Positions 1-64,000 of a DNA stretch of 64,000 bases are shown one piece after another. The stretch's first letter is position 1, and each line of letters begins with the position of its first letter. Both the position numbers and the translations under genes were made by a program. The notes beneath the pieces are model-generated. The model searched no databases, was not told the DNA's origin, and was given only the letters and a program-made list of their open reading frames with translations. This DNA is from Flammeovirga sp. SJP92. Its GTDB lineage: Bacteria; Bacteroidota; Bacteroidia; Cytophagales; Flammeovirgaceae. The stretch covers positions 186,001 to 250,000 of the forward strand of contig NZ_LQAQ01000098.1 in NCBI RefSeq assembly GCF_001583495.1, read 5' to 3'.

Positions 1-1007
1 CCTGTACATGAAAAAGAAACAAGTACTAATGTAAAGGCCATGAAGAATACGGCACCTAAACCACCTTTGTCCGATTGTTTATCCATTTTATTTACTAATG
101 AACTCGGCATTGTGATTTCGAACATACCGAAGAACGACATCGCAAAAACGATGAAAATTGTAAAGAAAAGGATATTTGGTAACCAGTGTGTTGAAATAGC
201 ATTAGCTACACTTGGGTCTCCTGCGAGAGGTGCTAAAACAGCTCCAAAGAAACCATAAATAGCAATAATTGAGAAACCATATAAGAATGCCTTTGACTTT
301 CCTCCACTCTGATTAGTGAAAAATGAAACCGTCAATGGAATCATTGGGAACACACAAGGAGTAAAAATAGCTGTAAGACCAAATATGAAAGCTGAAAGCA
401 TAAAACCAAATAAGCTTTCCTCAGTGTCTTGTCCACTTGAAGAAACAGCTTTGATTTCACCTTTTTCAACTTGCTCTACTTTTACTTCTTTCTTTACTTC
501 TGAATCAACAGCTTCTTCGACTTTTGCAATTTTAGCATCACCGAAAACAAAACTCTTGGCCAATGGAATACATTGCCCCGTTTCATCAGAACAGCTTTGG
601 CCAGAAATATTCGTTTCAATTTTAAAAGGAACTTCAAGTACTTTTAGTGTTTGAGTGAATTCACCATGTTTTTTAAAATAAGTGATATCACCTTCCCAAA
701 GTTCATCATATTTTTTCTTTGGGTTGACAGGAGTAAATTCTCCAGCAACTTCAAATGTATTGTTTAAAGTGTATTCTACTTCAGTAAGCATTGGTCCTAG
801 GTCAGGATCAAAATCTGAAGAATAGAGATACCAACCTTCTTTAATTTCCGCTTTATAAGTGATAGTAATAACTTCTCCCTTTTTTGGCGAATTGTTTGAA
901 AGTTCAGCACTCCATTTGACTGGGTTAATCAATTGAGCGTTTGTAGTAGATATTATTCCTATAAGGAACAATCCTATTAGATAAATTGATCGAAAAAATG
1001 TGTTCAT
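1..1007 (-). CDS. dsbD: DsbD-like thiol:disulfide interchange protein (3' end missing)
   Basis: The protein starts at 1007 (MNTFFRSIYLIG) with a signal peptide ending near TTNAQ and runs off the left edge. The N-terminal 180 or so residues resemble the periplasmic DsbD alpha domain, with a Cys pair in the motif SCSDETGQC (CX6C; CX5C in E. coli). A charged linker leads to a CcdA-type membrane domain, with TPCVFPMIP in the first helix and the start of a second Cys motif (VSFSCTG) at the edge. DsbD passes electrons from cytoplasmic thioredoxin to periplasmic thiols. The C-terminal thioredoxin-like domain, if present, lies outside the window. Family call is firm; whether it is full DsbD or a shorter relative cannot be seen. 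Confidence 0.88.
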   Translation of the reverse strand, partial: MNTFFRSIYLIGLFLIGIISTTNAQLINPVKWSAELSNNSPKKGEVITITYKAEIKEGWYLYSSDFDPDLGPMLTEVEYTLNNTFEVAGEFTPVNPKKKYDELWEGDITYFKKHGEFTQTLKVLEVPFKIETNISGQSCSDETGQCIPLAKSFVFGDAKIAKVEEAVDSEVKKEVKVEQVEKGEIKAVSSSGQDTEESLFGFMLSAFIFGLTAIFTPCVFPMIPLTVSFFTNQSGGKSKAFLYGFSIIAIYGFFGAVLAPLAGDPSVANAISTHWLPNILFFTIFIVFAMSFFGMFEITMPSSLVNKMDKQSDKGGLGAVFFMAFTLVLVSFSCT

Positions 1008-1025
1008 GTTGTTATAAAAATCGTT

Positions 1026-1337
1026 TTAGATCGTTTCTTCTCTTAATACAGAGCGGAACTGACTTACTTTCTCACCGAACTTCTGCTTGAGCTGGATATG
1101 CAAACTTTGTTCGTGTTGTCTCATAAAGCGATCTGCATTAGATAAGCTTTCCACATCAAGCATTAATGCAAAGTTACTTCCTGTAGCTTCTGCTTTTTCA
1201 GACAATAATTTCATCAGTTTGTGACTTTTAAAGCACTTGGTATTTGTTACTTCTGGAATGAAATAAGTTTTCATCCATTCTTTCCATGTAGAAAGCACTT
1301 CATCGTCTACATGAAAAGAGATATTATATATGATCAT
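1026..1337 (-). CDS. DUF4286 family protein
   Basis: 103 residues, compact, no signal peptide or membrane helix. It opens with MIIYNISFHVDDEV and has the W-x-x-W/M pattern, the phrase NFALMLDVES and a charged C-terminal helix. This matches the short DUF4286 family common in Bacteroidota, whose ferredoxin-like (dimeric alpha/beta barrel) fold is inferred, not seen. No function is known. It lies 18 bases upstream of dsbD on the same strand, so the two are probably co-transcribed. A role in redox or envelope work would be guilt by association only. Confidence 0.75.
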   Translation of the reverse strand: MIIYNISFHVDDEVLSTWKEWMKTYFIPEVTNTKCFKSHKLMKLLSEKAEATGSNFALMLDVESLSNADRFMRQHEQSLHIQLKQKFGEKVSQFRSVLREETI

Positions 1338-1936
1338 GGTATGTAATTTTTTGCAAAATAAAGAGTATCGTAATAATGTACTATTTTTTAAAATTCTTTT
1401 TCAATTTAATTACAATCAGGATCATCATTAAATTTCCTAAACCACCTAATTTATATGAATAATGAAATTTATTGACTACAAATATCAATTCAATTGAGTG
1501 AAAATTGATAGTTAATACTTCCTTGCTACTTGTACAAATTTCCTTTTGTTTACAACGTAAATGAATACGTTGTGTATTTTTATTGACTTATTCTAAGAAA
1601 TAGTGTAATCCATTGATGTGACTTATGTTGTAATACAACGTATATGCTCTAATGAAGTGCGTAATTAATTACGTATATAGCTTTTGTAGGTTTTTCATAT
1701 GTATGATCTAAGCTAGATATAACGCTTAAACTTGTCATGTTTATGTATAACTGAATGGAGTATTGGAACTTTTTAATTCAATTTAGGATTGATGATGTAA
1801 AGAATACTTTGTTTTTGGGTTGTATTATTTCACTTTTTCATTTTGAAGAAAATTTTAATCAAAATATTAAAATAAAAAAAGATCTTACATGGGAACTAAA
1901 ACGGAGTATTAGTCATATCGTAAAGAAATAGTGACT
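1338..1936. other. AT-rich intergenic region with short inverted repeats
   Basis: No ORF with convincing coding character. The segment separates the divergent DUF4286 and Hpt genes, so it should hold both promoters. ACAACGTA (1552-1559) and TACGTTGT (1566-1573) form an 8-bp inverted repeat, and ACAACGTA recurs at 1635-1642 inside a second small dyad (GTTGT-AAT-ACAAC, 1627-1639). These could be regulator sites or chance in AT-rich DNA. Confidence 0.4.
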
Positions 1937-2296
1937 ATGAAACCTAATTTTATTAAAACATACCTTACTATTCCTTTATTAAAGATGAAGATTTGGGAAG
2001 AAATTAAGACCTTTGCACAAGAAGAATATCAGCAACTATCGATCATAAAGTGTTTCCAAAGAGATTTTTATGATTTGATTTCTGAAGCGAGGGGAGGTAT
2101 AACTGAAAATAATCAGACTTTACTCCTCCAATCGTTACATACTTTAAAAGGTATAGCAGGAACAATAGGTGCGACTAGACTTCAGTTTATAACAAAAGAA
2201 GCGGAAGGTATGGCACGCATTGATAATGCTTTTATTGATGAGATAGAGCATTGTGGAAAAGTGTCCATAGATGCATTGAATAATCATTGTGGATAA
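1937..2296 (+). CDS. Stand-alone histidine phosphotransfer (Hpt) domain protein
   Basis: About 119 residues. The core motif [17 protein letters not shown] fits the Hpt signature HxLKGxxxxxG, and the phospho-accepting His is residue 68 from this start. Hpt proteins relay phosphate between hybrid histidine kinases and response regulators. I chose ATG 1937; a GTG six bases upstream (1931) is also in frame. The last 8 bases overlap the queG start, suggesting translational coupling. No kinase or receiver gene adjoins it; the nearest receiver is about 8 kb away. The N-terminal 40 residues ([14 protein letters not shown]) are not part of the core bundle. Confidence 0.8.
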
Positions 2297-3227
2297 GGTA
2301 AATCAGAAAGAAAAATATTCTAAATTAATAAAAGAAGAAGCACAAAGACTCGGTTTTTCTGAATGTGGAATTGCTAAAGCAGGTTTTTTGGAAGAGGAAG
2401 CAGATCCTTTAGAAAAATGGCTTAAAGCAGGAATGCATGGCGAAATGGGATATATGGCCAATCACTTTGATAAAAGATTAGACCCTACCAAGCTAGTAGA
2501 GGGGGCAAAGTCTGTAGTGATGCTTTCTTATAATTATTTCCCTGAAAAAGATTTAGCACAAGAAGGAAACTTCAAAGTGGCAAAGTATGCTTATGGAGAA
2601 GATTACCATTATGTGATAAAAAGAAAACTCAAAGATCTTGTGAAATTTATCAATGCTGAAATTGGTGAAGTAGAAGGTAGAGTTTTCGTAGATTCAGCTC
2701 CTGTTATGGAAAGAGCTTGGGCCAAAAAAGCAGGTTTAGGCTGGGTGGGCAAACATAGCTTACTTTTGAATAGAAAAATGGGTAGTTTCTTCTTTTTAGC
2801 TGAATTGATAATTGATTTAGAATTACAAGAAGATGCTCCTATCAAAGACTACTGCGGAACATGTACAAGATGTATTGATGCTTGTCCAACAGATGCTATT
2901 CCAGAAAAAGGTATTGTTGATGGAAGTAAATGTATTTCCTATTTGACGATTGAATTAAAAGAACAAATCCCAACGGAATTTCAGGGAAAAATGGAAGACT
3001 GGATTTTTGGCTGTGATATATGTCAAGATGTTTGTCCGTGGAACCGTTTTTCAAAACCACACAGCACCCCAGAGTTTTCTCCTCATGATCATTTAGGAGA
3101 AATGTCTAAAAATGATTGGAATGAAATCACCGATGAGGTCTTCAAAGAGATTTTCAGAAAGTCAGCCGTCAAGAGAACAAAATTGGAAGGCTTGAAGAGA
3201 AATATTATGTATGCACAAAAAAAGTGA
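2289..3227 (+). CDS. queG: Epoxyqueuosine reductase
   Basis: QueG reduces epoxyqueuosine to queuosine in tRNA, the last step of the pathway, using a cobalamin cofactor and two [4Fe-4S] clusters. The 312-residue protein shows the conserved [18 protein letters not shown] block, then two ferredoxin-like Cys clusters, [17 protein letters not shown] and [12 protein letters not shown]. The C-terminal HEAT-like extension of longer homologues is short, as in many Bacteroidota. The GTG start at 2289 lies inside the Hpt gene, giving an 8-base overlap. queA, an earlier step of the same pathway, is at 39.7 kb in this window. Confident. Confidence 0.95.
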
Positions 3228-3252
3228 TCACCTTCTGGTTTAGGTGACCACT
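3225..3252 (+). terminator. Weak hairpin after queG
   Basis: GTGATCACC and GGTGACCAC pair as a 9-bp stem with one G-T pair just behind the queG stop. There is only a short T-rich tail, so it is a weak intrinsic terminator candidate. Confidence 0.4.
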
Positions 3253-3288
3253 ATTGTAATTTCTTTGTGTGAGTGAGTATGTTGTATT

Positions 3289-3495
3289 TTAGCCAACTAG
3301 TGCATACGAATTAATATGTTTGTTGCACTCGTTCTGAATTGTGAAGGCATACTTTGGAAAATTGGATTTTCCCCATGATCTTAAAGATAGAACCTCATTG
3401 ATCGATAGGATTCCCAAAGATTTGCGTAACTCCTTTAAAAATAAGTGTCTGTCAAACGACACTTTATTGAGAATTACCTTAGTATATTCAAGCAT
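3289..3495 (-). CDS. Small hypothetical protein (68 aa)
   Basis: Reads MLEYTKVILNKVSFD, then LFLKELRKSLGIL and LSLRSWGKSNFPKY. It is basic, probably helical, and has neither signal nor membrane helix. The pattern of a short N-terminal helix, KVSFDxxLFxKEL, then W recalls short cytosolic proteins of Bacteroidota, but I cannot name a family. A 61-aa ORF on the opposite strand overlaps it; this minus-strand reading is chosen because its residue pattern looks more protein-like. It is convergent with queG. Function unknown. Confidence 0.5.
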   Translation of the reverse strand: MLEYTKVILNKVSFDRHLFLKELRKSLGILSINEVLSLRSWGKSNFPKYAFTIQNECNKHINSYALVG

Positions 3496-3677
3496 GATCG
3501 GGTTTGTTTTTACTTGGTTGTCTTGAAAAATAAAAATTTCGGTTGAACAATTATTTTGACATCTGCTAATAAGTGTAACGCTAATATAGTGTATAAGTTA
3601 CATTTTTATTAGTTATAATTCATTTTTTTAAACTTTTTTCACAACTTTTCTTCCCTCGAATTATAGATATTTACGGT

Positions 3678-5156
3678 ATGAAAAGATCACTATTGAAATT
3701 TTTTACTTTTAAGGGTTCAATGCAACAAATTGGGCTTCTTGTATTTTGCTCAATGCTGTTGTCATTTTCTACTTATGCACAAACTGTAAGTATTGCAATT
3801 GGCAGAACAGAGATTGGTCAAAATGAAAATTTTGAAATCACTTTAACTGTTAAAAATGGTCGTCTGACCAAGTATTCTGAATTCCCAGATATTGAAGGTT
3901 TTGGAAAAGGTAGACCTTCTACATCAAGTCAGACTTCAATTATAAATGGGCAGGTTTCCACTCAGCAGAGTGTAGTTCAAATGTATCAACCAACAAAACA
4001 AGGTACATTTAAACTACCTCCTTTTAATATGTCTGTCAATGGTAAATCTGTAAGCAGTAATGGAGCCACTATCAAAGTAGGGCCAGCTGTGCAAAGGCAA
4101 GTTTATGATCCTTTTGCAGATTTCTGGGGAGGAGGATCATCAAGAAATCAACAACAAAATCAGCAATTTATTGATGTTGAAGCAGATGCATTTTTCTCAG
4201 TGAGTACTGACAAAAGCAGTGTTTATAGAGGAGAAGGTTTTAAAATGGACATCTCATTTTATGTAGCTGTAACCAACAGAGCCGAAATGGATTTCTATAA
4301 ATTGGATGAACAAGTGACAGAGATTTTGAAGAAAGTAAAACCTAAAAACTGTTGGGAAGAAAACTTCAATATTGAGTCAGTGCATTCTGAGTATGTAACA
4401 GTCAATGGAAAATCATACCGTCAGTACAAGATTTACGAAGCGATGTTCTATCCTTTGAATACTGAAGATATTGTAATTGAGCCAACGGAGCTTCAAATGA
4501 TTAAATATCAAGTGGCTCAGAGACAATCTTTCTTCGGGAGAAATAGTAAAGAAACAGTTGAAGTTTTCAAATCAAGAGGGAAAACTGTAAAAGTAAAACC
4601 TTTACCAGACAGTCAGTACAAGAGTATTGCCAGTGTGGGTAACTATCGTTTAAAACAAAAATTAAGTGAGACAGAGATCCAGACAGGAGAAAGTGTAACA
4701 CTTGACTTCAAAGTGGAAGGTGTTGGTAATATTTCATCAATCCGTGAGCCGGACTTAGTAGAGTCAGAAGATTTACTTTTCTATCCTCCAAGCGTTTCTC
4801 AAAACATCAAAAGAGCAAATGGCAAAGTGGTAGGTTCTAAGGAGTTTGTCTATTACATTGAGCCTCAAGAGCCAGGAGAATATGATTTGAAAGATTTTAT
4901 CAGTCTTACTATTTTCAATACAAAAACACGAAAGTATGAGACGCTGTATCCTGAAGGAAAAGTGATTGTGAAAGGTAAGAGTCTAAGAGATGCCAAAATT
5001 TCTAAAACGGATCTTGGATCTTTTTATGACGCTATGAAAAATGCAGACAACACCTTATTATCTATGGATAATACGCCGATGATTCAGATTATTTTGAACA
5101 TCTTTGTACTTATCGCATTGATTTTAACAGGCGTATTACTCTTTAAAAAGTTCTAA
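3678..5156 (+). CDS. batD: BatD family (aerotolerance) protein
   Basis: 492 residues: an N-terminal signal/anchor (residues about 15-36, ending STYAQ), several beta-rich Ig-like segments (VSIAIGRTEIGQNENFEITLTV), and a C-terminal transmembrane helix at about 468-488 followed by KKF. The FEGR/FPDIEGF-type start and the PRxYxVKP-like body match the BatD family (PF13584). Bat operons (with MoxR ATPase, BatA/B/C/E) are linked to oxygen tolerance in Bacteroides, but here no other bat gene adjoins. The protein is shorter than typical BatD (about 590 residues). Followed 11 bases later by a lipoprotein gene, so probably a two-gene unit. The mechanism is unknown. Confidence 0.82.
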   Translation: MKRSLLKFFTFKGSMQQIGLLVFCSMLLSFSTYAQTVSIAIGRTEIGQNENFEITLTVKNGRLTKYSEFPDIEGFGKGRPSTSSQTSIINGQVSTQQSVVQMYQPTKQGTFKLPPFNMSVNGKSVSSNGATIKVGPAVQRQVYDPFADFWGGGSSRNQQQNQQFIDVEADAFFSVSTDKSSVYRGEGFKMDISFYVAVTNRAEMDFYKLDEQVTEILKKVKPKNCWEENFNIESVHSEYVTVNGKSYRQYKIYEAMFYPLNTEDIVIEPTELQMIKYQVAQRQSFFGRNSKETVEVFKSRGKTVKVKPLPDSQYKSIASVGNYRLKQKLSETEIQTGESVTLDFKVEGVGNISSIREPDLVESEDLLFYPPSVSQNIKRANGKVVGSKEFVYYIEPQEPGEYDLKDFISLTIFNTKTRKYETLYPEGKVIVKGKSLRDAKISKTDLGSFYDAMKNADNTLLSMDNTPMIQIILNIFVLIALILTGVLLFKKF

Positions 5157-5167
5157 TTAAAGAAATC

Positions 5168-5986
5168 ATGAAGGGAAATTTCTCTCTATATATATTAAAA
5201 ACAGTTGTTGTACTATGCTTTTTCACTTCTTGTGAAAGGTTTGTGGATACATTTCCTCCGGTGATTGAATATTTTTTGATCAATGGCAATGACGGAAAGA
5301 ACGGCGAAGTAGATATAGATACTTTAAGTACAGACCTTGAAATAAGAGCCTTTTTCAGAGATGAAAGTGGAATGCTATCATACACTGTTTCTTTTGAATA
5401 TATAGGTGGAGATGATTCTCCGGGTTTAAGAGTACCAGCTTATCTCAATGATTTTGATACTTTCCCAGTTGCAGGAGCACAAACAGAAATCTTTAGAACC
5501 ATAAAAGTTGTTCCAGTGCCTGATTCTGACAACTCACATGTGGCAGGAACAGGAGAGTATAATGTACATATGGACGCTAAAGATGTGGCCTTGAACAATG
5601 CTCAAAGGGCCACAATTCCTATGGAATTCAGAAACTATTCACCTTTTTATAAATTCAAAGATTTTGAGACGGACAGTATCACAGGTCAAAAGGAAATGGA
5701 TTTTCCAATCAATTTCATGTTAGCAGATTTGGATAAAAATATGAATGAGTTTTCTATGCAGATGATCTTATTCATTTATGATCCTGATGATATTGAAAAT
5801 GGAGGTGTTCGAGATTCTACATTGCAAACATTTGATATTAGAGTACCTATTCCGGGAGAAGATTCTTTAATGTATACAGAATCGTTTGTATTTCCTGATA
5901 CAGGAAATTATGAATTACGAATGGTAGTTGGAGACGAAAGAAGAAATACAACGCCTGCAAACATTTTTATCCGTGTAGATAATTAA
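5168..5986 (+). CDS. Secreted lipoprotein with Ig-like fold (DUF4625-like)
   Basis: 272 residues. The first 22 form a lipoprotein signal peptide with lipobox CFFTSC, so the mature N-terminus is a lipidated Cys. The body begins DTFPPVIEYFLING and contains two beta-sandwich-like halves with D-x-G-N-x-N/D loops. The opening PPxIE and the phrase RDESGMLSYTV resemble DUF4625-type lipoproteins of Bacteroidota; that is a tentative family call. It lies 11 bases behind batD and ends before a strong terminator, so it is probably the second gene of that operon and acts in the envelope. Confidence 0.75.
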   Translation: MKGNFSLYILKTVVVLCFFTSCERFVDTFPPVIEYFLINGNDGKNGEVDIDTLSTDLEIRAFFRDESGMLSYTVSFEYIGGDDSPGLRVPAYLNDFDTFPVAGAQTEIFRTIKVVPVPDSDNSHVAGTGEYNVHMDAKDVALNNAQRATIPMEFRNYSPFYKFKDFETDSITGQKEMDFPINFMLADLDKNMNEFSMQMILFIYDPDDIENGGVRDSTLQTFDIRVPIPGEDSLMYTESFVFPDTGNYELRMVVGDERRNTTPANIFIRVDN

Positions 5987-6010
5987 TAGTAGGCTGTATC
6001 ATATAAAGAA

Positions 6011-6049
6011 AGACCTTCTGTAATGTAAAATTGCAGAAGGTCTTTTTTA
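6011..6049 (+). terminator. Intrinsic terminator after the batD operon
   Basis: A 10-bp perfect stem, AGACCTTCTG (6011-6020) with CAGAAGGTCT (6034-6043), followed by a T-run. The convergent era gene ends at 6068, so it may also help end that transcript. Confidence 0.9.
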
Positions 6050-6067
6050 TTGAATCACTTTTTGAGC

Positions 6068-6961
6068 TTAGTCATTTTTATAACCAAACATCTTTAAGCT
6101 TTTATCATTTTTTCTCCAGTCAGAGTCCACTTTTACATGTGTTTCAAGGAATACTTTTTTCTGGATAAATTTTTCCAATTCTTTTCTTGAATCAGCACCA
6201 ACGTGTTTCAGTTTGATTCCGCCTCTACCGATGATAATACCTTTTTGGCTTTCTCTTTCTACCATAATTGTAGCTTTGATTTTTACCATATCATCAGTTT
6301 CTTTATAGCTTTCTACAATCACCTCACAAGAATAAGGTACTTCTTCTTTGTAGTGCATAAAGATTTTTTCTCTGATGATTTCAGAAACAAAGAAACGCAT
6401 TGGTTTGTCTGTCAATTCTTCTTTGTCATAGAATGCCTCATGTTCAGGAAGTAGATTAAGAATTTCATCCAAAATGGCAGGGACATTAAATCCATGTAAA
6501 GCAGAAACAGGCATAATCACTTTAGGATTCAGCTTTTCTTGCCAATAAGTCACTTTTTTCAAGACATCATCTTGCTTTGCCTGATCAATTTTATTGATAA
6601 TGACAATGATTGGCGCTTTTGTTTTTTCAAGTTTTATAAGAGCATCTTTCTCTTTAAACGTCTCAAAAATATCTGTGACAAAAAGTACCACATCAGCATC
6701 ATTGAGTGAATTGTCCACAAAGTCCATCATAGACTCATGCAATTCGTACTTTGGATTGATGATACCAGGAGTATCTGAATAGACAATCTGATAGTCTTCA
6801 GAGCTCATAATTCCCATAATACGGTGTCGAGTAGTCTGTGCCTTGCTTGTAATAATGGAAAGCCTCTCTCCCACCAACTCATTCATCAATGTGGATTTAC
6901 CCACATTCGGTTTTCCTACAATACTCACAAAACCTGCTTTGTGCTTTTTCCCTTCACTCAT
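6068..6961 (-). CDS. era: GTPase Era
   Basis: Era is the essential GTPase that binds 16S rRNA near its 3' end during 30S subunit assembly. The 297-residue protein has the G1 loop GKPNVGKST at residues 16-24, TTRH in switch I, G3 DTPG, G4 NKID and an SALHG-type G5, followed by a C-terminal KH domain containing the GXXG-type loop of GIIIGRGGIKL. Length is normal. recQ lies 50 bases upstream on the same strand, so the two are probably transcribed together. Confidence 0.97.
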   Translation of the reverse strand: MSEGKKHKAGFVSIVGKPNVGKSTLMNELVGERLSIITSKAQTTRHRIMGIMSSEDYQIVYSDTPGIINPKYELHESMMDFVDNSLNDADVVLFVTDIFETFKEKDALIKLEKTKAPIIVIINKIDQAKQDDVLKKVTYWQEKLNPKVIMPVSALHGFNVPAILDEILNLLPEHEAFYDKEELTDKPMRFFVSEIIREKIFMHYKEEVPYSCEVIVESYKETDDMVKIKATIMVERESQKGIIIGRGGIKLKHVGADSRKELEKFIQKKVFLETHVKVDSDWRKNDKSLKMFGYKND

Positions 6962-7011
6962 GATAATGTTCTACTTAAATTATATAATGTTCAAAGTGTG
7001 CAAAAAATCCT

Positions 7012-9153
7012 TTACACACCCACAGTTCTATTAAAATGTGCCATACCAAAATAGATACAGCTGTATGGAAGTTCTCCATTAAAATAATCAAAAATTGCTT
7101 TTACTCCTTGATTAGCACCCACATTTCGAATGGCCTCAGCCACAGCTTCCAGTTGTTCTCCATTGATGAACTGGAAGATATCAATGTTGTACCCCATCTC
7201 ATATAAGGTAGCCAGGTGATTCATAATACTTTCATCCCTCAGCTTTCTTTGCTGGGCAATTTCATGAATTGTTAATCCTTTTTGATATAACTCATAAGTC
7301 AACAAAGGAGAGCTTCCTTTTATTTTGAATCCTTCTTTTGCCTTTGAAATGACATAATGAACAATCGCCCCGATAAACTCATTACCATACTTTCTTAGTT
7401 TGGTTTCACCAACACCAGATACCTTGATCATATCATGTACTGATATTGGCATCTTTTCAGCCATATCCGTAAGCGTAGCATCATTAAATACAACATAAGG
7501 AGGAATACTTTCCTTGTCTGCAATTTTCTTTCTGAGTACTCGAAGTGTTTCAAATAAATCCTGACGTAGTTGCTCTTTTGCTGTAACCTTTTTGGTAGGT
7601 GCTTTTGTCGATGGTGTTTCTTTGAATTGTGAAAGCTTCGCGAAATTAACAGGGAATTTACCCATTAACACATTCTCACCTGCTTTCGTTACTCTAAAAG
7701 TGTTATGATGGTCATAAGCAATCTCAATCAATCCAAGATTAAGCATTTGTTGTAGATACAATTGCCAGTGATCATAAGAAATATCATGACCAGCACCATA
7801 AGTTTTTATCTGATCAAACCCTTGGCGGATAAGATCTATCCTTCTGGAACCTCTTAAAATGTCAATCAACATACCGGCAGAAAGCGATTTATCCATTTCT
7901 CTTTGTGCTCTAATCACGGCAGACATTGCCTTTTGGGCGATGATTGTTCCATCAAACAGTTCTGGAGGGTTTCTACAAACATCACAATTGCCACAGTCTT
8001 TTTCTAAACTTTCTCCAAAGTAACTTAGTAGAATACGTCTACGGCAAGTTCTTGTCTCCGAGTATTGTTGCATTCTTTCCAGCTTAGAAAGCTGTAATTG
8101 AGACTGACCGCTATCTCCCACCATGTCTCTCAGTTGCATTACATCAGCAAATGTGTAAAAAAGTAAAGTATCAGACGGAAGTCCATCTCTACCAGCTCTA
8201 CCTATTTCCTGATAATACCCCTCCATATTTTTTGGGAGATTGTAGTGAACCACCCACCTTACATTGGGTTTGTCGATTCCCATACCGAAAGCAATAGTTG
8301 CACAGATAATTGGAATATCATCTTTAATAAAACCTTCCTGTACTCTAGCTCTCTCATTGGCAGGCATACCTGCATGATAATATAATGCGTTGTGTCCCGC
8401 TTTACGTAATTTTGTGGCGAGACTTTCAGTATTTTTTCTTGATAAACAATAGATGATTCCTGACTGATTGGGTCTTTCTGCCAGGAAATGTAATATTTTC
8501 TCTATTCTTTTCTGCCCCGCTTCCACTCTCAAACTCAGGTTAGGTCGGTCAAAAGATGAAATAAACATTCTTGGGTTGACCATTCCTAGTTGAATTGCAA
8601 TATCATTTCTCGTGGCTTTGTCAGCAGTGGCAGTCAAAGCAATAAATGATACATCTGGAAAACGCTGTCTTAAAGAAATAAGCTTGGTGTATTCTTGTCT
8701 GAAGTCGTGCCCCCATTGAGAAATACAGTGTGCTTCATCAATAGCAATAAAGCTGATGTAAACTCTAGAAAGAAAATCTAAGAATTGGGGTGTTAGTAAT
8801 TTTTCAGGAGAGATATAGAGCAGTTTCAGTCTTTCGTTAATAAGATCTTCTTCTACTTCTCTCATTTCTGTATATGATTGCGTACTGTTCAAGAAAGCGG
8901 CAGGTACACCATTGGCTTTAAGGTTTTCAACCTGATCTTTCATGAGTGCAATCAATGGAGAAATTACAATGGCTACTCCTTGAGAAATAATTCCGGGTAT
9001 TTGATAGCAGATTGACTTACCTCCTCCAGTGGGCATTAAGACAACCGTATCTTGTTTTGCAAGTACATTCTGGATAATGTCCTCTTGCATTGGTCTGAAT
9101 CGGTCATACCCAAAATATTGTTTTAGGGCATGTTGAGCAGTTGAGATATCCAT
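7012..9153 (-). CDS. recQ: ATP-dependent DNA helicase RecQ
   Basis: RecQ is a 3'-5' helicase acting in recombination and fork repair. The 713-residue protein shows, in order, RFRPMQEDII (motif 0), Walker A TGGGKSICYQ, DEAHCISQWGHDFR (motif II with aromatic-rich loop), motif III ALTATAD, motifs V-VI ending QEIGRAGRDG, and a zinc-binding C-x-C-x-x-C region (CGNCDVC). Then come a winged helix, an HRDC domain near residues 520-600, and a further C-terminal helix-turn-helix domain (LTIHEIAQQRKLRDESI). The extra domain makes it longer than E. coli RecQ (about 610) and matches the long Bacteroidota type. Confidence 0.96.
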   Translation of the reverse strand: MDISTAQHALKQYFGYDRFRPMQEDIIQNVLAKQDTVVLMPTGGGKSICYQIPGIISQGVAIVISPLIALMKDQVENLKANGVPAAFLNSTQSYTEMREVEEDLINERLKLLYISPEKLLTPQFLDFLSRVYISFIAIDEAHCISQWGHDFRQEYTKLISLRQRFPDVSFIALTATADKATRNDIAIQLGMVNPRMFISSFDRPNLSLRVEAGQKRIEKILHFLAERPNQSGIIYCLSRKNTESLATKLRKAGHNALYYHAGMPANERARVQEGFIKDDIPIICATIAFGMGIDKPNVRWVVHYNLPKNMEGYYQEIGRAGRDGLPSDTLLFYTFADVMQLRDMVGDSGQSQLQLSKLERMQQYSETRTCRRRILLSYFGESLEKDCGNCDVCRNPPELFDGTIIAQKAMSAVIRAQREMDKSLSAGMLIDILRGSRRIDLIRQGFDQIKTYGAGHDISYDHWQLYLQQMLNLGLIEIAYDHHNTFRVTKAGENVLMGKFPVNFAKLSQFKETPSTKAPTKKVTAKEQLRQDLFETLRVLRKKIADKESIPPYVVFNDATLTDMAEKMPISVHDMIKVSGVGETKLRKYGNEFIGAIVHYVISKAKEGFKIKGSSPLLTYELYQKGLTIHEIAQQRKLRDESIMNHLATLYEMGYNIDIFQFINGEQLEAVAEAIRNVGANQGVKAIFDYFNGELPYSCIYFGMAHFNRTVGV

Positions 9154-9352
9154 TGAAAAGTTTTTTTGTCAAAATATTTACGCAAGTTACTATGAAGTTG
9201 ATAGCTATACAAAAATGCCTATCATTTAATAACTATAGTTTTCAATTGACGATCAGCATCAAAAATGTTTTAGAGTTTTAATTCATTCAAATGTAATATT
9301 TTCAAAAAATAACCTTAATCAGGTCATAAAAATATTAAATCCATAATTTGAT

Positions 9353-9372
9353 CACCGAAACCGGTTTCGGTG
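9353..9372. promoter_or_regulatory. Perfect 20-bp palindrome (possible operator)
   Basis: CACCGAAACC followed directly by its exact reverse complement GGTTTCGGTG. The core GAAACCGGTTTC with a central CG resembles LacI/GalR-family operators. It is the only GC-rich patch in the surroundings. It lies 200 bases upstream of recQ (minus strand) and about 160 bases before the RNA candidate, so its target gene is uncertain. No LacI-type regulator is in the window. Confidence 0.55.
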
Positions 9373-9533
9373 TAGAAAATACAATTACTCTACTAAATCT
9401 ATAGTCTAATTCAACGAGTGCATAGTGTTTTGATTATAAATTAGATACAAATCAGTATTTTTATTCGAAAAGTTTAAAATAATACGTTGATTATTTGCGA
9501 AATAGTCAATATTATAATATGTTTACAGTCAAG

Positions 9534-9690
9534 AAGTCAACCAAATGAGGAAATGATTGCAAAAATCGCAATCTCTTATTTGACTTAGTTAAAGAGTGAC
9601 TTTTGTTCATTCTTTAATGAATATATTTCGATGGAAGTTTAAATAATTGAATTGGTTAGAAAGAAGGTGAGTAATGCTCACCTTTTTTTA
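9534..9690 (+). ncRNA. Candidate structured small RNA
   Basis: Three hairpins follow each other without any ORF. Hairpin 1: AAGTCAA (9534-9540) with TTGACTT (9580-9586), enclosing GATTGC (9555-9560) with GCAATC (9568-9573). Hairpin 2: TTAAAGAGTGA (9589-9599) with TCATTCTTTAA (9607-9617), 11 pairs including one G-U. Hairpin 3 is an intrinsic terminator. The T-run gives the plus strand. The gap contains no gene for that terminator to serve, so an independent transcript is the simplest reading. Identity unknown; I could not match it to a named RNA family. Confidence 0.55.
9664..9690 (+). terminator. Intrinsic terminator of the RNA candidate
   Basis: AAGGTGAG (9664-9671), loop TAATG, CTCACCTT (9677-9684), then a T-run to 9689. 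Perfect 8-bp stem. Confidence 0.85.
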
Positions 9691-9978
9691 TGTTCAAGAT
9701 TTTGCTCTAGAATTCCTAAAAGTAAATTATCTTTGCACTGTTTATATATTATTTATGAATATTGTATTTAACATTGTTCATAATATCTGATTTGAATAAA
9801 GTCTGACAATTGATAAAGAAAAATCAATTTTTAATGGGAATAACATCTATATTAGAATCCGAATTAGTGCTTTATTAGTTGTAGACTTTTTTAAAGTCAA
9901 CACTTAACAACGGTTTAGCATTGATCTATTTAGTTGAATGCTAATATGTAAGAATAATTATATTTTCATATTCTACCT

Positions 9979-10341
9979 ATGAGTAATTACAAGAATATTT
10001 TTGTTATTGATGATGATCCGACAAATAACCTGATTTGTCGTAAAATGATAGAGAAAACTGGGTTTGGGGAAAACGTAACAACTTACCTCAACGTACAAGA
10101 TGCTGTGGATGCTTGGGAAGAAGTGCAACCTGAAGTAGTATTTTTAGATATTAATATGCCTCCTAGTACTGGTTGGGACTTTTTGGATCAATTGAAAGCT
10201 AAAAATATAGAAAACGATAAGGTGTATATGCTTTCTGCTGAAGTGACATCTGAAGACAGAAAAAAAGCGGCGCAATACGAACAAGTGGCTGGTATTATAA
10301 TCAAGCCATTGACTCCTGTGAAATTAGGGGAAATCAAGTAA
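9979..10341 (+). CDS. Single-domain response regulator
   Basis: 120 residues, a CheY-like receiver and nothing else. The acidic pocket is IDDDP (residues 10-14), the phospho-acceptor is Asp57 in FLDINMP, the switch Ser is in MLSAE (about 86), and the conserved Lys is K109 in IIKPLTP. With no output domain it must act through a partner, either as a phosphate relay or by protein binding. The adjacent plus-strand TPR gene starts 34 bases later and may be co-transcribed, and a divergent Hpt-like gene lies beyond it. No kinase is nearby. Confidence 0.92.
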   Translation: MSNYKNIFVIDDDPTNNLICRKMIEKTGFGENVTTYLNVQDAVDAWEEVQPEVVFLDINMPPSTGWDFLDQLKAKNIENDKVYMLSAEVTSEDRKKAAQYEQVAGIIIKPLTPVKLGEIK

Positions 10342-10375
10342 TTGTGTCTATATAATAGACGAAATAAACATAAAG

Positions 10376-12139
10376 GTGATAATTAGTAATATACATAAGG
10401 GGTGGTTGACATTAGTTGTTTTTTGTATATGCTTGTTATTGCCTTTTTTTTCAACCGGACAATCTTTAGAGAAAGACACGCTTAAAATTAAAGAGCATGA
10501 TGTATCGGAGATTCAAGCCGAACTGGATTCTTTACTCCGTAACAATTACCATCTAGATGCTACTGCACTAGCAGACAGTGTTTTGGTATTGGCAAAAGAG
10601 ACTTATAGTAATACAGATCTTCGTATTATTCTTATTCATAAACGAATAGCAGAGAAATTTGCAGATAATGGTTATTCCAATATAGCCTCACAATATGTTC
10701 AAAGAGCATTGGCTATTCTTCGTTCAGATCCCACTCCCAATTATGCTTTTATAGGTGATATGTATATTTATCTAGCTCAGATATTTAGGCATCATCAACT
10801 TTCTAATATTGCCATTAATTATTATGAACAGGCAATGGAAGCTTACGAGCAAGCAGAAGGAAGAGAGCATTATTTCCCGCTGATCAGTGTGTATATGACG
10901 CTGGGTACTTTTCATTATGAAATAGAAAACTTTGGAACCGCTAGTTCATATTATACTAAAGCTTCCAATCTGATTTCAAAAATGGACACAAGGTACCGTG
11001 CTGATATGGTGGAAATTCTCAATAGAATCGCAAAAGCACAAACTAGAACCGGAGCCTATAAAATTGCCACCGAAAACTTGACACAGTCCATTCAAATTGC
11101 AAAAAAGGTATTTGGCAAAAATTCAATTGAGTTGGCCAATCAATATGAATCTTTAACAGAGGTTTATTTGCAAAGAGGAGATTATCAGGATGCGAATGAA
11201 GCAGCGAGTAAGGTTGTGAAAATATTGGTGGGAAACATTGGAACAGCAGAAAGAAGGCAGACTTATGAAAGAAAAATTGCGGACACTTTTTTTTATAAGA
11301 GAGAATATGAATTGTCCCATCAGTGGTATCAGAAACTATATTCTGATGCATTGATTGCTAATCAGGATCTCAACGATTATACGCAATTGTCTAATTGGTA
11401 TCTAACAGTAGCGGAGAAATTTGAAAGGGTAAAGCAAGATGCTATTGCGTTGAAAATCTACCAAGAAGCATTAATGCAGAACCAGGAAAAGTTTGGGAAA
11501 AACAACCTAAAAGCAGCAGAAATAATGCATTTAATTTCAAAATGCTATGTTCGCTTGAATGATTTTCAACAGGCTGAGACTTTTACAAATAAAGCATATG
11601 CTATAGAATGGGAGATCGGTTCTGAAAAAGACAGTACACAGCTTGCTATTCAGAGTATAGATATGGCTGGACTTTTATTGATGAAAGGTGATACTGTTGA
11701 AGCTGTGAAACTATATCATAATGTGGAAAAATTAGAGGAAAACCGTGAAAGCAGATGGAAAGCAATCGCTTACAATAATTTGTCAATGATTAATTTTCAT
11801 CAGAAAAAATACAACGAGGCCTATTATTATAGCGAGCTCTTATTAGGGTATTATAAAGAAAACTATGGGCGTGATTATATAAAGACTATAGGCTGTTATT
11901 TATTGATGGGAAACATCATCTATGCCCAAGGAGAGAAAGAAAAGGCAGTAGAAAACTTTTACAGCAAACCTATTCGTTTAGCGGCACAATTATTCAGGAA
12001 ACCCAACGAAGTGAGTTTTCAGGCTAATAAAAACCTGTCTGATTACTATAAAGATCTAAAAAAAGAAGACCTGTCTCAACGCTACGCTGCATACGCACGA
12101 GAGATACAGGTCATTATATCTTCTGAAAATACCAATTAA
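10376..12139 (+). CDS. Exported tetratricopeptide-repeat protein
   Basis: 587 residues. A signal peptide (hydrophobic at about 10-26, ending FFSTGQS) is followed by about ten TPR-like helical repeats, recognisable by phrases such as NIAINYYEQAMEAYEQAEG and ALKIYQEALMQNQEKFG. There is no later transmembrane helix, kinase or DNA-binding domain, so it is probably periplasmic or surface-linked and a protein-binding scaffold. The start is GTG, preceded by AAAGG; the next in-frame ATG would remove the signal peptide. It follows the receiver gene by 34 bases. Specific partner unknown. Confidence 0.78.
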   Translation: MIISNIHKGWLTLVVFCICLLLPFFSTGQSLEKDTLKIKEHDVSEIQAELDSLLRNNYHLDATALADSVLVLAKETYSNTDLRIILIHKRIAEKFADNGYSNIASQYVQRALAILRSDPTPNYAFIGDMYIYLAQIFRHHQLSNIAINYYEQAMEAYEQAEGREHYFPLISVYMTLGTFHYEIENFGTASSYYTKASNLISKMDTRYRADMVEILNRIAKAQTRTGAYKIATENLTQSIQIAKKVFGKNSIELANQYESLTEVYLQRGDYQDANEAASKVVKILVGNIGTAERRQTYERKIADTFFYKREYELSHQWYQKLYSDALIANQDLNDYTQLSNWYLTVAEKFERVKQDAIALKIYQEALMQNQEKFGKNNLKAAEIMHLISKCYVRLNDFQQAETFTNKAYAIEWEIGSEKDSTQLAIQSIDMAGLLLMKGDTVEAVKLYHNVEKLEENRESRWKAIAYNNLSMINFHQKKYNEAYYYSELLLGYYKENYGRDYIKTIGCYLLMGNIIYAQGEKEKAVENFYSKPIRLAAQLFRKPNEVSFQANKNLSDYYKDLKKEDLSQRYAAYAREIQVIISSENTN

Positions 12140-12157
12140 ATCAAATGAAAGCTTTTG

Positions 12158-12523
12158 TTAGCTGTTTTTGATTTCTGATAACTTCTCATTTAATGTGTCT
12201 AAGATGTTACGAAGGTGACGTTCCAGTTCAGCCCAAGCCATTACTGGGTCAACAGAATTGACATCTTCCTTGTAATTTGCTCCCACTTCAGCCATAAAAC
12301 GCTCTAATGTATCAAGGTTAAAAGTGTGTAATCGAGTGCTAAACTTATGTTTAACAGCGCTAAAAAGGTCAGAGTCTTTATCTTCTAATGCTAATTTTAA
12401 CTTTGGAAAGTCAGATTCAAATTCATCAATAGAGATTGATAAGAAATCTACATATCCATCTTTGTCCCCTTCAAAAAGGGTATCTGTAAAACTGAAATCC
12501 ATAGGATAAGTTGATATTGCCAT
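12158..12523 (-). CDS. Divergent Hpt-like protein
   Basis: 121 residues, all-helical in appearance, cytosolic. The layout matches Hpt domains: a GDKDGYVDFLSISIDEF helix, KLKLALEDKDSDLF, then VKHKFSTRLHTFNL, where His59 falls at the phospho-acceptor position. The usual HxLKG is changed to HKFST, so it may be a weak acceptor or a receiver-binding protein that is not phosphorylated. It lies convergently behind the receiver/TPR pair, which supports a signalling role. The family call rests on pattern only. Confidence 0.55.
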   Translation of the reverse strand: MAISTYPMDFSFTDTLFEGDKDGYVDFLSISIDEFESDFPKLKLALEDKDSDLFSAVKHKFSTRLHTFNLDTLERFMAEVGANYKEDVNSVDPVMAWAELERHLRNILDTLNEKLSEIKNS

Positions 12524-13085
12524 AATATTAGTTCATTTTAAAAATAATGAATTCTTTCTAAAAAATTCTAGATTTTAGAATGATAATCACCAAATCCATA
12601 AGATCTAGATGAAAATCTAAGGTATAGTGCAAAGATATAGAGGAATAACACTCCAATGTATAGTCAACACTTAATAAAAGTAAATCACTAACGATCATTA
12701 AAAATTTATTCAGAATATTTTTTAATGAATATTGATTCAAAAGAGTTTATTGAGTGGAAACTATGATTTAAGATGCAAAAGGTATTTTCTCTATGAAGGA
12801 GTCTGATATAAAGTTTGAGGATACTTCTTTATTAAACTATATCTGAAAGTGTAGTGTTTCAAGGTCGATTTTTGGTAAAAGAAAATCAAAATGATTGTTA
12901 GAATATTTCTTTTTCTGGTCAAGCGTTGAGCTAATATTTGTTGAAAATATCAATTTTAGCAAGCAAAATAGATGTGGAAGTTGAGTCGATTTTAGAAATC
13001 AATGCATTTGTTACATTTTTTGTTGAAAAAAAGACCATTGAAAATCAGGTTGTTTACATTCATTTTTATCTTTTTTCTTATTTTC
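12524..13085. other. AT-rich intergenic region
   Basis: 562 bases between the Hpt-like gene (minus) and the tRNA promoter. A 60-residue minus-strand ORF (12558-12740) is hydrophobic and low in complexity, and I do not regard it as a gene. Nothing else of note apart from the presumed promoter of the Hpt-like gene. Confidence 0.5.
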
Positions 13086-13117
13086 TTTTGGAAATATAAA
13101 ATCTCGACTTACCTTTG
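13086..13117 (+). promoter_or_regulatory. Bacteroidota sigma-ABfr promoter of the tRNA array
   Basis: TTTTG at 13086-13090 (the -33 element) and TACCTTTG at 13110-13117 (the -7 element) are separated by exactly 19 bases between TTG and TA. This is a full match to the known Bacteroidota consensus TTG-N19-TAnnTTTG. Transcription would start near 13122, about 28 bases before the first tRNA. Confidence 0.88.
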
Positions 13118-13149
13118 CATCGCTTTAAACGAAAAGCATGAATGAATAA

Positions 13150-13225
13150 GCGAAAATAGCTCAGCTGGTAGAGCGCAACCTTGCCAAGGTTGAGGTCGCG
13201 GGTTCGAACCCCGTTTTTCGCTCCA
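13150..13225 (+). tRNA. tRNA-Gly (GCC), copy 1
   Basis: Full cloverleaf. Acceptor GCGAAAA pairs with TTTTCGC; anticodon stem CAACC/GGTTG surrounds TTGCCAA (anticodon GCC); the T arm is GGTTCGAACC. The body is 13150-13222 and is followed by a genomically encoded CCA (13223-13225), unlike the other two copies. Confidence 0.97.
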
Positions 13226-13260
13226 TTTAAAACATTTCATTTGTCAGCAATGGTAGATGA

Positions 13261-13344
13261 GCCGGGATGGCGGAACTGGTAGACGCGCAAGACTTAAAAT
13301 CTTGTGAGGGCAACCTCGTGTGGGTTCGATTCCCACTCCTGGTA
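13261..13344 (+). tRNA. tRNA-Leu (TAA), copy 1
   Basis: 84-nt class II tRNA with a long variable arm. The anticodon stem CAAGA/TCTTG encloses CTTAAAA (anticodon TAA), and the T arm contains GGTTCGATTCC. The acceptor GCCGGGA pairs with TCCTGGT through two G-U pairs. No encoded CCA. Confidence 0.97.
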
Positions 13345-13351
13345 CTAAGCT

Positions 13352-13424
13352 GCGAAAATAGCTCAGCTGGTAGAGCGCAACCTTGCCAAGGTTGAGGTCG
13401 CGGGTTCGAACCCCGTTTTTCGCT
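13352..13424 (+). tRNA. tRNA-Gly (GCC), copy 2
   Basis: Identical body to copy 1, starting 7 bases after tRNA-Leu copy 1. No encoded CCA (ends GCT then CTAAG). Confidence 0.97.
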
Positions 13425-13525
13425 CTAAGTGCCAAGTTATTTAAATGGCTAAAGAGATAAGGAAGACTTGACTTCCTTTCAATAAAAACAAGAAAATACT
13501 TTCATTTATCAGCAATGGTAAATGA

Positions 13526-13609
13526 GCCGGGATGGCGGAACTGGTAGACGCGCAAGACTTAAAATCTTGTGAGGGCAACCTCGTGTGGGTTCGATTCCCA
13601 CTCCTGGTA
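13526..13609 (+). tRNA. tRNA-Leu (TAA), copy 2
   Basis: Identical body to Leu copy 1. The preceding bases (catttatcagcaatggtaaa) are nearly the same as before copy 1, so the duplicated unit extends upstream of the tRNA. Confidence 0.97.
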
Positions 13610-13617
13610 CAAAGTAT

Positions 13618-13690
13618 GCGAAAATAGCTCAGCTGGTAGAGCGCAACCTTGCCAAGGTTGAGGTCGCGGGTTCGAACCCCGTTTTTCGCT
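13618..13690 (+). tRNA. tRNA-Gly (GCC), copy 3
   Basis: Third identical tRNA-Gly body, 8 bases behind Leu copy 2. The array terminator follows 2 bases later. Confidence 0.97.
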
Positions 13691-13692
13691 CT

Positions 13693-13728
13693 AAAAAGCC
13701 TAACAGAAATTCTGTTAGGCTTTTTTTT
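13693..13728 (+). terminator. Terminator of the tRNA array
   Basis: AAAGCCTAACAGA pairs with TCTGTTAGGCTTT over a 3-base loop, followed by a T-run to 13728. Together with the promoter at 13086 it defines one primary transcript of about 600 bases. Confidence 0.93.
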
Positions 13729-13768
13729 ATGTCTTTTTTGGTGTTATCCTTACATTTTTTTGTATTTA

Positions 13769-13801
13769 TTGGTGCCGAATGATTGAAACTTCTTACATTT
13801 G
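13769..13801 (+). promoter_or_regulatory. Possible promoter of the ppiD-like gene
   Basis: TACATTTG (13794-13801) matches the -7 consensus TAnnTTTG. The closest upstream TTG (13769-13771) gives a 22-base spacer rather than 19, so only the -7 element is convincing. It would give a leader of about 140 bases. Confidence 0.4.
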
Positions 13802-13945
13802 CATGTTTTTAATATCACTTAGTGACTTCGGACTAATTTTCAAGTGAGACGATCAAATAGCGGAGTGTTTGGAAATTAGCACCTAAAAACATTAAGATTT
13901 AAATACGAACAGATTCATATATAAAGCATTTTTTTTTAGTTTATC

Positions 13946-16042
13946 ATGGCAATAATTACGAAGATCCGAGAAAAGTCTGGCGTTGCAGTTGGATTGATCG
14001 CAATAGGTCTGATTTTATTTATGGTGGGGGGAGACTTAATGTCACCTAACTCAAGATTATTAGGAAGCAACAAGCAAATTGTTGGTGTTATCGGTGGTCA
14101 AGACATTGAATTGAGACAATTCAGTGAGATAGTCGACGCTATCAAAGGCAACTACCCTACACCTCCAAACGAGCAACAAATGCAAGGTGTTCGTCAAATG
14201 GCTTGGAACGAGTTAATCTACCGTGTTGCCTATGGTCAACAAATGGAAGAACTTGGTGTTACTATTTCTCAGGAAGAATTAGACGATATCATTTCTGGTA
14301 ACAATATCGCTCCAGAATTTGGTCAGTACTTCAGAGACTCTACTGGAGAAGTAAGCAGAGAAAATATCAAAATGTACCTTTCTTCATTGAAGCAACAAGG
14401 TCCTAACTCTCCTCAGTACCAACAGTTCTTAAGCTTCGAGCAACAATTGAAGACGTCTCGTACTAGAATCAAATACGAAAATCTTATTTCAAGTACTTAC
14501 TTTGCTTCTGATTTAGAAGGAAAGAAAGAATATGAGAAACAAAACGATAAAGTTGAAATCGCTTACTTAAATGTTCCTTTTTACAGCGTTCCTGATTCAG
14601 TTGTGAATACTTCTGATGATGATGCGAAAGCATACTACAACGCCAATAAAGAAGAGTTTAAGCGTGATGCCAACAGAGGTATTGAGTTTGTAAGTTTCCA
14701 AGTGAAGCCATCTGATTCTGATAAGAAAAACTTAGAGGGAGATATGCAAGACCTTGCTAGAGCATTTGAAAGAACTTCAAATGACACTGCATTTGTTGAT
14801 GCGAACACTGAAGGAGCTACTAAGTTCTTATCAGCGAACATGACAGGTCTTCCTACAGTTTTAGATGCTAACGCTTTAGAAGAAGGAAAAGTTTATGGTC
14901 CTTTCTTCGCAGCAGGTGCATTCAGAGACTACAAAGTATTAGGTACTTCAGAAGATACAGTTTACTCTGCTAGAGCTTCACATATCTTATTCAAAAACGA
15001 TAAGGATGATGCTAAAGCAAAACAAGAAGCATTAGCTACTTTAAGAAAAATCCAAGGTGGTGAAAACTTCGAAGAATTAGCGAAGAAAGTAGGTGACGCA
15101 GCTCCTACTACTAAATCAAGAGGTGGTGACTTGCAGTGGTTCTCAGAAGGACGTATGGTTCCTGAGTTCGACAAGGCAGTATTCTCAGCTAGAAAAGCAG
15201 GTTTACTTCCAAGATTAGTAAAAACTTCTTTCGGTTACCATATCATCAAAGTAACTGAAACAAAAACGAAAAAGCAGTTTGAATTAGCAGTAGTAGAGAA
15301 GAAATTATCTGCTTCAGATGCTACAATCAACGAAGCTTACCGTAAGGCATCAGTATTTGCTGCTTCAGCAAAAGGTGGTAGAAAAGCATTCGAAGAGTTA
15401 GCGGAAGAGCAAAAGATCTTCATCGAGCAAGCTTTAACAATCGCTCCTACTGCAACTTTCATCAACAGTTTAAGAGGTAACTCAGTAAGACAAGTGATCC
15501 GTTGGGCATATAATGAAGCTGGTATCGATGATGTATCAGAAGTATTTGACTTAGATGATCGCTTTGTTGTTGCTACATTGATGTCATCTCGTGAAGAAGG
15601 TGTAGCTGATTTTGCTGATGTGAAAAACGAAGCAATGGTTGAAGCGAAGAAAGCAAAGAAAGCAGAATACATCACTTCTAAATTAGCTGGTTTATCAGGT
15701 TCTATCGAGGACATGAGAAAAGCTTACGGAAATGGTGCTAAAGCTGATATTGCTTCAGATCTTTCATTAAATGACGTATCAATCCAAGGAATTGGTATTG
15801 CTCCAAAAACAATTGGTACTGCATTTGGATTAAAAGAAGGTGAGGTATCTAAACCAATTGTTGATGAGAACAGTGTAGTTGTAATCAAAGTTAGAAAAGC
15901 AGAGAAAGCTTTAGAAACTGCAGATTACTCAATCTACCAAACTCAAGTAGAAAACAGATACAACAGATCTGCTAACTACAACATCTTGGAGGCTGTAAAA
16001 GAGCTTTCAGAGGTAAAAGACGAGCGTTACAAGTTCTTCTAG
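13946..16042 (+). CDS. ppiD: PpiD/SurA-type peptidylprolyl isomerase, membrane anchored
   Basis: 698 residues. A short cytosolic N-terminus (MAIITKIREKSG) leads to one transmembrane helix at about 11-29, then a periplasmic SurA_N-like helical chaperone domain. A parvulin (PPIC) domain follows at about 345-440 (ASHILFKNDKDD, RGGDLQWFSEGRMVPEFDKA, TSFGYHIIKV). A long alpha-rich C-terminal part includes a second, degenerate rotamase-like stretch. PpiD-type proteins assist folding of newly exported proteins at the inner membrane. Codon choice (many GCA, TCT, AAA) suggests high expression. It stands alone, with its own terminator. Confidence 0.9.
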   Translation: MAIITKIREKSGVAVGLIAIGLILFMVGGDLMSPNSRLLGSNKQIVGVIGGQDIELRQFSEIVDAIKGNYPTPPNEQQMQGVRQMAWNELIYRVAYGQQMEELGVTISQEELDDIISGNNIAPEFGQYFRDSTGEVSRENIKMYLSSLKQQGPNSPQYQQFLSFEQQLKTSRTRIKYENLISSTYFASDLEGKKEYEKQNDKVEIAYLNVPFYSVPDSVVNTSDDDAKAYYNANKEEFKRDANRGIEFVSFQVKPSDSDKKNLEGDMQDLARAFERTSNDTAFVDANTEGATKFLSANMTGLPTVLDANALEEGKVYGPFFAAGAFRDYKVLGTSEDTVYSARASHILFKNDKDDAKAKQEALATLRKIQGGENFEELAKKVGDAAPTTKSRGGDLQWFSEGRMVPEFDKAVFSARKAGLLPRLVKTSFGYHIIKVTETKTKKQFELAVVEKKLSASDATINEAYRKASVFAASAKGGRKAFEELAEEQKIFIEQALTIAPTATFINSLRGNSVRQVIRWAYNEAGIDDVSEVFDLDDRFVVATLMSSREEGVADFADVKNEAMVEAKKAKKAEYITSKLAGLSGSIEDMRKAYGNGAKADIASDLSLNDVSIQGIGIAPKTIGTAFGLKEGEVSKPIVDENSVVVIKVRKAEKALETADYSIYQTQVENRYNRSANYNILEAVKELSEVKDERYKFF

Positions 16043-16060
16043 GAACTTTCAACATATAAT

Positions 16061-16095
16061 AAAAGAGACTGCCTCAAAAGGGTGGTCTCTTTTTG
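16061..16095 (+). terminator. Terminator after the ppiD-like gene
   Basis: AAAAGAGAC (16061-16069) pairs with GTCTCTTTT (16085-16093) with a small internal bulge. It lies upstream of the mnmD ATG, which argues against extending mnmD to the alternative start at 16082. Confidence 0.85.
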
Positions 16096-16117
16096 TATAA
16101 AACGAAAAGTACAATCA

Positions 16118-16792
16118 ATGGGAAATATCAAGATTATAGAAACAAGCGACGGTTCAAGTTCTTTGTTCAATGAACAGCTGAATGAAACGTATCATTCAAA
16201 TCATGGTGCATTGACAGAATCGAGATATGTATTTATCAAATCAGGTTGGGAAGATGTGAAGGACGGAAAAGATAAAACGTCTATTCTTGAAGTGGGTATG
16301 GGCACTGGATTAAATGTGATCCTAATGATAGAGCAAGCCTTGAAAAATCCTGATCATACCTTTTCCATGATTACCTTAGAGCCTTTTCCTTTAAATGAAG
16401 AGTTGATTGAAGGCTTAAATTATACTGATCTTTTAGAAGGTGAGTTGACGTCTTATTTCAAAACGGTACATTCTTGTGAATGGGAGAAGGAAGTTGCTAT
16501 TTTACCCAATTTCACCCTTACGAAAAAGAAAACAACCTTGCAGGAATTTGAAGCGGAAGAGAATACATTTGATGTGATTTTCTTTGATGCCTTTGCTCCA
16601 AACAAACAGCCTGAGGTATGGTATGTAGAAAATCTTACAAAATGCTTTGTAGTGAATAAAAAGGATGGTCTGTTTGTGACGTACTGTGCCAAAGGACAAT
16701 TACGTAGAGATTTGGTGAGTGTAGGTTATGAAGTAGAGCGTTACCCAGGCCCTCCAGGTAAGCGTGAGATGTTGAGAGGTTGGAAGAAATAA
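16118..16792 (+). CDS. mnmD: tRNA U34 methyltransferase MnmD (MnmC N-terminal domain type)
   Basis: MnmD methylates aminomethyl-U34 to methylaminomethyl-U34 in the wobble position of several tRNAs, using SAM. The 224-residue protein begins MGNIKIIETSDGSSSLFNEQ, and the N-terminal phrase ETYHSNHGALTESRYVFI is diagnostic for the MnmC/DUF752 family. The SAM-binding motif is EVGMGTGLN (motif I), and DVIFFDAFAPNKQPEVW is the catalytic region. It has no FAD oxidase domain, so it is the single-domain form. The ATG at 16118 is preferred over a start at 16082 inside the terminator. nadD follows by 10 bases. Confidence 0.9.
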   Translation: MGNIKIIETSDGSSSLFNEQLNETYHSNHGALTESRYVFIKSGWEDVKDGKDKTSILEVGMGTGLNVILMIEQALKNPDHTFSMITLEPFPLNEELIEGLNYTDLLEGELTSYFKTVHSCEWEKEVAILPNFTLTKKKTTLQEFEAEENTFDVIFFDAFAPNKQPEVWYVENLTKCFVVNKKDGLFVTYCAKGQLRRDLVSVGYEVERYPGPPGKREMLRGWKK

Positions 16793-16802
16793 TAATTAAA
16801 GA

Positions 16803-17375
16803 ATGAAGACAGGATTATTTTTTGGTTCATTTAACCCCATTCATATTGGGCACTTGATACTTGCCAATGCCATGATTCAAAGTGGTGAGGTGGACGAAGT
16901 TTGGTTTGTAGTTTCTCCTCATAACCCTTTCAAAAAAAGAGGATCATTGCTTCATGAATTTGACCGCTTGGATATGGTCAATGCTGCTATCCAAGATAAC
17001 TATAAGTTTAGAGCATCAGATATTGAATTTAGAATGCCTAAGCCAAGTTATACTGTGGATACTTTAGTTTATCTTCAAGAAAAGAATCCGAAACACTCCT
17101 TTAAAGTGATTGTAGGAGAAGATAATCTCGCTGGTTTTAAAAAGTGGAAAAACCACGAAATTATCTTAGAAGATTACGGCCTGTTGGTTTACCCAAGACC
17201 GCATGCGAAGCCTTCTGATTTAAAAGATCACAAGAATGTGAAAATGATCAATGCTCCTATGGTGGATATTTCTGCTACTTATATCAGAAACTGTGTCAAA
17301 GAAGATAAGGACTTTAGGTATATGGTGCCTGAGGGAGTGAGAACCTTGATTCAGAGTAAAGGGTATTATAGATAA
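16803..17375 (+). CDS. nadD: Nicotinate-nucleotide adenylyltransferase
   Basis: NadD joins nicotinate mononucleotide and ATP to make deamido-NAD in NAD synthesis. The 190-residue protein has the N-terminal GSFNPIHIGH motif (nucleotidyltransferase HxGH type), a VIVGEDNLAGFKKWKN substrate region, and ISATYIRN (a variant of ISSTxIR) near the C-terminus. Length is standard. It is the second gene of an mnmD-nadD pair and ends in a terminator. Confidence 0.96.
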   Translation: MKTGLFFGSFNPIHIGHLILANAMIQSGEVDEVWFVVSPHNPFKKRGSLLHEFDRLDMVNAAIQDNYKFRASDIEFRMPKPSYTVDTLVYLQEKNPKHSFKVIVGEDNLAGFKKWKNHEIILEDYGLLVYPRPHAKPSDLKDHKNVKMINAPMVDISATYIRNCVKEDKDFRYMVPEGVRTLIQSKGYYR

Positions 17376-17385
17376 GTTTTTTTGG

Positions 17386-17424
17386 AACCTTCAACCGCAA
17401 TCAATGTGTTTGAAGGTTTTTTTA
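17386..17424 (+). terminator. Terminator after nadD
   Basis: AACCTTCAA (17386-17394) pairs with TTGAAGGTT (17410-17418), then a T-run. It spans the alternative start of the next ORF at 17404, so that ORF's true start is the ATG at 17461. Confidence 0.88.
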
Positions 17425-17460
17425 TATATTGAGGGATCAAAAACTAATTTAAATAATACA

Positions 17461-18696
17461 ATGCAAACTAAATCAGTACTTCAGAAGTGTCCCCTCTTTT
17501 TCTTATTCATCTTTATTACGTCCTCAGTTTTCTCACAGTCCTCAAAAGAATTTGATTATAATGCCAACAGAGAACAGCTTATTAATCAATCAATAGAAGG
17601 ACTAGATAGCCTTGAAATTGAAAATTGGCTTTTTGAATTCAGCTGTAGTGATAGTATTAAATTGGGAATGATTTTTAAGATGAGTGCTCAAACATTTGCT
17701 CTAGAATTTATATCCATTAAAAAATATGAAGGAGGTTTGGCACATCTTCAAGGAATGTATATTGCTGAGTGTAATGATATTTCAGGAAAGAACTATAAAA
17801 GTAAAGATGAACTAACTGAAAGAGTAAATGAACTACTAGAGGCTTATGAGAAAACTTCTGTCAATTTGATAGGTATTGGTTATCTTAAAGCTCAAGCTAC
17901 CCAAAAGCATTCTTTACCATTGCTGAAAAAATATATTCATGGCAGTATAAAAAGTACCACGAAAGAGTATGTAGAATATGCTGCAGTCGGTATTGTAAAT
18001 TCAGAATATGGAACAATCACTAATCACTATGGATATTTCGAATTGTCCTTCCCTCCTTCCATATCAGAAGATGCGATTTTAACTATACAACATGTAGCTT
18101 ATGAGAAGCTTGAAATACCTTTAAAGCAATTTATTTTGAATCCTAATATTGTCGTAACGTCAAAAGAAAGTGTTTTGGATGAAGTAATTGTATTAGATGA
18201 AAAAGAACATCTTAAGAGAAAAATATTAGGTGATAAGGGTAATACAAATAAATCAGGTTTTGTGTATGGGGGAAAAGAAGGAACTGAAATTGCGAAAAGA
18301 TTCGATATTAAAAATAAGAAAGTCTTTATTAATAATGTCGGTACTTTTGTGAGTAATAGAGAAGGAAAAAAGTTCAAATTATTGGTCCACCTTTATGAAG
18401 AAGATGTTGAAACGGGATTGCCCGGCAAATCACTACTAAAAAAACAGGTAGTTATAGAATCAGAAGTAGAAAGGGGCTGGATTAATGTCGATCTTACTCA
18501 GCAAAATATTACAACAAACCAACCATTTTATGTTGCCTTCCAATGGATAAATCCAGACGTTTCAAACCCACATATTGGTATGACTGGAAAGAAAGGTTTA
18601 ACAAGAAGATCGTCTTTGGGACAATGGAAAGATAGTGGTCAATTTAAGTGGATGATGAATGCGGAGGTAACTTTTTTGAATAAAGAAGAACTTTAA
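17461..18696 (+). CDS. Secreted protein with carboxypeptidase-like regulatory domain
   Basis: 411 residues. The signal peptide has a hydrophobic core at about 13-26 and ends SSVFSQ. After a helical N-terminal region, an Ig-like CarboxypepD_reg-type segment can be seen: AAVGIVNSEYGTITNHYGYFEL, then ILTIQHVAYEKLEIPL, with VLDEVIV behind it, the usual order in TonB-linked and surface proteins. No barrel or protease domain follows. A beta-rich C-terminal part contains paired Trp and aromatic residues. Probably outer-membrane associated. Not in an operon with its neighbours, because terminators flank it. Confidence 0.72.
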   Translation: MQTKSVLQKCPLFFLFIFITSSVFSQSSKEFDYNANREQLINQSIEGLDSLEIENWLFEFSCSDSIKLGMIFKMSAQTFALEFISIKKYEGGLAHLQGMYIAECNDISGKNYKSKDELTERVNELLEAYEKTSVNLIGIGYLKAQATQKHSLPLLKKYIHGSIKSTTKEYVEYAAVGIVNSEYGTITNHYGYFELSFPPSISEDAILTIQHVAYEKLEIPLKQFILNPNIVVTSKESVLDEVIVLDEKEHLKRKILGDKGNTNKSGFVYGGKEGTEIAKRFDIKNKKVFINNVGTFVSNREGKKFKLLVHLYEEDVETGLPGKSLLKKQVVIESEVERGWINVDLTQQNITTNQPFYVAFQWINPDVSNPHIGMTGKKGLTRRSSLGQWKDSGQFKWMMNAEVTFLNKEEL

Positions 18697-18707
18697 GACT
18701 GAGAGAG

Positions 18708-18742
18708 AGGCTTAATAGATAGAAATCTACTAAGCCTTTTTT
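18708..18742 (+). terminator. Terminator after the regulatory-domain protein
   Basis: AGGCTTA (18708-18714) with TAAGCCT (18731-18737), extended by TAGAT/ATCTA across one mismatch, loop AGAA, then a T-run. Confidence 0.85.
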
Positions 18743-18766
18743 GATTGAAGTTTAAAGATGAATGTA

Positions 18767-19504
18767 TTAGAATCTAAAATTGATATTGATGCCTGTATAG
18801 ATATCAAATAATGGTTCTCCCCTTAATTTTCTTTCATAAAAACCAGAAAGACGATAGTTACTACCCAAATCAACACCCCCTTCTATTTTATAATAGATCA
18901 CAAAATCATCAAAGTTCCAGACCCACCTGTTGTCTATGGCTACATTAATCCATTTATCATCATATTGATATTTCACTGAAGGTTCAAAACGAACAAAAGC
19001 TGGTGCAACAGTATTTTCTACAGCTTGAATTGTCGGTATATATGCTCTCCATTGATTAGAAAAAGTGAGGTGATTCCCCATTAATTTCCATCCGTATTGG
19101 ATCATTGGCTCTAATGTATAATGACCAAATAACCCTGATAAGTCAGAATTACCTGTTGGTAAGTGCATTTTCATTGTAGCATTTAAACCTAGAAAATCTT
19201 TGCTATTGGAAGGAATAATAGATCTTGAGTATGAGATATTCATGTCTCCTGGAGAATATATTTTGCGTCCTTCTTCCGTGTATTGCGTTCCTATTAATTC
19301 TACAAGCAAGTGACTATTGTCTTTAAAAGTAATTCCTCCTTTTAAAAGAAAATAAGTGGCTTGATGCGTCGAGTTGAAATTGTAGTATTCTTTATGAAGA
19401 CTGATGGAAGTGAGCCTTGTTTTTGAAGGAGTTGCGTCTTGAGCAAATACATTGAATGCTGAAAAGACTAAAAGAAGTATACAAAGAGAAATACGATGAT
19501 TCAT
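18767..19504 (-). CDS. Predicted outer-membrane beta-barrel protein
   Basis: 245 residues. A signal peptide ends FNVFAQ; the remainder alternates hydrophobic and polar residues in strand-like fashion with many aromatic pairs (FEPSVKYQYDDKWINVAID, WVWNFDDFVIYYKIEG). The protein ends in NFRF, an aromatic C-terminal residue typical of outer-membrane barrels. No named family was recognised. It is monocistronic between a terminator and the four-hairpin repeat. Confidence 0.7.
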   Translation of the reverse strand: MNHRISLCILLLVFSAFNVFAQDATPSKTRLTSISLHKEYYNFNSTHQATYFLLKGGITFKDNSHLLVELIGTQYTEEGRKIYSPGDMNISYSRSIIPSNSKDFLGLNATMKMHLPTGNSDLSGLFGHYTLEPMIQYGWKLMGNHLTFSNQWRAYIPTIQAVENTVAPAFVRFEPSVKYQYDDKWINVAIDNRWVWNFDDFVIYYKIEGGVDLGSNYRLSGFYERKLRGEPLFDIYTGININFRF

Positions 19505-19549
19505 AACAGGGAAATGTAAATTGTAGAAATAAATAAAAGGGCAAAATAT

Positions 19550-19688
19550 CGTGCACCATGACTAAAGTCATGGGCAAGTGATATTGACTCCATCAACACT
19601 AAAGTGTTGTTTTCGTTTTCAACCTTCAAGACTTTAGTCTTGGTTAGGTTGCTCTATCACTTACCCATAGTTTTAACTATGGTGCACG
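19550..19688. repeat. Four-hairpin inverted-repeat element (REP/MITE-like)
   Basis: The ends are imperfect inverted repeats of about 34 bases: CGTGCACCAT...GGGCAAGTGATA (19550-19583) and TATCACTTACCC...ATGGTGCACG (19655-19688). Within the element four small hairpins follow each other, each with a 2-base core: CCATGACT-AA-AGTCATGG, AACACT-AA-AGTGTT, CAAGACT-TT-AGTCTTG, CCATAGTT-TT-AACTATGG. The whole could fold as one long stem or as four units. No transposase is encoded and no target duplication was found. Confidence 0.75.
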
Positions 19689-19716
19689 AAACACCTAATG
19701 ACTTTATTCCAAATAC

Positions 19717-20706
19717 TTAAATAGATGAATTGACTACCCTCTCAATGAAGTTGAAAAGTCTTGTTTCTACTGGTATTCTAACTGCGTCTCCTGACATAGA
19801 AGTAGCACCTGCTGGATAGAAATGTCCGAACCCTGGCACCCAAGCGAATTCATACTCCACACCTGTTCTCTCATAATGTTGAATCATTAGAGGATTGGCA
19901 ATTCTTGCTCCTGTAAGATCTGTTTGTGCAAGGAACTGAAGAATTGGAGGGTGGTTTTCTCCAGCTTTGATATTATCCAATTCAAAAACTACCGGAGCAC
20001 CTGATAAAAGGAATACCCCTGCTACAGGCTCTTTTAACCCATAAGCAACATTCCAAGAAGTCACTGCACCAGCTGAAAAACCGCCAATAATGATTTTATC
20101 TTGATCTACTGGTAGCTCATCTGCATTGCGCTTTACAAATTGAATAGCAGATTGTAAATCTTCAGCAGCAGCAATAACAGCATCAGATTGTATTTTAATA
20201 TGCTCAGGATTGTTGGGATCTAATGGAGGAAGGTTCATTGCTTTTCTTACTTCAGAAGCTCTATCCAACATTAGTTTGATACCGTCTCTATTCAAAACAG
20301 TATGCTCATCAATACCCTCAAGATGTGGTATGGGAAAGTCGGGAGTTAATCGGTAATCGATAGCAAAACAAACATATCCTTTTTTTGCTAACCTCATACA
20401 GTATTCCTCAGGTGAAGTATCCTGTTGCCCGTCGATTTCATAACGGTCATGTGGAGTGCCTCTTTGAAATGCCCCTCCGTATGTAAAGAATACAGCGGGA
20501 CGTTTTTCATTATTGGTCGTTACAGGCTTGTAAATATTCATCCATAAGTCAACAGATGTAGGTCTTCCGTCTTTCAGAATTAATCCTTTTCCATAGTTGA
20601 CATTTCTTACTACATCAACATCATAGTTTACATTAGCATAAACGACATTAGTTATTGTAAAGATAAAAGAGAATAAAATCGCTGATATATAATAAATTAC
20701 CTTCAT
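19717..20706 (-). CDS. Secreted alpha/beta-hydrolase (esterase/lipase-like)
   Basis: 329 residues with a signal peptide (ISAILFSFIFTITNVVYA). The nucleophile elbow is GGFSAGA (GxSxG), with a GGAF oxyanion-hole motif upstream (FFTYGGAFQRG) and a late catalytic His in the phrase GFGHFYPAG. DLTGARIANP probably carries the acidic residue. This layout fits the carboxylesterase/hormone-sensitive lipase-like branch, but the substrate cannot be told. An AraC regulator lies directly upstream on the same strand and may control it. Confidence 0.82.
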   Translation of the reverse strand: MKVIYYISAILFSFIFTITNVVYANVNYDVDVVRNVNYGKGLILKDGRPTSVDLWMNIYKPVTTNNEKRPAVFFTYGGAFQRGTPHDRYEIDGQQDTSPEEYCMRLAKKGYVCFAIDYRLTPDFPIPHLEGIDEHTVLNRDGIKLMLDRASEVRKAMNLPPLDPNNPEHIKIQSDAVIAAAEDLQSAIQFVKRNADELPVDQDKIIIGGFSAGAVTSWNVAYGLKEPVAGVFLLSGAPVVFELDNIKAGENHPPILQFLAQTDLTGARIANPLMIQHYERTGVEYEFAWVPGFGHFYPAGATSMSGDAVRIPVETRLFNFIERVVNSSI

Positions 20707-20810
20707 GATTATAGTGTTTGTAATGGTTTTCTTTTTGATTACAATACAAAATTAGAAGGTAAGGCAGTCAGAAGTATTACACTATTCCGTCTTAATGTAT
20801 AGCGAATCCG

Positions 20811-21803
20811 TCAATTGTTAGTGAAGCTATTAGGACTTTCGCCAAAATGATCTTTAAATATCTTAGAAAAGTGGCTTGGTGAGCTATAACCAAGCTGATA
20901 AGAAACTTCAGTAATTGAAAAAAGACCTTGCTCCAACATTTGTTTGCCTTGCTCTAACTTCATTCTCTTCTTGTAAGAGTTCATGGATTCACCAAAGTGA
21001 GCTTTAAATAAACGTTGAAGTTTTCGTTCTCCAATAGCATATCTATTAATGAGTTCTTGGATTGAAATACTGTTTTCATGGTCTTGAAGTAATAAGTTAC
21101 CTACTTCTAATACTATTTGAAGATCTTGTTGATACATCTTATTGGAACTCCTTTCCGTGTTTTCACTGATACTTTTGAGTGACCAAAGAATTAAACTTTC
21201 CAACTTTTGATGAAAAAGACTTTTTTGAATGGGATCGTTAAGTTGTAGCTGTTCAAGTTCTTTAATTAAGTTTCTAATTTCTATAGAATGTGAAGCTTGA
21301 AACAACCACCCTTGTTCCTTTAAATAATGTTGGTAGATAGGAAGAGGAAACTCAAACCTCTCTCCTATTTCCTTTAGTTTATTTTTATGGATGAATAAAT
21401 GATACTGATGTATATTAAGATATGCCGGATAATATTGATTGAAAGTATAATCTTTATCGAAGAAAAGTAATTTCTGTTGTGCCCAGTCTTTACTTTTGGG
21501 ATTATAGGTTAATAAAGGAGAGTGAATCAAAAAATAAAGTGATAGATAGTCTTCTTGCTGTTCAATGCTTCTTGTCAAAACCATATCTTCATAGATGACA
21601 AACTTTTCCTCTTGAAAAATTAAACCATCACCAAATTCTTTTTTCTGAATAAAACCACTTCCATACTTTGAAGGAAAATATAAACGGTCATTATCAATAG
21701 ATGTTTCCATCTGCTGACTTAATTCCTCCAATAAGTTGAGAATAGAATTGATTTTGATATTTCGCATATTGAGTTTGTTGGTGCTATGATTACTATTAAG
21801 CAA
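20811..21803 (-). CDS. AraC family transcriptional regulator
   Basis: 330 residues, with the C-terminal 100 forming a two-helix-turn-helix AraC DNA-binding domain (SIQELINRYAIGERKLQRLFKAHFGESMNSYKKRMKLEQGKQML, then ITEVSYQLGYSSPSHFSKIF, the diagnostic second helix). The N-terminal domain is unlike the standard cupin and resembles the sensor part of short Bacteroidota regulators. It lies 105 bases upstream of the esterase gene in the same direction, so regulation of that gene is plausible. An alternative start 12 residues in (MRNIKI) is possible. Confidence 0.9.
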   Translation of the reverse strand: MLNSNHSTNKLNMRNIKINSILNLLEELSQQMETSIDNDRLYFPSKYGSGFIQKKEFGDGLIFQEEKFVIYEDMVLTRSIEQQEDYLSLYFLIHSPLLTYNPKSKDWAQQKLLFFDKDYTFNQYYPAYLNIHQYHLFIHKNKLKEIGERFEFPLPIYQHYLKEQGWLFQASHSIEIRNLIKELEQLQLNDPIQKSLFHQKLESLILWSLKSISENTERSSNKMYQQDLQIVLEVGNLLLQDHENSISIQELINRYAIGERKLQRLFKAHFGESMNSYKKRMKLEQGKQMLEQGLFSITEVSYQLGYSSPSHFSKIFKDHFGESPNSFTNN

Positions 21804-21818
21804 AAAGTTTCTTCAAAA

Positions 21819-21854
21819 TAAAAAAATCCCTTACAGCATGCACTGCAAGGGATT
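21819..21854 (-). terminator. Terminator of the fumarase gene
   Basis: Read on the minus strand: AATCCCTT (21847-21854) and AAGGGATT (21825-21832) pair around an inner CAG/CTG, followed by a run of seven Ts. It follows the fumarase stop by 30 bases. Confidence 0.88.
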
Positions 21855-21883
21855 CATATATATGAAATCTATATAATTCAGAA

Positions 21884-23488
21884 TTATAATTCTGCGAAGA
21901 AGTCATTTCCTTTATCGTCAACGATGATGAAGGCTGGGAAGTTTTCGATTTCGATCTTACGAACCGCTTCCATTCCTAAATCTTCAAAGTCAACTAACTC
22001 CACAGATTTGATGTTCTCTTTTGCAAGGATTGCAGCAGGACCACCAATTGAACCTAAGTAGAATCCACCGTGCTCGTTACAAGCGTCTGTTACTTGTTGC
22101 GAACGGTTACCTTTTGCCAACATGATCATTGAACCACGTTTTGCTTGGAAAGGTCCTACATAAGGGTCCATTCTACCGGCAGTAGTTGGTCCGAATGAAC
22201 CTGAAGGCATTCCTTCTGGCGTTTTCGCAGGACCAGCATAGTAGATTGGGTGATTCTTGAAGTACTCTGGCATCTCCTCACCATTGTCCAACATTTCTTT
22301 GATACGTGCGTGAGCGATATCACGAGCTACGATCAATGTACCTTTCAAGTTCAAACGAGTTTTGATAGGGTATTTCGTTAATTCCGCTAATACCTCATCC
22401 ATTGGACGGTTCAAGTCGATTTCAACTGGGTTGTCCATTTGTGATTCTTCAGTAGGAATCAAACGACGTGGATCTTTTTCTAATTCTTCTAACCAGATAC
22501 CATCTTCGTTGATTTTCGCTTTGATATTACGGTCAGCTGAACAAGAAACACCAATACCTACTGGGCAAGATGCGGCGTGACGAGGTAAACGGATTACTTT
22601 CACATCGTGCGTGAAGTATTTACCACCGAACTGAGCACCGATTAAACTCTCTTGACAGATCTTTTGGATTTTTTCTTCCCACTCTACATCACGGAACGCT
22701 TGACCGCCCATGTTACCTTCAGTTGGCAAGTGGTCATAGTAACCTGCAGATGCTTTCTTCACTGTAGCCATGTTTGCTTCAGCAGAAGTACCGCCTACTA
22801 CAAATGCTAAGTGATAAGGAGGACAAGCCGCAGTACCAATTGATTTTAATTTTTCCTTTACAAAAGCAGTTAAGCTTTCTTCGTTCAACAACGCTTTAGT
22901 TTGTTGGTAAAGGAAAGTTTTGTTGGCAGATCCACCACCTTTTGCCATAAACAAGAACTCATAAGAGTTACCTTGATCTGAGTAAATATCGATTTGAGCA
23001 GGAAGGTTAGTACCTGTGTTTTTCTCCTCAGTCATTGTCAAAGGAACAACTTGAGAATAACGTAGGTTTCTTTCCTTGTATGTTTCATAGATACCACGCG
23101 ATAACGCTTCAGCATCATTTGAACCTGTAATTACGCCTTCACCTTTTTTACCCATTACAATAGCAGTACCTGTATCTTGGCAAGAAGGTAATTGTCCTTC
23201 CGCTGCTACAGCTGCATTTTCTAACAATGTACGAGCAACAAAACGATCGTTATCAGAAGCTTCTGGGTCGTCTAAGATTTTAGCTACTTTTTCTAAGTGC
23301 GCCGTACGAAGGTAGAAAGATACATCCGCCATTGCCTCTTGAGAAAGTAGTTCAAGACCTTTAGGGTCTACTTTCAAAAACTTACGTCCGTCTACTTCAA
23401 TTGTAGAAACATAATCTTTGGTTAATAATCTATACTTTGTAGTGTCGTCCTTTATCGGGAAAGGCTTCTGATAAAAAAAATCGCTCAT
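21884..23488 (-). CDS. fumA: Fumarate hydratase, class I
   Basis: Class I fumarase interconverts fumarate and malate in the TCA cycle using an oxygen-sensitive [4Fe-4S] cluster. The 534-residue protein shows the three cluster Cys contexts: [10 protein letters not shown] (about residue 103), [11 protein letters not shown], and [11 protein letters not shown]. The C-terminal beta domain has [13 protein letters not shown]-like and [13 protein letters not shown] motifs. Both alpha and beta parts are fused in one chain, as in E. coli FumA/FumB. It is divergent from the acyl-CoA dehydrogenase gene, and both share a 450-base control region. Well conserved. Confidence 0.96.
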
Positions 23489-23940
23489 TGTTTGTTCATT
23501 TATTGTTTCCTATAAACAGTCAAAAGTGTTGATTAGTAATTGAATGCATTAATTCTAACCCCCTCAATACTTCAACTGCGCAAAAATACAATGCAAACAT
23601 GAGTACATAAGTGAGATATGTCATAATTGTAAATACATTTTAATGATTCTTATAAAAAAGTGTGTTGAGCTACTTCATTTTCACCCAAAAACACCTTTTT
23701 TAGAAAAATAAGCGTTAAAATCACATTTTTTTTCTGCTTTTTGTTATGCTTGCATAATAATTTTCATATATTTGAAAATGAATGTTATGCAAGCATACGT
23801 TTTTAAGTGAATGGTTGTTTTTGTAATACATTCATCATTGCAGAATAATTAAGATACACACATCCAATAAACAATACATGAATAAACACGAGTAGTTTAT
23901 TCTCATCCAAAATAACAACACACAAAATTTATACAGATCA
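23489..23940. other. Divergent control region between fumarase and acyl-CoA dehydrogenase
   Basis: 452 bases with no ORF. It should contain two divergent promoters; CAAAAATA at 23581-23588 (TATTTTTG on the minus strand) is a -7 candidate for fumarase, though its -33 element is poor. The region also holds the twin palindromes listed separately. Confidence 0.45.
23744..23797. promoter_or_regulatory. Twin palindromic sites, probable operator
   Basis: Two copies of the dyad TATGC-NN-GCATA: TTATGC-TT-GCATAA at 23744-23757 and TTATGC-AA-GCATA at 23785-23797. Their centres are 41 bases apart, close to four helical turns. Because the spacers are TT and AA, the sites also form one large inverted repeat, aided by ATTTTCA (23759-23765) and TGAAAAT inside. 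Placement between divergent genes suggests a dimeric repressor such as a TetR, MarR or GntR type; the family is a guess. Confidence 0.6.
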
Positions 23941-25746
23941 ATGAATACTGTAACCAATAAAAAAGCAATTAAAGGCGGTGAGTTTTTGATCCGCGAGACA
24001 GAGGCGAATGAGATTTTTACGCCAGAAGAATTTTCAGAAGAGCAGGTGATGATGGCACAAGCCACGAAAGATTTTATCGATCAGGAAATCACACCAAAAG
24101 CCAAAGAAATTGATGGACATAACTGGGAATTAGTAGAACAAATTTTTGCCAAAGCTGGTGACTTAGGATTATTAGGTATTTCCGTTCCTGAAGACATGGG
24201 AGGCTTAGGAATGAGCTTTAATACTTCTATGTTAATTGCAGATGTATTTGGTGAAGCAGGTTCATTTTCAACAACTTATGGTGCACATACAGGTATTGGT
24301 ACTTTGCCAATCCTTTATTACGGTACACAAGAGCAAAAAGAAAAATATCTTCCAAAATTAGCAACAGGCGAATGGGCAGCCGCTTATGCACTGACAGAAC
24401 CTGATGCAGGATCTGATGCTAATTCTGGTAAAACAAAAGCAGTATTAACAGACGATGGAAAACACTACCTACTGACAGGTCAAAAAATGTGGATTTCCAA
24501 TGCAGGTTTTGCTGACTTATTTATTGTTTTCGCAAAAATCGAAGACGATAAAAACCACACAGCATTTATTGTAGAGAAGTCATTCGGTAACATTACGATG
24601 AACGAAGAGGAAGAGAAACTGGGTATTAAAGGTTCTTCTACTCGTCAAGTATTCTTCAATGATACTGCAGTGCCTGTTGAAAATATGCTTTCTGAAAGAG
24701 GTAATGGATTTAAGATTGCCGTTAACATCTTGAACATCGGTAGAGCAAAGTTAGGAGCAGGTGTGTTAGGTGGTTGTCGTGCAGTGATTGATCACTCTAT
24801 CAGATATTCTAAAGAGCGTAAGCAGTTCAAACAGCCTATCGCAAACTTTGGAGCAATCAAGCAAAAATTAGCTCAGATGGCTACGAAGACTTATGTAATT
24901 GAGTCGATGTGTTATAGAGCAGGACAAAATATAGAAGACCATACTGAAGAATTATTATCAAGCGGTATGGATGAAGCAAAAGCGAAACTAAAAGGTGTAG
25001 AGCAATTCGCGATCGAGTGTGCTATCCTTAAAGTCTTCGGTTCTGAAACATTGGATTTTGTAGTAGATGAAGGTGTTCAGGTCTACGGTGGTATGGGCTT
25101 CTCAGCAGATGCACCAATGGAAAGAGCGTACCGTGATGCACGTATCTCAAGAATTTATGAAGGTACGAACGAAATCAACCGTATGCTTTTGGTAGGAATG
25201 ATGATCAAGCGTGCCATGAAAGGTGAATTGGACATTGTATCACCTGCAATGGACGTTGCAAAAGAGCTGACTTCGGTTCCATCATTTGAAACAATAGATG
25301 CTTCAGTGTTATTCAACATTGAAAAAGATATTTTGAAGCGTTTGAAAAAAGCAGCCTTAATGGTAGCAGGTAGAGCGGTTCAAGTATTTGAAGCAAAAAT
25401 CAACGATGAGCAAGAAATTCTGATGAATGTTGCTGACATGTTGATTCAGATTTATGCAGCAGAATCAGCAATGCTTCGTACCGAAAAAATGGTAGAAGAA
25501 AAAGGTGAGGAAGCTTGTAAAGAGCAAATCAATATTTCAAAAGTGTTTATCCGTGAGGCGGCGGAGCAAATTGCTACTTCAGGTAGAGAAGCAATTGCTG
25601 GTATTGCCAAAGGCGATGAGCAAAAAGTCATGTTGATGGGCTTGAAACGTTTCACAAAGTACGAATTAGAAAACGTACACGTGTTGCGTAGAGAATTAGC
25701 GGATACTCTGATAGAGAAGGATACTTATCCATTCTTTGTCATCTAA
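23941..25746 (+). CDS. Acyl-CoA dehydrogenase family protein
   Basis: FAD enzyme that introduces the alpha-beta double bond in acyl-CoA, the first step of beta-oxidation. The 601-residue protein has ALTEPDAGSDA (substrate/FAD region), KMWISNAGFADLF, the conserved GRAKLGAGVLGG helix, RKQFKQPIANFGAIKQKLA, and YEGTNEINRMLL at the end of the core. A C-terminal extension of about 190 residues makes it like the long very-long-chain type in Bacteroidota. The N-terminal MNTVTNKKAIKGGEFLI is typical. Substrate range is unknown. It lies behind the twin palindromes and is probably controlled by them. Confidence 0.93.
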   Translation: MNTVTNKKAIKGGEFLIRETEANEIFTPEEFSEEQVMMAQATKDFIDQEITPKAKEIDGHNWELVEQIFAKAGDLGLLGISVPEDMGGLGMSFNTSMLIADVFGEAGSFSTTYGAHTGIGTLPILYYGTQEQKEKYLPKLATGEWAAAYALTEPDAGSDANSGKTKAVLTDDGKHYLLTGQKMWISNAGFADLFIVFAKIEDDKNHTAFIVEKSFGNITMNEEEEKLGIKGSSTRQVFFNDTAVPVENMLSERGNGFKIAVNILNIGRAKLGAGVLGGCRAVIDHSIRYSKERKQFKQPIANFGAIKQKLAQMATKTYVIESMCYRAGQNIEDHTEELLSSGMDEAKAKLKGVEQFAIECAILKVFGSETLDFVVDEGVQVYGGMGFSADAPMERAYRDARISRIYEGTNEINRMLLVGMMIKRAMKGELDIVSPAMDVAKELTSVPSFETIDASVLFNIEKDILKRLKKAALMVAGRAVQVFEAKINDEQEILMNVADMLIQIYAAESAMLRTEKMVEEKGEEACKEQINISKVFIREAAEQIATSGREAIAGIAKGDEQKVMLMGLKRFTKYELENVHVLRRELADTLIEKDTYPFFVI

Positions 25747-26116
25747 TTAATAGAAAATAATATATAAGTACAAATTCAAAATTATCTCATACTAATTCTA
25801 TTTATTGTTTTGCGATTACTTCCTTCAAAAAACTTTTAATAGAACCACTATTAATACGTTTTTTAGCGTTGTACTCACAAAAAATAAATTAAAATTAACT
25901 ATGATTTATTTTTGATTTAGTACTTAAGAAATTTGTCTTGCCCTATATCGAGTGAGGGCAGGATTAAATAGGACGATTAAATACTTGGTTACATGAAAGA
26001 AAAAGCCAACCTGTTTCGGGTTGGCTTTTTTTAATGACTTAGTACTTACTTTTCAAAAAAAATACTTAACATTGATGACTTAAAACTATTCCCAAACTTA
26101 AACTAAATAGTCAGCT
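25747..26116. other. Intergenic region with hairpin and terminator
   Basis: 370 bases without an ORF between the dehydrogenase and cyclase genes. Its one feature is the hairpin-plus-terminator pair at 25937-26031; the first 190 bases are plain AT-rich DNA. Confidence 0.45.
25937..26031 (+). ncRNA. Hairpin plus terminator; possible small RNA or 3' UTR
   Basis: CTTGCCCT (25937-25944) pairs with AGGGCAGG (25955-25962). Forty bases on, AAAAGCCAACC (26001-26011) pairs with GGTTGGCTTTT (26019-26029), followed by Ts, a clear intrinsic terminator. The terminator is about 250 bases after the dehydrogenase stop, so this may be the end of a long 3' UTR or a separate short RNA. No promoter of good quality was seen. 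Confidence 0.35.
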
Positions 26117-26881
26117 ATGAAAATTATTGATCTCTCTAAACCAATTAAATTCAACAAAAAGGACCCGTGGTTTATGCGTGTCAAAATCAAGCACAAACCA
26201 CATCGCAAGGCAAAGTGGCTTATTAGGATCCTAGGTCTTCCATTTAAACTTTTCCCCAAAGGATTTGAAGGCTGGGCTGATGATACCATCGAAAAAATGG
26301 GCGTTCACTCTACCACTCATATTGATGCCCCTTGGCACTACTCTCCTACTGTGGCTGGACAAAAGGCAAAAACCATTGATGAAGTACCTTTGGACTGGTG
26401 CTATGGTGAAGGGATTGTAATCGACATGAAACACAAGCTTGATTATGAACCGATCACTCAAGAGGATGTGGAAACGTTCCTTTCGGAGAATAATTTAGAG
26501 CTGAAAGAAGGAATGATTGTGTTGGTGAAAACAGGTCGTGATAAGTTTAATGGTACGGAAGATTTCCACAAAGTAGGAACAGGTATGAGTGCAGAAGCGA
26601 CACATTACCTTATTGATAAAGGAATTAAAGTAATGGGAATTGACTCTTGGGGATGGGACCTGCCATTACCTTATTTAATTGAGCAGGCCAAGGAAACCGG
26701 AAATAAGGAATTATTCTGGAATGCACACCTTGTAGGGAAAGAAAAAGAGTATTGTCATATGGAGCAGTTAGTGAACCTTGACGCCTTACCTTATTCAGGT
26801 TTTAAAGTGGCTGTTTTTCCATTGAAAATAGTTGGGGCATCTGCTGCACCTGCTAGAGTAGTAGCCATGATGGACAATTAA
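26117..26881 (+). CDS. Cyclase/kynurenine formamidase-like hydrolase
   Basis: 254 residues of the cyclase family (PF04199), metal-dependent hydrolases that include bacterial kynurenine formamidase. The metal-binding motif HxxTHxDxPxH appears as HSTTHIDAPWHY at about residues 62-73. VKTGRDKF and GIDSWGWD are the usual later motifs. There is no kynurenine pathway gene nearby, so the substrate cannot be assigned. It has its own terminator upstream and a long-loop hairpin after it. Confidence 0.85.
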   Translation: MKIIDLSKPIKFNKKDPWFMRVKIKHKPHRKAKWLIRILGLPFKLFPKGFEGWADDTIEKMGVHSTTHIDAPWHYSPTVAGQKAKTIDEVPLDWCYGEGIVIDMKHKLDYEPITQEDVETFLSENNLELKEGMIVLVKTGRDKFNGTEDFHKVGTGMSAEATHYLIDKGIKVMGIDSWGWDLPLPYLIEQAKETGNKELFWNAHLVGKEKEYCHMEQLVNLDALPYSGFKVAVFPLKIVGASAAPARVVAMMDN

Positions 26882-27263
26882 GAAACTTTACTTTTAACGA
26901 ACAAAGAGCCTTGAGAGAGCATCTAATTTAAAGCTAGTTTTATATAGTGTTAAGTTGTGATTTTGTCTACTACTAGGCTCTTTTTCTTGTCTAATTTTCT
27001 AATATAACCTATTATTCATCTATTTTTTTTAGAAAAAAGAGTTGTTTTTATTGTTGTTGTGTGAAAATACAGTAAATACTTTGTTTTTGGTTTAATGTTT
27101 TCATCATTAGTGTTTTATGATTTTGTATTTGATTGTTATTAATGTTGGTGTAGCACTGATGTAGTAGTGTATTTGGATACATGTAGCATATGGTTTTTTG
27201 AATTTACACTTGTTTACGACTTAAAATTGTGTGGGATCTAACGATGAACTTTTATCAGAAAAT
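26882..27263. other. Intergenic region with long-loop hairpin
   Basis: 382 bases. The 5' part holds a terminator-like stem (26903-26983); the remainder is AT- and GT-rich without ORF, and should include the promoter of the small ORF and the giant protease gene. Confidence 0.45.
26903..26984 (+). terminator. Terminator-like stem with long loop
   Basis: AAAGAGCCT (26903-26911) and AGGCTCTTT (26975-26983) are a perfect 9-bp pair ending in TTTTTC, but they enclose 63 bases. Likely the transcription end for the cyclase gene. Confidence 0.5.
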
Positions 27264-27401
27264 ATGTCTGACAAGAACACGAAGAAATCTCGCAAGGGTA
27301 ATCAATCTTTAGATAAGGAAAGATTACTGGAGATGATTGAAGTACGAAAAAAGGAGACAGACGTGCTTCAGAAATTACTGCACCTATTAAGGTTAAAATA
27401 A
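27264..27401 (+). CDS. Small basic/helical protein (45 aa)
   Basis: Reads MSDKNTKKSRKGNQSLDKE, then RLLEMIEVRKKETDVLQKLL and ends LLRLK. The first part is Lys-rich and likely disordered; the second is an amphipathic helix with Leu heptads, as in a short coiled coil. It is cytosolic, with no signal. It is 43 bases upstream of the giant protease gene on the same strand. Coding character looks real (acidic/basic balance, no rare codon run), but I know no family. Function unknown. Confidence 0.5.
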   Translation: MSDKNTKKSRKGNQSLDKERLLEMIEVRKKETDVLQKLLHLLRLK

Positions 27402-27444
27402 TTTCTAGCCAATTCAATTTTTTAAACCGCTAAACAGACTATCA

Positions 27445-30400
27445 ATGAGAAATCATTTACCAAAGGTATTGACTGTCTTGATATGCCTTTTAGCTGCGGT
27501 ATTTAATACCTCAGTTACCTATGCACAACAACCTGTTATCTTTTCAGAAGGTGTTGCACAAGGCGTGATCAGGGTCAAGTTTAAAGAACAAACAGATGCA
27601 AGATTGCAGGTGACTCCAATGAATGGAGGAATTGCTACACTTGGAATTGCAGCGTTTGACGCAACAGCTCAACAGTATGAAGCTCAAAATATGAGGAGAG
27701 TATTCCCATATAATGCCAAATTTGAGCATAAATTAAGAAAACACGGATTACACTTATGGTACCAAATGGAGGTATCTACTTCAGCATCGATTGATGCAGT
27801 AGTCCAATCATTCTCTACACTTGCTGATGTAGAAATAGCAGAGGTGATCCGAGAAAAAAGATTAATTGAGCCGGACGCGAAGTTCGCTCCAATTTCAAAA
27901 GATCAAATTCAAACTTTATCAGAAACAGCTCCTGTCAATGACCCATTGCTTTCAAAACAATGGCATTATAGCAATGATGGTTCTGATGCTGCATGGACTA
28001 AAGGTGCAGATATTAACCTTTTCAAGGCATGGGAAACAACAATGGGTACTAACAACATCATTGTTTCAATCCATGATGAAGGTATTGATGTAAACCACGA
28101 AGATTTGAAAGCCAACATGTGGATCAACGAAGCCGAATTAAACGGTGTTGAAGGAGAAGATTCAGATGGTAATGGTTATGTGGATGACATTTACGGATGG
28201 AACTTCACAACTGCTTCAGGAGACATTGCTCCTCAAGGCCACGGTACACACGTTGCAGGTACAGTAGCCGCTGTTAACAACAACGGTATTGGTGTTGCAG
28301 GTGTTGCAGGTGGTGACGGTGAAAACCAAGGTGCATTATTGATGTCTTGCCAGATTTTAGGCGGTCCACTTATTGATGTTGCTCCTTCTTATATTTATGC
28401 GGCTAATAATGGTGCGGTGATCTCTCAAAACTCATGGGGATACCTTTCAGAAGGTTATTTTGATCAGGTAGTACTAGATGCTATCGATTACTTTATCGCC
28501 GAAGCAGGTGATTATGAAGGTTCGCCGATGAAAGGTGGTATTGTAATCTTCGCGTCAGGTAACAATAATCATGCAGGAAAATGGTACCCTGGATACTATG
28601 AGCCTTGTTTTACAGTAGCTTCTACAAACCCTCAAGATCAAAAAGCAGATTACTCTAACTATGGAGATTGGATTGAGTTATCAGCGCCAGGTGGAGAAAC
28701 ATCTTCAGCTTTAACAAACGGTGTATTATCTACATTGCCAGACAATGATTATGGATTCTACCAAGGTACATCAATGGCTTGTCCTCACGTATCAGGTGTT
28801 GCTGCATTAGTGCTTTCTCACTTAGGTGGTGAAACAATGACGCCTAATCAGTTGAAAGCACAATTATTGACAGGTGTAGTTTCTATTGAGGATCAAAACC
28901 CTGATTATTTAGGTCAGTTAGGTTCTGGTAGAATTGATGCTTCTTTTGCATTGAGAGAAAATGAAGGAATTGCTCCTGACTCTGTAGCTTCTTTTGAAAT
29001 TGCTTATGAAGGTTTTGATCACATCGCATTAAAATGGATGACTCCTGCTGATGAAGATGATGGCCAAGCAAGCACTTTTGATATTTATTATTCTGAAGGA
29101 GAATTTGATTTAGAAACAGCTACTGTAGTAAAAGTAAATTCTGCTAGTGCTATTGGAGATTGGAACGTAAGACAAATTGATGGATTAAAAGCAGAGACAG
29201 CTTATTCATTTGCTATTGTAGCAAAAGATAGATGGGAAAATGCGTCACCAATGTCTGTTGTCATTAATGGTGCAACTAATCTTGGTCCTAAGTTGACATT
29301 CTCTAAGTCGTCAATGTCTATCACGGCAGATGTAACAATTTCAACAACTGCTTCAGATGAGATCACATTCTTGAATGAAGAAGAAGGAAGATTAATTTAC
29401 TCTTTAGAGACAAGATATAAGAATCACTACCCTAAGACTTATTCTACAATTTCAGCAGGTCAAATGACTGAAGCTTCAAAATTAGGAGTTCAACCTTCTC
29501 CACGTTTAGAAGTAATGTCATTGAGTGACCATACTGAATTAGAAGAGTTTGAAAAACAATATTTAGAATATTGTAATTCAGGATTCTTCCCATCATTATT
29601 TATTGGAGATACAGATTTTACAAGATCGAATACAGCTGCTACAGCATATATAGCTCCAGAAGGAGGTTTCAATCTTACACACATTGAGTTTTACTTAAAC
29701 ACTTTGACAGAGGGGACTACTTATGCTCAAATCTACCAAGGTAATATTTTAAGCACAGCGACTTTGAAGTGGCAAACTGAATTAGAACCTCAAGATGATG
29801 ATATTCACTATTTCAGATTGGATGAGCAATTGTATTTCCCTGAAGGAGAGGTATTCTGGATTGTATTAAAAGTACCAGCAGGAAACCAATATCCTTTAGT
29901 AATTGGTGAATACAACTTCTCAAAAGAAGGTGAAGATAAAATGTTCTACAGTAATGACGATGGTAAGTCATGGTCTTACTTAGTAGACGCAATTGGTGAT
30001 AAGACACAAGCTTACTTAGTTTCAGCGATTAGTGATAACCCTTCAGTAGGTGAATTCATTACATTAAAACCTGCATCAGGTGATATTGTAGGTAATTCAG
30101 AGCAAGTAATTACAGCTACTGTAGATGCTTCTACATTAGTAAACGGATCATATACATCTGTAATGTTTGTAGAGTCAAATGATCCTGAAGAACCATTGAA
30201 AAAAATCAATATTTCAACAAAAGTAGATGGTCATAAATCAGACATCAAAACATTAGATATTGTAGATTTCGGTAGCGTTCAAGTAGGTTCAGAGAAAGAA
30301 TTGATTATTGAAGTAGGTAACTATGGTTACGGTATTTTCAAATTAGCGAACAACGTTACACAAGAAGGTAGCGAAGCATTTGAACTTTCTGAAAAGCCAT

Positions 30401-33400
30401 ACACTTTCTACTCTAGAAAAATTGGTCAAGTTAAGATCAAATATACACCAACTCAAGGTGGCGCAGAGACGGCTAAGTTTGTGTTTACAGATGCTACTTA
30501 TGGTGGATCTTTTGAAATCAATGTTGTTGCATCAGCAATTGAGCCTTCAAAAATTGAATTAACGCCAGCTGAACAAACATATACTTTAGGATTGGGTGAT
30601 ACAGATGAAGGTGTATTTACAATCAACAATACAGGTAATTATCCATTACAATACTCAATTCCAGTTTATGAAGAGAATGTTGAAGAAGGTGTACACCGTT
30701 TCGGTTATTCATGGGAATTGGTAACAGATAATTTTGTTTGGGAAGAGTTAGATGGACAAGCAGATGTTTTGGACTTCACGAAGCAATTTAAGGATGATTC
30801 ATTCCTTGATTTTATTGAAGTTGAATTAGGATTTGATTTCCCATTCTATGATACTTTGGTAAACAGAATGCATGTATCACATGTAGGTATGATTGCTTTG
30901 GATACGAAAGACCCTGTAAATGGTAGCTGGGGTAAACTATTAGGATCAGACTTTACTTCTAATGGTTATGTAGCAGGTTTGTACTTGTATACAAATATTG
31001 GTTTAGATACTAAATTCCTTTATAAGAGATTCAGTGACCGTATTGTAATGGAGTATAAAAACTTATATACAATTGCTTCAGAAGATACTTACGGCGAGTC
31101 GTATAAGATCTCTTACCAAATTGTATTACATGCAGATGGTAATGTAGAGTATAGATACCAAGATGTTTGGGGTATCAGAAATTCAAATTCACCATTTATT
31201 GGTGTGGAAAGCCCTGATAAAAAAGACGGTTTCTATATCTATGAAAACTCACAACAACCTGAAAAGTTATTTACTTCAAAGAGTTCAAATGTAACAATTA
31301 AAGTAAATCATCCAGGTAGAAAAATTGCTAGAAATTTAAGCAGTACAAGTGGTGTAGTTCCTGTAGGTCAGTCTGTAGATATCGCTTATGATGTCGTAAC
31401 AGAAGGATTAGATGAAATGAGAAACACTCAAAACATCTCTATCTATACAAATGATCCAGTAACGCCATTAGCTCACTTTACATTACATGCAGATGTAACA
31501 AGTGGTGGTGAAGCAGTAGTGACAACAACTAAAGACGAGATCATCTTTGGTGATGTATTCAAAACAGCTACACCTTCTTCAACAGTGATGTTTAGAAATA
31601 AAGGTAATAAGCCAATTTCATTCACATCAGCAGTAGTTGAAAACGGTTCATTTGAAGTTGACAAGACATCGTTTACAATTGATCCAAGACTTTCAGAAAC
31701 AGTTAAGGTATCATTTACAGCATCTACTACAGGTGCAATGTCAGATAACCTAATCGTAACTGATGAGTTAGGAACTGTTTATACTTTCCCTATCACTGCC
31801 AATGTTATCCATGCACCAATGATCAGCGTGGACAACTCAGATCGTCACTTTACTTTGAATGCAGGTGAAAAAGACCAACTTTCAATTGTAGTCGACAACT
31901 CTGAAGGCGAAGCAGACTTAGAAGTATTGCCAATGGGATCGCATTGGTTATATGAAGAGAAAGAAATACAGCCAATGAGCGTAATTCCTACTTACTCTTA
32001 TGCTTGGAAAGATAATATGAAAGTGTTATCAGGTTTTGAAGATCCAGAATCTCCAGCTTATCAATTGATTGACATTACGAAAAACGGTCAGAAGATTGAA
32101 ATTGAATTGGATGACTATTGGGAGCCTGTAAAATTACCATTTACGTTCAAGTACTATGGTATTGAGTACGATAGTATTTACATCGGTATTCACGGTCAAA
32201 TGAGTTTCAACTACTACCATGGTGCTCCTCTAGGAGATAAAGTATGGTACCCATTAGAAATTCCTTTTGCTCATGATATCAATAACTTGGTAGCACCACT
32301 TTGGATGGCAGGTGGAGAAGATTACTATGATGAAACACCTACCAAAGGTATCTGGTACTACGAGGATGAAGAGAAATTTGTGGTGACTTATGAGCGTTTC
32401 CAACACTTCGGAAACATTTTAGGTGGACACGCTACAGCTGAGACAGTATTCTACAAAGACGGTAGAATCAAAATGCAGTACAAGACTTGGAACCAAACAG
32501 GTGTTGATTTCTGGAACAAGTGGTTAACTATTGGTTTAGAAAACCACGATGGTACTGAAGGTGTAATGGTGAACTTCTACCGTTCATACATCAGAGACGG
32601 TTTAGTCATCGAATATACACCAACAGAAAAGACTGTAATTCCTGCAGGAGAGTCTAAAACAATGAACTTTGCAGTAGATGCTGAGAAACTTTTAGATGGT
32701 AACTATAAATCTACATTAAGATTGATCAGTGAGTCTCCAAATAATGAAGAAGTTGAAATTCCAGTTCATTTAACAGTGAATGGTGTGGCTACTTTACAGT
32801 GGGATAAAGAAGTGATTGATTTAGGTGATATTTTATGGTCAGATGGACAACAAGTTGAAGCAATATTGAATACACAAAATATTGGTACAAAAGGGTTGAA
32901 CTTGGCTGAAATGAAGTCGATCAGAGGTACAAATCCTAGAGTTGAAATTTGGGGTTATAACCGAGATTGGAATGGTAATCCATTTGGTGATCCATTATGG
33001 TTAAATACTGCTTTCTTTGATCCTTTATTCTCTCCATGGCCTTCTTTAGCTCCAGGTGAGGATCTTCCAACAAGATTTACGTTTACACCAACAGCAAGCG
33101 GTGCATTCTTAGATTCTATGGTTGTAAATGATGCAATGGGTCTTACAGATACAGTAGTGGTGAAAGCAAACTTGATTTTACCTCCAACTATGATTGTAGA
33201 TGCTGATACTATTCATACCTCTTCATTAGATAACGAAGAAGTAATCACTAAAACAATTACAATCAGTAATGTTGATGGAGGTTCTGACTTACATTACACA
33301 GTAGAGTCTGAATTCGTAAGAGCAGGTTTCGCTACTTCAGTATTCAATAAGTTCAATTCAGAAATCAATACTGCATCTCTTAATGCTTCAGTAATTGCAT

Positions 33401-34956
33401 CTCAAAACACAGGAATTCGAACAACTCAAGAGTTTGATGATGAGATCAACTACTTCAAAGGTTATGAGAAAGCAGGTGGGATTGGTTATGGTGCAAACAG
33501 CTTCAGTACTTTAACGAAGTTCAAAGCTCCATCAACAGGATTTAACTTATCTCACGTTTCTACTTGGTATGTACCAGCAGGAATGGCGAATGCTACATTG
33601 GAGATTGCGATCGGAATCGGTGATATTGACAATCCTACAATCTTACATGAGCAGTCTTTTGAAACAGAAACTGCAATTGATGATTTAGAAGGAGCTTTAT
33701 TCACATTTGAATTAGAAAAATCTCTTCAGTTCCACCCAGGTGAAACAATTTACATGATCATCACTTATCCATTCGGTCCAGCAAGACCACAAGGTTTTGT
33801 AGAATCGGCGGAGACAATGGCAGATATCTCATACATTGAAGTAAATGGCGGGTGGTTAGACGTAACAACTGACAGCAGATTCCCATTATTACTTTGGATG
33901 AATGCTTTACATCAGTCAGAAAGAATCACACCATGGGTTACTTTATCTTCATTCGAAGGAACAGTGGCACAAGGAGAATCTGTAGATGTTGATGTTACAT
34001 TTACGCCAGCAAATGCACTTTCAACTTCAGAAAAAGCAGTATTCAAATTCATCAGCAACGATGTGAATGCTGAAGTGGAAGAAGTAACAGCAATGATGAC
34101 ATTAAACAATGCTCCTGAATTTGTTGACTTCCCTGCGAACATTGAAATGGATGAAGCAATGGATTCAACTTTCATGATCACTGCTATGGATTATGACGGT
34201 CATGCTTTCACATTCGAAGTAGATGAGCACATTCTTATCGACAGCAGTTATGTGAACAATGATACATTGTCAATTCAATTAGTGACAGACTATGAGAGTG
34301 CAGGTGATCATTCATTCAATATAACAGTAACAGATGAGCATGGTATTGCTACAACTTCGGCAATCAATGTAATGGTGAACAATGTAAACAGAGCACCAAT
34401 TGCAATTGAGCAAGACACATTGTACTTAATGCCAGGTGTAGCACCTACTTTCCTTGATCCAACAGCCATCTTCTCAGATGAAGACGGAGACGAGTTGACG
34501 TTTGGTATTGCCACTTCAGATGATGGCGTGGTGATGGCTAGCTTAACACAAGGTCAGTTTGCCATCTTAGGCATGACTGAAGGTGAAACGGAAGTAGCAT
34601 TAATCGCAACAGACATTCACGGTGCATCGGTGATGACAATGTTGTACGTAATTGTAGATACAGAATTACCAACATCAATTGATAAGGATTTTGTAAGTCA
34701 AACGAACTTAAGAAACTATCCGAACCCAGTAATTGGTGAAACTACTTTTGCATTCAACATGATTAATTCAGGTGATGTATCTATCAAGATATATAATATG
34801 AATGGAGTGTTGGAACAGACAATTTCACTTGGCCAATTAGGCAGTGGAAATCACGAAGCAACTATTGACTTGTCATCTTTAATGACAGGAATGCACATCT
34901 ACACTTTATCAGTAAACGGTAGTGTGGAGACGTATAATAAGTTGATCAAAAAATAG
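27445..34956 (+). CDS. Giant secreted S8 (subtilisin-like) protease with T9SS tail
   Basis: 2503 residues. Signal peptide to about residue 27 (TSVTYAQ), then a propeptide-like region. The catalytic domain follows: Asp211 in SIHDEGID, His266 in GHGTHVAG, Ser443 in GTSMACPHVSG. After it comes a fibronectin III-like domain (about 515-605), then a long array of beta-sandwich units with recurring phrases of the type TVDASTLVNGSY and GDNTxEV...SNDP (choice-of-anchor/ASH-like), then cadherin-like units near 2230-2420. The last 70 or so residues (NYPNPVIGETTFAF, IYNMNGVL, YNKLIKK) are a type A T9SS sorting signal. It would be secreted and possibly attached to the surface to digest protein. Confidence 0.93.
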   Translation: MRNHLPKVLTVLICLLAAVFNTSVTYAQQPVIFSEGVAQGVIRVKFKEQTDARLQVTPMNGGIATLGIAAFDATAQQYEAQNMRRVFPYNAKFEHKLRKHGLHLWYQMEVSTSASIDAVVQSFSTLADVEIAEVIREKRLIEPDAKFAPISKDQIQTLSETAPVNDPLLSKQWHYSNDGSDAAWTKGADINLFKAWETTMGTNNIIVSIHDEGIDVNHEDLKANMWINEAELNGVEGEDSDGNGYVDDIYGWNFTTASGDIAPQGHGTHVAGTVAAVNNNGIGVAGVAGGDGENQGALLMSCQILGGPLIDVAPSYIYAANNGAVISQNSWGYLSEGYFDQVVLDAIDYFIAEAGDYEGSPMKGGIVIFASGNNNHAGKWYPGYYEPCFTVASTNPQDQKADYSNYGDWIELSAPGGETSSALTNGVLSTLPDNDYGFYQGTSMACPHVSGVAALVLSHLGGETMTPNQLKAQLLTGVVSIEDQNPDYLGQLGSGRIDASFALRENEGIAPDSVASFEIAYEGFDHIALKWMTPADEDDGQASTFDIYYSEGEFDLETATVVKVNSASAIGDWNVRQIDGLKAETAYSFAIVAKDRWENASPMSVVINGATNLGPKLTFSKSSMSITADVTISTTASDEITFLNEEEGRLIYSLETRYKNHYPKTYSTISAGQMTEASKLGVQPSPRLEVMSLSDHTELEEFEKQYLEYCNSGFFPSLFIGDTDFTRSNTAATAYIAPEGGFNLTHIEFYLNTLTEGTTYAQIYQGNILSTATLKWQTELEPQDDDIHYFRLDEQLYFPEGEVFWIVLKVPAGNQYPLVIGEYNFSKEGEDKMFYSNDDGKSWSYLVDAIGDKTQAYLVSAISDNPSVGEFITLKPASGDIVGNSEQVITATVDASTLVNGSYTSVMFVESNDPEEPLKKINISTKVDGHKSDIKTLDIVDFGSVQVGSEKELIIEVGNYGYGIFKLANNVTQEGSEAFELSEKPYTFYSRKIGQVKIKYTPTQGGAETAKFVFTDATYGGSFEINVVASAIEPSKIELTPAEQTYTLGLGDTDEGVFTINNTGNYPLQYSIPVYEENVEEGVHRFGYSWELVTDNFVWEELDGQADVLDFTKQFKDDSFLDFIEVELGFDFPFYDTLVNRMHVSHVGMIALDTKDPVNGSWGKLLGSDFTSNGYVAGLYLYTNIGLDTKFLYKRFSDRIVMEYKNLYTIASEDTYGESYKISYQIVLHADGNVEYRYQDVWGIRNSNSPFIGVESPDKKDGFYIYENSQQPEKLFTSKSSNVTIKVNHPGRKIARNLSSTSGVVPVGQSVDIAYDVVTEGLDEMRNTQNISIYTNDPVTPLAHFTLHADVTSGGEAVVTTTKDEIIFGDVFKTATPSSTVMFRNKGNKPISFTSAVVENGSFEVDKTSFTIDPRLSETVKVSFTASTTGAMSDNLIVTDELGTVYTFPITANVIHAPMISVDNSDRHFTLNAGEKDQLSIVVDNSEGEADLEVLPMGSHWLYEEKEIQPMSVIPTYSYAWKDNMKVLSGFEDPESPAYQLIDITKNGQKIEIELDDYWEPVKLPFTFKYYGIEYDSIYIGIHGQMSFNYYHGAPLGDKVWYPLEIPFAHDINNLVAPLWMAGGEDYYDETPTKGIWYYEDEEKFVVTYERFQHFGNILGGHATAETVFYKDGRIKMQYKTWNQTGVDFWNKWLTIGLENHDGTEGVMVNFYRSYIRDGLVIEYTPTEKTVIPAGESKTMNFAVDAEKLLDGNYKSTLRLISESPNNEEVEIPVHLTVNGVATLQWDKEVIDLGDILWSDGQQVEAILNTQNIGTKGLNLAEMKSIRGTNPRVEIWGYNRDWNGNPFGDPLWLNTAFFDPLFSPWPSLAPGEDLPTRFTFTPTASGAFLDSMVVNDAMGLTDTVVVKANLILPPTMIVDADTIHTSSLDNEEVITKTITISNVDGGSDLHYTVESEFVRAGFATSVFNKFNSEINTASLNASVIASQNTGIRTTQEFDDEINYFKGYEKAGGIGYGANSFSTLTKFKAPSTGFNLSHVSTWYVPAGMANATLEIAIGIGDIDNPTILHEQSFETETAIDDLEGALFTFELEKSLQFHPGETIYMIITYPFGPARPQGFVESAETMADISYIEVNGGWLDVTTDSRFPLLLWMNALHQSERITPWVTLSSFEGTVAQGESVDVDVTFTPANALSTSEKAVFKFISNDVNAEVEEVTAMMTLNNAPEFVDFPANIEMDEAMDSTFMITAMDYDGHAFTFEVDEHILIDSSYVNNDTLSIQLVTDYESAGDHSFNITVTDEHGIATTSAINVMVNNVNRAPIAIEQDTLYLMPGVAPTFLDPTAIFSDEDGDELTFGIATSDDGVVMASLTQGQFAILGMTEGETEVALIATDIHGASVMTMLYVIVDTELPTSIDKDFVSQTNLRNYPNPVIGETTFAFNMINSGDVSIKIYNMNGVLEQTISLGQLGSGNHEATIDLSSLMTGMHIYTLSVNGSVETYNKLIKK

Positions 34957-34980
34957 AATAAGAACGAAATTCAATTAGCT

Positions 34981-35013
34981 AAAACCATCGGGTCAATGAT
35001 CCGATGGTTTTTT
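34981..35013 (+). terminator. Terminator after the S8 protease
   Basis: AAAACCATCGG (34981-34991) and CCGATGGTTTT (35001-35011), 11 bp, with T-run. Clear. Confidence 0.93.
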
Positions 35014-35226
35014 GCATTTAATGCCTTTATTTTTTAGCTCTTAAAACCGAATGAATATTTTTATTACAAAAAATTACGATGAATGAAAAATATAAATTTA
35101 TTTAAAATATTGATAATTAGTTATTTGTGATTTTTATTTAAATTATTTTGAAAAAAAATAGCCCATTTGTAATAAATCTGAAAAAATGACTACTAACCCA
35201 GTAAACAATAATTAAAAATTACTATT

Positions 35227-35625
35227 ATGAGCATCTTTTCAAACTTTTACTCTCTTATGATCCATGACAGCAAATCTGTTGAAACGTTTAATTTTGACGG
35301 TGATGAAATGGCATTTGACTATCTTATTCATAGAATTGCAGGGAAATATGGAATGCGCATCTTAAAGCAAGAAGAAAATCGTTTCCAGTTACTATTTGAG
35401 GGCAGTTCTTTTGTTCCTTTAAGTTCAATGGAAGAAATGGTAACTTCAAGATGTTTGATTAATGTAGAGCGTATTGAAGAGGGAGAATTAAAAATCACTT
35501 CATTTGAAAAGCTTATTTCTCCATTTAATTATGAAAGAAAAAGCTTTGATAGAGTCGTTCAATGTAAACTAAATTCATTCATGGCTTATCTTCATTATGA
35601 GAACAACACTAAAGTAACTAACTAA
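35227..35625 (+). CDS. Hypothetical protein upstream of an ECF sigma gene
   Basis: 132 residues, cytosolic, no signal or membrane helix. It starts MSIFSNFYSLMIHDSKSVETFNFDGDEMAFDYLIHRIAGKYGMRILKQ and is mixed alpha/beta with acidic patches. I do not recognise the family. The stop TAA overlaps the sigma gene start (TAATG), so translation is probably coupled. Co-transcription with a sigma factor and a membrane protein suggests a regulatory or sensing role, inferred from context only. Confidence 0.6.
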   Translation: MSIFSNFYSLMIHDSKSVETFNFDGDEMAFDYLIHRIAGKYGMRILKQEENRFQLLFEGSSFVPLSSMEEMVTSRCLINVERIEEGELKITSFEKLISPFNYERKSFDRVVQCKLNSFMAYLHYENNTKVTN

Positions 35626-36116
35626 TGTCAATTGAATTTTATGAAGAGTATATAGAAAGCAACAAATCCATCATTTATAAAATTTGTCGGGCTTATTCAC
35701 ATTCACAGGAAGAATTTGAGGATTATTTCCAGGAGGTGTGTTTGCAACTTTGGCGTTCAAAAGAAAGTTATCAACAACAATCCAAGTTATCCACATGGGT
35801 GTACAGAGTATCGTTGAATACTTGCCTTTCTATGGTCAAAAAAGAGAAGAAGAAAGTGAGTACTGTGGAGATCAATGAGAAAATTGATCAAGTACCTCAA
35901 TTCTCTGAAAAAGAAGAACGCCTAGAAGAGTTGTATAGAGCCATTCGACTTTTGAAAGAAGTTGACAGAGCTTTGATTTTGTTGTATTTGGAGGAACACT
36001 CTTACCAGGATATTGCATCAATTATGGGTATCACACCTACTAATGTTGGTGCAAAAATAAATCGAATTAAAAAACAATTGAAAGAAAATATGCAATGGAA
36101 GAAGAGTTTGACTTAA
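35625..36116 (+). CDS. ECF-type RNA polymerase sigma factor
   Basis: 163 residues with sigma-70 region 2 (YKICRAYSHSQEEFEDYFQEVCLQLWRS, where DYFQEV is the core-binding and promoter-melting helix) and region 4 (LYLEEHSYQDIASIMGITPTNVGAKINRIKKQL, helix-turn-helix for the -35 element). No region 1 or 3, as in ECF factors. It sits between a coupled upstream ORF (TAATG) and a 22-base overlapped downstream membrane protein, the usual place for its anti-sigma factor. Confidence 0.92.
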   Translation: MSIEFYEEYIESNKSIIYKICRAYSHSQEEFEDYFQEVCLQLWRSKESYQQQSKLSTWVYRVSLNTCLSMVKKEKKKVSTVEINEKIDQVPQFSEKEERLEELYRAIRLLKEVDRALILLYLEEHSYQDIASIMGITPTNVGAKINRIKKQLKENMQWKKSLT

Positions 36117-36739
36117 TCAAAGGAGTATGGGAAGAGGGGCATCAAACTTCTCCCAACTTAAAATCAGTAAAAGGAACTGCTAAATCTCAAAAAATAAAAT
36201 CGATGAACTTAATTGAAAAAATAATAAATAAAACGAAGTTCGAATGGGCTATTTCATGGACGGTTGTATTATCAATAGCTGTTTATGTTATTGTTAAAAA
36301 AGACAATTGGGTAATTGTTAGTATTTCAATCATTCCTTTTGTTCTTTATTTCATAGATTATTTATTGAAACTGAAAAAAGTAAGATCATTTGATACGATG
36401 GATACTTTGGCCTATTTGAAAAATGTAAGAGATTATATTTATAAAAGTTATCAACAACAATTAAAGCTGCTGATTTACTTCATAATGCCTTACTCTTTGA
36501 TATTCGGATACTTTTTTGGTTTATCATTAGGGTTGGAGTCTAATGGAAAAGACTTAAGTGTGCTATTAGAGTGGAATTCAAAAACTCAACTTACTATTGG
36601 TGTATCGATTGTAATATTATCAGTAATGATACTATTATTGAAAAGATATTTACCTCAACTTGTAGGTTTCAGAATTAATAAAATGTACGGGAAGGAAATT
36701 CAAGGTATTAGTAATATGATTGAAGACCTGGAGAGCTAA
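36095..36739 (+). CDS. Membrane protein, probable anti-sigma partner
   Basis: 214 residues. A cytosolic N-terminal 60 (MEEEFDLIKGVWEEGHQTS) precedes four predicted membrane helices (WAISWTVVLSIAVYVIV; VIVSISIIPFVLYFI; LIYFIMPYSLIFGYFFGL; IGVSIVILSVMILLLK). Bacteroidota ECF operons often carry a short membrane protein of this kind as third gene, with an N-terminal DLKxxW-like motif. No zinc-binding HxxxCxxC anti-sigma motif is seen. The gene overlaps the sigma gene by 22 bases. Role as anti-sigma is inferred. Confidence 0.65.
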   Translation: MEEEFDLIKGVWEEGHQTSPNLKSVKGTAKSQKIKSMNLIEKIINKTKFEWAISWTVVLSIAVYVIVKKDNWVIVSISIIPFVLYFIDYLLKLKKVRSFDTMDTLAYLKNVRDYIYKSYQQQLKLLIYFIMPYSLIFGYFFGLSLGLESNGKDLSVLLEWNSKTQLTIGVSIVILSVMILLLKRYLPQLVGFRINKMYGKEIQGISNMIEDLES

Positions 36740-36750
36740 TATTATAATAA

Positions 36751-36791
36751 AAAATGCCATTGAGGGGAAAAACTTTCAATGGCATTTTATT
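36751..36791. terminator. Bidirectional terminator
   Basis: AAAATGCCATTGA (36751-36763) and TCAATGGCATTTT (36776-36788) form a perfect 13-bp stem between the convergent sigma operon and helicase gene, with A/T tracts on both sides. Confidence 0.92.
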
Positions 36792-36798
36792 TTAATAC

Positions 36799-38211
36799 TT
36801 AAGATTCAAAAAAACGATCTGGATAATTCATTAAAAATAATTCTGATTTCGCTCTTGTGATAGCGGTATATTGCCATCGGAGAAAATCAGTATCTACCAT
36901 ATCATCTCTCAAGTATCCAATATCCACAAAGATGGCGTCCCATTGTCCTCCCTGTGCTTTATGACAAGTCAATGCGTAAGCAAACTTCACTTGAAGGGCA
37001 TTGAGGTATTCGTCTTCTTTCAGTCTTTTCAAACGGATTTTTGGATCTTCTATATCAGCGTATTCCTCAATAACAGAATTATACAAGTTTCTTGATTCTT
37101 CCCTTTCTAATTGTGGTGTAAAAGAATGAAGTGTATCCAAAATTATTTTAGCTTCTACCGTTGGGTGATTTTCATAATCCAATAATCTGAAACGTATATC
37201 ACAAAAACGGAAGCCGTATTTTTCTTCAATATTTCCTACTCCAGCTACCTCAATAAATTCACCATTGGCCAAAAATCCAGCAGGGGAATCTTCATCTAAC
37301 CAGAAGTAGTTATTTCTGACCAACATCAAATAATCTCCTGCATCTAATTCTTCTTCTCGAAAGTGGATTTGCCTTCGTATATATTGATTGTACTGAGTAG
37401 CAGCACGATTGGAACGAGTAATGATTACTGTATTTTCAATCCCATATTTATCGTAACCATACAACAACCCATCTTCTAAGCGGTCAGACCCCATTTTAAA
37501 AATATCTTTGAAAGAAGAAGTATTGAATTGAATGTCTGTATTTTGAGCTAGGCAGTTTCTTACTAAAGTAGCATTGTATAAAATGCCAGAGGTAGAAGCT
37601 TGTCGAACTACTTCAGTCAATTCATGGCTAATAATACTCAAACGAAAAACATTTTGTAGATAGATTTCATCCAAGGCAGGGCTGATTTCTTGCTTTACAG
37701 GAGGAAGCTGTGCCGTATCTCCTATGAGAAAAAGTTTATTGTTAGATTTCGGATCTTCAAAAACATAGTCTACAATAGATTTTAAAAGTCCCTCACCTGC
37801 TGTATGCGGTTGGTCATCGATCATGGAAGCTTCATCAATGATATAGATCGTATTTTGAGCCTTATTTTTTTGCCTTTCAAACCTTAATAGCCCTGTTTCC
37901 TTATCTTCCGTCTGTTTATAGATAATACGATGTACTGTGTAAGCTTTTCGTTTGGCATAAGATGACATCACTTTTGCCGCTCGGCCTGTGGGTGCCAACA
38001 TCATAGTTTTATAAGAATAAAACCTCAGAACATTAGCAAAAGCAGTTAGAACGGACGTTTTACCAGTACCTGCGTATCCTTTTAATAAAAACGTATTTCG
38101 TCGGTTGTTTTTTTCTAATACAAATTGATCCAAAAGGTCAAAAAGTTGCTTCTGACCATCTGTGGGCTCAAAAGGAAAAGATGCACTGATCCTTTCAGAA
38201 GGTGTGATCAT
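36799..38211 (-). CDS. RecD-like superfamily 1 DNA helicase/ATPase
   Basis: 470 residues. Walker A is GYAGTGKTSV, motif II is IIDEASMIDD, motif III GDTAQLPPV, and the C-terminal UvrD_C_2-type motif LTCHKAQGGQWDAIFVD with the final arginine-rich TAITRAKSEL. The layout matches the short RecD/Dda-like family (AAA_30). It lacks RecD2's long N-terminal region. It probably unwinds DNA in repair or replication restart. A membrane ABC permease gene lies 19 bases upstream of its start, in the same direction. Confidence 0.9.
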   Translation of the reverse strand: MITPSERISASFPFEPTDGQKQLFDLLDQFVLEKNNRRNTFLLKGYAGTGKTSVLTAFANVLRFYSYKTMMLAPTGRAAKVMSSYAKRKAYTVHRIIYKQTEDKETGLLRFERQKNKAQNTIYIIDEASMIDDQPHTAGEGLLKSIVDYVFEDPKSNNKLFLIGDTAQLPPVKQEISPALDEIYLQNVFRLSIISHELTEVVRQASTSGILYNATLVRNCLAQNTDIQFNTSSFKDIFKMGSDRLEDGLLYGYDKYGIENTVIITRSNRAATQYNQYIRRQIHFREEELDAGDYLMLVRNNYFWLDEDSPAGFLANGEFIEVAGVGNIEEKYGFRFCDIRFRLLDYENHPTVEAKIILDTLHSFTPQLEREESRNLYNSVIEEYADIEDPKIRLKRLKEDEYLNALQVKFAYALTCHKAQGGQWDAIFVDIGYLRDDMVDTDFLRWQYTAITRAKSELFLMNYPDRFFES

Positions 38212-38230
38212 AAATCTTAGGGGATAATAT

Positions 38231-39481
38231 TTACGCGGCTCTCATTGCTTCAACAGGGTCCATTTTTGCAGCAGAAATGGCAGGTGCAATACCCGAAATA
38301 ATGCCAATCAGACCTGAAATGAGCATACCAATAATTAGGTTTGTAAAGTTAAGAGAAATCACAAATGTTTCAGTAGATAACAATGATAATAGTGAAACTA
38401 AAAACAATCCGCCTATTCCACCGAAAAAGCTTAGGAACATCGATTCACATAAAAACTGTAGAAGGATAAAATAATTTTTTGCCCCCAGTGCTTTTTGAAT
38501 TCCAATTTGTGAAGTTCTTTCTTTTACAGAAACGAACATAATATTGGCAATACTAAAGCCACCTACAAGGATGGAGAAAAGACCAATAACCCCTCCTGCT
38601 AACTTCAAAGAACCTGTAATTCCATTGACAAACTCAACAATAGCATCTGTTCTATTGAGTGCAAAATCATCCTCTTCTTTGGGTTTTAACCCTCTTTTTA
38701 TTCTTAATAGTCCACGAAGCTCGGCTAAAATTTCTCCCAGATTATCATCTTTATCATATCCCTTGGCAATCAAGTTGGTATTGATCCACCTCCCCTTGGA
38801 AGCGTACATTTTGATAAATGAATTATAAGGGATAAAGATTACATCATCATTACTTGGGGTAGGAATAAAACTCTCTCCCTGTTTCTCAAAAATGCCAATA
38901 ATCTGAAACTTTGTACCTCTTGCTTTAATGATTTTCCCCAGTCCATCTCCATTAGGAAAAAGTTCACTAGCCACATCACTGCCAATGACCGCTTTTTGAG
39001 CACCAGCACTCATTTCACCTTGTGTAAAATAACGGCCTTCACTGATAGGCATTGAATTGATTTTATTGTATTCATAAGAAGCTCCAATGATTTTTCCATC
39101 CTCAAAAGTATTGCTTCTATAATTGATTGTATTACCTCTTTTTTGCTCATAAATAGCAATTGATTTTACCCACTTTGCATTTTCTTGGATAAACTTCAAC
39201 TCACTTTTATCAGGGTTAGGCCGTCTATAGTATTTCCACCAAGGATATTCGCCTTCCCCAAAAGAAAAAGGCCATTTTCCTATGTAAATCACATTATTAC
39301 CGAATGAAGAAAGACTACTTTGTATACCATTGTTGAGTGCATCTACCAATGTAAAAATGGCAATAATAGCAAAGATACCAACTGTGACACCGAGGAGAGA
39401 GAGGACTGTTCTAAGTATATTTTCTTTCAAAGCATGGACTGCAAATCGGAAACTTTCGAAAAAAAGTTTTATAAAAAGCAT
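38231..39481 (-). CDS. ABC transporter permease (MacB/FtsX type)
   Basis: 416 residues. A first membrane helix at about 18-42 (RTVLSLLGVTVGIFAIIAI), a periplasmic MacB-type core domain (GKIIGASYEYNKIN, IPYNSF), then three helices at the C-terminus (GVIGLFSILVGGFSIANIMFVSVKERTSQIGI, LSFFGGIGGLFLVSL, IGMLISGLIGIISGIAPAISAA). The ERTxQIGIxxALGA motif is diagnostic. Such permeases drive efflux or lipoprotein sorting through a mechanotransmission cycle and need a separate ATPase, which is not in the window. The helicase gene follows it. Confidence 0.92.
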   Translation of the reverse strand: MLFIKLFFESFRFAVHALKENILRTVLSLLGVTVGIFAIIAIFTLVDALNNGIQSSLSSFGNNVIYIGKWPFSFGEGEYPWWKYYRRPNPDKSELKFIQENAKWVKSIAIYEQKRGNTINYRSNTFEDGKIIGASYEYNKINSMPISEGRYFTQGEMSAGAQKAVIGSDVASELFPNGDGLGKIIKARGTKFQIIGIFEKQGESFIPTPSNDDVIFIPYNSFIKMYASKGRWINTNLIAKGYDKDDNLGEILAELRGLLRIKRGLKPKEEDDFALNRTDAIVEFVNGITGSLKLAGGVIGLFSILVGGFSIANIMFVSVKERTSQIGIQKALGAKNYFILLQFLCESMFLSFFGGIGGLFLVSLLSLLSTETFVISLNFTNLIIGMLISGLIGIISGIAPAISAAKMDPVEAMRAA

Positions 39482-39667
39482 GTTTTATAGAAAAAATGAT
39501 GGAAAATTGATGATAAAATCTCTATCTAAAAGATTGTTTGGAAATTATCTAATCTTTATTTGTTAAATTTACCGTCTTGATTTTCAAGGTACGCATTTTG
39601 TGTGTATTGTGTAAAGTTAAGCTAATATTGATATTTACAGAAAGAAAATAATACGTAATTTCATTCC

Positions 39668-40714
39668 ATGAAGCTATCCCAATTCCAGTTTGATCTGCCA
39701 AAAGATCTAATCGCTCAGTATCCTGAGGAAAATCGTGATGATGCACGTTTAATGGTTTTACACCGTAAGACAGGAGAAATCGAACACCGCAAGTTCAGAG
39801 ACATCGTGGAATACTTTGATGATGGAGATGTGTTGGTAATGAACGACACTAAGGTTTTCCCAGCTCGTCTTTATGGTAACAAGGAAAAGACAGGTGCTAA
39901 AATCGAAGTTTTTCTTCTTCGTGAACTCAATAAAGAATCTCACTTATGGGATGTATTGGTTGATCCTGCCCGTAAAATCCGTGTAGGTAACAAATTATAC
40001 TTTGGAGACGGTAGTTTAGTAGCGGAAGTTATTGACAATACTACTTCAAGAGGTAGAACGATCCGTTTCTTAGTAGATGGAGAGGAAGAAGAATTTTATA
40101 GAACAATTGAGGAGTTAGGTGAAACGCCAATTCCAAGAGATTTAGGTCGTGAGGCTGAGCCATCAGACAAAGATCGTTACCAAACTATCTTTGCAGCGAA
40201 GAAGGGTGCCGTAGCAGCTCCTTCTGCAGGACTTCACTTTACGCCTCAAATTGCCAAAAGATTTGAAATCAAGAGTGTTGATATCACTCCTATCACATTG
40301 CACGTAGGTTTAGGTGCTTTCAGAGATGTAGATGTGGAGGATTTGACAAAGCATAAAATGGATTCTGAGCACTACAGAGTAGGTGAAGAAACAGTTGAAA
40401 TTGTAAACAAGGCATTAGAGAACAAGAAAAATGTTTGTGCTATTGGTACTACAGTTTTACGTTCTTTAGAAACATCTGTATCAGCATCTAATTCTTTAAA
40501 AGGAAACGAAGGATGGACAGATAAATTTATCTTCCCTCCATACGACTTCAAGATTGTAAACTCAATGGTGACAGGTTTCCATAAGCCTAAATCTACATTA
40601 TTAATGATGGCTACTGCATTTGGTGGTTATGATTTAGTAATGAGAGCTTACGAGGAAGCAATCAAAGAAAAATACCGTTTCTTAAGCTATGGAGACGCTA
40701 TGTTGATTTTATAA
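39668..40714 (+). CDS. queA: S-adenosylmethionine:tRNA ribosyltransferase-isomerase
   Basis: QueA transfers the ribosyl part of SAM to preQ1 in tRNA to make epoxyqueuosine, the step before QueG. The 348-residue protein begins [21 protein letters not shown], with [31 protein letters not shown], the [10 protein letters not shown] core and a C-terminal [15 protein letters not shown] and YGDAMLIL. Length is normal. Two hairpins follow it. It stands alone, over 36 kb from queG in this window. Confidence 0.97.
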
Positions 40715-40746
40715 TCAACGTATTGATTTCTAAAATATCATGCAGA

Positions 40747-40829
40747 GTGTAGGAGTATTTAACCTACACCCTAAGAGCATGTTTGATATTCCTTTTACAT
40801 TAAAAGTTTATATTCCAAACATGCTCTTA
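40747..40829 (+). terminator. Double hairpin after queA
   Basis: GTGTAGG (40747-40753) pairs with CCTACAC (40763-40769), then TAAGAGCATGTTTG (40772-40785) pairs with CAAACATGCTCTTA (40816-40829), a perfect 14-bp stem with a 30-base loop. The T-run is weak. Probable terminator or mRNA-end structure. Confidence 0.65.
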
Positions 40830-40903
40830 TTTCATGATTTGATAAAAAATGTAAAAAAAAATCAAAATAAGGGAAACCTTAATGATGTTAAACCGTATAC
40901 GTA

Positions 40904-41254
40904 ATGACTAAAGTAGACGTTAATGTTGTACAAGAAAGTGACTTCACTCTAATCAATGTGGTTGGAGAACTCGATGCAAGTTCATCTGTAGATTTAGATA
41001 CTAAACTACAAGAAGTGATTGACAGAGGAGACAAGAAGTTATTGATAAATTGTGTAGGGTTAACTTACATTTCATCTGCTGGAATTGGAGTTTTTACATC
41101 CAGACTTGACGATATAGAATCCGACCATATTCAAATGGCGTTATTTGATGTCGCAGACAATATTAGAAGTGTATTCGAAATTTTAGGAGTAGATCAATTT
41201 TTAAATCTGGCTACCACCAAAGAAGAAGCCATTCAAATTATTAAAGGACAGTGA
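40904..41254 (+). CDS. STAS-domain anti-sigma factor antagonist
   Basis: 116 residues, a single SpoIIAA-like STAS domain. The core is VGELDASSSVDLDTKLQEVI followed by LLINCVGLTYISSAGIGVF; the phosphorylatable Ser is in YISSAGIGV. The final helix is DQFLNLATTKEEAIQII. Such proteins bind and release an anti-sigma kinase depending on phosphorylation. It overlaps the next gene (TGATG), so the two are translated together and very likely act as partners. Confidence 0.92.
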   Translation: MTKVDVNVVQESDFTLINVVGELDASSSVDLDTKLQEVIDRGDKKLLINCVGLTYISSAGIGVFTSRLDDIESDHIQMALFDVADNIRSVFEILGVDQFLNLATTKEEAIQIIKGQ

Positions 41255-41664
41255 TGTTTAGGAAAAAAGTCAACTGTGAGACCGCTAATCTACATATAAT
41301 CCGAGAATTTATTCTTTCGGCATTAGATAGCTACAGTGTACCTGATTCCAAACGAGATATGATCGTTGTTGCAGTTGATGAGGTGTGTGCAAATAGAATG
41401 ATTCATTCTAATAGCTGTGATCCTACCAAAGAAATAGAAGTAACTGTTACTACTACAATAGATACAAAAGGCGTTGTTATTGAGATAAAAGATAACGGAG
41501 AAGCTTTTGATATTAAAACCTATCAGTCCCCTACTATCAATGATGTAATTAAAGAGCATCGTAAAGGAGGAATGGGATTGAGATTAGTAAAAAATATTAT
41601 GGATGCTGTTCAAGTTGTTCAAGTCGGAAAACATCAAGTTTGCAGGCTGGTAAAACAAATTTGA
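41254..41664 (+). CDS. RsbW/SpoIIAB-like anti-sigma histidine-kinase-type ATPase
   Basis: 136 residues with the GHKL ATPase fold. N box: VAVDEVCANRMIH (Asn in the CAN position); G1: EIKDNGEAFD; G2: GGMGLRLVKNIMD. This fits the RsbW/SpoIIAB class, which phosphorylates STAS antagonists and may bind a sigma factor. The ATG at 41254 overlaps the STAS stop; a GTG three bases earlier gives one more Met. There is no PP2C phosphatase or sigma gene in the neighbourhood, so the third player must be elsewhere. Confidence 0.9.
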   Translation: MFRKKVNCETANLHIIREFILSALDSYSVPDSKRDMIVVAVDEVCANRMIHSNSCDPTKEIEVTVTTTIDTKGVVIEIKDNGEAFDIKTYQSPTINDVIKEHRKGGMGLRLVKNIMDAVQVVQVGKHQVCRLVKQI

Positions 41665-41678
41665 GCACATTTTTTATT

Positions 41679-41711
41679 AAAAGAGATACTGAGAAGTATC
41701 TCTTTTTTTAT
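41679..41711 (+). terminator. Terminator after the STAS/kinase pair
   Basis: AAAAGAGATACT (41679-41690) with AGTATCTCTTTT (41695-41706), 12 bp and a T-run. Clear. Confidence 0.92.
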
Positions 41712-41978
41712 GGTTGAAAATTTGACCGGATATCGATCTACTATTTTATACTACTTCATTATTTTTATTAGAGTGTTTGTTGTAGCCACTTAGACCTGCT
41801 ACGTGAAGTAAGCATTAATAGTGTAGTGTAACGAGCATTATTCTATTCAAACTCTTTATTCTTAATTCTTCATTCTTCATTTTTTTATCTTAAATTTGTC
41901 CGGTTACTCCAATAATCAACCTGATTTTTCATTGGTGTGGCCAAAAATTAATATAAGATCTTTTTGAGTCACATGGTA

Positions 41979-43253
41979 ATGAAAGAAATTTTGCTCAGTA
42001 AGGTAAGAGTATCAGACCCTACCTCAACCTATCACAAACAAATTGTAAACATCCTTATTAAGGATGGTATCATCAACAAAATTTCCACTGAAAAAATCGA
42101 TGCTTCCAATGCTGAAGTCATTGAAGGAAATGAGAAACTTTACGTTTCATTAGGTTGGTTTGATATGAGAGCAACTCTAAATGAGCCTGGTGAAGAATTC
42201 AAAGAAGATATTGCCTCTTTAGGAAAAGCAGCCGCTTTTGGTGGTTTTACAGACGTAGCCACTCTACCAAACACATCTCCAGTTATCCAATCCAAAGAAA
42301 GCATTCATTTCGTTAAGCAAATGAGCACTTTTTCTCCTGTTCAAATCCACCCAATGGGTGCTTTGACAAAAGATTGTAAAGGAGAAGAGATGAATGAGGT
42401 GAAAGATATGCACGATGCCGGTGCTGTAGCGTTTACAGATGGCGTAAAATCATCTTGGCATCTTGGGGTTATCAAAAGAGCCTTGATGTACATGCAATTG
42501 TTTGATGGTTTGATGATCGAAAAAGCAGATGAGAAAACGCTGAACAACGATGGTCATATGAATGAAGGTATTCCATCTACATTGATGGGAACAAGAGGTA
42601 TTCCAAATGTAGCGGAATGGTTAGCCATTCAAAAAATCATCTCATTGTTGACTTACACAGACGGTAGAGTACACTTTGCTAATATCTCAACACCTGAGTC
42701 AGTAGACATCATCCGTAAAGCAAAAGCAGAAGGATTAAAAGTAACATGTGATATTGCTGCTCACCAAGTAGCATTCACCGATGAAGATTTAGCCTCTTTT
42801 GATACTAACCTAAAAGTAAATCCTCCATTCCGATCTCAAAAAGATATTGACGCACTTTGGGAAGGAATCAAAGACGGAACAATTGATGCCATTGTTTCTT
42901 CACATACACCTCAAGATACAGAGTCAAAGCGTTTAGAATTTGATTTAGCAGACTTTGGTATCATCGGTTTAGAAACAGCTTTCGCATCTATCGTTTCTAA
43001 CTTACCAAAAGAGATTGATGTAGATACGATTATTGAGAAATTGACAACAAATCCTCGTCAAATCTTGAAGGTAGAACAAGAACCAATCGCTGAAGGTAGC
43101 AAAGCAGTACTTACAGTTTTTGATCCTGAAGCTACATGGACATTTGCTGAAAGCGATATCCAATCAAAATCAAATAATACACCATTCGTAGGAAAAGAAT
43201 TAAAAGGTAAAGCAGTAGCGATTGTCAATAAAGGGCAATTGGTGAAGGCTTAG
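41979..43253 (+). CDS. Dihydroorotase homologue lacking metal ligands
   Basis: 424 residues with the amidohydrolase/class I dihydroorotase scaffold (LPNTSP, AFTDG, DLADFGIIGLET). The metal-binding DxHxHxREPG is changed: residues 62-71 read DMRATLNEPG, so both His and the substrate Arg are lost. The TDHAPH motif reads SSHTPQ, losing the catalytic Asp and a His. It is therefore likely inactive as a hydrolase and may be structural or regulatory, as with pseudo-dihydroorotases (PyrC') that assemble with aspartate transcarbamoylase. I chose ATG 41979 (MKEILLSKVRVSD). The last 31 codons are duplicated downstream (43729-43820). Confidence 0.85.
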   Translation: MKEILLSKVRVSDPTSTYHKQIVNILIKDGIINKISTEKIDASNAEVIEGNEKLYVSLGWFDMRATLNEPGEEFKEDIASLGKAAAFGGFTDVATLPNTSPVIQSKESIHFVKQMSTFSPVQIHPMGALTKDCKGEEMNEVKDMHDAGAVAFTDGVKSSWHLGVIKRALMYMQLFDGLMIEKADEKTLNNDGHMNEGIPSTLMGTRGIPNVAEWLAIQKIISLLTYTDGRVHFANISTPESVDIIRKAKAEGLKVTCDIAAHQVAFTDEDLASFDTNLKVNPPFRSQKDIDALWEGIKDGTIDAIVSSHTPQDTESKRLEFDLADFGIIGLETAFASIVSNLPKEIDVDTIIEKLTTNPRQILKVEQEPIAEGSKAVLTVFDPEATWTFAESDIQSKSNNTPFVGKELKGKAVAIVNKGQLVKA

Positions 43254-43320
43254 GACTTTTATTATTATAAATGATGAACACCATCATGAATATCTTTTGG
43301 AGGTATTTGTGGTGGTGTTT
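43162..43320 (+). repeat. Direct repeat, copy A (3' end of dihydroorotase homologue plus terminator)
   Basis: 159 bases covering the last 31 codons, the stop and a hairpin of the dihydroorotase-like gene. It matches copy B (43729-43887) with 7 mismatches and no gaps. It includes the gene's terminator: CACCATCA pairs with TGTGGTGGTG through G-U pairs, then a run of Ts. Confidence 0.9.
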
Positions 43321-43335
43321 TTTTATATTTAAGAA

Positions 43336-43716
43336 ATGAACTTATTATTTGAAAATCTTATGAATAGTTTATTCCCGGTAAAAAGTGAAGCTCAATACGA
43401 CACTTATATAGATAAGTTAGATGAACTAATGGAGGCTGAAACACTTTCTGAAGAGGAAGAGTTAACCTTAGAACATTTATCAATCTTAATAGATGCCTAC
43501 GAACAGGATAATGTAGAAATAAACACATCTAGTTTAAAGCCATTAGATTTGATTAGATTCAAAATGGATCAGATGGGTTTAAAGCAAAAAGACCTTACTT
43601 TTATTGGTAGTTCTGGTGTAATTAGTGAAGTATTGAATGGAAAAAGGCAGTTGAACTTAAAAATGATTAAGACTGTTGCTGAGCATTTGGATATACCAGT
43701 GCAGTTATTGGTTTGA
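43336..43716 (+). CDS. HigA-like antitoxin/HTH protein without toxin
   Basis: 126 residues. The N-terminal 60 are acidic and helical; the rest is an XRE-type helix-turn-helix domain (DLIRFKMDQMGLKQKDLTFIG, SGVISEVLNGKRQLNLKMIKTVAEHLDIPVQLL). The phrase SEVLNGKRxLxLxMI is characteristic of the HigA/COG5499 antitoxin branch. HigA usually follows a HigB toxin gene, but the 82 bases upstream are the end of the dihydroorotase repeat and hold no ORF. The gene lies exactly between two direct repeats, 15 bases behind copy A and 12 before copy B. Confidence 0.85.
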   Translation: MNLLFENLMNSLFPVKSEAQYDTYIDKLDELMEAETLSEEEELTLEHLSILIDAYEQDNVEINTSSLKPLDLIRFKMDQMGLKQKDLTFIGSSGVISEVLNGKRQLNLKMIKTVAEHLDIPVQLLV

Positions 43717-43728
43717 TATTTTACCTCT

Positions 43729-43887
43729 AATCAAAATCAAATAATACACCTTTTGTAGGAAAAGAATTAAAAGGTAAAGCTGTAGCGATTGTCAATAAAG
43801 GGCAATTGGTGAAGGCTTAGGACTTTTTTTATTATAAATGATGAACACCATCATGAATATCTTTTTGAGGTATTTTTGATGGTGTTT
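43729..43887 (+). repeat. Direct repeat, copy B (orphan 3' end of dihydroorotase homologue)
   Basis: Second copy of the 159-bp repeat. The coding part still reads in frame (SKSNNTPFVGKELKGKAVA) to a stop, and its three differences from copy A (CCA to CCT, TTC to TTT, GCA to GCT) are all synonymous. The hairpin is better paired than in A: CACCATCA with TGATGGTG. It ends at the stop codon of the minus-strand gene at 43886, so it may terminate both directions. Confidence 0.9.
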
Positions 43888-44848
43888 AATTTATTAATGG
43901 CTTACCATGAATTGTAATACTGTTTAAAAATGATTTAGATATTCTTTCATATCCTGTAGAATCAGAACTGTAAGGATATGTAGTCATAATAGAAAAGGCA
44001 ATATCACCTCTTCTGATTGAATAATAGTTATATTTAGTTTGTTGGTCTTTCATCACATATATTGAATGTATTCCAAATTGGCTATTAGCTTGAGTTTCTC
44101 TATCTAAATAATAAATTTCTATATTATCGGATGATAAAAAAGTCATAATTTTATCGTCAATATTCCAGTCTTCCTCTCCTAAGCATCTAATACCTAATTG
44201 AAACCCCATATTATATTTATAATACTTGTAATTTTTGAAATCATCATCAGATATTACTTCGTAACCTTCAAAAAGAGATCCTTTCAATCCTTCTTGCATA
44301 CTGATTGTTTGACGGAATAAAACTGAATCAATTTTATATTCCCAGTATTTTTGTTGACTAATGATTAGTCCATGATCTGTTTCCTTATCATACTTTTCTT
44401 GTTCTACTCTTAACTTTGCTCTATGTACCTTAAATGAGTCTATTATTTCACTTTCAGAAAGAGGAAGATCTTTATATAATGCTTCATTTAGATTTCGTGC
44501 AAAAATCTCTGTAATGTTAAAATGATATTGTTCATGCTTTAAAATGTAAGCAGAATTTTCAGAGGTAGTGTCATTTTTATTTAACCATGAAAGTGTCTCA
44601 TTTTGAAATGCTTTTGCATAATATTTATGTTCACTTGTTGAGTCTTCTACAAGTTTTATATCACTAGCTATTGCAGCAGTATATATTGAGAAAGGTTTTG
44701 GAATACCTTGAAAATTAGACCATTCTAGTTGTTTCCAATCATTTATTTTATGAGGCTTATAGAAGTTATTTTCAATTAGTTTAATTGAAAGAATTATCGA
44801 TAATGTAAATACTATAATGCCTATTTTAATTTTTGTAATTGTTGCCAT
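43886..44848 (-). CDS. Membrane-anchored protein with HExxH motif (DUF922-like)
   Basis: 320 residues. One N-terminal membrane helix (residues 8-24, IGIIVFTLSIILSIKLI), then an exported domain. The phrase LKHEQYHFNITEIFARNL contains HExxH (residues about 106-110), a zinc-metalloprotease motif, and matches the HEQGHFDIAE pattern of DUF922-type proteins. A linker and beta-rich C-terminal part follow. The start overlaps the end of the upstream membrane-protein gene by 28 bases, so they are a coupled pair. Proteolytic activity is unproven. Confidence 0.6.
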   Translation of the reverse strand: MATITKIKIGIIVFTLSIILSIKLIENNFYKPHKINDWKQLEWSNFQGIPKPFSIYTAAIASDIKLVEDSTSEHKYYAKAFQNETLSWLNKNDTTSENSAYILKHEQYHFNITEIFARNLNEALYKDLPLSESEIIDSFKVHRAKLRVEQEKYDKETDHGLIISQQKYWEYKIDSVLFRQTISMQEGLKGSLFEGYEVISDDDFKNYKYYKYNMGFQLGIRCLGEEDWNIDDKIMTFLSSDNIEIYYLDRETQANSQFGIHSIYVMKDQQTKYNYYSIRRGDIAFSIMTTYPYSSDSTGYERISKSFLNSITIHGKPLIN

Positions 44849-45435
44849 AAAAATTTAGTGAAGGTGAAAGTGATTGAAAAAATTATTTCTATGAAAACAA
44901 TTATTACTACGATAATGAAAATCGTTACAGCTGCATCCTCTATTGAGGATATGTTTATACCGCCTATTATTTTGAGAAAAACGAATATGATATTTAGGAA
45001 GAATAAATCATTAATAACTCTGCTTAGAAAAGTATAAATTTTCTTTGTTTCAATTATATATAATATGTGGTTGATCAATAGTCCAATCCAAAAAAAAGTG
45101 AAATCGTTAACTGGGTCTAAACCTAATTCTTCTTCGTAAAACTTTAGAAAAAGAAAAGCTGAGTAAACAATTTGAATTGAAACTATATAGTTGAGGAAAT
45201 AGTTTATTCGATAAGTTTTTAGGAATAAAAGAAGGTCATTGATTGATTGCTCTATAATATCTAGATCTTCTCCAAGATTTTCTTTATCATCTTGTTTTGA
45301 TTCATTCTCCTTCAATAAAATCAAAGACTTTGCTACAAGAACAGCTTCAGGATGATAATATGAAGCATTATCAACGATTAATTCTAACTCAAATCGGCTT
45401 TTATTCTTAAACTTTCTTTTATAAAATTCTTTCAC
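44821..45435 (-). CDS. Hypothetical membrane protein
   Basis: 204 residues: a charged cytosolic N-terminal 75, then about four membrane helices (YRINYFLNYIVSIQIVYSAFLFL; FTFFWIGLLINHILYII; VINDLFFLNIIFVFLKII; AVTIFIIVVIIVFIEIIF) and a short Lys/Gln-rich tail. Very low GC. I do not recognise a family. It precedes the HExxH gene with a 28-base overlap, so the two proteins probably act together. It is 66 bases downstream of the methyltransferase gene. Confidence 0.65.
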   Translation of the reverse strand: MKEFYKRKFKNKSRFELELIVDNASYYHPEAVLVAKSLILLKENESKQDDKENLGEDLDIIEQSINDLLLFLKTYRINYFLNYIVSIQIVYSAFLFLKFYEEELGLDPVNDFTFFWIGLLINHILYIIETKKIYTFLSRVINDLFFLNIIFVFLKIIGGINISSIEDAAVTIFIIVVIIVFIEIIFSITFTFTKFLWQQLQKLK

Positions 45436-45501
45436 TTTTCTATAGTTTGCAAGTTGTTGTTAGTGAACATAATTCAATATACCATACTTGTAGTAAATTC
45501 C

Positions 45502-46479
45502 TTAAGAATTCACTTTGATCCTTTCAATTTCCCCCAAAATCGCCTTCAAAACATTAATCGCCACACTATTTCCAAACTGCTTATAAGCTTGATTATGGGC
45601 TGAAGTAATAATAAAATTATCATCAAACCCCTGAATACGGGCACACTCTCTCGGGGAGAGTTTTCTGATTTGATTACCTACTTTATATAAACCCGTTTTG
45701 TCTCCAACACCTCCTCCATAGGCAGATAACGTTATAGCATGACCGATGGGGTCGTAGATACGTTCTCCTTGACCGCCTTTGTTGACTCTTCCGATTTGTA
45801 TGGGGCGATTGGGTAAAATGACGTTTCCTTCTTTATCTTCTTTAGGTTTGTATTTTTTATAAATGTCGATGTCAGGGCGGTTGACAATCTTGGCATCAGG
45901 TTTTTGTTCGAGAAAGTCTTTTAGGCTAACATGTTTTTGATGAGGTAAAGGAAAGTGGAATTCATCGGTGGTGATATCTTTTCGGAAGCAGACAAAGTAA
46001 ATTCGTTTTCTGTTCTGAGGTAAACCAAATTCTGATGCATTCAACACTTTGTATTTTACATTGTACCCTAGCTCATCTAAAGTCTTGATGACTACTTGAA
46101 TGGTATTTCCTCCGTCATGTTTTTCAAAGTTCTTGACGTTTTCTAGAAAGAGTAATTTCGGTTGATGGTGCTTTACAATTCTCGCAATATCAAAAAATAA
46201 AGTACCGCGGGCATCTTCAAATCCTTTTTGTTTGCCTGATACAGAAAAGGCTTGGCAAGGAAAGCCAGCGCAAAGGATATCATGAGTAGGAATCTCTTTT
46301 TCATCAATCTGAGTGATATCACCGTGAGGTTGGATACCATAGTTGCGTTGGTAGGTTTTTACGGCAAATTTATCCCATTCAGAAGCAAAAACACATTCTG
46401 CTCCAAACGATGTCAACGCTTTATGAAAACCACCAATACCAGCAAATAGATCTATAAATTTTAATCCCTCTATCTTCAT
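45502..46479 (-). CDS. DNA (cytosine-5-)-methyltransferase, apparently orphan
   Basis: 325 residues, methylates C5 of cytosine in DNA using SAM. Motif I is DLFAGIGGFHKAL, motif IV GFPCQAFS with the catalytic Cys, motif VI FLENVKN, motif VIII LPQNRKRIYF, motif IX/X RECARIQGF and QFGNSVAINVL. The target recognition region is about 190-270, and its DNA specificity cannot be read from the sequence. No restriction endonuclease gene adjoins; the two genes downstream (membrane protein and HExxH protein) are not known partners. Either a solitary regulator-type methylase or a remnant of a modification system. Confidence 0.93.
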   Translation of the reverse strand: MKIEGLKFIDLFAGIGGFHKALTSFGAECVFASEWDKFAVKTYQRNYGIQPHGDITQIDEKEIPTHDILCAGFPCQAFSVSGKQKGFEDARGTLFFDIARIVKHHQPKLLFLENVKNFEKHDGGNTIQVVIKTLDELGYNVKYKVLNASEFGLPQNRKRIYFVCFRKDITTDEFHFPLPHQKHVSLKDFLEQKPDAKIVNRPDIDIYKKYKPKEDKEGNVILPNRPIQIGRVNKGGQGERIYDPIGHAITLSAYGGGVGDKTGLYKVGNQIRKLSPRECARIQGFDDNFIITSAHNQAYKQFGNSVAINVLKAILGEIERIKVNS

Positions 46480-46559
46480 CTTATCCCTTCAAAAAAATGA
46501 TATACGATATTAATAGATGCAAATGAATGAATCAACACTGCTGACTAATTGTTTGAAAA

Positions 46560-48245
46560 TTATTTTTCGTTGTAGGAGATATTATCAAAGAAAGTTTGAA
46601 AATCGACATCGGTATTATTGATTTCTAACTTTCTACGGAGTCGATATCTCGCCACTTGAATGGACTTCACACTTTGATGTGTAATGTTGGAAATATCTTT
46701 TGTACTTAAGTTTAATTTGAGGAATGCACAAAGCTTCTTTTCATTAGGAGAAAGGCTTGGAAATTTTTGATGCAATTTATCAAAGAAGTCGGAGTGCACT
46801 TGTTCAAAACGGTATTCCAATTCTTTCCAAACTTCTCCTTGATTGGCATTCTGGAGGTTATAAACAATCGATCGGATCTTCTTTTTATTATTACTGTCCA
46901 ACTCAGAATCAATACTCAGCAATTCTTCAGAGACCTTATTAATCAACTCGTTTTGTTGCATTAAGTGCATAATGTTTGTCGTCAATTCTTTGTCCTTAAA
47001 CTCTACTTGAGACTGCAATACTTTGTTTTGCTCTTGTGTGTATTGATGTTCAACCGTTTCTAGCTCTCTCGCAATATTAGCTTTTTCCTCGTTTTGCTTT
47101 GCGTTGATCATTTTCAAACGCTGAACTCTGAGTACCATCAAAATGATAGAAATAATACCAATAAAAAGGCACGTAAGAATGATAATAATCGTTTGCTGTT
47201 CTTCTTTCTCATGCAACAGCTGAATCTTTTCTAAAGCTTTGATTTGATTCTGTTCTAAGTCTGCAATTCCTTTGCTGTATCGCTGTTGAAGGAGCTCATC
47301 TGATGCTTTTTTGTACTCTTTGAAGTATTGAAATGCCTTTTCAGTTTGTCCATTTTTCTCAAAAAAAGTAGATAATCCGTAGTAGACATTTTTGAGGTCA
47401 ACAGGAGAGTTCACCTCATCTGCTTGCTCTATGGCTTTTAAATAAAACTTTTCGGCTTCTTTAAAACGACCTTGTTGAGAAGCAATATGTGCAAAGGCCA
47501 CTAATGAGTTGATTTCCCCTCTCTCATCATTCAATTCTTGTTTGATCTTATAAGAAGCTTCTAAAACCTCTAAAGCATCTTCATATCTTTTCTGATTGGC
47601 ATATTGATTCGAAAGGTTGTGCAGGGCTTTACTTTTCATAATCAATTGTGATTCATTTTTACACATTCTGATGACCTGATTGAAGAGGTGAATGGCTTTT
47701 TCAGGTTCATTGAGTTCATCATATAGTGTACCTTTATTGAGATAGAGGTGTGGGAGTAAATCGTTTTGAATATCTTCAGACAACTCTTTGACTGTAGCGA
47801 TGGCTTTGTCATATTCAGCTAACGCTTTAGGGTAATTTTTTTCCTGTTGATAAATCTGACATAAGTTGGTTTGTGATCTTACTTCCAACTCTTTGTTTTT
47901 GATTTTTCTAAATTGTTGAATAGCATTGAAGTAGGCTTCTCTTGCTTTGTAAGATTGCCCTTTGTAAAGATAGATATTGCCCTTGAGGTTGTATAATTCA
48001 CCCAAAAGCTGATCATCCTTATTTTCTTCGTAAAGCATTATGCCTTCAGTGGTATAATCTATTGCACGGTCCATGTCAACGGCAATAAACTTTTTCCCTA
48101 ACTGAAGCATTAATTCCCCTCTTTGATGAGGTTCAAAAGTATCTGAAAGTTTTTCTTGTAAACTGTCGATAGTGCTAGCGAAAATGGAAGTAGACGTAAA
48201 TACTATTAAAAAAAACGTATTGAAGTTCTTTATAAGTGATTTCAA
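46560..48245 (-). CDS. TPR regulator with LuxR-like DNA-binding domain
   Basis: 561 residues. A signal/anchor (FFLIVFTSTSIFAS), about seven TPR repeats (residues 40-320), one membrane helix at about 352-372 (IIIILTCLFIGIISIILMVL), a coiled coil, and a C-terminal helix-turn-helix (LSPNEKKLCAFLKLNLSTKDISNITHQSVKSIQVARYRLRRKL). The order suggests periplasmic TPR sensing and cytosolic DNA binding. This is a common Bacteroidota layout. It is divergent from the AraC regulator, with which it shares a 170-base control region. Confidence 0.85.
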   Translation of the reverse strand: MKSLIKNFNTFFLIVFTSTSIFASTIDSLQEKLSDTFEPHQRGELMLQLGKKFIAVDMDRAIDYTTEGIMLYEENKDDQLLGELYNLKGNIYLYKGQSYKAREAYFNAIQQFRKIKNKELEVRSQTNLCQIYQQEKNYPKALAEYDKAIATVKELSEDIQNDLLPHLYLNKGTLYDELNEPEKAIHLFNQVIRMCKNESQLIMKSKALHNLSNQYANQKRYEDALEVLEASYKIKQELNDERGEINSLVAFAHIASQQGRFKEAEKFYLKAIEQADEVNSPVDLKNVYYGLSTFFEKNGQTEKAFQYFKEYKKASDELLQQRYSKGIADLEQNQIKALEKIQLLHEKEEQQTIIIILTCLFIGIISIILMVLRVQRLKMINAKQNEEKANIARELETVEHQYTQEQNKVLQSQVEFKDKELTTNIMHLMQQNELINKVSEELLSIDSELDSNNKKKIRSIVYNLQNANQGEVWKELEYRFEQVHSDFFDKLHQKFPSLSPNEKKLCAFLKLNLSTKDISNITHQSVKSIQVARYRLRRKLEINNTDVDFQTFFDNISYNEK

Positions 48246-48415
48246 TGTTACAGCTGATTATAATTCGAAATTGGTAGCTTAGAAATGAAACGTTAAATTT
48301 ATCGATTTATCATCAATGTTTCATTTTGATTTTCTGTAATTTAACGAAAAATAGCCATTAACATAGTGCAGTTTGGAAATTTCAAATTGTTGTATGAATA
48401 ATAACCCGATTGTGG

Positions 48416-49285
48416 ATGAAAGAAGAAATAAAAAAATACGACTTCAGGAAGAATGAGGATGGATTGGAGTTTGAAATTGTTGATCTTCAAAAAATATTTA
48501 AAGAGAAAAATCATTTAATAACAACTTCACATCGTGCGAGATTTTATCATATTCTTTGGATTGAAAAAGGACACGGCACACACTATGTAGATTTTAAACC
48601 CATAAAAGTTGAAGACAATACCTTAATTTTTGTAGCGCAAAACTCCGTGAATCTCTACGATGCAAATGGCTATTATGAGGGAAAATCAATCATTTTCACC
48701 AACGATTTTTTCTGTCAAACCAAGTATGACTTTAGATATATTACGACCTCTATTTTATATAGTGACCTTTATGACGTCGCAAAATTATCACCTATTATTA
48801 ATAGAGAGGCATTAGAACTTATTTTCCACCAAATGAATCAAGAGGTGGAAAAGAAGAAAGATCAGGCTCAAAAAGAGGTCCTTCATAAATTACTTTACTT
48901 ATTCTTATTACAATCAGAAAGAGCATACCGAGAACAAGGTATACAAGAATTGGAACCTAGTCTCTATCTGACCAATGTGATCAACTTTAAAGAACACTTA
49001 GAAGAGTCTTATAAAAAAGAAAAAGGGGTGAAATGGTATGCGAATTCATTGAATTTGTCAGAGAAACAGTTGAATAAGTCAACCGCTGAAGTACTGTCAA
49101 AGTCACCCAAAAAGATCATTGATGAAAGAGTAGTTTTGGAAGCCAAAAGATTATTGGTGCATACGGATGAACCGGTAAAGGAAATTGCCTATGAGCTAGG
49201 GTATGACGAACCCACTAACTTCATCAAGTTCTTTAAAAGACATACGACTGTCACCCCTGCTGACTTTAGAGTAAAAAACAAGTAA
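48416..49285 (+). CDS. AraC family transcriptional regulator
   Basis: 289 residues from ATG 48416 (a TTG two codons earlier is the alternative). N-terminal cupin-like sensor domain (SHRARFYHILWIEKGHGTHYVDF, HxxxWxxxGxxxH pattern), C-terminal AraC helix-turn-helix pair (ANSLNLSEKQLNKSTAEVL; PVKEIAYELGYDEPTNFIKFFKRHTTVTPADF). The next gene (100 bases downstream, same strand) is a secreted SnoaL-like protein and is a natural target. Ligand unknown. Confidence 0.92.
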   Translation: MKEEIKKYDFRKNEDGLEFEIVDLQKIFKEKNHLITTSHRARFYHILWIEKGHGTHYVDFKPIKVEDNTLIFVAQNSVNLYDANGYYEGKSIIFTNDFFCQTKYDFRYITTSILYSDLYDVAKLSPIINREALELIFHQMNQEVEKKKDQAQKEVLHKLLYLFLLQSERAYREQGIQELEPSLYLTNVINFKEHLEESYKKEKGVKWYANSLNLSEKQLNKSTAEVLSKSPKKIIDERVVLEAKRLLVHTDEPVKEIAYELGYDEPTNFIKFFKRHTTVTPADFRVKNK

Positions 49286-49385
49286 GGCGTAAATGTATCA
49301 TTCAAGGGCGTAAATCTACCTTTATAAAACTTCCTCTATCCGCCACCTTTGTAATGTTGATTTTGTTAAACAAACATAGTAATCC

Positions 49386-50243
49386 ATGACAAAGAAAATA
49401 TACTCATTAGCCGTATTAATTATGGCTTTTTTATCAAGCTCAGCTCAAGATTCATCATCAAACTCTAGTAAAATGGAAGTATCGAACAAAGACAAGGTAG
49501 TAGCATTATTAAAAAGCATTGAAACAGGAGATTCAGCTCCTGCGGGTTATATCAACCCAAACAAATACATTCAGCATAATCAATCTGTAGCAGATGGTTT
49601 GGCCGGTTTTGGAGCGGTTTTACAGCAGTTGCCAGAAGGTTCAGCAAAGGCAAACACGGTAAGAGTGATCGAAGATGGAGATTTTGTAATCGCTCATACT
49701 GATTACAACTTCTTCGGGCCGAAAATCGGAATAGATATCTTTAGATTTGAAGATGGTCTGATTGTAGAACACTGGGACAACCTACAGGAGAAAGTCACTG
49801 AAACAGCTTCTGGAAGGTCTCAAATAGATGGTACAGCTGAGGTCAAGGATTTGGATAAAACGAAATCGAATAAAAAGATTGTCAAGCACTTTATTGATGA
49901 TGTTTTATTCGGAAAGCATCCTGAGAAAATCACGGATTATGTATCTACGGAAGAGTATTTACAGCATAACCCCAATGTAAAAGATGGTTTAGCCGGATTG
50001 GGTGAAGCTATTGAAGCTCTGAATAAGGCCGGAATGCCAATGGTTTACAAGAAAAATCACGCCTTATTTGGTGAAGGAAACTTTGTTATTGCTGTTTCTG
50101 AAGGGATTTTCATGAAAAAAGAGGTAGCATTCTATGATATTTTCAGACTAGAAGGTGGGAAAATCGTAGAACATTGGGATGCGATTCAAGAAATCCTTCC
50201 AGAATCGGAAGCGAAAAATTCAAACGGGAAATTTAATTTCTAA
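49386..50243 (+). CDS. Secreted protein with two SnoaL/NTF2-like domains
   Basis: 285 residues: signal peptide (LAVLIMAFLSSSAQ), then two similar domains of about 115 residues each. Domain 1 has YIQHNQSVADGLAGF and DIFRFEDGLIVEHWDNLQE; domain 2 has YLQHNPNVKDGLAGL and DIFRLEGGKIVEHWDAIQE. These are SnoaL-like folds, where the motif QHN and EHWD usually line the pocket. Substrate unknown; many SnoaL-like proteins are non-enzymatic or polyketide/steroid-type isomerases. The AraC regulator just upstream probably controls it. Confidence 0.85.
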   Translation: MTKKIYSLAVLIMAFLSSSAQDSSSNSSKMEVSNKDKVVALLKSIETGDSAPAGYINPNKYIQHNQSVADGLAGFGAVLQQLPEGSAKANTVRVIEDGDFVIAHTDYNFFGPKIGIDIFRFEDGLIVEHWDNLQEKVTETASGRSQIDGTAEVKDLDKTKSNKKIVKHFIDDVLFGKHPEKITDYVSTEEYLQHNPNVKDGLAGLGEAIEALNKAGMPMVYKKNHALFGEGNFVIAVSEGIFMKKEVAFYDIFRLEGGKIVEHWDAIQEILPESEAKNSNGKFNF

Positions 50244-50255
50244 ATTATAAAAGTC

Positions 50256-50651
50256 ATGTTGTTTATTGTAATACTTATTTCGGTGTTTTTATTGATTGTC
50301 TTTTTCAAAAAAGAAAGATGGATTAAGTATGGAAATTTGGAAGATAGTTTCGATTACACAATCAATAATCATCAATATTATATTGAAGAAGTATCTTTTA
50401 AAAACTATAATGAAGCCCTTTCAAAATACTTCAAAGTAGTGGAATCAATATCGAGATACGATAAGGCAATAAACCTAAAATATGATTTATACGATTGGGG
50501 ATTTTCAATTTTTCAGTTCAAAGATACCTTAATAGATGTTCGTTATTTTAGAAGTACGCATAGCATTCGGTTGATTAAAAGTAAACAGCCACTGAGTATT
50601 GAAGAGTACGAAAAAGACGATTTGGGGTATCATATGGAATTGAATCGTTAA
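50256..50651 (+). CDS. Hypothetical protein with N-terminal membrane helix
   Basis: 131 residues. One hydrophobic helix at the N-terminus (residues 2-18, LFIVILISVFLLIVFF) followed by KKERWIKYGN and a soluble domain with aromatic residues (YDLYDWGFSIFQF). Not recognised. It starts 12 bases behind the SnoaL-like gene and ends before a strong terminator, so it is probably the last gene of that operon. Confidence 0.6.
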   Translation: MLFIVILISVFLLIVFFKKERWIKYGNLEDSFDYTINNHQYYIEEVSFKNYNEALSKYFKVVESISRYDKAINLKYDLYDWGFSIFQFKDTLIDVRYFRSTHSIRLIKSKQPLSIEEYEKDDLGYHMELNR

Positions 50652-50661
50652 GATAAAATAG

Positions 50662-50706
50662 AAAAAGCACAAGTTAGGCAATAGGCTAGACTTGTGCTTT
50701 TTTGTT
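50662..50706 (+). terminator. Terminator after the SnoaL operon
   Basis: AAAAGCACAAGT (50663-50674) pairs with ACTTGTGCTTTT (50690-50701), loop of 15, T-run. Clear. Confidence 0.9.
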
Positions 50707-50720
50707 ACAAATCCATGTTT

Positions 50721-50859
50721 CAAGTGTTAAGCGTGAGCGTCACTTGGAACTACTCTGGCGAAGTCTCCCGACTTCGAAATATTTATGAATAAGGTGTTGA
50801 CTCATTCGAAGTCGGGAGACAATATTTATCACAAGTGACGCCTATCGGCTTAACACTTG
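50721..50859. repeat. Nested inverted-repeat element (MITE/REP-like)
   Basis: About 139 bases. Outer pair CAAGTGTTAAGC (50721-50732) with GCTTAACACTTG (50848-50859). Next pair GCGTCACTTG (50737-50746) with CAAGTGACGC (50832-50841). Inner pair GTCTCCCGACTTCGAA (50763-50778) with TTCGAAGTCGGGAGAC (50805-50820), a perfect 16-bp stem around a 26-base loop. Each end can also fold locally as CAAGTG...CACTTG. No ORF. Same overall length as the element at 19.55 kb, but a different sequence. Confidence 0.8.
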
Positions 50860-50904
50860 CGATATAGTTAAAAAACTAAGCTACTGACTTTTTTAATGCA
50901 ATTT

Positions 50905-51540
50905 CTAGAACGGTCTTCTACCGTTTTCTCCTCTTCCACCTCTTCGCCCTTTCTTTTTCATTGCCTCTCTCGCCTCTTTATAAATAGTCATTTGCTCTTC
51001 AGTAAGCACCTGAGAAAGCATCATTTCATGTTGTTTCATAACAGGTTCCAAAGCCTCTTTCATTGCTTCACGGTCTCCTTTATGTTGCTCTCTGATTTGT
51101 TTGAAAACTTGCTTTGAAGAAGCGTTGATTGCATCATATTTTTCCTTTTGATCTGGAGTAAGTTCAAGCTTTAATTCCAAAAGGTAAGCCTGCTTTTCAC
51201 CACGTTCCATCAACATGAATTTTTCATAAGAAGCATAAGTATCAGCATCAAGAATGCCTTTGGCTTTCATAAGATGTTTATCTCTAAGTTCATCTGTTTC
51301 AGCCTTAATTTTTGCTCGATCCGTTTCACCATCTTTTCTAGCAATCATGATGGTATTCATCACATCTTCTTGCAATTGGATATATAATTTGCCTAATTTT
51401 TTCTCAGTGCTTTCGTCTAATTTCAATTCTTTAGAAAGTTCTTTTGGGAACTCTTGTGGTGTGAATGACGGGAAATTTCTTTGCGCAAATACAAGACTGC
51501 TAAGGCTTAAAAGAAGGAATGTAAAAATTAGATTTTTCAT
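50905..51540 (-). CDS. Spy/CpxP-like periplasmic protein with RGG tail
   Basis: 211 residues. A signal peptide ends SSLVFAQ; the mature part is almost wholly helical and charged, with LTPDQKEKYD and LTEEQMTIYK (LTxxQ-type repeats typical of Spy/CpxP relatives). The tail reads KKKGRRGGRGENGRRPF, Gly/Arg-rich. Spy-type proteins are small periplasmic chaperones or metal sensors. It is 31 bases downstream of the outer-membrane receptor gene, whose tail (FGDRGGRGPKPF) is alike, so the pair is likely one system. Function inferred. Confidence 0.72.
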   Translation of the reverse strand: MKNLIFTFLLLSLSSLVFAQRNFPSFTPQEFPKELSKELKLDESTEKKLGKLYIQLQEDVMNTIMIARKDGETDRAKIKAETDELRDKHLMKAKGILDADTYASYEKFMLMERGEKQAYLLELKLELTPDQKEKYDAINASSKQVFKQIREQHKGDREAMKEALEPVMKQHEMMLSQVLTEEQMTIYKEAREAMKKKGRRGGRGENGRRPF

Positions 51541-51571
51541 TTTTGTGTATTTTTTAATAATGTAAATTTAT

Positions 51572-54358
51572 TTAAAATGGCTTCGGACCTCTGCCCCCTC
51601 TATCACCAAAACCTTTTTGATTGGTTTTTCCTTTAGGTCGATAAATAAAAGAAACCATAAAATAGCGTGGAAGCACATTGTAAGTACTCGTTTGAATAGA
51701 GCTTTCTGTTACCGTTCTGCTGATGCTACTGTTTTGATTAAGAATATCTGAAACGGAGAATCGGGCTTCCCCTCTCCTATTTTTGAACATTTTATAGGCG
51801 ATATGAGCATTCCATTTATAGATATTATCCTGAATCAAATCATCATCACCATTATAAATATTTCCAGTGAAAGAAGTATTCAAAATCAACCTTTCAATAG
51901 GTTCAACATTTATACTCGCTCTGATATTATTATGAAGGTAATTTCCGTTCAAGGAAGCATTTGCATTGTTGTTGATCCAGTGGTAAGTCCACATACTTGA
52001 GATATTGAAGTCGACTCTTTTACTGATATTACTTGATAATCGAATGCCTTGTCCCAATGACTTATCATATGTGAAAGAAGTGATATCGTTAGTGATACCC
52101 ACGTTTCTTGTGTAACTACCCATTGTCATGGAAGAAATATTGGTTTTGATGGGATTGATTGGTTTGGAGTAAACCATAATTCCTCTGGCATTGATGTAGC
52201 CGTCCAAGTTGATGGGGTAAGTATAAGAAGCACCTTTTCTCACTGGCACACCATTGATTGTGGTGTCATTTTCAGCAATAAAAGTATATTGAGTGACTTT
52301 ATTGTCGGTTTGTGTCGCCGATAGATTAATGAAGAACATTTCCTTTCTAGCGATATTGAAGTTTCTATAATTGAAACGCAACACATGACTTTCTTCTCCT
52401 TCCAAATAAGGGTTACCAGATGAAATATTTAATGGATCACTATAATCTACTACAGATTGTAAGTTGGTGACATTCGGTAAAGAGACATTTTTCTGATAAG
52501 AGAAACGTAATCTTTTACTTCTCGAAAATTTATAATTAATGGAAAGTGAAGGTAAGAAGTGACCAAAATTCGTAGTGGTATTCTCTTGAGTAGGATAAAT
52601 GCTTTCATTCAGTAAAGCCGAATACTGATACTGAAGTGAAGTGGTAATATTCAGTTTTTCTTTCTTGAAAAGTAACCCTGCTTCTGGTCTGTAAATATTT
52701 TGATTGGAGGTGAATGTATTCGAAAGTTCTTCAATAAAATCCCCTTCGTTAGCATCATCCATGATATCATACGTTCTAGTATTAACATCCTGCTTTTCCC
52801 AACTTTGAAAATAATTGAGCTTTAACTGAAGGTTTTTAGCCAGTTTTTCAGTGAATATTAAATTAGCTGATGTTCTGAATTTTTCAGTATCTCCTAGAAT
52901 TCTTTGAGCCGTAGAATCGTTTTCCGTATTATCTCCTTCAAAATAATTGATGTTGGTAAATACATCTTGATAGGTGTCGTCATTATGATAATACAATTTC
53001 CAGTCTAAGGTCAGCGTTCTGCCATTATCATTTAATTTATGTCGAATAAGGAAAGAGTTATTGATATCAGCGGAGTTGTTGGTGCTGAACTGTTTCATAT
53101 CAGAACTATTGAGATCTGTTCCGTCTTTCAAATAAGTATTCGATAAACTGCTGTTGGCACTGTTTCCATTTTCCATTTTAATGGATGGGCGAATACGAAT
53201 AGAGGTTTTAGGACTTAATTCATAATCCATTCTGAAATTAAAATTATGATTCTCTTTTCTTGAATCGATATCAAGAATTTCATCAACGATCTGATTACTG
53301 CTTTCAGAAACAAGGTATTCAGTAGAAGAAGCCTCATCGGTTACATTGTCCACCAACTTGTAACTATAGCTTCCTGTTACGTCAATTTTTTCACCCCAAG
53401 AATCAATATAATTAGTACCTAAAAGGTGAGAAGTATTAATACCATTAGATTTAGCTGAAATTTCCCCTGGAGTACCATTTCCACGACCTCTTCCTCCGCC
53501 TCTTCTTCTAGGACCACCCGATGAAAGGTTATCAGACATAAAACCTTGCTGATTGACATTATTACTCAAACCTGTAAATGAAAGACGTTGTTCTCCTTTG
53601 AAAATATTGATATTACCACCAGCACTATAACGTTCATCAGAACCATAACCCGCCTCAGCTTTCCCGAAATAAGCATATTTTGCATCTTTCTTCGTTACAA
53701 AATTGATGGCTTTAGTTCTGTTACCATCATCAAAACCCGTAAATTCTGCCTGATCACTTTTCTGATCAATGACCTGTACATAATCAATCATTTCGGCAGG
53801 AAGGTTTTGCATGGCACTTTTCGGGTCATCTCCAAAAAACTCTTTTCCATCCACAAGTACTTTTTTTACAGTTTCTCCTTCAGAAGTGACATTTCCATTT
53901 TCATCTCTGTCCATTCCTGGAATTTTGGAAACCAAATCTTCCGCTGTAGCATCTTCATGTGTTTTATAATTACTAGAAGAAAACTGAAGGGTATCCTCTT
54001 TTATCACAACAGGAACATCACCTACAATTTCAACTTCATTTAATTCTGTAAACATCGATTCCAAAGTAACGTCTAATTGGTTTGTCTTAGGAGTGACGGT
54101 TACCATTGAAGCATAATTTTTATACCCCAAATACATGGCCTCTAGCTTATATTTTCCAGCTTCTTTGAGCGTGATTTTATATTCTCCATCCAAATTAGAA
54201 AGGACTTGGTATTTATTATTTTCATTGGAAATAGTAATTAACGCATTGACTAATGCTTCTTTGTTGTCGCCTCCAGTCACCTTTCCTTGCAGAAGGATTT
54301 CTTGGGACCAAGCCGTTGTTGCGGATATGATTAAAAGGAGTAAAATTATAGGTTTCAT
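51572..54358 (-). CDS. Outer-membrane beta-barrel receptor (TonB-dependent-like)
   Basis: 928 residues from ATG 54358 (signal peptide MKPIILLLLIISATTAWSQ). A carboxypeptidase-regulatory-like domain (GKVTGGDNKEALVNALITISN), a plug domain (TAEDLVSKIPGMDRDENGNVTSEG), and a C-terminal barrel with the OMP_b-brl family layout. An unusual Gly/Arg run (GGPRRRGGGRGRG) lies near residue 285 in the barrel and another ends the protein. A GTG start 33 bases upstream exists but would precede the signal peptide. The substrate is unknown; the Spy-like gene follows as operon partner. Confidence 0.88.
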   Translation of the reverse strand: MKPIILLLLIISATTAWSQEILLQGKVTGGDNKEALVNALITISNENNKYQVLSNLDGEYKITLKEAGKYKLEAMYLGYKNYASMVTVTPKTNQLDVTLESMFTELNEVEIVGDVPVVIKEDTLQFSSSNYKTHEDATAEDLVSKIPGMDRDENGNVTSEGETVKKVLVDGKEFFGDDPKSAMQNLPAEMIDYVQVIDQKSDQAEFTGFDDGNRTKAINFVTKKDAKYAYFGKAEAGYGSDERYSAGGNINIFKGEQRLSFTGLSNNVNQQGFMSDNLSSGGPRRRGGGRGRGNGTPGEISAKSNGINTSHLLGTNYIDSWGEKIDVTGSYSYKLVDNVTDEASSTEYLVSESSNQIVDEILDIDSRKENHNFNFRMDYELSPKTSIRIRPSIKMENGNSANSSLSNTYLKDGTDLNSSDMKQFSTNNSADINNSFLIRHKLNDNGRTLTLDWKLYYHNDDTYQDVFTNINYFEGDNTENDSTAQRILGDTEKFRTSANLIFTEKLAKNLQLKLNYFQSWEKQDVNTRTYDIMDDANEGDFIEELSNTFTSNQNIYRPEAGLLFKKEKLNITTSLQYQYSALLNESIYPTQENTTTNFGHFLPSLSINYKFSRSKRLRFSYQKNVSLPNVTNLQSVVDYSDPLNISSGNPYLEGEESHVLRFNYRNFNIARKEMFFINLSATQTDNKVTQYTFIAENDTTINGVPVRKGASYTYPINLDGYINARGIMVYSKPINPIKTNISSMTMGSYTRNVGITNDITSFTYDKSLGQGIRLSSNISKRVDFNISSMWTYHWINNNANASLNGNYLHNNIRASINVEPIERLILNTSFTGNIYNGDDDLIQDNIYKWNAHIAYKMFKNRRGEARFSVSDILNQNSSISRTVTESSIQTSTYNVLPRYFMVSFIYRPKGKTNQKGFGDRGGRGPKPF

Positions 54359-54502
54359 TGTTATCGTAATGATGTTAGAAGGATAGTTCACTTGACTTAT
54401 TACAAAGAAACAGAACCTATAAATGTGTTTGAGAAATTTTCAACGAAGGGAGAGTTATTTTCAACTAATGAAAGTAGTAGTCATTAAATAAGAAGATTTA
54501 CA

Positions 54503-54534
54503 CAAAAAAAGCCCTGTAAAAAATTACAGGACTT
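54503..54534 (-). terminator. Minus-strand terminator after the lipoprotein gene
   Basis: CCTGTAA (54513-54519) and TTACAGG (54524-54530), extended by AAG/CTT, with a run of Ts on the minus strand. It lies 50 bases beyond the stop of the lipoprotein gene at 54583. Confidence 0.8.
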
Positions 54535-54582
54535 AGTGTTTTCTGGGTATAAAAGAATCATATCAATTCATAAAACAACGAT

Positions 54583-55029
54583 TTATTCATCTTCGAGTAT
54601 TTCATGCACCACCTTGATTGAAGTATTAAGCATAACTATTTTATCACTTTCTAAATTTCTATACATATGCTTACCAAAATCAATATCTTGAATTCTGATA
54701 CCTTGACTAGCAATGATATCATATAAGTTGCCTCCTTCATTTTGATCTGTAATATCAATTCTACGTCCGTCTTTCATGTAGACATTGATAAACAGGTTTT
54801 TTCCAAACTCAAATAGTTTTAGGTCTTCTAGTTTGTCTGCGTTCTCTGTATTATAAACCGTAACAAATTGCTTCGTTACATTTAGACCTTCAGTTGTGAT
54901 ATTATAATAGAACTCAACATTGCCCTCTGTTGGATAAATCGGTTCTACCTCATCATTTGATTTAGTACATGATGAGAAAATACTTAGGATTGAAAAAAGG
55001 AATAAAATAGTAGCTGATTTAGTTCTCAT
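54583..55029 (-). CDS. Small lipoprotein, unknown function
   Basis: 148 residues from ATG 55029, with lipobox LSIFSSC near residue 20. The mature part is acidic and beta-rich (VEFYYNITTEGLNVTKQFVTVYN). No family recognised. A start 13 codons upstream (55068) is possible but would give a signal peptide with a Lys-rich extension. It stands alone between terminators. Confidence 0.65.
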   Translation of the reverse strand: MRTKSATILFLFSILSIFSSCTKSNDEVEPIYPTEGNVEFYYNITTEGLNVTKQFVTVYNTENADKLEDLKLFEFGKNLFINVYMKDGRRIDITDQNEGGNLYDIIASQGIRIQDIDFGKHMYRNLESDKIVMLNTSIKVVHEILEDE

Positions 55030-55188
55030 TTTGCTGTATATTAAAGTTTTAGATTTTGTTTTCAACATGATTATTCTAACGCTATCAGCTGGGTAAGTTT
55101 TACCGAAAAAAGATCAATTAATTCCTAAAAAGGATATTGTGACTGCCCACTCCTGCCACTCAAAATGATATTATCAATTTTTAGGCAT

Positions 55189-55221
55189 AAAAAAATCCCA
55201 CCTTCGAGAAGAAGGCAGGAT
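55189..55221 (-). terminator. Terminator of the leuCDB operon
   Basis: On the minus strand: CCTTC (201-205 of 55-kb block) with GAAGG around GAGAA, closed by ATCC/GGAT, followed by seven Ts. It lies just beyond the leuB stop. Confidence 0.85.
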
Positions 55222-55244
55222 CCTTAGTATTTAACAATAGGTAG

Positions 55245-56333
55245 TTACACTGTCACAGAAGCTAATAACTCTGCCAATTTCTTACCTGTTTGTTCAGTAT
55301 TCATACGCTTATCTTCAGGAGTTTCCTCCGTAGCGATATCTAACGTTCTGTATCCATCTTTCAAGAATTGATCAACAGCACTGATGATCGCATCGCTCTC
55401 GTCTTTTAATCCGAAAGAGATATCTAACAATAATGCACCTGAAAGTACAGAAGCGATTGGGTTAGCGATACCTTTGCCTGCAATATCAGGAGCAGAACCG
55501 TGAATTGGCTCGTACAATCCGATTTCTGAACCAACAGAAGCAGAAGGCAACATACCCATAGAACCTGCAATTTGAGAAGCCTCATCAGTAAGGATATCAC
55601 CAAACATGTTTCCTGTTACAATTACGTCGAATTGCTTAGGGTCACGGATCAATTGCATTGCTGCATTGTCAATGAACATGTGAGTAACTTCTACTTCAGG
55701 GTATTCAGCAGAAAGTGCTTGTACTGTTTCTCTCCATAAACGAGAAGATTCCAATACGTTGGCTTTATCTACAGAACATAATTTCTTACGACGTGTCATT
55801 GCTGATTCAAAAGCTTGACGAGCGATACGTTCCACCTCCATTTTAGAGTAACGTAACGTGTCAATTGCTTCAGTACCGTCTTCGTTACGCTCACGAGGAG
55901 TACCAAAGTAGATACCACCCGTCAACTCACGGAAGAAAATGATGTCAGAACCTTGAAGAATTTCAGGTTTGATTGATGAAGTATATAATAACTCATCAAA
56001 TAATTTGATAGGACGAATGTTTGAGAATAATCCTAATTCCTTACGGATTTTAAGTAAACCTTGCTCAGGACGTACTTTTAAGTTAGGATTGTTGTCATAC
56101 ATTGGCATACCTACAGCACCTAATAGTACTGCATCAGAAGCTTTACAAGCATCAATTGTTGCTTGTGGACAAGGCTCGCCTGTTGCTTCGATTGCTGAGT
56201 GACCAATTAATGCTGGAGAGAACTCAAATGAGTGACCAAAACGCTCACCGATGATCTCTAATATATTTTGAGTAATGCCTGTAACTTCTAATCCGATACC
56301 GTCACCTGCAAGTACTGTGATTTTCTTGTTCAT
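55245..56333 (-). CDS. leuB: 3-isopropylmalate dehydrogenase
   Basis: LeuB oxidises 3-isopropylmalate to ketoisocaproate with NAD in leucine synthesis. 362 residues: N-terminal [13 protein letters not shown], substrate region [11 protein letters not shown] and RPEQGLL, catalytic [10 protein letters not shown], and [22 protein letters not shown] with [18 protein letters not shown] near the end. It is the last gene of leuCDB, 26 bases behind leuD, then the terminator. Confidence 0.97.
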
Positions 56334-56359
56334 GTTTTTGTTTGTTGTTTGAGTTTGAA

Positions 56360-56956
56360 TTAGACATTGAATGCATAAACACGATCTTGCTCGTATTTCG
56401 CAATGTTTTCTTTTAAGCTCAATAGATAGTCAATATCGTCATATCCATTGATCAAACACATTTTCTTATAGTCATCAATCTCGAAAGATTGTTTGTTCTC
56501 TTCTTTACCAGTGATCCAAGCTGTTTGAGATTCTAAGTCCACTTCTAAAGTAGTAGAAGGATCTGCCTCAATATCAGCGAAAAGCTCTGCTAAGAATTCT
56601 TCAGAAACTACTAAAGGAAGTAATCCGTTGTTCAAAGCGTTTCCTTTGAAGATGTCTGCGAAGAAGCTTGATACTACGATTTTAAACCCGTAGTCATCAA
56701 TAGACCAAGCAGCGTGTTCACGTGATGAACCACAACCAAAGTTCTTTCCAGCGACTAAGATTTCACCTTTGTAAGTATCTTGGTTCAATACGAAATCAGC
56801 AATTGGCTGATCTTGTTTGTCGTATCTCCAGTCTCTGAAAAGGTTGTCACCAAAGCCTTCTTTAGTTGTCGCTTTCAAAAAACGAGCAGGGATAATCTGA
56901 TCTGTATCTACGTTCTCAATATTTAAAGGAACGCAAGTCGATTTTGTATATTTCAT
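56360..56956 (-). CDS. leuD: 3-isopropylmalate dehydratase small subunit
   Basis: LeuD pairs with LeuC to isomerise 2- to 3-isopropylmalate. 198 residues beginning [21 protein letters not shown], with [16 protein letters not shown] (a substrate loop) in the middle and a NGLLP motif. Normal length. Middle gene of leuCDB; 26 bases separate it from both neighbours. Confidence 0.97.
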
Positions 56957-56982
56957 GTTGATATTCTCTTTAAATATTAAAA

Positions 56983-58383
56983 TTATGCAGTAGTTAACTC
57001 TTCTCTTACATCTACGATGTGACCTTTTACAGCAGCAGCAGCAGCAGTAAGTGGTGAAGCTAGTAACGTTCTAGCACCAGGACCTTGACGTCCTTCAAAG
57101 TTTCTGTTTGAAGTAGAAATACAGTACATTCCTTCAGGAACTTTATCTTCATTCATACCTAAACAAGCTGAACAACCTGGCTCTCTTAATTCAAAACCAG
57201 CTTCAGCATATACTTGATCTAAACCTTCAGCGATTGCTTGTTTTTCAACTTGCTTTGAACCAGGAACGATCCAAACATTTACGCCGTCAGCCTTCTTTTT
57301 ACCTTTTACAAAATCAGCTACCGCTCTTAAATCCTCAATACGAGCATTTGTACAGCTACCGATAAATACATAGTCGATTGGCTTACCGATTAACGCCTCA
57401 CCTTCTTTCAAGCCCATGTATTCTAAAGCTTTCTTGTCTGATTCGCTTTCAGGAGTTGGAACTGATTTGTCCACACCAACACCCATACCAGGGTTTGTAC
57501 CATAAGTAACCATTGGTGCAATATCAGCAGCGTCATAGACGAATTCAGCATCAAATGTTGCACCCTCATCTGTAGGAAGTGATTTCCAATACGCCAATGA
57601 TTCTTCCCATTTCTCACCCTTTGGAGCGAATTCTCTTCCTTCTAAATAATCGAAAGTAGTTTGGTCAGGAGCAATGATACCACCACGGGCACCCATTTCA
57701 ATACTCATGTTACAAACTGTCATTCTACCTTCCATTGATAAGTTTTGGATAGCAGAACCAGCAAACTCTACGAAGTAACCTGTACCTCCTGAAGCTGATA
57801 ATTTAGAAATGACATAAAGTACAATATCTTTCGCACCTACACCTTCTTGTAACTCACCATCCACAACGATTCTCATTGCCTTAGGCTTGTTTTGAAGAGT
57901 ACATTGAGATGACATTACTTGCTCCACTTGTGACGTACCGATACCAAATGCAATGGAACCGAACGCACCGTGAGTAGAAGTATGGCTATCACCACAAACA
58001 ATTGTTTTTCCTGGCTGAGTAACCCCTAACTCAGGTCCGATCACGTGAACGATACCTTGGAACGGGTGCCCCAATCCATATAATTTCACACCAAACTCAT
58101 CACAGTTTTTAGTCAGTGTTTCCACTTGGTGTCTTGATAAAGCCTCTTTGATTGGAAGGTGCTGATCTTTAGTAGGAACGTTGTGATCCGCTGTTCCCCA
58201 AGTTTGATCTACACGAGCGAGTTGGATTCCTCTGTTACGAAGTCCATTGAATGCTTGAGGGCTAGTTACCTCATGAATAAAATGTGTATCGATGTATAAC
58301 ACATCAGGAAATCCTTCTTTGCGTTGTACGACATGGTTATCCCATACTTTGTCGAACAATGTTCTCGGTTTGTTGTTGCTCAT
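56983..58383 (-). CDS. leuC: 3-isopropylmalate dehydratase large subunit
   Basis: The catalytic aconitase-like subunit, 466 residues. The [4Fe-4S] Cys are in VFIGSCTN and GCSACLGMN, with [12 protein letters not shown] as the substrate-binding motif. The start [17 protein letters not shown] is typical. First gene of leuCDB; no leuA is in the window. The operon promoter must lie in 58384-58748, but I could not fix it. Confidence 0.97.
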
Positions 58384-58748
58384 GTATTTGTTGTTTTATA
58401 TCTTTTCCTATTCGGTATTACTCCATTCTGTGACAACGAATTAGGTTTAAACCTTACATATCACAAGAATATGAGAGAAATCTACTAAAATTTAGAACTA
58501 TTTTATTCCCTTTTTGTTAGAGCGGGAATCTTTGTTGTATTTTTGCCTAAATTCGTTTAATCTTATGCTTTATTAAAACAATTCTTAACAAGAATCAGTT
58601 TTGATAAAACAAATTGTTGATTAATAGTACAAACTATAAAAGTCTATAGCGACAAATTTAATTACCTATAGATCTATTTAAAATTCGTTCTGAATTATAA
58701 TTACGATTTCAGAACTCGATTTTAAGGTTAAATAAAGACACTCTAGTT
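58384..58748. other. Divergent control region leuC/dxs
   Basis: 365 bases, no ORF. Contains the dxs promoter candidate at 58514-58545 and CAAATTTA (58653-58660), a minus-strand -7 candidate for leuC with no clear -33 partner. No leucine leader peptide or T-box was recognised. Confidence 0.5.
58514..58545 (+). promoter_or_regulatory. Promoter candidate for dxs
   Basis: TTG at 58514-58516 and TATTTTTG at 58538-58545 match the Bacteroidota -33/-7 elements, though the 21-base spacer is 2 longer than ideal. It would give a leader of about 195 bases before the dxs ATG. Confidence 0.55.
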
Positions 58749-60692
58749 ATGCTAATTGAACCGGGTAAACTTCTTGCAAAAATAGATTCGCCAAGTGACT
58801 TGCGTAAGCTTCCTTTTGATAAACTTTATCAAGTAAATGAAGAACTGCGACAATTCATCATTGACAATGTTTCAATTTATGGTGGACATTTTGGGGCAAG
58901 CTTAGGAGTAACAGAATTAACTACTGCACTCCATTACGTTTACAATACTCCTTATGACCGCATCGTTTGGGATGTTGGCCATCAAGCATATAATCATAAA
59001 ATTCTTACAGGTAGAAGAGATTCGTTTCACACAAACCGTCAGTATGGTGGGTTATCCGGTTTCCCCAAACGTGACGAAAGTGAGTACGATACTTTTGGTG
59101 TAGGACACTCTTCTACTTCTATCAGTGCAGCTTTAGGTATGGCAATCGCCTCTAAAGAAAAAGGTGAGCATGATAGACAGCACATCGCTGTAATTGGTGA
59201 TGGTTCTATGACTGCAGGTATGGCATTCGAAGCCATGAACCACGCAGGTGCATCAGATGCTAACATTCTAATTGTTTTAAATGACAATAGAATGGCCATC
59301 GACCCTAACCAAGGTGCCTTAAAAGATTATTTGACAGACATTACTACTTCTCCTTTTTATAATAAAATCAAGGATGAAGTTTGGAATATGCTAGGAAAGG
59401 TCAAAAAGATCGGTCCTCACGCTCAACAGGCAGTTTCAGCAGCAGAAAATGCTCTGAAGTCAGCTTTATTAGAGCAAAGCAATTTATTCGAAGCATTAGG
59501 TCTTCGTTATTTTGGTCCTGTAGACGGTCATGATATCAATCACTTGGTACATGTATTCGAAGATTTGAAAAAAATCCCCGGTCCAAAAATTATTCACGCT
59601 GTTACAGTTAAGGGTAAAGGCTATGCTTTAGCGGAGAAAGATCAAACTTTATGGCACGCTCCAGGTAAGTTTGATAAGTTGACAGGTGAAATCAAAAAGA
59701 AAGTACACAAAACTCCTCAGCCACCTAAATACCAAACTGTATTTGGTGAGACCATTTTAGAAATGGCCAAGGAGAATGATAAAATCATGGGTATCACGCC
59801 AGCAATGCCTTCAGGATGTTCATTGAATATCATGATGAAGGAAATGCCGGACAGAGCCATTGATGTGGGTATTGCAGAGCAGCACGCCGTAACATTTGCG
59901 GCAGGTTTAGCAGCAGAAGGAATGATTCCTTTCTGTAATATCTATTCTTCTTTCATGCAAAGAGCCTATGATCAAGTGGTACATGATGCTTGTATTCAAA
60001 ACTTGCCAGTGATCTTCTGTTTAGATAGAGCAGGTTTTGCAGGCGCAGATGGTGCCACTCACCATGGTGCATACGATATACCTTTCATGCGCTGTATTCC
60101 TAATCTGGTAGTAGCGGCCCCAATGAATGAAGCTGAACTTCGTCATATGATGAAGACAGCGGTCAATCACAGAACTTCACCTTTCTCTATCCGTTACCCT
60201 CGTGGGCAGGGTGTGATGCCGGAATGGAGAGTACCTATGGAAGAAATTCAAGTAGGAAAAGGTAGAGTGATTCAAGAGGGAGAAGAGATAGCAATCCTTA
60301 CTTTCGGTCATATCGGAAATTATGTGGTACAATTAAGAGATCGTTTCCAAGTGGCAGGAGTAAATCCAGGACATTATGATATGCGTTTTGTAAAACCTTT
60401 GGACGCTGAACTTTTAGAAGAAATCTTTGCGAAGTATGACAAGGTAATCACAATCGAAGACGGTGCCTTGATGGGTGGATTCGGTAGTGCAGTTTTAGAA
60501 TGGATGATGGATAATCAGTATACAAATAAAACAGTAGTTCGTTTAGGTATTCCTGATGCCATCATTGAGCATGGAGAGCAGATTGAGTTACAACGTGAGG
60601 CAGGCTTTGATCATGATGGTATTTTTGATGCAGTTATGAAATTATCCTCAGTTGTAGCAGAAGAAGTAAAAGTTTTCGCGAAAACGAAGTAA
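58749..60692 (+). CDS. dxs: 1-deoxy-D-xylulose-5-phosphate synthase
   Basis: DXS joins pyruvate and glyceraldehyde-3-phosphate with TPP to start isoprenoid (MEP) synthesis. 647 residues. The TPP-binding motif is GDGSMTAGMAFEAMNHAG, with GGHFGASLGV near the start, the substrate-binding DRAGFAGADGATHHGAYD, and a transketolase C-terminal domain (TIEDGALMGGFGSAV). Normal length. Divergent from leuC and followed by a terminator, so a single-gene unit. Confidence 0.97.
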   Translation: MLIEPGKLLAKIDSPSDLRKLPFDKLYQVNEELRQFIIDNVSIYGGHFGASLGVTELTTALHYVYNTPYDRIVWDVGHQAYNHKILTGRRDSFHTNRQYGGLSGFPKRDESEYDTFGVGHSSTSISAALGMAIASKEKGEHDRQHIAVIGDGSMTAGMAFEAMNHAGASDANILIVLNDNRMAIDPNQGALKDYLTDITTSPFYNKIKDEVWNMLGKVKKIGPHAQQAVSAAENALKSALLEQSNLFEALGLRYFGPVDGHDINHLVHVFEDLKKIPGPKIIHAVTVKGKGYALAEKDQTLWHAPGKFDKLTGEIKKKVHKTPQPPKYQTVFGETILEMAKENDKIMGITPAMPSGCSLNIMMKEMPDRAIDVGIAEQHAVTFAAGLAAEGMIPFCNIYSSFMQRAYDQVVHDACIQNLPVIFCLDRAGFAGADGATHHGAYDIPFMRCIPNLVVAAPMNEAELRHMMKTAVNHRTSPFSIRYPRGQGVMPEWRVPMEEIQVGKGRVIQEGEEIAILTFGHIGNYVVQLRDRFQVAGVNPGHYDMRFVKPLDAELLEEIFAKYDKVITIEDGALMGGFGSAVLEWMMDNQYTNKTVVRLGIPDAIIEHGEQIELQREAGFDHDGIFDAVMKLSSVVAEEVKVFAKTK

Positions 60693-60742
60693 TTGATCTT
60701 TCATTTTTATAAAAAGAAGGATTGAGGCAATATTTTTGAAGT

Positions 60743-60788
60743 AAGGAATGTTTTAAAAGCAAAGCTTTTAGGCATTCCTTATTTTTTT
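60743..60788 (+). terminator. Terminator after dxs
   Basis: AAGGAATG (60743-60750) with CATTCCTT (60773-60780), and inner TAAAAGC with GCTTTTA, followed by a T-run. It covers the alternative TTG start of the next ORF at 60787, so I use ATG 60811 there. Confidence 0.88.
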
Positions 60789-60810
60789 GGTTACTTATCA
60801 AGCAAAGCAT

Positions 60811-62610
60811 ATGATTATTCGTAAAACTATTCGTTTTCGCTTAGGTGTTCTCTTTATAGTTAATACTATTTTACTATTGTCAACTTTGGCATTGGTATTT
60901 TTAGGTACACGTTCTTTAGTTGAAACGAACGAGTTAACTGAACAATTCAAAAAATGCAATTCTTTGTACACAGAGTCTGAGATCTACTACAAGAATTTCT
61001 TGTTGGAGGATTTGATCACGGCTGATTTTTATAAGAAAAGAAAAAGTACCAATACCATTAGATCTATCAATTTATTGGATTCGGCTTTGTTTACCGTTGA
61101 AGAAGTGAGGAAGCACATGGACCGATTGAATGATTCTAGAGCAAAAGAAATGGAATTTTTGCGCTCAGACATGGAAGAGTTGAAAGCACAACAAGATTTC
61201 CTAATGAGAAAATATCTTGACCTTGGATTTAAGGACTGGGGAATGATTGGTAATATGCGTTCAAAAATCCATAAAATTGAGAAGACAGATATCACAGTGG
61301 ATATGGGAATGTTGCTTACCATGAGAAGGAACGAGAAAGATTACTTATTGAGAGGGGAATCGAAGTATTTGAAACTTTTTGATGAAAGTGTTGAGGAGTT
61401 TGAAATGGAAATTGTGAGGATGTATCAGAATCGTTCTGTAAATGATCTAACTGAACAGGAGGTCAGAGCACTAAGAGCCAATCTGGCTGCATATCAATTT
61501 GGAATGCATAAAGTTGTCGATTTGATGAAAGTAATTGGCCGAGGTCAAAATTCTGGTTTAATGAAAGACGTCTCTGATCTGCAAGAAAAAATCAACACTC
61601 GATTAATTAGCCTATCCGAAAAAGTACTATCTAATAGTGAGAATTATGTCAAATGGATGATGATTACATTCCTTATTGTATTCATCTTGCAAGCACTAAT
61701 TTTATGCTGGTTTGTATTCATGTTTTCAAGAGCGGTTGGAAAGCGTTTCGAGTTTCTTCAAAGTGTTACAAAAAGAATTAACGACGGAAAATCACTTCTT
61801 GAGTTTAAGAAAAATCAGAAATATAAGTTTGATGAGGTAGCTGAAATTACAGATAATCTTTATTCATTAGATAATCAGTTACAGGCGGCCAATATGTTCT
61901 CTAGAAAAGTAACATCTGGAGAAGTTGATGTAACTTATGATAATAAATACAGAGATACACCTCTTGCCAATGATTTGATACAAATGAGGGATAAGTTCCG
62001 TGACGTACAGGAAGAGGAACAGAAAAGAAATTGGGTGATTAATGGTATGGCTCAGTTTAACCAGCTTCTTAGGCAAAAAAACACAAGTCAAGAAGAGTGG
62101 TATGACAATCTGCTTCGAAGTATTATCAATTATATAGAAGCTAGCCAAGGTACTTTTATCCTTTTGAATGAAGATCAAGAAGGAAAACAGCATTTGAAAT
62201 TGATGGCACTTTTTGCCTATGATAAGAAAAGGTACGATGAGCGACAATATGATCTTGAAAATGGCCTTTTAGGGCAAGTGTACAAAGAGCAGAAGATGGT
62301 TTATATAGAAGATGTACCTGATAATTATATCAATATATCTTCAGGTATGGGAGGTGCTAAACCAAAGTGCCTGATTATACTGCCTTTGATTTATGGAGAT
62401 GTAATGTATGGTATATTAGAGATTTCATCTTTCACTGTACTTGATACTTATCATATCGATTTCCTTCAGAAACTATCAGAAATAATAGCTTCTTCAATAG
62501 CGGATATGGATACTTCAAGAGTAGTAGTGAAGCTTAGAGATGAGATTGAATTACAGAAAGAAAGGATAAAAGAATTAGAGGCTCTAGTTATCGAAAAGGC
62601 TGAGAATTAA
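60811..62610 (+). CDS. GAF-domain membrane sensor without output domain
   Basis: 599 residues from ATG 60811. Two membrane helices (about residues 11-30 and 287-308) flank a four-helix-bundle periplasmic domain with MRRNEKDYLLRGESKYL, the phrase typical of 4HB/HBM sensors. A HAMP-like stretch follows, then a GAF domain at about 425-575 (QGTFILLNEDQEGKQHLKLMALFAY, VYIEDVPDNYI, ILPLIYGDVMYGILEISSF) and a C-terminal coiled coil. No kinase, cyclase or phosphatase domain is seen. It may signal through a partner. Confidence 0.8.
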   Translation: MIIRKTIRFRLGVLFIVNTILLLSTLALVFLGTRSLVETNELTEQFKKCNSLYTESEIYYKNFLLEDLITADFYKKRKSTNTIRSINLLDSALFTVEEVRKHMDRLNDSRAKEMEFLRSDMEELKAQQDFLMRKYLDLGFKDWGMIGNMRSKIHKIEKTDITVDMGMLLTMRRNEKDYLLRGESKYLKLFDESVEEFEMEIVRMYQNRSVNDLTEQEVRALRANLAAYQFGMHKVVDLMKVIGRGQNSGLMKDVSDLQEKINTRLISLSEKVLSNSENYVKWMMITFLIVFILQALILCWFVFMFSRAVGKRFEFLQSVTKRINDGKSLLEFKKNQKYKFDEVAEITDNLYSLDNQLQAANMFSRKVTSGEVDVTYDNKYRDTPLANDLIQMRDKFRDVQEEEQKRNWVINGMAQFNQLLRQKNTSQEEWYDNLLRSIINYIEASQGTFILLNEDQEGKQHLKLMALFAYDKKRYDERQYDLENGLLGQVYKEQKMVYIEDVPDNYINISSGMGGAKPKCLIILPLIYGDVMYGILEISSFTVLDTYHIDFLQKLSEIIASSIADMDTSRVVVKLRDEIELQKERIKELEALVIEKAEN

Positions 62611-62654
62611 GCTTTTTTAGTCGGAAAATAACATAAGTTATACAATTAATACTT

Positions 62655-62705
62655 AAGGGATGCAAATACTACTGTTCTAAACTGTTGTATTTGCATCCCT
62701 TTTTA
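62655..62705 (+). terminator. Terminator after the GAF sensor gene
   Basis: AAGGGATGCAAATAC (62655-62669) pairs with GTATTTGCATCCCTT (62687-62701), a 15-bp perfect stem, then Ts. Strong. Confidence 0.93.
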
Positions 62706-62763
62706 GTAGCTTTACCATACATATAAACGAGGACTAAAGGCAATACGTGCCTATTTTGAAACT

Positions 62764-64000
62764 ATGAATACTATGAATGGACAGAGAAAACCATCATTTT
62801 TAGAATCTATTATACCAATTCTTTTTTTAATTATTATGCTATCCATCAATGTCTTAATTTTCAAAGACGATGGATTATCAGGCTCTAATCAAGTTGTATT
62901 AATGCTCGCTACGGCTGTAGTAGCGATTGTAGCTATATTTAGATTAAAAGTAACTTGGGATGTACTAATGGATGGAATTGTGGATAGTATTGGCTCAGCC
63001 ATGCCATCTATTTTGATCTTATTAATGATTGGTGCACTTGCAGGTACTTGGCTGTTGGGAGGTATCGTTCCTGCAATGGTTTATTACGGATTAAAAATCT
63101 TAAACCCTTCTATTTTCTTATTTGCTACCATTATTATTTGTGCTATCGTTTCGGTTGCAACAGGTAGTTCATGGTCAACCATCGCCACAGTAGGTTTAGC
63201 ACTATTGGGAATAGGTAAAACACTAGGAATGTCTGAAGGTCTAGTAGCAGGTGCTATTATCAGTGGAGCTTATTTTGGAGATAAAATGTCTCCGTTATCA
63301 GATACGACAAACCTTGCTCCAGCAGTGGCAGGCACTGACTTATTCACGCATATCAAATACATGACGCTTACAACAGTACCGTCATTTACGATTGCTTCGA
63401 TTTTATTTTTAATCATTGGTTTTGGTTACGAATCAACAGTTTCACAAGCTGACGTTCATGAAGTATTGACAGCTTTGGAAGCATCATTCAATATCTCTCC
63501 TTTCTTATTTATTGTTCCAGCATTGGTTGTTTTCTTGATTGTAAAGAAAGTACCAGCTTTGCCAGCCTTATTAATTGGTTCATTGGCAGGAGCAGTTGTA
63601 GGGTTAATAGCACAGCCACAAATTGTTGATCTTTTAGCAGGAGATTTAGCAGGAGATTGGAAAGGGTCTTACTTAGTCTTAATGAAGTCAATGTACGAAG
63701 GTGTATCCATCTCATCAGATAACACTATCGTTTCAGAATTACTTTCATCAAGTGGCATGGTAGGTATGTTGAATACGATCTGGTTGATTCTAGTAGCAAT
63801 GGCATTTGGTGGAGCAATGGAAATCAGTGGTATGCTGACAAAGATTACAGAGACTATTATTTCTAAAGTAACAAGCGAAACAGGATTATTTGCTTCAGCT
63901 GCATCCACTTGTGTATTCTTTAATATTACAGCTTCTGATCAGTACCTGTCTATTGTAGTACCAGGTAAAATGTATGCAGAAGCTTTTAAAGAAAAAGGAT
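62764..64000 (+). CDS. nhaC: NhaC family Na+/H+ antiporter (3' end missing)
   Basis: The ORF opens at ATG 62764 (MNTMNGQRKPSFLESIIP) and stays open to the right edge, about 412 residues. It has many membrane helices (LFLIIMLSINVLIF; LVLMLATAVVAIVAIF; IGALAGTWLLGGIVPAMVYYGL) and the NhaC hallmarks GTSSWSTIATVG (here ATGSSWSTIATVGLALLG) and SGAYFGDKMSPLSDTTNLAP. NhaC exchanges sodium for protons across the inner membrane, fitting a marine host. The C-terminus lies outside the window. Confidence 0.92.
   Translation, partial: MNTMNGQRKPSFLESIIPILFLIIMLSINVLIFKDDGLSGSNQVVLMLATAVVAIVAIFRLKVTWDVLMDGIVDSIGSAMPSILILLMIGALAGTWLLGGIVPAMVYYGLKILNPSIFLFATIIICAIVSVATGSSWSTIATVGLALLGIGKTLGMSEGLVAGAIISGAYFGDKMSPLSDTTNLAPAVAGTDLFTHIKYMTLTTVPSFTIASILFLIIGFGYESTVSQADVHEVLTALEASFNISPFLFIVPALVVFLIVKKVPALPALLIGSLAGAVVGLIAQPQIVDLLAGDLAGDWKGSYLVLMKSMYEGVSISSDNTIVSELLSSSGMVGMLNTIWLILVAMAFGGAMEISGMLTKITETIISKVTSETGLFASAASTCVFFNITASDQYLSIVVPGKMYAEAFKEKG

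What the first reader, a model, noticed from the sequence alone, without database searches (positions are those of the whole stretch)
43162..43887. Direct 159-bp duplication of a gene's 3' end and terminator around a lone HigA-like gene
The last 31 codons, stop and hairpin of the dihydroorotase homologue occur again behind the HTH gene, at 43162-43320 and 43729-43887, with 7 mismatches and no gaps. The three coding differences are all at third codon positions and synonymous, and both hairpins keep their pairing. This is what one expects if the second copy diverged in a functional gene elsewhere and arrived with the HTH gene, restoring the host gene's 3' end, as integrating elements do. The payload here is one gene and there is no recombinase, so a very small mobile unit or a recombination scar is possible.
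Basis: partly seen in the sequence, partly recalled or inferred. Interest (0 to 1): 0.78.

Follow-up and report, generated by a model that had tools for sequence, protein, structure and literature searches.

The report
Lone antitoxin gene inside duplicated gene end
In one Flammeovirga genome a small gene resembling the antitoxin half of a toxin-antitoxin pair sits behind a housekeeping gene whose last 159 bases are repeated on its far side, most likely the scar of an insertion that duplicated its target, a kind of scar already reported for other selfish bacterial genes.

Summary
The repeat is real: 43162-43320 and 43729-43887 differ at 7 of 159 bases without gaps; the three coding differences are at third codon positions and both hairpins fold well. 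Between them lies a lone HigA-type antitoxin gene with no HigB. None of eight congeners has it behind pyrC. Copy 2, not copy 1, runs into the flank shared with Flammeovirga sp. OC4 and EKP202, so copy 2 looks like the displaced native end.

[quoted passage not shown] aprica. That pattern is published for restriction-modification genes. Comparable scars lie around some HigBA pairs in the order, one with single-copy empty sites. Enrichment is weak: 12 of 120 HigA loci against 17 of 347 control ORFs, p = 0.042; without the window's own case 11 of 119, p = 0.071.

Complication: OC4 and EKP202 carry an inversion (about 80 kb in OC4) with a breakpoint here and a decayed pyrC end at its far side. No congener shows a clean empty site; an older duplication kept alike by gene conversion is not excluded. 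The integrase-like reading is unsupported.

The parts
41964..43253 (+). dihydroorotase-like gene (pyrC family), host gene with intact 3' end
   Evidence: NCBIfam TIGR00857 pyrC_multi 321.7 bits against cut-off 279; found in 9 of 9 genus genomes
43162..43320 (+). copy 1 of the direct repeat: last codons, stop and terminator hairpin of the pyrC-like gene
43276..43320 (+). hairpin 1, with T run behind it, terminator-like
43321..43725 (+). inserted segment of 405 bp holding one gene
   Evidence: segment between the two copies; gene absent behind pyrC in 8 of 8 congeners
43360..43716 (+). lone HigA-type antitoxin/HTH gene (ORF open from 43336), no HigB
   Evidence: PDB HigA match; relatives in the order are mostly HigA of HigBA pairs (105 of 120 loci)
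43729..43887 (+). copy 2 of the direct repeat (pyrC 3' end fragment plus hairpin), probably the displaced native end
43843..43887 (.). hairpin 2, border with the convergent 320-aa gene
   Evidence: similar hairpin with the same flank in EKP202 and OC4
43886..44848 (-). 320-aa gene without a Pfam or NCBIfam match, ending at hairpin 2
   Evidence: orthologous DNA next to a hairpin and decayed pyrC end in G003 and G005

Best explanation
A lone HigA-type antitoxin gene (405-bp insert) entered the gap behind the pyrC terminator and the event left a long direct duplication of the target: the last 31 codons, stop and terminator of pyrC stand on both sides. Shown: the repeat, the lone gene, its absence there in congeners, the continuity of copy 1 with pyrC and of copy 2 with the downstream flank. 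Inferred: that a single event without a dedicated recombinase made it, for example repair of a break by copying the antitoxin gene and returning to the template about 160 bp upstream, or fill-in of a staggered break; and that selection for an intact pyrC explains why the duplicated piece covers the gene's 3' end. The antitoxin may act as a DNA-binding regulator or neutralise related HigB toxins (inferred from the family); without its own toxin it should not addict the cell, so the unit could in principle be deleted by recombination between the repeats.
For: Repeat and pairing. Gene missing behind pyrC in 8 of 8 congeners. Within the 159 bp copy 1 differs from F. aprica's pyrC end at 2 positions and copy 2 at 6 (alignment); fourfold divergence of pyrC between the two genomes is 0.10, so copy 2's changes fit drift since about that split. 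Comparable scars around HigBA in other genomes: L097 (3' end of an Amidohydro_3 gene; congener G413 has one copy whose left side matches the left copy and right side the right copy, and G246 likewise), L131 (terminator behind an aconitase gene; one hairpin found in the five congeners aligned), L125 (last codons of a type I specificity gene, 90%), L016 (3' end of an ORF without Pfam match, 81%, frame kept). A second lone relative, broken by a stop, sits behind the terminator of a Lyase_1 (argH-like) gene in G008.
Against: No congener shows the clean empty junction. OC4 and EKP202 have a decayed pyrC end beside the same 320-aa gene, which could mean that the duplication is older than the HTH gene. 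Enrichment is weak: 12 of 120 against 17 of 347 ORFs, p = 0.042, and 11 of 119, p = 0.071, without the window's own case; against shifted windows 4 of 308 it is stronger (11 of 119, p = 0.0003) but those do not start at gene borders. Seven of the 12 look like dispersed or tandem repeats, and an automatic 3'-end rule gives 2 of 120 against 1 of 300, p = 0.20. In G416, which has the L097 HigBA pair, no right copy was found in the roughly 1.5 kb held behind it. No duplication was found around the G008 relative.
Confidence: 0.55

Rival explanations
1. Older duplication kept alike by gene conversion: the ancestor of this genome, F. aprica, OC4 and EKP202 already had a second pyrC end beside the 320-aa gene; in OC4 and EKP202 an inversion separated the copies and the second decayed, while here conversion kept it near copy 1 and the HTH gene filled or replaced the gap later.
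For: Decayed pyrC end with a similar hairpin beside the 320-aa gene in EKP202 and OC4; the window's order is the ancestral one by comparison with G007 and G008.
Against: The remnant reaches about 70 bp further into pyrC than copy 2 and differs by 17-22% from copy 2 and by 25-36% from the four pyrC ends compared, against 5% between copies 1 and 2; duplication at inversion breakpoints is a separately described process.
Confidence: 0.25
2. Integrating element of classical type: a recombinase acting in trans inserted a small unit at pyrC's 3' end and the unit restored the gene end.
For: Geometry (gene end restored, short fragment left on the far side); all three coding differences synonymous.
Against: No integrase in the insert; in five congeners with held flanks (G001, G003, G004, G005, G006) no second copy of the repeat lies behind pyrC (for G001, G005 and G006 also over 12 kb or more); the flanking repeats of other HigA loci are different sequences, so no constant core.
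Confidence: 0.08
3. Import by homologous recombination of a stretch from an unsampled Flammeovirga that already carried HTH gene plus pyrC end.
For: Tree slightly favours copy 2 outside copy 1 + F. aprica (75% bootstrap); exchange occurs here: the stretch beyond the remnant is 98% identical between OC4 and EKP202 over 4.7 kb although their pyrC genes differ by 10%.
Against: Only moves the origin of the structure to another strain; grouping of both copies not rejected (AU p = 0.14).
Confidence: 0.12

Closest known systems
Insertion with long target duplication (Nobusato et al. 2000, Gene 259:99; only title and citing passages seen), described for restriction-modification genes
   Same: Small gene unit inserted in a chromosome, flanked by long direct copies of the target of variable length (order of 100 bp per a passage of PMC3874152), not tied to a known mobile element.
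   Different: Payload here is a lone antitoxin gene, not a restriction-modification system; a clean empty site is lacking at this locus.
DNA duplication associated with inversion (Furuta et al. 2011, cited in a passage of PMC8963470; paper not held)
   Same: OC4 and EKP202 have a pyrC end at both breakpoints of an inverted stretch, in opposite orientation.
   Different: That event is in other genomes; the window genome has direct copies without inversion.
HigBA type II toxin-antitoxin module
   Same: Protein is homologous to HigA; 105 of 120 related loci have HigB next to HigA.
   Different: No HigB here; the only HigB match in this genome lies elsewhere (G000:C1:22188-22454).

Membership tests
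Insertion with long target duplication | insert flanked by long direct repeats | tested here: met
   162 nt, 95%
Insertion with long target duplication | related genome with a single copy and no insert (empty site) | tested here: inconclusive
   F. aprica: one copy, contig ends 75 bp on; OC4/EKP202 rearranged. Met for the L097 parallel in G413 and G246
Insertion with long target duplication | left copy continuous with left native flank, right copy with right native flank | tested here: met
   copy 1 with pyrC; copy 2 with TAATTTATTAATGGC and the 320-aa gene as in EKP202 and OC4
Site-specific integrative element in a gene 3' end | integrase linked to the insert | tested here: not met
   the 405-bp insert holds only the HTH gene
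Site-specific integrative element in a gene 3' end | constant attachment core in several inserts | tested here: not met
   the repeats around other HigA loci are different sequences
HigBA toxin-antitoxin module | HigA-family antitoxin | tested here: met
   alignment
HigBA toxin-antitoxin module | HigB toxin gene directly upstream | tested here: not met
   15 bp between hairpin 1 and the first ATG, 39 to codon 9; no HigB hit
HigBA toxin-antitoxin module | neutralises a toxin | not testable with these tools
   needs an assay

The most novel reading that the evidence does not exclude
HigA-type antitoxins and HigBA pairs in this order of Bacteroidota move as naked units that insert behind genes and terminators with long target duplications and no recombinase; addiction by the pair keeps the otherwise excisable duplications in place, and lone antitoxins show that the toxin is not needed for the movement.
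Probability: 0.17. Interest if true: 0.65.

Novelty: new member of a known kind. Interest (0 to 1): 0.4.

Why it matters
How small selfish gene units without any recombinase enter chromosomes is still poorly explained. Long target duplications were reported for restriction-modification genes; finding such a scar around an antitoxin gene, with single-copy empty sites for a HigBA parallel, offers a way to ask whether the mode of entry or the stability given by addiction leaves such scars. The lone antitoxin is a useful control because it should not addict.

Tried and rejected
Plasmid search with the DNA of the locus: no match. GTDB contigs and IMG/VR scans with the HTH protein: pattern hits but no relative; the plasmid and phage collections give only matches below 60% identity (199 and 5 records). 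Second pyrC-end copies in the 12-14 kb behind pyrC in G001, G005 and G006: none beyond weak fragments in G001. HTH-gene remains at the G003/G005 junctions: only chance-level matches. L182 as a clean target duplication was dropped: its 48-bp repeat is dispersed in the genome. L106 and L121 hold several copies of their repeat within the locus; L009, L096, L134 and L141 look like dispersed repeats to me, which I did not test; none of these is used as a parallel.

Counting details: 126 HigA loci were at hand; L003 and L018 (the broken G008 gene) were left out beforehand, L015 and L017 gave no HigA hit, and two more fell away, by the script's rule for short flanks, leaving 120. L017 had shown a 225-bp 75% repeat in an earlier scan and is not in the count. 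The window's own locus is one of the 120 and of the 12; one search repeats the test without it. Of the matches five were not fetched (four at contig ends and G035:C8). Control ORFs come from the same neighbourhoods as the HigA loci and may hold mobile genes themselves. Scripts differ in ORF calling (347 and 300 controls). The probability of the novel case was lowered from 0.20 to 0.17 after the recount without the window's own case.

Full report
The observation. One direct repeat of 162 nt joins 43159-43320 and 43726-43887. Both hairpins are strong; only hairpin 1 is found by the terminator scan. The segment between, 43321-43725, holds one gene. Its protein matches solved HigA antitoxin chains (E 1.9e-7); most relatives in the order are the second gene of a HigBA pair (105 of 120 loci). 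Here there is no HigB; the only HigB match in this genome, with the G001 protein as query, lies on another contig.

Which organism. The window is G000:C98:186001-250000. No call names the window genome; by kinship it is a Flammeovirga.

Comparison with relatives. pyrC is found in 9 of 9 genomes of the genus. None of the 8 congeners has the HTH gene behind it: G002, G003, G005 and G007 have no match, and the matches in G001, G004, G006 and G008 lie elsewhere. The gap behind pyrC is variable: F. aprica has other sequence and its contig ends 75 bp after the matched stretch, with SusD-family and TonB-receptor genes next to the methylase on another contig; G001, G002, G006, G007 and G008 also differ. 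Copy 1 is followed by a T run like the pyrC hairpins of G001, G003, G004, G005 and G006 (shortest in G004); copy 2 is followed by TAATTTATTAATGGC, as is the hairpin beside the 320-aa gene in EKP202 and OC4. So copy 1 belongs to pyrC and copy 2 to the downstream side.

The inversion. In OC4, contig C144 runs from pyrC into genes that in the window genome lie on contig C99, and its other end runs backwards along the window's contig from 69.3 kb to 45.0 kb in window coordinates, about 81 kb in all; the last step to the hairpin is on another contig, C191. In EKP202 the same two junctions are seen on two contigs. G007 and G008 have the window's order, so the inversion is derived. At the far breakpoint EKP202 and OC4 carry a hairpin and, before it, a decayed pyrC end of about 236 bp. 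It differs by 25-36% from the four pyrC ends compared and by 8% between the two genomes, whose pyrC genes differ by 28% at fourfold sites; the stretch beyond it is 98% identical between them, so it was probably exchanged between these lineages. The pattern equals the published duplication associated with inversion (passage seen in PMC8963470). It shows that this site broke more than once or that a second pyrC end is old.

Age of copy 2. Within the 159 bp copy 1 differs from F. aprica's pyrC end at 2 positions and copy 2 at 6 (alignment). Fourfold divergence between the two genomes is 16 of 171, 0.10 corrected. Copy 2's changes are thus compatible with drift since about that split. The tree puts copy 2 outside copy 1 + F. 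aprica with 75% bootstrap, but joining both copies is not rejected (AU p = 0.14).

Is it a pattern? I examined 120 HigA loci of the order for direct repeats of at least 40 bp within 500 bp on both sides: 12 have one; shifted windows 4 of 308; ORFs in the same loci 17 of 347, Fisher one-sided p = 0.042. The window's own locus is among them; without it 11 of 119, p = 0.071 against the ORFs and 0.0003 against the shifted windows. Reading the 12: a host-gene 3' end in four (pyrC here; a type I specificity gene in L125; an amidohydrolase in L097; an ORF without Pfam match in L016, frame checked) and a terminator in L131 (aconitase); gene names. The other seven look like dispersed or tandem repeats, shown only for L182, L106 and L121. 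An automatic 3'-end rule accepts 2 of 120 against 1 of 300 controls, p = 0.20, so the 3'-end feature is not statistically shown. L097 is the cleanest: HigBA stands behind the gene in G288, and congeners G413 and G246 have one copy, which in G413 overlaps both flanks by about 70 bp. In G416, which also has the pair, no right copy was found in the 1.5 kb held behind it. For L131 one hairpin was found in each of the five congeners aligned (G130 was not). Type I specificity genes share conserved ends, so L125 could also be a neighbouring gene fragment.

Mechanism. The data fit an insertion that duplicates a long target. Break repair with a return to the template upstream, or fill-in of a staggered break, would do it; both are inferred. 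If the insertion point lies in or near a gene's end, only events whose duplication covers the rest of the gene leave it intact, which explains the 3'-end geometry without an attachment site. Direct repeats allow deletion, so such inserts should be short-lived unless the cargo addicts the cell; the lone antitoxin here should not do that, which makes it an informative exception or a young event.

Comparison with what is known. Insertion with long target duplication was described for restriction-modification genes by Nobusato et al. (title and citing passages seen in PMC3031569, PMC1643837 and PMC3874152; the paper itself not seen). A passage of PMC3874152 says that some restriction-modification systems insert with long and variable target duplications on the order of 100 bp. 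The search 'long target duplication' with 'toxin-antitoxin' lists 5 papers; in three I saw passages (PMC3874152, PMC3031569, and PMC2654758, where the phrase is only in the reference list), two I saw as listing only. A search with 'variable target duplication' and related terms lists 3 papers; no paper holds both 'toxin-antitoxin' and 'Flammeovirga'. I saw no description of it for a toxin-antitoxin or lone antitoxin gene, within this open-access library and these searches (also, listings only).

Verdict.

Noticed in passing
G005:C144/C191 and G003:C142 against window 43841-64000: An inversion of about 80 kb in OC4 with one breakpoint at the pyrC terminator and a decayed inverted copy of the pyrC end at the other side; the adjoining 4.7 kb is 98% identical between two species whose pyrC differ by 10%.
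   Followed up: partly
L018:1498-1924 (G008): A second lone HigA relative, broken by one stop, directly behind the terminator of an argH-like (Lyase_1) gene; again behind a T run.
   Followed up: partly
L121:744-3696 (G078): Four copies of a roughly 160-220 bp repeat alternating with single genes and a HigBA pair, like a cassette array; no integrase was looked for.
   Followed up: no
window 13150-13691: Five tRNA genes in alternation Gly-Leu-Gly-Leu-Gly, apparently a local tandem amplification.
   Followed up: no
window 19514-19720: A 170-209 bp stretch with 83-85% identity to it lies directly upstream of pyrC in EKP202 and F. aprica but not upstream of pyrC in the window, a dispersed repeat.
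   Followed up: no
window 45502-46479: A C5 cytosine DNA methylase (restriction partner not searched for) lies 1.6 kb behind the repeat; relatives of it lie near pyrC in G006.
   Followed up: no
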